From an uncultured Petrimonas sp. (GTDB lineage Bacteria; Bacteroidota; Bacteroidia; Bacteroidales; Dysgonomonadaceae), in NCBI GenBank assembly GCA_934621705.1, contig CAKTUP010000039.1, positions 1 through 15,659 of the forward strand: a stretch of 15,659 bases of DNA, given 5' to 3'. This document shows, piece by piece, positions 1-15,659 of the stretch. The position numbers were made by a program, and so were the translations under genes. The notes under the pieces are model-generated. The model was given only the letters and a program-made list of their open reading frames with translations, had not been told where the DNA came from and ran no database searches. Each line of letters opens with the position of its first letter. The stretch's first letter is position 1.

Positions 1-1088
1 GCATCGGCTGCCGGATCGGGGCGGTCTAATGCCAAATGGAAAGAAAAGTTAGGGAATTGACGCTCTAATTCGTAGAAGTCTTCCAGATAGAATGCCTCCA
101 TCAACGCGCGTGCACCGTAGAAGTACGACATTTTACGATCGGTGGTTTTCAGCGTTTTCGTCATATACATTATTTGAGCGCGCAACGGTGCCATACCGGC
201 TCCACCACCCACCCAGAGCATTTCGCGCTTGCTGTTTAAAATAGGGTGAAATTCGCCGTAAGGCCCGGACATGATTACTTTGTCGCCCGGATTCAGATTA
301 AAAATATAAGACGACACAATACCCGGTTTCACGTTCATCCACGTATTTTTCGCTCTATCGAACGGTGGAGTAGCTATACGAACGTTCAACTTAATAATAT
401 TATCGCCTTCGGCGGGATAATTTGCCATGGAGTAGGCGCGTACGGTATCTTCATCATTTTTCACCGATAAATCCCACAACTTAAACTTATTCCACTCAGG
501 CTTATACTGGTCTTCGATGGTGAAATCGGAGAATTTTAAATTGTATTTCGGAACTTTTATTTGGCTATAAGAACCCGGGATAAAATCAAGGTGTTCACCT
601 TCGGGCAAACGCACTACAAACTCTTTAATAAACGATGCCACATTGTGATTAGAAACAACTTCGCACTCCCATTCTTTGATGCCAAAGACTTCGTCGGGAA
701 TAACAACCGACAAATCCTCCTTTACCTTCACCTGACAACTCAATCGCCAGTGATTCATTTGCTCCTTACGGGTGAAATGGCCTACTTCGGTAGGAAGAAT
801 TTCTCCACCACCTTTCGTTACTTGGCAGCGACACTCCCCACAAGTTCCTCCGCCGCCACACGCCGATGATAGAAATATCTCATTAGCTTGTAGCGTGTTG
901 AGCAATGTAGATCCCTTGGAGACATCTAAATTCTTTTCCTCGTTAATTGTAATAGTTACGTTTCCGGCGGGCATCAATTTTGCTTTGGCAATCAAGATAA
1001 TCACCACCAAAATTAAGATTATCAATAAGAATGCCACCACGCTTGTTAAGATGGTTATTCCTCCTGAGCTCATTAACAACACATTCAT
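1..1088 (-). CDS. nqrF: Na+-translocating NADH:quinone reductase subunit F (3' end missing at left edge)
   Basis: NqrF is the NADH-oxidising subunit: it takes hydride from NADH onto FAD and passes single electrons through a 2Fe-2S cluster to the rest of the Nqr complex. The visible 362 residues read from an ATG at 1088 and run off the left edge without a stop. A single N-terminal membrane helix spans about residues 11-34. The 2Fe-2S ligands are C77, C83, C86 and C118 (spacing CX5CX2CX31C, as in Vibrio NqrF). The FAD motif RAYSMANYPAE is at 217-227, and the GGGAGMAP nucleotide-binding stretch at 294-301. The C-terminal CGPPMM-type NAD motif would lie outside the window. The gene follows nqrE after an unusually long 198-base spacer filled with 7-base repeats. 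There is an alternative ATG five codons in (1073); neither has a clear Shine-Dalgarno sequence. The assignment is very secure. Confidence 0.97.
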   Translation of the reverse strand, partial: MNVLLMSSGGITILTSVVAFLLIILILVVIILIAKAKLMPAGNVTITINEEKNLDVSKGSTLLNTLQANEIFLSSACGGGGTCGECRCQVTKGGGEILPTEVGHFTRKEQMNHWRLSCQVKVKEDLSVVIPDEVFGIKEWECEVVSNHNVASFIKEFVVRLPEGEHLDFIPGSYSQIKVPKYNLKFSDFTIEDQYKPEWNKFKLWDLSVKNDEDTVRAYSMANYPAEGDNIIKLNVRIATPPFDRAKNTWMNVKPGIVSSYIFNLNPGDKVIMSGPYGEFHPILNSKREMLWVGGGAGMAPLRAQIMYMTKTLKTTDRKMSYFYGARALMEAFYLEDFYELERQFPNFSFHLALDRPDPAAD

Positions 1089-1132
1089 TGTTTATACTGT
1101 TTTTATATATTGAAAACTTAGTTTATTTGTTA

Positions 1133-1195
1133 GCGTTGGGTTTTGGGCATTGGGCGTTGGGCTTTGGGCACTGAGCACTGAGCATTGGGTGTTGT
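1133..1195. repeat. Nine degenerate 7-base tandem repeats, consensus GCNYTGG (nqrE-nqrF spacer, array 1)
   Basis: Read on the plus strand, 63 bases divide into nine consecutive 7-mers with no indel. Most begin GC and end TGG, with variation mainly in the middle bases. On the nqr transcript they read as CCARNGC. The array sits 44 bases upstream of the nqrF ATG and is not coding in any convincing way. Confidence 0.85.
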
Positions 1196-1219
1196 GGCTC
1201 TTCTTTCAACAAACTTTTC

Positions 1220-1282
1220 ACTCTTCATTTCATACTCTTTGCTCTTTGCTCTACGCTCTTTACTCAATGCTCTGCGCTCTTT
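1220..1282. repeat. Nine degenerate 7-base tandem repeats, consensus GCTCTTT (nqrE-nqrF spacer, array 2)
   Basis: A second 63-base block of nine indel-free 7-mers with a different consensus (AAAGAGC on the nqr transcript). It begins four bases after the nqrE stop codon. The second unit (ATTTCAT) is the most diverged. Bases 1196-1219 between the two arrays show no clear periodicity. Confidence 0.85.
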
Positions 1283-1286
1283 ACCA

Positions 1287-1901
1287 TTAAATATTGATCC
1301 CTGAAAAACTCATAAATCCGATAGCCATCAAAGCGGTAACAATAAAAGTAATACCAAGGCCTTTCAATGGTTTCGGAATGTGCGAATATTCCAGTTTCTC
1401 GCGAATGGCGGCTAAGCCCAAAATAGCCAGCAACCATCCGATACCGGAACCAAAACCATAAGCTGCAGCCATTCCCACATTGGCGTATTCGCGTTGTTGC
1501 ATAAACAGCGAGCCTCCAAGTATGGCACAGTTCACGGCAATTAACGGTAAAAAGATACCGAGCGAAGCATATAGCGATGGACTGAATTTTTCTACCACCA
1601 TCTCTACCAGTTGAACGAAAGATGCGATAACAGCAATAAAAATCAATAAACTGAAAACACTCAGGTCAACTGTTGCAAATTGCGGGCCTAACCAAGCAAG
1701 AGCGCCTGCTTTCAGCACGTAATTTTCGAGCATATAATTAATAGGTACGGTAAGCACGAGAACAAAAGTTACTGCTAATCCAAGTCCCAGGGCTGTTTTT
1801 ACGTTTTTAGAGACCGCAAGATAAGAGCACATACCTAAGAAGTACGCGAAAACCATGTTGTCTACAAATATTGATCGTACAATAAGACTAATAGCATCCA
1901 T
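1287..1901 (-). CDS. nqrE: Na+-translocating NADH:quinone reductase subunit E
   Basis: NqrE is one of two homologous six-helix membrane subunits (with NqrD) that hold an iron-sulfur centre inside the membrane and help form the Na+ path. The 204-residue protein has the family length and is almost entirely hydrophobic. C25 (in FLGMCSYLA) and C125 (in AVNCAILGG) sit in the two inverted-repeat halves at the places where NqrD/NqrE cysteines ligate the shared cluster. The C-terminal stretch REKLEYSHIPKPLKGLGI is typical of NqrE rather than RnfA. It lies 104 bases after nqrD, a long gap for this operon that carries 11-base degenerate repeats just upstream of the start codon. Confidence 0.97.
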   Translation of the reverse strand: MDAISLIVRSIFVDNMVFAYFLGMCSYLAVSKNVKTALGLGLAVTFVLVLTVPINYMLENYVLKAGALAWLGPQFATVDLSVFSLLIFIAVIASFVQLVEMVVEKFSPSLYASLGIFLPLIAVNCAILGGSLFMQQREYANVGMAAAYGFGSGIGWLLAILGLAAIREKLEYSHIPKPLKGLGITFIVTALMAIGFMSFSGINI

Positions 1902-1909
1902 ATAAATAA

Positions 1910-1952
1910 ATTGTTATTCTGTTGTTATTCAATTGTAATTGGAAGTAATTCA
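1910..1952. repeat. Degenerate 11-base repeats upstream of nqrE
   Basis: On the plus strand four near-copies of an RTTGTTATTCN unit follow one another (the third is 10 bases). The first two differ at only two positions; the last two are more diverged. The array starts eight bases from the nqrE start codon. The rest of the nqrD-nqrE spacer (1953-2005) shows nothing I can name. Confidence 0.5.
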
Positions 1953-2005
1953 GTTGTCTCGTCGATGTTTTTTCCAACACAACGAATTACGAGCGAAGCG
2001 CATTT

Positions 2006-2638
2006 TTAGTTCGTTTCCTCCTGCAATTCCTTATTCTTCCATCTGTGTATCCATATAATAACTCCCACAATGATTAGTGCCATGGGAGCGAGCATCATAA
2101 GGCCATTATTCTCATATCCCGCGTCGTAGAATGCTTGCGGTATCACTTTGTATCCGAGCAATTCACCGGATCCCAATAATTCGCGGAAAAATCCAACTAC
2201 TACCAATATCCATCCGTAACCCAATCCGTTGCCAACTCCATCCAGGAACGAAGGCCAAGGACCGTTGCCAAGGGCGAAAGCCTCGAGGCGTCCCATCAGA
2301 ATACAGTTTGTCACAATTAGTCCCACGAATACCGATAATTGTTTGTTTACATCGTAAGCAAAAGCTTTCAGCACTTCACTTACAATAGTTACCAGCGATG
2401 CAATAACTACTAATTGCACAATAATACGAATGCGGGTGGGGATGGTTTTTCGCAACAACGAAATGATTACATTAGCAAATGCCGTTACAATAACTACGGC
2501 AATAGCCATAACAATAGAAGGCTCCAGCTTGGATGTTACTGCTAGTGCAGAACAAATACCAAGCACTTGCACTAGGATAGGATTATTTTTGTTAAGCGGC
2601 CCTAAAAATGCCTGCTTTGTTTTTGCAGATAATGCCAT
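2006..2638 (-). CDS. nqrD: Na+-translocating NADH:quinone reductase subunit D
   Basis: NqrD is the partner of NqrE: a six-helix membrane subunit contributing two cysteines to the intramembrane iron-sulfur centre between NqrF and NqrC. The 210-residue length is normal. C29 (in VLGICSALAV) and C112 (in VTNCILMGRLEAFA) fall at exactly the numbers reported for Vibrio NqrD. The N-terminus (LSAKTKQAFLGPLNKNNPI) and the WIHRWKNKE tail are typical of NqrD. The gene starts 30 bases after nqrC, so the two are certainly cotranscribed. Confidence 0.97.
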   Translation of the reverse strand: MALSAKTKQAFLGPLNKNNPILVQVLGICSALAVTSKLEPSIVMAIAVVIVTAFANVIISLLRKTIPTRIRIIVQLVVIASLVTIVSEVLKAFAYDVNKQLSVFVGLIVTNCILMGRLEAFALGNGPWPSFLDGVGNGLGYGWILVVVGFFRELLGSGELLGYKVIPQAFYDAGYENNGLMMLAPMALIIVGVIIWIHRWKNKELQEETN

Positions 2639-2668
2639 ATTTATATTGTTTTATATTGAATGTCCGGT

Positions 2669-3364
2669 TTATTGTCCGGCATTTAATTCCAGTAAAAAAT
2701 TCTTGTATTTACCTACACTATTTATCAACATAGCGTCAACTCCTTTACTGGTGATTGTTCCACCTGAAATTCCGTCAACATAATCTCTTTGAGATACAGA
2801 CTGTCCGGGTTTTACTACAGCGATGGATTTGAACTCACCGTCTTTAATCAGTTCTTTTTCGTTGAATTGATTTCTGAAGGGGGAATATACGATTTCCGCT
2901 CCTAATCCCGGAGTTTCGCTCGCATGTCCGAACTCAGATCCGTAAATTGTGCTGCCATCACTTTCAACAGACAGATATCCCCATATCGGGCCCCATAATC
3001 CGGCACCGTGCATGGGAATAATATATTTTTTTGATCCGTCTACATCCGCCTCAAAAACAGGCAATTCCGAATCGCTTGCAGAAAATGCGGGGTCTGTGGC
3101 CTCAATCCCTTCCGAGCCTTCTACTTTAGTTCCTTCGGGAGTGATCAGATAGGCATTTTTGACAAGATCCCGATATATGTTTTCAGCTTCTGCAGTGGTA
3201 GCATCGATGCGTAAGGAGCGAAGTATCTGCTGCATTTTATCAACATTTGCATTGGTGATCTGTCTTTCATTTAAAACCTGATGGGTGAAAGCCAAGCCTA
3301 TGGCAACAATTATCACCATTACGGATGCATAAATTATAGTATAAGTACTGTTTTCTCTGTTCAT
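2669..3364 (-). CDS. nqrC: Na+-translocating NADH:quinone reductase subunit C (covalent-FMN subunit)
   Basis: NqrC carries a covalently bound FMN on the outer face of the membrane and relays electrons from the NqrD/E cluster to NqrB. The 231-residue protein has one N-terminal membrane helix (about residues 9-28) followed by an FMN-binding domain. The flavinylation motif is DGISGGT at 197-203, so T203 is the expected FMN-phosphoester residue. Vibrio NqrC has SGAT, so the small residue before the threonine is Gly here rather than Ala. The GAGLWGPIWGYL and ETPGLGAEI stretches are conserved in the family. Attachment of FMN needs the flavin transferase ApbE, which is not in the window. It starts 13 bases after nqrB. 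Confidence 0.97.
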   Translation of the reverse strand: MNRENSTYTIIYASVMVIIVAIGLAFTHQVLNERQITNANVDKMQQILRSLRIDATTAEAENIYRDLVKNAYLITPEGTKVEGSEGIEATDPAFSASDSELPVFEADVDGSKKYIIPMHGAGLWGPIWGYLSVESDGSTIYGSEFGHASETPGLGAEIVYSPFRNQFNEKELIKDGEFKSIAVVKPGQSVSQRDYVDGISGGTITSKGVDAMLINSVGKYKNFLLELNAGQ

Positions 3365-3377
3365 AGTTGTATCCTTT

Positions 3378-4592
3378 CTATTTTACCGCTTTTGCATGTG
3401 CAGTTCGTTTTAAACGACGCTTGATGTTTGCATCTATCACATAGAAATCGATAAGCGGGGCAAACGCGTTCATAAACAATATGGAGAGCATCATTCCTTC
3501 GGGATATCCCGGGTTGAAAACACGAATTAAGATGGCGATCATTCCGATGAGGAAACCAAATATCCATTTTCCTTTTTCCGTTCTTGCCGAGGTTACGGGG
3601 TCGGTGGCCATAAACACCGCACCAAACGCGAATCCCCCAAGCAGGAAGTGATATTGCGGGGGCATGCCCATTACGGCATTTTTGGCAAGCAAGTTCAGAA
3701 GAACGATGGTGAACAATCCGCCCAAAAATACCGAAACCATGGTTTTCCAGCTTCCCACGTTGGTAATTATCAGTAGGATAGCACCCAGTAATATGGCCAG
3801 CGTTGAAACTTCACCAATGGATCCCGGAATTAATCCGATAAACATATCCCACAATTTCAGAGGCTGACCGGTAATTCCATGGAAAGCAAAGTCTCCAAAT
3901 GCAGAGGCATCGGTTACGGCAAGTTGACCTAACGGTGTGGCACCTGAATAGCTGTCGACTAAAGTTCCGCCACCAACGCCAAATGTATCGGTGGTACGAA
4001 CCCAAACCTGGTCGCCCGACATTTTAGACGGATAGGCGAAGAATAAAAACGCGCGCGCCATTAATGCCACGTTAAATATATTGTATCCGGTTCCACCGAA
4101 TATTTCTTTTATGAAAATTACGGCAAATGCTGTTGCCACGGCAATCATCCACAGCGGAGTGTCAATAGGCATGATCATGGGAATAAGCAATCCTGATACT
4201 AAAAAGCCTTCGGCAACCTCTTCTTTTTTCATTTGCGCCATGGCGAACTCAATGCCCAGTCCTATCGCGTACGAAACAACTATCTGCGGCAGTGTAGCCA
4301 AAAAACCATAAAGGAAGGTTTCCATAAAACCAACCTGAGCGTTAACGGCTAAGTAGTGCTGATAACCCACGTTGTACATTCCCATCAGCAATGCCGGAAT
4401 AAGCGCAATTATAACAATGACCATCGTTCGTTTCGAGTCTCTGGCATCGTGGATATGAACTCCCGACTTCGATGTCGTATTCGGTACGTAGAGAAAGGTT
4501 TCAATAGCATCGTATGTGGAATAGAGCCAATGAAACTTACCCCCTTCTTCGAAATTGGGCTTTATTTTATCGAGAAATTTTCTTAACGACAT
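3378..4592 (-). CDS. nqrB: Na+-translocating NADH:quinone reductase subunit B (covalent-FMN and riboflavin membrane subunit)
   Basis: NqrB is the largest membrane subunit; it carries covalent FMN and riboflavin and is the likely site of the Na+ translocation step and of quinone reduction together with NqrA. The 404-residue protein is close to the family length. Multiple transmembrane helices cover about residues 57-380. The covalent-FMN motif DSYSGAT lies at 213-219, making T219 the modified residue. Other conserved stretches are FGGTGYNIFNVALMARAF at 165-182 and FMATDPVTSARTEKGKWIFG at 327-346. The gene follows nqrA after 97 bases that contain two short 7-base repeat arrays, whereas nqrC follows after only 13 bases. 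Confidence 0.97.
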   Translation of the reverse strand: MSLRKFLDKIKPNFEEGGKFHWLYSTYDAIETFLYVPNTTSKSGVHIHDARDSKRTMVIVIIALIPALLMGMYNVGYQHYLAVNAQVGFMETFLYGFLATLPQIVVSYAIGLGIEFAMAQMKKEEVAEGFLVSGLLIPMIMPIDTPLWMIAVATAFAVIFIKEIFGGTGYNIFNVALMARAFLFFAYPSKMSGDQVWVRTTDTFGVGGGTLVDSYSGATPLGQLAVTDASAFGDFAFHGITGQPLKLWDMFIGLIPGSIGEVSTLAILLGAILLIITNVGSWKTMVSVFLGGLFTIVLLNLLAKNAVMGMPPQYHFLLGGFAFGAVFMATDPVTSARTEKGKWIFGFLIGMIAILIRVFNPGYPEGMMLSILFMNAFAPLIDFYVIDANIKRRLKRTAHAKAVK

Positions 4593-4618
4593 TATATATT
4601 TTTGTTTGATGTTTATTG

Positions 4619-4646
4619 TTTAAAGTTCAAGGTTTAAAGTTCAGAA
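4619..4646. repeat. Four 7-base repeats upstream of nqrB (TTTAAAG / TTCARRR)
   Basis: A 14-base composite (TTTAAAG followed by TTCAAGG) occurs twice in a row, the second copy ending TTCAGAA. It lies in the nqrA-nqrB spacer 26 bases before the nqrB ATG. It follows the same 7-base spacing as the adjacent GYAACCC array but has an unrelated sequence. Confidence 0.65.
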
Positions 4647-4658
4647 TTACATCATCTT

Positions 4659-4686
4659 GCAACCCGTAACTCGTAACCCGCAACCC
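4659..4686. repeat. Four 7-base repeats just after the nqrA stop (GYAACYC)
   Basis: Four consecutive 7-mers fit GYAACYC on the plus strand (GGGTTRC on the transcript, with one variant). The first and last units are identical. The array begins three bases downstream of the nqrA stop codon. Confidence 0.8.
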
Positions 4687-4689
4687 GAA

Positions 4690-6036
4690 TTATTCCATTT
4701 CCTTCTTGAGCATATCCAATCCGGTGCGAACTATCCGCTGAATTTCCAGTTTCGACGTATCCACGAATTCGCAAAGCGCGAAATCTTCGGGCGCCACTTC
4801 GTAAATGCCCAGTTGCTCCATCTTATCGATGTTGAACGCGATAATGGATTTGATCAACTGTTCGGGGAAAATGTCCATGGGGAATACTTTGTCGTATTCG
4901 TTGGAAACGATAATTGCCCTTGGGCCGCCCAGCACGCGCGCATCAAGGCGATAAGCCTTTTTAAGTTGCAGGTAGGTGGCTCCGGCGCTGTATCGGTTGG
5001 GCGAAAGGGATGCCCAGCCAAAGGCTTCGTGAACATCGTCGCCTTCGGGGATTACGGTAACCTGCGAATGTGTGGCGCGAAGTACGCCGTTGGCATCCAC
5101 TTTTGTTCCCGTGAGCACGTTTCCGCTGATGTAGCGTTTGTTGCCTTTTTCGGTAACGTTGCCGGTGAAGAGTTTGGTTAGTTCTGTGCCTACAAGCATT
5201 TTGTAGTATCCGGTTTGTTTTACTTCCGAACCGGTGAGCGCAACGGTACGTGTCAGATCAGCGAAGCCTTTGTTGAAAAGTCTTCCGATAAACAAAACGT
5301 CCAGCGCATTCAGCGTCCAAACCGTTTCACCGCGGTTCACCGGAGCCAGGTGATTGATTTGCACACCCACGTTTCCGGCCGGATGCGGTCCCGAGAATTC
5401 GGTAATGGTCACGTTTTTGGCGTTTCTCAACCCTTCGTTTTTGGTGTCGGGACTGATGGAAAGATATACTTTTCCGGCGGTGAGTTTGGCTAAGGCGTTA
5501 AATCCGGCTTGCAGGTCGGTTTCCTGTCCTTTCAGTATGAAGTCGTACGACGGAGCCAGCGGTGCGGAATCGAATCCGGTAACGAAAATGTCGCGCGGTT
5601 CTTTTTCGGGGCTGGCCACCACATCGTAGGGACGTTGTTTGATGACGAACCAAATGCCGGCTTCCAATAACGCTTTTTTGATCTCTTCGGGAGACATCGC
5701 GGCGACGTCTTTTTTCCCGTAGTCAACATACGCGTTTTCTTTGTCGGCTTTGATGGTAATGTTCAGGATGCGTCTTTTTTCTCCCCTGTTGATGGCCGTA
5801 ATGGTTCCGCTCACGGGCGATGCGAACATCATATCGGGATACATTTTTGAGAAAAACAGCGCTTGTCCGGCTTTCACGGTATCATCCACCTTCACGTTGA
5901 GTTTGGGCGTGATTCCCTGAAAATCTTCCGGGCATACCTGCAAGTATTCGCTTGTTATTTCGCCACGAAAAACTTCTTCGGGTTTTCCTAACAAGGGAAT
6001 CTGCAAGCCTTTCTTGATTTTAATTCGATTAGCCAT
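4690..6036 (-). CDS. nqrA: Na+-translocating NADH:quinone reductase subunit A
   Basis: NqrA is the membrane-associated cytoplasmic subunit without redox cofactors of its own; it contacts NqrB and contributes to quinone binding. The 448 residues match the family length. The N-terminal IKIKKGLQIPLLGKP stretch is diagnostic. It is followed by a lipoyl-like barrel fold (about 40-100) containing PKLNVKVDDTVKAGQALFFSK, split here by family convention as PKLNVKVDDTVKAGQ and ALFFSK, and FASPVSGTITAI. NQRA-type sequences continue with GNVGVQINHLAPVN at about 220-235. It is first in the operon, preceded by a leader of about 100 bases and a good -7 box. NqrA has no counterpart in Rnf, so its presence settles the complex as Nqr. 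Confidence 0.97.
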   Translation of the reverse strand: MANRIKIKKGLQIPLLGKPEEVFRGEITSEYLQVCPEDFQGITPKLNVKVDDTVKAGQALFFSKMYPDMMFASPVSGTITAINRGEKRRILNITIKADKENAYVDYGKKDVAAMSPEEIKKALLEAGIWFVIKQRPYDVVASPEKEPRDIFVTGFDSAPLAPSYDFILKGQETDLQAGFNALAKLTAGKVYLSISPDTKNEGLRNAKNVTITEFSGPHPAGNVGVQINHLAPVNRGETVWTLNALDVLFIGRLFNKGFADLTRTVALTGSEVKQTGYYKMLVGTELTKLFTGNVTEKGNKRYISGNVLTGTKVDANGVLRATHSQVTVIPEGDDVHEAFGWASLSPNRYSAGATYLQLKKAYRLDARVLGGPRAIIVSNEYDKVFPMDIFPEQLIKSIIAFNIDKMEQLGIYEVAPEDFALCEFVDTSKLEIQRIVRTGLDMLKKEME

Positions 6037-6052
6037 ATTTTATTGATAAAAT
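6037..6052 (-). other. AT-rich inverted repeat immediately upstream of the nqrA start codon
   Basis: A 7-bp inverted repeat (ATTTTAT / ATAAAAT, two-base centre) abuts the nqrA ATG. It occupies the place of the ribosome-binding site. The spacing is too short for a stable RNA hairpin with all pairs, so it may be an operator-like DNA palindrome or chance in AT-rich sequence. Confidence 0.3.
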
Positions 6053-6094
6053 AACTGTTGGTTCTTTCGGGATAAATGACTATTAATCAGAGTT

Positions 6095-6123
6095 CTATTT
6101 GATAAAGCTGTGAAGACAAATAG
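6095..6123 (-). other. Inverted repeat in the nqrA leader (CTATTTG / CAAATAG)
   Basis: Two perfect 7-base arms separated by 15 bases lie between the inferred nqrA transcription start (near 6137) and the start codon. They could form a leader hairpin in the nqr mRNA or a binding site. The sequence is AT-rich, so chance is possible. Confidence 0.3.
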
Positions 6124-6143
6124 TGATTTTCCTATTTAAGACG

Positions 6144-6176
6144 CAAAGATAAGAGATTTAATTTCAAAAAAAGAAA
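6144..6176 (-). promoter_or_regulatory. Putative Bacteroidota-type promoter of nqrABCDEF
   Basis: On the minus strand TATCTTTG (6144-6151) matches the Bacteroidota -7 consensus TAnnTTTG perfectly. A T-rich segment 21 bases upstream (TTTC at 6173-6176) could act as a weak -33 element; a better-matching TTTG at 6165-6168 is too close. Transcription would start near 6137, giving a leader of roughly 100 bases. Confidence 0.6.
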
Positions 6177-6181
6177 GAATA

Positions 6182-6325
6182 ATGAAAAAAATCTTTATTG
6201 GGATAGAATGTCTGTTATTATTTCTTCCTATATATTACGCGCACAAGATAGTAATGTTTTGCAGGAATAATAAAAATTACGATCTGCATGTAATGAAATC
6301 GGCACAACTTACGTCTTATTTATAA
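6182..6325 (+). other. Possible 47-codon ORF or gene remnant in the nqrA-tldD divergent region
   Basis: An ATG at 6182 opens a 47-codon frame ending TAA at 6325. The product starts MKKIFIGIECLLLFLPIYYA, which has the charge-then-hydrophobic shape of a signal peptide or small membrane protein, then becomes polar with no recognisable domain. An AAAGAAAG stretch precedes the ATG. The region is AT-rich and short, so the frame may be chance or the decayed start of a secreted-protein gene. I do not recognise a homologue. Confidence 0.18.
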
Positions 6326-6334
6326 ATTATTGCG

Positions 6335-6342
6335 TACTTTTA
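6335..6342 (+). promoter_or_regulatory. Possible -7 box for tldDE
   Basis: TACTTTTA matches seven of the eight positions-by-class of TAnnTTTG (final G replaced by A). No TTTG is seen at the expected -33 distance. A start near 6349 would give a leader of about 160 bases, in which only a small AGCGG/CCGCT hairpin (6434-6450) and the 7-base repeats are visible. Confidence 0.35.
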
Positions 6343-6461
6343 CAGTTTAATTAACAGACTTCAGATAACAAATATCAGACCCTGTTCGCGCATAGATGTT
6401 TTCTATCGCCTTGCGCATACAATCAATCGGGAAAGCGGATTCTAACCGCTGTCCGGTTCCG

Positions 6462-6504
6462 TCTGACATCTGACAGCGAAGCGATCTGAAATCTCAAATC
6501 TAAA
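6462..6504. repeat. 7-base repeats in the tldD leader (TCTGACA x2, ATCTNAA x3)
   Basis: TCTGACA occurs twice in tandem at 6462-6475. After eight bases, three 7-mers fitting ATCTNAA follow at 6484-6504. The last unit ends six bases before the tldD ATG, where an A-rich run takes the place of a Shine-Dalgarno sequence. Confidence 0.7.
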
Positions 6505-6510
6505 AAAAAT

Positions 6511-8031
6511 ATGGACAGACGAAATTTTATCAAAACAGGCAGTCTCGCTCTTGCGGGAGCTGTGGCTGCACCGACGTTCGCTTCATCGTTGACCGGAAAT
6601 GAGAAAACCACCTCAGTTTCATCGGCTATGCAGCATTTCGGCGTAAGCGAAGCTGATGTCCGCAAGACGTTGACGGCGGCGCTGGAAAAAGGCGGCGATT
6701 ATGCCGATTTATTCTTCGAACACACGTTTAGCAACAGCGTTGCCTTGCAGGACGGCGCGGTGAACCGCAGCAATTCCAATATCGATTTTGGGATGGGTGT
6801 GCGTGTACTCTCGGGCGACCAAACCGGGTATGCGTATATCGAGAACATCACGCTCGATGAAATGCTGAAAGCGGCGCGTACGGCTGCGCGTATTGCCAGC
6901 GGCAGCGCTAAAACCAAACCGATTTCGCTGACCGAAAAACCGGTGAACACCAATTTCTACACCGTTTCCACCCCTTGGGAAGGAGTTATCCTGAAAGAAA
7001 AGACGCCGTATCTGCAAAAACTGAACGACAAGGTGTTCTCTCTCGACAAGCGGGTGCAGAAAGTATCGGCGTCGTTGAACGACAGCACCTCGCACGTCCT
7101 GTTTTGCAACTCCGAAGGAGTGAGTTATTACGATTACCGCCCCATGGTTACGCTGAGCGCGGTGTGTATTATGGAAGAAAACGGCAAATTCGAGAACAGC
7201 TACTCGGCGCGGGCTTACCGCAAAGGGTTCGAGTTTTTGTCGGACGACATTATCGAAATCATCGCCCGCGAAGCGGTAGAAAACACGTCCATCTTGTTCA
7301 AAGCCATCAAGCCCAAAGGTGGAGAAATGCCTGTGGTGATGGGTTCGGGCGGATCGGGGATTTTGCTGCACGAAGCTATCGGGCACGCTTTCGAAGCCGA
7401 TTTTAACCGCAAAAACATTTCCATCTTCTCCGACCAACTGAACAAGAAAATCTGCAACGAGCACATCAGCGTGGTGGATGACGGAACCATTCCGTTTAAC
7501 CGCGGCTCGATAAACATCGACGACGAAGGCACGTACGGCCAGAAAACACACATTGTGAAAGACGGCGTGCTTACCAGTTACCTGCACGACCGCATCAGTG
7601 CGAAGCACTACGGCATCGAATCCACCGGAAACGGCCGCCGCGAATCGTTCCGCAGTATGCCCATGCCGCGCATGCGTGCCACGTATATGGAAGCGGGAAA
7701 CGTGAAGGAGTCGGACATCATCGCTTCCGTTAAGAACGGAATTTTTGTGGATAAGTTTACCAACGGACAAGTACAGATTGGCGCGGGCGACTTCACGTTC
7801 TTCGTGAAATCGGGTTACCTTATCGAAAACGGACAGTTGACGCAACCCATCAAAGACATCAACATCATCGGAAACGGCCCGAAGGCGTTAGCCGATATTA
7901 CCATGGTTGCCGACAACGACAAAATTGACAACGGCACGTGGACATGCGGAAAAGACGGGCAGTCGTGCCCCGTTACCTGCGGTATGCCTTCGGCACTGGT
8001 GAGTAAATTAACCGTGGGAGGGGAAAGTTGA
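6511..8031 (+). CDS. tldD: TldD-family zinc metalloprotease with Tat signal peptide
   Basis: TldD is the catalytic subunit of the TldD/TldE protease, known in E. coli for microcin B17 maturation and CcdA degradation as a cytosolic heterodimer; the substrate here is unknown. The 506-residue protein starts with DRRNFIKTG followed by an Ala-rich hydrophobic stretch and PTFASS, a convincing twin-arginine signal (residues 2-26) and the reason to accept the ATG at 6511. The zinc-site motif HEAIGH is at 287-292, within LLHEAIGHAFEAD. The conserved CGKDGQ segment starts at C479, the likely third zinc ligand, and the protein ends near the family LTVGG motif. The next gene is its usual partner, so the two form an operon. 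E. coli TldD lacks a signal peptide; export is therefore the point of difference here. Confidence 0.95.
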   Translation: MDRRNFIKTGSLALAGAVAAPTFASSLTGNEKTTSVSSAMQHFGVSEADVRKTLTAALEKGGDYADLFFEHTFSNSVALQDGAVNRSNSNIDFGMGVRVLSGDQTGYAYIENITLDEMLKAARTAARIASGSAKTKPISLTEKPVNTNFYTVSTPWEGVILKEKTPYLQKLNDKVFSLDKRVQKVSASLNDSTSHVLFCNSEGVSYYDYRPMVTLSAVCIMEENGKFENSYSARAYRKGFEFLSDDIIEIIAREAVENTSILFKAIKPKGGEMPVVMGSGGSGILLHEAIGHAFEADFNRKNISIFSDQLNKKICNEHISVVDDGTIPFNRGSINIDDEGTYGQKTHIVKDGVLTSYLHDRISAKHYGIESTGNGRRESFRSMPMPRMRATYMEAGNVKESDIIASVKNGIFVDKFTNGQVQIGAGDFTFFVKSGYLIENGQLTQPIKDINIIGNGPKALADITMVADNDKIDNGTWTCGKDGQSCPVTCGMPSALVSKLTVGGES

Positions 8032-8071
8032 GACTTGGCGACTTGGCGACAAGAGACCAGGCGAAAAGGCG
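8032..8071. repeat. Degenerate 8-base repeats directly after the tldD stop
   Basis: GACTTGGC occurs twice in perfect tandem starting one base after the tldD TGA. Three looser octamers (one GACAAGAG, then two ending AGGCG) follow. The remaining spacer to 8120 has no clear structure. Confidence 0.55.
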
Positions 8072-8120
8072 GTCATTTGATAAGCCGCTGCCTTTTAAAT
8101 CGAAGTTCGCTCCCTCTCTC

Positions 8121-8148
8121 AAAACTCATAACTCACAACTCAAAACTA
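8121..8148. repeat. Four 7-base repeats upstream of tldE (ANAACTC)
   Basis: Four consecutive 7-mers fit ANAACTC; only the second base varies, except that the last unit ends in A. The array ends six bases before the tldE ATG, the same distance as the ATCTNAA array to the tldD ATG. Confidence 0.8.
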
Positions 8149-8154
8149 TTTAAC

Positions 8155-9474
8155 ATGATATCAAACCAAAATAAAAAACTGGCACAATGGGCAATGGATT
8201 ACGCCCTGAAAAACGGTTGCCAGGCAGCAAAAGTATCCATAAATCAAGGTTCGAACACGTCGTTTGAACTGCGCGATGCCAAAATGGATAAACTGCAACA
8301 GGCATCGGAAAGCGGCATGGGCTTGTTCCTTTACGTGGACGGACGTTACGGAACATACTCCACCAACCGGCTCAACCAAAAGGAATTGGAGTCGTTCATC
8401 AAAAACGGTATAGAATCTACCCGATATCTCGCCAAAGACGAAGCGCGCGTTCTACCCGACGCTTCGCGCTACTACAAAGGCGGCAAACCCGATCTGCAAC
8501 TGTTGGATCCGAAATTCTCCGCCGTAAATCCCGACGATAAGGTGGCTATGGCAAAAACCATTGCCGAAGAAGCATTGGGCAAAGACCCGCGGATAATCTC
8601 CGTGGAATCGTCGTACGGCGACGGCGATAACTTTGGTTATCAGATCACCAGCAACGGTTTTGAGGGCGAAACCCGGCGGTCGTGGTACTCGCTGTCGGCC
8701 AGCGTTGCCGTAAAGGGTGACGGCGAAGCCCGTCCTTCGTCCTATTGGTACGAATCGTCGCTCTATCTCGATAAACTGATCAGAGAAGGCATCGGGCAAA
8801 AGGCATTGGAGCGCACGTTGCAGAAAATAGGACAGCAGAAAACCAAATCGGGCAAATACACCATGGTGGTTGATCCGTTGAACTCGGGACAACTGCTTCG
8901 CCCGATGCTGAGCGCGATTTTCGGCGCTGCCTTGCAGCAGAAAAACTCTTTCCTGTTGGATAAACTCGGACAAAAAGTGGGCAGCGACAAGTTCACGTTG
9001 CTGGACGAGCCGCATCTTATCGGTGCGTCGGGCGCGCGCTATTTCGATGGCGAAGGCGTGGCAACGGAGCGAAGAAGCATCTTCGACAAAGGGGTATTGA
9101 ACACCTATTATATAGATACGTACAACGCCAGGAAAATGAATGTGGAGCCCACCATCGCCAATCCATCGGTTTTGGTGATGCAAACCGGAAGCAAAGACCT
9201 GAACGGCTTGGTTGCCGGCGTAAGTCACGGTATCCTCGTTACCGGTTTCAACGGCGGAAACAGCAACAGCAGCACCGGCGATTTTTCCTACGGAATTGAA
9301 GGCTTCCTGATCGAAAACGGCCGCCTTACCACGCCGCTTTCCGAAATGAACGTTACCGGAAACATGATTACACTCTGGAACTCGCTCGCCGAAACCGGAA
9401 ACGACCCGCGGTTGAATTCTTCGTGGCGCATTCCGTCGCTCGTTTTCGAAGGCGTGGATTTTAGCGGGATTTAG
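8155..9474 (+). CDS. tldE: TldE/PmbA-family partner subunit
   Basis: TldE (PmbA) is the non-catalytic homologue that forms the protease with TldD. The 439-residue product has no HExxxH motif, as expected. Family-typical C-terminal features are GVATERRSIFDKGVLNTYYI (about 304-323), a Gly/Asn/Ser-rich loop GGNSNSSTGDFSYGIEGFLI and NVTGNMITLWNSL. The frame stays open 40 codons further upstream to 8035, but that stretch is repeat-filled spacer and translates to low-complexity sequence, so I place the start at the ATG at 8155, where the protein begins MISNQNKKLAQWAMDYALKN. There is no signal peptide, unlike its partner TldD. The first palindromic repeat downstream begins at the last base of the stop codon. 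Confidence 0.93.
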   Translation: MISNQNKKLAQWAMDYALKNGCQAAKVSINQGSNTSFELRDAKMDKLQQASESGMGLFLYVDGRYGTYSTNRLNQKELESFIKNGIESTRYLAKDEARVLPDASRYYKGGKPDLQLLDPKFSAVNPDDKVAMAKTIAEEALGKDPRIISVESSYGDGDNFGYQITSNGFEGETRRSWYSLSASVAVKGDGEARPSSYWYESSLYLDKLIREGIGQKALERTLQKIGQQKTKSGKYTMVVDPLNSGQLLRPMLSAIFGAALQQKNSFLLDKLGQKVGSDKFTLLDEPHLIGASGARYFDGEGVATERRSIFDKGVLNTYYIDTYNARKMNVEPTIANPSVLVMQTGSKDLNGLVAGVSHGILVTGFNGGNSNSSTGDFSYGIEGFLIENGRLTTPLSEMNVTGNMITLWNSLAETGNDPRLNSSWRIPSLVFEGVDFSGI

Positions 9475-9561
9475 TAGAGACGCATTGAATGCGTCTTTAA
9501 TGGGCAGAGACGCATTGAATGCGTTTTATGATGGGTAGAGACACATTCAATGTGTCTCTAC
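9475..9561. repeat. Three copies of a palindromic repeat, core AGACGCATTGAATGCGTCT
   Basis: Copies lie at about 9475-9499, 9505-9529 and 9535-9561. Each is an inverted repeat around a single central base. Copy 1 has perfect 9-base arms in its core; copy 2 is eroded on its right arm; copy 3 has perfect 13-base arms. In copy 3 a G:C pair of the stem is replaced by A:T on both arms, a compensatory change. A fourth relative lies at 12103-12126 beyond the PBP gene. These look like REP-type elements. Confidence 0.85.
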
Positions 9562-9568
9562 ATTTTTT
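9535..9568 (+). terminator. Likely intrinsic terminator of tldDE (third palindrome copy plus T-run)
   Basis: The perfect palindrome at 9535-9561 can fold into a stem of about 12 bp with a 3-base loop, and is followed on the plus strand by A and six T. It comes 60 bases after the tldE stop. Confidence 0.65.
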
Positions 9569-9604
9569 CACACCATTTCTACCCGCTTATTCAACTGTTT
9601 TGTG

Positions 9605-9612
9605 TAATTTTG
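9605..9612 (+). promoter_or_regulatory. Putative -7 box for the PBP gene
   Basis: TAATTTTG matches the TAnnTTTG consensus exactly. No TTTG is seen at the expected -33 spacing. The start would be near 9619, leaving a leader of about 40 bases before the ATG at 9658. Confidence 0.5.
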
Positions 9613-9657
9613 TGCCGAAATCCGTCCAAATCAAAACTAATCGGTTTCAAGTAAACT

Positions 9658-12048
9658 ATGGGGAAAAAATCGGAACCAACTAAGAAAACAACTAAGAAAA
9701 CGCCGCCCAGAAGCAATATCGTCAAATGGTTATGGCGATTGTTCTTTATTTTTGTTGCTGTAAACGTCGTTGCATTCCTGCTGATGTCGTCCGGACTGAT
9801 CGGTTATCTGCCGCGCATCGATGAACTGGAAAATCCGATCGATAAATACGCATCGCAAGTTATTTCATCAGACGAACAGTTGTTGTTTACCTATTCTCAA
9901 AGCGACGAAAACCGTATTTTCGTTGACTATAACGAACTGTCGCCTCATCTCATCAGCGCGCTGGTTGCAACGGAAGACCAACGTTACTATACCCATTCGG
10001 GAATTGATATTATCGGCCTGGGAAGAGCTGTTTTTAAAACCCTTCTGCTTCAGGACGAAAGCAGCGGAGGAGGAAGTACCATTACCCAGCAATTGGCAAA
10101 ACTGCTCTATTCCCCCAAAGCCAGCAATAAGCTTCAGCGTGTTTTTCAGAAACCCATCGAGTGGGTGATTGCCACCAAGTTGGAGCGTTTTTACACCAAA
10201 GACGAGATTATCAACCTCTACCTCAATAAATACGATTTCAACTACAATGCCGTAGGAATTGAATCGGCAGCCCGCACCTATTTCAATAAGCGCCCCATCG
10301 ATTTGAATATTCAGGAGTCGGCCACGCTGGTGGGGATGTTAAAGAATTCATCGCTGTATAACCCCGTTCGGCGGGAGCAAGTGACTAAAGACCGTCGCGA
10401 TGTGGTGTTGGCGCAAATGAGAAAAGCCGGCCATTTATCGTTGCACGAAGCCGATTCGCTGCAAAAACTTCCTATCGAGTTGGATTTTAACCGTGCAGAC
10501 CACATTGCTATTCCGGCGCCGTATTACCGCCAGCACCTGGCAAAGGTGATGATGGCTGTGAAACCCGACAGAAAAGCCTATGCATCGTGGCAGGGACAGC
10601 AGTTTTACGAAGATTCGCTATCGTGGGAAACCGATCCGCTATACGGCTGGTGCAACAAAAACAAGAAAGCCGACGGCTCTAACTACAATGTTTATACCGA
10701 CGGATTGAAAATTTATTCCACCCTCGATTCGCGCATGCAGAAATATGCCGAGCAAGCCGTTCAGGAACATCTGAGCAAGGCTTTGCAGCCGCAGTTTACA
10801 GCCGAGAAACGCAACAAGAAATACGCTCCGTACGCGAACAGTTTGGCCGGCGATGCCGAAAAATTTATGCAAACGGCCATGCGCCAAACCGACCGGTACC
10901 GGATTCTGAAGAAAGAAGGCTGGAGCGAAGACAAGATACTGAGCAACTTTAAAGATACTCCGGTGGAGATGAAGGTCTTCTCGTGGAAAGGCGATATTGA
11001 TACTACGCTGACTCCCTGGGACTCGATCCGCTACCACAAAACCTACCTGCGCGCCGGATTTATGGCGATGAGCCCGTTGACGGGACACGTGAAAGCCTAC
11101 GTGGGCGGCCCCGATTTCGCGCATTTCAAGTACGATATGGTAAGCACCGGAAAGCGACAAATCGGGTCAACCATAAAACCGTATCTCTACACATTGGCCA
11201 TGGAAGAAGGGTTGACGCCTTGCGACGGAATGATGCATCGACCTATAACCATCATGGCCGAAAACGGACAACCGTGGACACCCCGAAACACAAGAGGCGC
11301 CTTGGGCGGTTTTGTTTCCATAAAATGGGGGTTGCAGAATTCCGATAACTGGGTTACGGCTTACCTGATGAGCCTGTTCTCGCCTTACGCATTTGCGCGG
11401 ATGCTGAAATCCTTCGGCTTGAAATCGCCCGCCGACCCGGTGGTTTCTCTGGCGTTGGGACCAAACGATGCTTCGGTTTACGAGATGGCCGGCGCGTACA
11501 CGGCATTCGTCAATCGGGGAATTCGTGTGGAACCGCTGCTGGTTACCCGGATTGAAGATTCTTTCGGCAACGTGGTGGCTAACTTTGTGCCCCGGATGCA
11601 GGAGATTTTCAGCGAAACCACATCGTATAAAATGCTGGATATGCTGAAAGCTGTGGTGGACGGCGGAACCGGTGGCCGCTTGCGCCGCATCTACAACCTG
11701 AAAAGCGAAATGGGCGCCAAAACCGGTACCACCAACGATAACTCCGACGCGTGGTTTATGTCGTTTACGCCCGAAATTGTGGCTTCGGCATGGGTGGGTG
11801 GCGAGGAACCTTCCATCCGATTCGATAATATGGCGTACGGACAGGGCGCTGCCGCGGCGCTGCCCATTCACGGGTTATTTTACCAACGCATCTACGCCGA
11901 TCCGACGCTGGATTACAAAGACGACGGAAAATTCGATATCCCCGCCAATTTCACGCCTTGCCACGATTCACAACGCTACTCGCCCGACTTTTACCGCAAC
12001 GATGACCCCATAGGCGAAGGCGAAGGAATTGATGATATGTTTAATTAG
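9658..12048 (+). CDS. Class A penicillin-binding protein (PBP1A-like, glycosyltransferase plus transpeptidase)
   Basis: This bifunctional enzyme polymerises lipid II into glycan strands and cross-links the stem peptides in the periplasm, anchored by one N-terminal helix. The 796 residues begin with a basic Lys/Thr-rich cytoplasmic tail (1-20) and a helix at about 24-50. The GT51 domain covers about 65-240, with catalytic E106 in ATEDQRYYTHSGID and the GGSTITQQLAK motif at 138-148. The transpeptidase domain covers about 460-735 with SxxK at 504-507 (nucleophile S504 in GSTIKP), SDN at 562-564 and KTGT at 688-691. A charged insert of about 90 residues (370-460) separates the domains, and the tail (735-796) is acidic. 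All active-site residues are intact. It has its own -7 box and is isolated from tldDE by a terminator-like palindrome. Whether it is MrcA or MrcB in E. coli terms cannot be decided. Confidence 0.95.
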   Translation: MGKKSEPTKKTTKKTPPRSNIVKWLWRLFFIFVAVNVVAFLLMSSGLIGYLPRIDELENPIDKYASQVISSDEQLLFTYSQSDENRIFVDYNELSPHLISALVATEDQRYYTHSGIDIIGLGRAVFKTLLLQDESSGGGSTITQQLAKLLYSPKASNKLQRVFQKPIEWVIATKLERFYTKDEIINLYLNKYDFNYNAVGIESAARTYFNKRPIDLNIQESATLVGMLKNSSLYNPVRREQVTKDRRDVVLAQMRKAGHLSLHEADSLQKLPIELDFNRADHIAIPAPYYRQHLAKVMMAVKPDRKAYASWQGQQFYEDSLSWETDPLYGWCNKNKKADGSNYNVYTDGLKIYSTLDSRMQKYAEQAVQEHLSKALQPQFTAEKRNKKYAPYANSLAGDAEKFMQTAMRQTDRYRILKKEGWSEDKILSNFKDTPVEMKVFSWKGDIDTTLTPWDSIRYHKTYLRAGFMAMSPLTGHVKAYVGGPDFAHFKYDMVSTGKRQIGSTIKPYLYTLAMEEGLTPCDGMMHRPITIMAENGQPWTPRNTRGALGGFVSIKWGLQNSDNWVTAYLMSLFSPYAFARMLKSFGLKSPADPVVSLALGPNDASVYEMAGAYTAFVNRGIRVEPLLVTRIEDSFGNVVANFVPRMQEIFSETTSYKMLDMLKAVVDGGTGGRLRRIYNLKSEMGAKTGTTNDNSDAWFMSFTPEIVASAWVGGEEPSIRFDNMAYGQGAAAALPIHGLFYQRIYADPTLDYKDDGKFDIPANFTPCHDSQRYSPDFYRNDDPIGEGEGIDDMFN

Positions 12049-12052
12049 GGAA

Positions 12053-12087
12053 GGGCGAAGGGCATAGAGCGAAGGGCATAGGGTGAA
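12053..12087. repeat. Five 7-base repeats just after the PBP stop (GGGCRWA)
   Basis: Five consecutive indel-free 7-mers, with GGGCATA occurring twice and close variants between. The array starts four bases after the stop codon. Confidence 0.8.
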
Positions 12088-12102
12088 GACAGCCGGTGAT
12101 TT

Positions 12103-12126
12103 GTAGAGACGCAATGCTTGCGTCTT
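12103..12126. repeat. Fourth copy of the GTAGAGACGC palindrome family
   Basis: The sequence GTAGAGACGCAATGCTTGCG followed by TCTT has arms GACGCAA and TTGCGTC around a TGC loop. The outer GTAGAGACGCA matches the copies at 9475-9561, while the stem-loop junction differs on both arms so that pairing is kept. No T-run follows, so it is unlikely to be a terminator by itself. Confidence 0.75.
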
Positions 12127-12150
12127 CCATCCGGAAAAACAATACAAATG

Positions 12151-12190
12151 AAAAGGTACTGACGTTTCACCCAAAACGTCAGTACCTTTT
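12151..12190. terminator. 17-bp hairpin, probable bidirectional terminator between convergent genes
   Basis: Arm AAAAGGTACTGACGTTT (12151-12167) is the perfect reverse complement of 12174-12190, with loop CACCCA. The stem begins with AAAA and ends with TTTT, so both strands present a stem ending in a short U-run. Its position between the plus-strand PBP gene and the minus-strand TPR gene suits a shared terminator. The right arm is also the first unit of the 22-base repeat. Confidence 0.65.
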
Positions 12191-12261
12191 GGGTGAAACG
12201 TCAGTAGGTTTTGGGTAAAACGTCAGCAGGTTTTCATCGAAACCTCAGCAGGTTTTGCAAC
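12174..12261. repeat. Four tandem 22-base repeats (AAACGTCAGYAGGTTTT plus five variable bases)
   Basis: Units begin at 12174, 12196, 12218 and 12240, each exactly 22 bases. The first 17 bases are well conserved (CC for GG in unit 1; CCTC for CGTC in unit 4). The last five vary: GGGTG, GGGTA, CATCG, GCAAC. A partial inverted copy precedes them and forms the hairpin at 12151-12190. Confidence 0.85.
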
Positions 12262-12275
12262 GGATACGATAAGGT

Positions 12276-13580
12276 TTACTTTTTCCCCGACTGCATAAAC
12301 AACTGCTCCTGCAATTCTTTTATGCGTCTGAAACTGACCATGTAATAAAAATCCTCCATCCTCATTTTTTCGCCTTCGGCGGGGGTGGAACGGGTGAAAT
12401 CCAGGTTTTTGGGTGCGGTTTTCATAAAACGTTCGTAGGTGGCGAGGGCGTTTTTGTAATCCTTAGCCGTGTCGTAAACGTGGGCAATGCTGTATAAAAG
12501 GTTGTGCTGATCGGGTTGTCGTTTATATGCAGACAAATAATACTCAATGGCTTTGGCGGGGTTATTGGAGTTTTGGTAAGTCTCTGCCATGGAAACATCG
12601 AAACCGTAAAGCTTTTCCGACATCTCGTGTATCTTATCCATACCCTCCTGCAATACTTCCACGGCTTTGTCGTGGTTTTTTATGCGTCCGAGCGCTGTTC
12701 CGTAATAGAAATTCAGGTTCACGTCTTTGTCGTTAATTTCGTATGCCTTGCTGAGCCACTTCACCGCCTCGTAATGCCAGCTTTTGCCATAGTTGCTCAT
12801 TCCCAGGAAATAGGTAGTTGTGTAGGAACTGTCGCCCAGTGCGATATTTGCCTCCAGGCGCTCGATTGCTTTATCGAAATTTCCCGAGGAATAATTTGCC
12901 ATTCCGTTGAATTGTCCGATGCTTTTTTGGTTCGGATTGATTTCGTTCAGGTACTTTTCGGTCATAACCACCACGGTGTCGTAGCCAATTTCTCCCAGAG
13001 CATAATAGAACTCGCAGATGCGGCTTAGTGAGAGATGATCGGATGGGTTTTTCTCGTAGGCTTTAGAGTAACAATAACCTGCTTCAATGGGATCGTTGAG
13101 GTTTAAAAACGCATCTCCCGTCATTCGAAGGAGTAGGGGAATGGAATCGGATTGAAAAACGGTTTGGGCGCTTTCGATGGTTTCCTGCCAATTGCCGTTC
13201 CGGTAATAAGCCATAGCTTTTTTAGTTTGGAAAAAGAGGTTTCCGGGCGACAGGCTGTCGGCTTTAATCCAGTTTTTTAGCGCCGATTCTGTGTCACCGG
13301 CTTGCGATGCGCATTCTGCGGCGGAAATCAATAACTCTGTGTCGTCGGGATTATTTTGCAGAAGCCGTTCGTAAACGGTAAGGGCATCGGCATAGTTGTA
13401 AAGCTTTTCGAGGCTTTCTGCTTTCAGCAACAGGTTTTCGGCGGTTTCAGGCTCATTCTCCAGAAGCAGCAACGCTTCTTTGTACCTGTATTGTTGAAGC
13501 GCTGACCGCACCTCGTTGGATTGCGCCGCGAGAAGTACGGAACATAAAATCAAAATGCCGGATAATACTGTTCTTTTCAT
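12276..13580 (-). CDS. Exported tetratricopeptide-repeat protein
   Basis: The 434-residue product starts MKRTVLSGILILCSVLLAAQ, a Sec signal peptide probably cleaved after AAQ; the residue before the signal Cys is Leu, so it is not a typical lipobox. The frame is open ten codons further up to an ATG at 13610, but the signal peptide fixes the start at 13580. The rest is helical with about eight TPR-like units, for example NYADALTVYERLLQNNPDD, ESALKNWIKADSLSPGN, NFDKAIERLEANIALGDSS, HDKAVEVLQEGMDKI, NPAKAIEYYLSAYKRQPDQ and YKNALATYERFMKTAPKN. It ends in a charged, Lys-rich tail. TPR proteins of this kind are scaffolds, so no specific role can be assigned. It is on the same strand as the M56-like gene but 323 bases away with a hairpin cluster between. 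I found no convincing promoter. Confidence 0.85.
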   Translation of the reverse strand: MKRTVLSGILILCSVLLAAQSNEVRSALQQYRYKEALLLLENEPETAENLLLKAESLEKLYNYADALTVYERLLQNNPDDTELLISAAECASQAGDTESALKNWIKADSLSPGNLFFQTKKAMAYYRNGNWQETIESAQTVFQSDSIPLLLRMTGDAFLNLNDPIEAGYCYSKAYEKNPSDHLSLSRICEFYYALGEIGYDTVVVMTEKYLNEINPNQKSIGQFNGMANYSSGNFDKAIERLEANIALGDSSYTTTYFLGMSNYGKSWHYEAVKWLSKAYEINDKDVNLNFYYGTALGRIKNHDKAVEVLQEGMDKIHEMSEKLYGFDVSMAETYQNSNNPAKAIEYYLSAYKRQPDQHNLLYSIAHVYDTAKDYKNALATYERFMKTAPKNLDFTRSTPAEGEKMRMEDFYYMVSFRRIKELQEQLFMQSGKK

Positions 13581-13679
13581 TGATAGGAGTTTAAATAAAT
13601 CATTAGGCATCGGCCGGTTTGGAAGCGAGAGTTGTTTTTTAATGAATATCCGTTACTTTATCCATATTACTTTTGTTAC

Positions 13680-13829
13680 GGTACGCTGTACCTTTTATAG
13701 TCTGTTGTTATCCGTAACTACAAAGATTTCGCTACTCTGTAGCAGTTAGTGTGGTCATTGATAGGTGCAGCGCACCTCAAATATTTGTAGCAAGGGTAAT
13801 ATATTGAGCAGCATAAGGTGCAGCGCACC
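13680..13829. repeat. Cluster of four short hairpins resembling a REP/BIME element
   Basis: Four imperfectly related hairpins, each 5-6 bp of stem with a 3-base loop: GGTACGCTGTACC (13680-13692), GCTACTCTGTAGC (13731-13743), AGGTGCAGCGCACCT (13763-13777) and GGTGCAGCGCACC (13817-13829). The second is preceded by CTACAAAGATTTC and the third is followed by CAAATATTTGTAG, near reverse complements, so hairpins 2 and 3 form a head-to-head inverted pair. The first hairpin is also enclosed on its left by GTTACGG (13675-13681), whose complement CCGTAAC is at 13712-13718. The cluster fills most of the 13581-13902 intergenic region; no gene is visible there. Confidence 0.7.
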
Positions 13830-13861
13830 GAAATATGAGATGCGGAAAACTTTTATTTCTA

Positions 13862-13890
13862 ACCGCAGGACCGGAAATCGGTCAGGCGGT
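13862..13890 (-). terminator. Stem-loop downstream of the M56-like gene
   Basis: Arms ACCGC/GCGGT and GACCG/CGGTC pair around a GAAAT loop, separated by a symmetric AG/AG internal loop. It begins 12 bases after the stop codon on the minus strand. No strong U-run follows, so it may stabilise the 3' end rather than terminate. Confidence 0.45.
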
Positions 13891-13902
13891 AAACAAAATC
13901 AA

Positions 13903-15659
13903 TCAATCTTTTCCATAGCCAACCACCACTATCGCATCTTTGGGTGTCGGCCCTTTATAGGACTCTGTTTTGCCGCCTTGCAGGCGGAAAACAAAAGTGG
14001 CTCCGCTTGTAACGCTTGTTGCTTTTCCGTTGAGTTTTCCAGGAATCCAATCAGGCATTAACTCTATTACCCGTCTGGCTTCTTTGTCTAACGACGGATC
14101 AACAGATTTGCTGAATTTTACAAAAGTAACTTTCCCTGTTGTGTCTATATTGAACACGGCTTCAATAAGTCCTTGGATTCCGTTTTCTTGCGCTATAACT
14201 GGATACTTGATGTTATCGGACAAAAACTTCATATAAGCGTTTTCTCCTCCCGGAAATTCAGGAGCCTGAACATTTTCCGGTGAAACTTGGTTGGTTTGAA
14301 TTTGTTTTTCCGTGTCACCTGTCAGCCTGAAAACCACAGGCAACGTAAACCTTACATTTACAGGTTCACCGCGTTGTTTCCCGGGTTTCCAGACAGGCAT
14401 CGATTCGAGTACACGAATGGCTTCGGCGTCTAATAACGCGTCAACGCCACGCATGATTTGTACATTGCTTATACTGCCGTCTTTCATTACTACAAAATTG
14501 GTAATTACCCGCCCCTGAATTCCTTTTTGGTGCGCTTCTTTCGGATAGCGGATGTTTTCGGAAATGAAATTCATCATGGCAGCGTTTCCGCCGGGAAACT
14601 CCGGTTGTTCTTCTACTACCACGAAAATTTCATCATTCCCCACAATCTTTTGTATCGCTGCATTGAGCATTTCCTGTTTCTGCTGTGTTTCTTTATCGAC
14701 CTCCACGTTTGCATCATTGCCGGATAGCCGGAAAACAATAGGCAACAGGTATCTTACCCTTACTTTATTGCCACGTTGTGTTCCGGGAGTCCATTTAGGC
14801 ATAGCGGCGATTAGCCGTACGGCTTCTTTATCCAACGACGGGTCAACGCCGCGAACAACTTGAATGTCGGACAGGCTTCCGTCTTTTTCAATAATGAAAT
14901 TCGTGATTACACGCCCTTGAATGCCGTTTTCTTGTGCAATTTTAGGATAAACTATGTTTTCGGAAATGAAGTTCATCAGGGCAGTATTTCCGCCGGGAAA
15001 CTCCGGCTGATTTTCAACTATAACAAAGACTTCGTTGCCATTTGATTCAGTATTGTCTCTGCCAGGTAATGATGGAGGGGGCGGGATATAGGTGTTTTGC
15101 CTGCCGTATCCTACCACCACAACCTCATCCAATATTTTGCCTTTTTCGTTGGCATCGGCAGAAACGGGTGTTGTCGGGCTTTTGCTTGCGGCAACATTAT
15201 CGCCTTGCAACCGGAAAACCATCGGCAACGTAAACCGAACTCTCACGGGTTGGCCTTTGTGCTCACCGGGTTGCCAGTCGGGCATTGAGTTCAGCAGCCT
15301 CATGGCTTCCGCGTCCAGCCCGGCAGTTACTCCGCGGATAACCTTTATGTTGGAAACGCGTCCGTTTTTTTCCACCACAAAGTTGGCTACCACTCTTCCC
15401 TGTTCGTTATTCTCCATGGCTATTACCGGATACTTGATCCCTTCGGCAAGAAACTTCATAAATGCGGAATTTCCGCCCGGGAACTCGGGATATTTTTCCA
15501 CTTCCGTAAAGATTTCATCCCCTTTTTGGTTTTGCGCGTAAACGCTGTTGCCCGCCACTAAAAGAAGCGCCAGCGGCAGGGCAATCAGGTATTTTGCCAG
15601 CTTTCGGGCCGGCGATTTGGTTTTGTTCATCATCGTGATACGTTGTTTTAAAAGTGATA
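13903..15659 (-). CDS. C-terminal part of a BlaR1/MecR1-like (M56) protein with four tandem TonB_C domains (5' end beyond right edge)
   Basis: The frame is open to the right edge (584 residues visible). Although an ATG lies at 15633, the codons before it read SLLKQRIT and lead into MMNKTKSPARKLAKYL, the junction typical of Bacteroidota M56 (BlaR1-like) membrane peptidases after the HExxH domain. I therefore infer a longer protein whose peptidase domain is outside. Numbering from that ATG: a membrane helix at about 13-29; TonB_C-like domains at about 40-144, 200-304, 334-438 and 455-553, the first three with the motif PEFPGGN and the fourth PEFPGGE, each ending FRLxG. The linker LDEVVVVGYG (168-177) and the C-terminal VVVGYG resemble the plug start of SusC receptors. 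M56 proteins of this type sense signals and usually act with a BlaI-family repressor encoded upstream. If instead the ATG at 15633 is real, it is a membrane-anchored TonB_C-repeat protein. Confidence 0.8.
   Translation of the reverse strand, partial: SLLKQRITMMNKTKSPARKLAKYLIALPLALLLVAGNSVYAQNQKGDEIFTEVEKYPEFPGGNSAFMKFLAEGIKYPVIAMENNEQGRVVANFVVEKNGRVSNIKVIRGVTAGLDAEAMRLLNSMPDWQPGEHKGQPVRVRFTLPMVFRLQGDNVAASKSPTTPVSADANEKGKILDEVVVVGYGRQNTYIPPPPSLPGRDNTESNGNEVFVIVENQPEFPGGNTALMNFISENIVYPKIAQENGIQGRVITNFIIEKDGSLSDIQVVRGVDPSLDKEAVRLIAAMPKWTPGTQRGNKVRVRYLLPIVFRLSGNDANVEVDKETQQKQEMLNAAIQKIVGNDEIFVVVEEQPEFPGGNAAMMNFISENIRYPKEAHQKGIQGRVITNFVVMKDGSISNVQIMRGVDALLDAEAIRVLESMPVWKPGKQRGEPVNVRFTLPVVFRLTGDTEKQIQTNQVSPENVQAPEFPGGENAYMKFLSDNIKYPVIAQENGIQGLIEAVFNIDTTGKVTFVKFSKSVDPSLDKEARRVIELMPDWIPGKLNGKATSVTSGATFVFRLQGGKTESYKGPTPKDAIVVVGYGKD

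Follow-up and report, generated by a model that had tools for sequence, protein, structure and literature searches.

The window, by which we mean the whole 15,659-nt stretch of Petrimonas DNA analyzed, carries tandem arrays of 7-base units at its gene boundaries, and the units differ from array to array although their length does not. The locus raises the question of what sets the period when the sequence is so variable. Should seven bases be the step of a replication error, the unit length could be tied to a polymerase; otherwise some other process must be counting to seven.

Heptamer arrays in the window and in relatives

The 7-base tandem arrays of the window are real. Lag-7 identity was measured within the coordinates of each array, and p values were obtained from 2000 dinucleotide shuffles of its own spacer (Table 1). 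Seven of the eight arrays listed by the first-pass annotation exceed these shuffles (p 0.0005–0.007), the two-copy array at 6462–6475 being borderline, and 7 is the best lag for all eight (lags 4–12 computed; 4–7 only for 6462–6475). The claim that five arrays stop 3–6 bases from a start or stop codon is likewise borne out. Four period-7 segments of the window pass a score threshold of 10, compared with a mean of 0.04 and a maximum of 2 in 300 shuffles. The array at 12053–12087 is not among the four. It is loose at period 7 and scores higher at period 14, as the array at 1220–1282, also loose, does at period 21 (TRF); both are higher-order repeats of heptamers.

Table 1. Heptamer arrays of the window and the genes that frame them. 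Distances give the gap to the closest start or stop codon.
Feature	Position	Strand	Location and units	Lag-7 identity	p	Distance (nt)
Heptamer array	1133–1195	-	Upstream of nqrF (start end 1088); sense units CCCAATG/CCCAACG/CAGTGCT	42/56	0.0005	44
Heptamer array	1220–1282	-	After nqrE stop codon; AAAGAGC/GCAGAGC on the sense strand, higher-order period of 21	33/56	0.0005	4
Short heptamer array	4619–4646	-	Upstream of nqrB; sense GAACTTTAAACCTTGAACTTTAAA	14/21	0.005	26
Heptamer array	4659–4686	-	After nqrA stop codon; sense units GGGTTRC	17/21	0.0005	3
TCTGACA x2, perfect	6462–6475	+	Upstream of tldD; two copies only	7/7	0.05	35
Heptamer array ATCTNAA	6484–6504	+	Before tldD start codon	12/14	0.0065	6
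Heptamer array AACTCAN	8121–8148	+	Before pmbA start codon (8155)	17/21	0.0005	6
Heptamer array GGGCGAA/GGGCATA	12053–12087	+	After PBP stop codon; period-14 substructure	17/28	0.007	4
nqrA–nqrE genes	1287–6036	-	Flank arrays one to four; nqrF lies at 3–1088
tldD, pmbA, PBP1-type genes	6511–12048	+	Frame the other arrays; Pfam PmbA_TldD domains, Transgly, Transpeptidase

In contingency loci of the phase-variation type, repeat number switches expression of a neighboring gene; the genes adjoining the arrays here look like housekeeping genes. Among the nqr genes, Pfam support is confined to nqrE, nqrB and nqrA; the others we take to be nqrC, nqrD and nqrF from operon order, and all three have syntenic tblastn matches in relatives. 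The gene caller put the pmbA start at 8035 and so counted the array at 8121–8148 as coding, an example of how arrays of this kind can throw off start-codon calls.

The excess of period 7 over shuffled spacers that the first-pass annotation anticipated is present in sampled stretches of relatives. In 920 kb of the array-rich genome G035, 62 period-7 arrays are intergenic, one is coding and shuffled spacers yield none; the corresponding counts for period 8 are 13, 3 and 1. Fifty loci together with the window hold 38 intergenic and two coding period-7 arrays, with none after shuffling, and the next best period is again 8 (10 intergenic). Across the phylum, the motif ACTC is spaced every 7 bases in 79 of 198 genomes, every 8 in 21 and every 6 in 6. 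The proposal that the arrays have a period rather than a sequence in common thus holds among relatives and, for this one motif, phylum-wide. Seven is not universal as a period, however, because period 8 is equally common in the sampled contig of G018 (16 arrays, compared with 17 at period 7).

A further claim, that each array has a different consensus, is correct for the window, but the two genomes tested use a smaller vocabulary than chance sampling predicts; in G035, 52 arrays form 13 clusters (random draws, 30.6). Cyanobacterial STRR have a fixed consensus repeated genome-wide, which neither these 13 clusters nor the differing window units resemble. Since genomes such as G035 hold many sequence-diverse arrays and some relatives few or none, effects of sequence can be separated from effects of period.

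Probable local duplication and copy change

Unit identity falls with distance, from 0.861 at lag 1 to 0.615 at lag 14, and among arrays of at least eight units (n = 12) lag 1 exceeds lag 5 in nine (p 0.03). Differences between adjacent units comprise 279 transitions and 149 transversions, a ratio of 1.87 compared with 0.37 for random bases.

Array length and array presence both differ between orthologous spacers, a comparison that the first-pass annotation had proposed. Between loci L013 and L014, one array spacer measures 80 and 73 nt (a 7-nt difference) and a second 168 and 141 nt (27 nt), and a third spacer has an array in L014 only; the other two of the three pairs tried (L013–L078 and L028–L079) gave no array-bearing spacer pair. 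Among 39 spacers orthologous between G035 and G008, nine have an array in either genome and three in both. One of 10 aligned indels in their array spacers is 7 nt, and in most of these spacers the differences are longer and at times composite. A clean single-heptamer difference between orthologous spacers was seen in one case only, and variation among strains is taken from the literature. In the window, the array at 1133–1195 sits in DNA missing from L001 (spacer of 198 nt in the window, 33 nt in L001), and the L001 spacer matching 4659–4686 has two GAGTTA-type copies that are, by eye, alike in purine/pyrimidine pattern. Downstream of the PBP stop codon, L113 carries an array, as does L051 in weak form, both with a consensus other than the window's.

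The close likeness of neighboring units, the transition bias of their differences and the variation of orthologous spacers point to slippage-like duplication that is pruned inside genes. With a probability of roughly 0.7, we consider the arrays to be heptanucleotide microsatellites that arise by local duplication and survive between genes; most likely they are fast-changing copying-error tracts and not a dedicated system. Replication slippage or an equivalent error would copy a short intergenic stretch in place, preferentially in steps of 7 bases. The units would then mutate, mainly by transitions, while neighboring units are recopied, and the bases would drift as the array retains its period and roughly its purine/pyrimidine pattern. 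Arrays would be gained and lost between species. Since a 7-base unit is not a whole number of codons, gain or loss of a copy would disrupt the reading frame, and arrays would survive almost only between genes, where they may grow up to the edges of coding sequences. Slippage-driven growth, one of three causes suggested at the outset, is thus favored; the generating error is probably polymerase slippage, and individual arrays presumably have no dedicated function.

Loss of mismatch repair was considered and rejected, because mutS1 scores above the cut-off in nine of 10 genomes, including array-rich G008, G035, G065 and G018 as well as G006 and G013, in whose sampled DNA no array was found; the exception, G023, is split into at least 375 contigs. 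Neither sbcD (above the cut-off in one of 10 genomes, G003) nor a DinB-type gene (nine of 10, not G018) tracks array density, and none of these three genes separates the four rich genomes from G006 and G013; the density sample excludes G001, G014, G015, G023 and G068. This speaks against a dedicated enzyme that adds heptamers at gene ends in some lineages by repeat-templated synthesis. Such an enzyme could account for narrow vocabularies and for the contrast between lineages (62 intergenic period-7 arrays in the 920 kb of G035, none across 260 kb of G006 and G013), but we find it highly improbable, as both the fall in identity with lag and the transition bias are in keeping with duplication followed by point mutation.

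Note that pure slippage from random seeds predicts neither the narrow vocabulary nor the strand trend at gene ends described below. A bolder reading, which we hold to be quite improbable, is that Bacteroidota have a lineage-specific activity, moving inherently in steps of 7 bases, that lays down and revises tandem arrays at gene ends. Each genome would have its own vocabulary and the gene end would fix the strand polarity, such that the period and purine/pyrimidine pattern of a site would persist while the bases change.

Position, strand and pairing at gene ends

Array ends prefer gene boundaries, as had been supposed: in the four array-rich relatives (G035, G018, G065 and G008), 51.7% of 87 arrays end within 15 nt of a gene end, compared with 29.7% expected and a maximum of 48.3% in 2000 simulations. 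Units had originally been given on the plus strand. Read on the sense strand, the three window arrays after stop codons have purine fractions of 0.78, 0.57 and 0.80, and the five before start codons 0.48, 0.43, 0.43, 0.52 and 0.54. In the same four relatives the fraction is 0.603 near stops (n = 38) and 0.398 near starts (n = 53; p 8e-8), a difference that their non-array spacers (n = 345) do not show. Their spacers of at least 80 nt show a co-directional enrichment of arrays (84 of 498 compared with 8 of 164 spacers, p 4e-5). Arrays of GAGT/ACTC within 60 nt of a gene end have the predicted orientation in 21 of 26 cases (binomial p 0.0025; Fisher p 0.047), and in 24 of 31 at any distance (Fisher p 0.11).

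These observations could mean that the arrays are selected control elements, transcriptional or post-transcriptional, at which a protein reads one unit per heptamer. The edge preference, the purine contrast and the co-directional enrichment would all suit this explanation. Nevertheless, we regard it as unlikely, for there is no common sequence for a binder, and orthologous spacers of the same operon lack arrays. In addition, the two gene-end trends, purine richness after stops and scarcity of arrays between divergent genes, are confined to some samples: in 48 other loci the purine trend falls short of significance (14 of 24 arrays agree with it, p 0.54), as it does in 20 diverse regions (0.579 compared with 0.538, p 0.60), and the co-directional enrichment does not extend to either sample. 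RNA folding of array spacers is also not unusual (mean z -1.42 for 35 array spacers and -1.64 for 60 non-array spacers), which gives no support to the earlier suggestion that selection keeps mRNA spacers unstructured. A part in Rho loading as transcripts run into a gene was considered and set aside; the commonest start-directed family of G035 (TAATTGG) is without C. With respect to the YC rule for Rho loading, YC occurs in 59% of 91 units and 48% of letter-shuffled units (C 0.138, G 0.095).

With units of 7 bases, a stop triplet comes round in each of the three frames, and the arrays might accordingly be all-frame stop cassettes between cistrons. Three-frame sense stops are present in 61% of arrays near stops (n = 38) and 64% near starts (n = 53), compared with 25% and 26% of shuffles. 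However, the excess does not hold up by family: a sense stop is present in only 10 of 14 families near stops and 9 of 16 near starts, an antisense one in 6 of 14 and 11 of 16. The count is also inflated because the gene caller can absorb stop-free arrays that precede starts. We give this explanation the least credence of all.

Finally, the arrays could be arms of hairpins or mobile mosaic elements resembling BIME/REP, inserted as blocks between genes. By eye, a post-stop array faces a roughly reverse-complementary pre-start array in the nqrE–nqrF spacer of the window and the nqrD–nqrE spacer of L013; G008 has a 131-nt composite piece that is missing from G035; and inverted pairs are reported for GGGAATC arrays (Rehm 2015, PMC4692102). 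Permutation does not support the impression of a hairpin between the two arrays of a spacer. Half-spacer complementarity in 35 G035 spacers is 9.94 within and 11.56 between spacers (p 0.99), although many of these spacers hold a single array, which lowers the within-spacer score, and inverted arms pairing within one spacer were not found. Nor do the arrays look like copies of longer dispersed blocks: unit order is not common to different spacers in G035 and G008, and G065 has a slight excess (35.2 compared with 33.1; 12 permutations for each genome). Synteny between G065 and G008 at the PBP locus covers three spacers only. We judge block insertion very unlikely and retain local duplication.

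Comparison with known heptanucleotide repeats

The arrays belong to a kind already known, heptanucleotide simple repeats. In 2007, Mrazek, Guo and Shah (as cited by PMC4679880 and PMC4692102) described prokaryotic long simple sequence repeats of 5–11 nt, noted the excess of 7-base repeats in bacteria, and proposed slippage, 7 nt being the length contacting the polymerase; in the portions of the literature found, this hypothesis appears without a test. As far as those accounts go, their repeats are, like ours, tandem and phylogenetically scattered, with 7 nt as the most frequent unit length in the majority of genomes and multiples of 3 likeliest within genes. The present arrays likewise exceed chance with 7 nt as the leading unit length (G018 being a partial exception), and their non-multiple-of-3 units are rare within coding sequence. 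However, many are short and degenerate, and the top ten genomes for 5–11 nt units in the 2007 survey are, as cited, those of Burkholderia, cyanobacteria, actinobacteria and Xanthomonas.

In Xanthomonas and Nostoc, the GGGAATC and GGGGA(C/T)T arrays described by Rehm 2015 (PMC4692102) have approximately one consensus per genome and form G-quadruplexes. Their strand polarity (purine/G-rich sense after stops, antisense before starts) is seen in our four pooled genomes, but it does not reach significance in the 48 other loci or the 20 diverse regions. G-tracts do not run through the units of every array here: most array families in relatives lack GGG, and GGG on one strand marks most units of three of the eight window arrays (1133–1195, 4659–4686 and 12053–12087). 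The TAACTGA arrays of Beggiatoaceae (MacGregor 2015, PMC4679880) resemble ours in placing 7-nt units just upstream of start codons, and S1, Csp or Csr-type binders have been proposed for them, but they have one fixed consensus, whereas the window units differ and there are many consensuses here.

The first-pass annotation went too far in calling such repeats uncharacterized in Bacteroidota. MacGregor 2015 refers to further direct repeats of heptamers in Gramella, Aequorivita and Elizabethkingia spacers, and in Flavobacterium psychrophilum, of the same phylum, eight of 12 VNTRs have 7-base units, all different (Apablaza 2015, PMC4501049, Table 3). According to that paper, seven of the eight heptamer VNTRs are purely intergenic, eight of the 12 loci vary among isolates (four with 7-base units), and the loci of one isolate were unchanged through 12 passages. 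They serve there as typing markers, and heptamer arrays could be used as strain markers more widely; the VNTR section itself does not discuss period 7 or gene-end position. What the present work adds to these known systems is a phylum-wide test of period against sequence and a single gene-end site at which heptamer arrays differ in consensus between related species.

Period 7 in intergenic spacers

All eight heptamer arrays that the first-pass annotation had reported in the window exist, seven of them beyond chance and one borderline. Gene calling relied on a simple codon-model script that mis-started some genes (e.g. pmbA of the window), and degenerate arrays were detected with an ungapped score at a threshold of 10 or 11 by analysis, such that counts are threshold-dependent. 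The genes that we take to be nqrC, nqrD, and nqrF were assigned via operon order. Searches with two proteins, NqrA and PBP, put the window among Petrimonas/Proteiniphilum-type Bacteroidota, with a best identity of 90% in these proteins.

Features of the window
Feature	Position	Strand
Heptamer array	1133-1195	
Heptamer array	1220-1282	
Heptamer array	4619-4646	
Heptamer array	4659-4686	
Heptamer array, borderline	6462-6475	
Heptamer array	6484-6504	
Heptamer array	8121-8148	
Heptamer array, after the PBP stop codon	12053-12087	
nqrF to nqrA		minus
tldD, pmbA, PBP1-type gene		plus
TPR and TonB genes, beyond the PBP1-type gene		minus
Period-8 repeat GACTTGGC x2.4, a non-heptamer gene-end array right behind the tldD stop codon	8032-8050	
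31-bp unit with palindrome (GACGCATTGAATGCGTC), nearly three tandem copies, behind pmbA	9474-9557	
Copy related to the 31-bp palindrome unit, behind the PBP gene	about 12103-12127	
22-bp repeat (AAAACGTCAGCAGGTTTTGGGT), about four copies, in the spacer separating the convergent PBP and TPR genes	12173-12257	
Small palindromes GGTGCAGCGCACC (x2) and GGTACGCTGTACC, found by eye in the TPR/TonB spacer	13675-13850	

Across 50 loci of relatives and the window (844 kb), 38 intergenic and 2 coding period-7 segments were found, and 0 in shuffled sequence (one shuffle per locus). The runner-up was period 8, with 10 intergenic segments, and the 22 segments at period 14 were read as a harmonic. In 920 kb of G035, a relative with a 4.41-Mb single-contig genome, period 7 yielded 62 intergenic, 1 coding, and 0 shuffled segments. 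Further intergenic segments in this sample numbered 13 at period 8, 7 at period 10, 45 at period 14 (again a harmonic), and at most 3 at each remaining period within 4-15. Stretches of three other relatives, partly picked by array matches, gave period 7 versus period 8 counts of 24 versus 10 (G065), 20 versus 1 (G008), and 5 versus 2 (G003). For a single motif, ACTC, four copies at 7-, 8-, and 6-base spacing were present in 79, 21, and 6 of 198 phylum genomes, respectively. The period-7 excess across loci and genomes and these ACTC spacing counts therefore show that the recurring feature is the period, not the sequence, as had been proposed from the window alone.

Arrays of period 8 and other non-7 periods are also present. 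Array density varies among lineages, and 260 kb of two relatives, G006 (Petrimonas sp. IBARAKI) and G013, contained 0 intergenic period-7 segments. Periods 7 and 8 are nearly equal in relative G018 (17 versus 16 intergenic segments), and these segments lie in an array-rich stretch, contig C7 (L112, L165-L181), which could reveal whether the repeat step is set per lineage.

Placement and strand relative to genes

In the four array-rich relatives (G035, G018, G065, and G008), 51.7% of 87 arrays are no more than 15 nt away from a gene end versus 29.7% under uniform placement, as assessed in co-directional spacers of at least 60 nt with 2000 simulations, whose maximum was 48.3%. Among their spacers of at least 80 nt, arrays occur in 84/498 co-directional ones versus 8/164 others (p = 4e-5). 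This co-directional enrichment does not generalize. Twenty diverse regions, picked for an ACTC array there and drawn from 18 genomes (out of 19 with listed ACTC places, among 79 with a match), have arrays in 15/127 co-directional, 11/33 convergent, and 2/41 divergent spacers. The corresponding values are 13/338, 5/41, and 2/49 for 48 of the first 50 loci, from which L013 and L014 were excluded because they are part of G065 and G008. The feature common to the samples is the scarcity of arrays between divergent genes (pooled, 11/196 versus 141/1335, p = 0.03; minus the selected regions, 9/155 versus 115/1175, p = 0.14). When 12 more stretches from the genomes of the 20 regions are added, 31 ACTC arrays fall outside called ORFs, and for 25 of them the nearest gene end is a stop codon; 2 additional arrays within called ORFs were left out.

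The sense-strand purine fraction of arrays in the four rich genomes is 0.603 near stops (n = 38) and 0.398 near starts (n = 53), with a p value of 8e-8 that overstates independence because array families recur among those related genomes. Non-array spacers (n = 345) exhibit no such difference (0.517 versus 0.511). By content alone, the purine trend is non-significant in the 20 diverse regions (0.579 versus 0.538, p = 0.60), and the 48 loci give 0.547 versus 0.429 (p = 0.14), with 14/24 arrays as predicted (p = 0.54). Of the ACTC/GAGT arrays at most 60 nt from a gene end, 21/26 carry GAGT sense past a stop or ACTC sense ahead of a start (binomial p = 0.0025, Fisher p = 0.047; 13/15 genomes), as do 24/31 at any distance (Fisher p = 0.11). 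We regard this gene-end strand polarity as a trend without explanation.

Other repeats were also noted in spacers. A GTAGAGACGGTGTGTACGCCGTCTCTAC palindrome lies downstream of pmbA in L051, a locus of a relative. The words TAATGTGCCAAT, GATTTAACGATT, and AGAAGTCAAGAA recur in 4, 5, and 4 of 311 co-directional G035 spacers, respectively (L106-L111, L125-L164); in the control, a single shuffle, any 12-mer occurred in at most 3 spacers.

Turnover and origin of arrays

In the window, the nqrE-nqrF spacer measures 198 nt, as against 33 nt in L001 and 36 nt in L003. Among the 41 distinct spacers listed for relatives, 40 are at most 61 nt, and the remaining one (L046, 145 nt) has heptamers too. Because the 33 nt of L001 match the window leader adjoining the start codon, the window arrays would most simply be extra DNA following the stop codon, a direction of change that we infer.

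Past the PBP stop codon, the window has GGGCGAA/GGGCATA units, and the corresponding locus L113 has GAYAAAA units (lag-7 32/39, score 21). GAGTAAA-type units in L051 (lag-7 23/31) score 7, which is under the threshold used elsewhere, as is the window array at period 7. Lag-7 purine/pyrimidine agreement is 25/29, 37/39, and 27/31 for the window, L113, and L051, respectively. L053 has a weak trace (5/10), and by eye no array was seen past the PBP stop in L052, L054, L058, or L119. The arrays of the window, L113, and L051 are thus modest evidence that one site carries heptamer arrays with differing bases among related species.

L013 and L014 share 95% nqrA identity. One array spacer is 80 versus 73 nt, a difference of exactly one heptamer, a second differs by 27 nt, and a third has an array in L014 only. 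In 9/39 orthologous spacers of G035 and G008, one or both species have an array (both, 3; G035 only, 2; G008 only, 4), and the same holds for 4/18 spacers of G035 and G065, with 1 in both. Most array-spacer differences exceed one unit, and some are composite, with several short-repeat families. Identity between units declines with separation along the array, also in 12 long arrays, and unit differences are chiefly transitions (279:149); these are marks of local duplication, then point mutation.

Unit vocabulary is narrow: the 52 arrays of G035 form 13 clusters, the largest of 17, versus 30.6 and 5.8 in random draws, and the 20 arrays of G065 form 8 clusters versus 15.6. Slippage from random seeds does not account for this narrowness. 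Shared blocks were rejected, given that unit order is not common between spacers in G035 and G008; G065 has a slight excess (35.2 versus 33.1). Hairpin pairing was likewise rejected, being no greater within than between spacers. RNA folding of array spacers was not unusual. Genes for mutS1, sbcD, and DinB-type proteins displayed no association with arrays in ten genomes per search; among these, earlier sampling had shown G008, G035, G065, and G018 to be rich in arrays and G006 and G013 to have none.

Comparison with published heptamer repeats

MacGregor 2015 (PMC4679880) and Rehm 2015 (PMC4692102) cite Mrazek 2007 for the finding that, in most genomes, no unit length is more abundant among long simple repeats than 7 nt, and for the proposal that the polymerase contacts a stretch of this length. 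Rehm 2015 also describes GGGAATC arrays of Xanthomonas and Nostoc with the same gene-end polarity. Among open-access papers, we found no treatment of the Bacteroidota multi-consensus 7-base arrays as a class. MacGregor 2015 reports Bacteroidetes spacers with other heptamer direct repeats, and close relatives with shorter spacers without those heptamers. In F. psychrophilum, Apablaza 2015 (PMC4501049) lists twelve VNTRs, eight with 7-nt units, all different; the sole locus listed as purely intragenic has a 9-nt unit, and copy number varies among isolates at 8/12, four of these with 7-nt units. Multi-consensus 7-base arrays of Bacteroidota, which the first-pass annotation did not know as characterized, are therefore already published, as markers.
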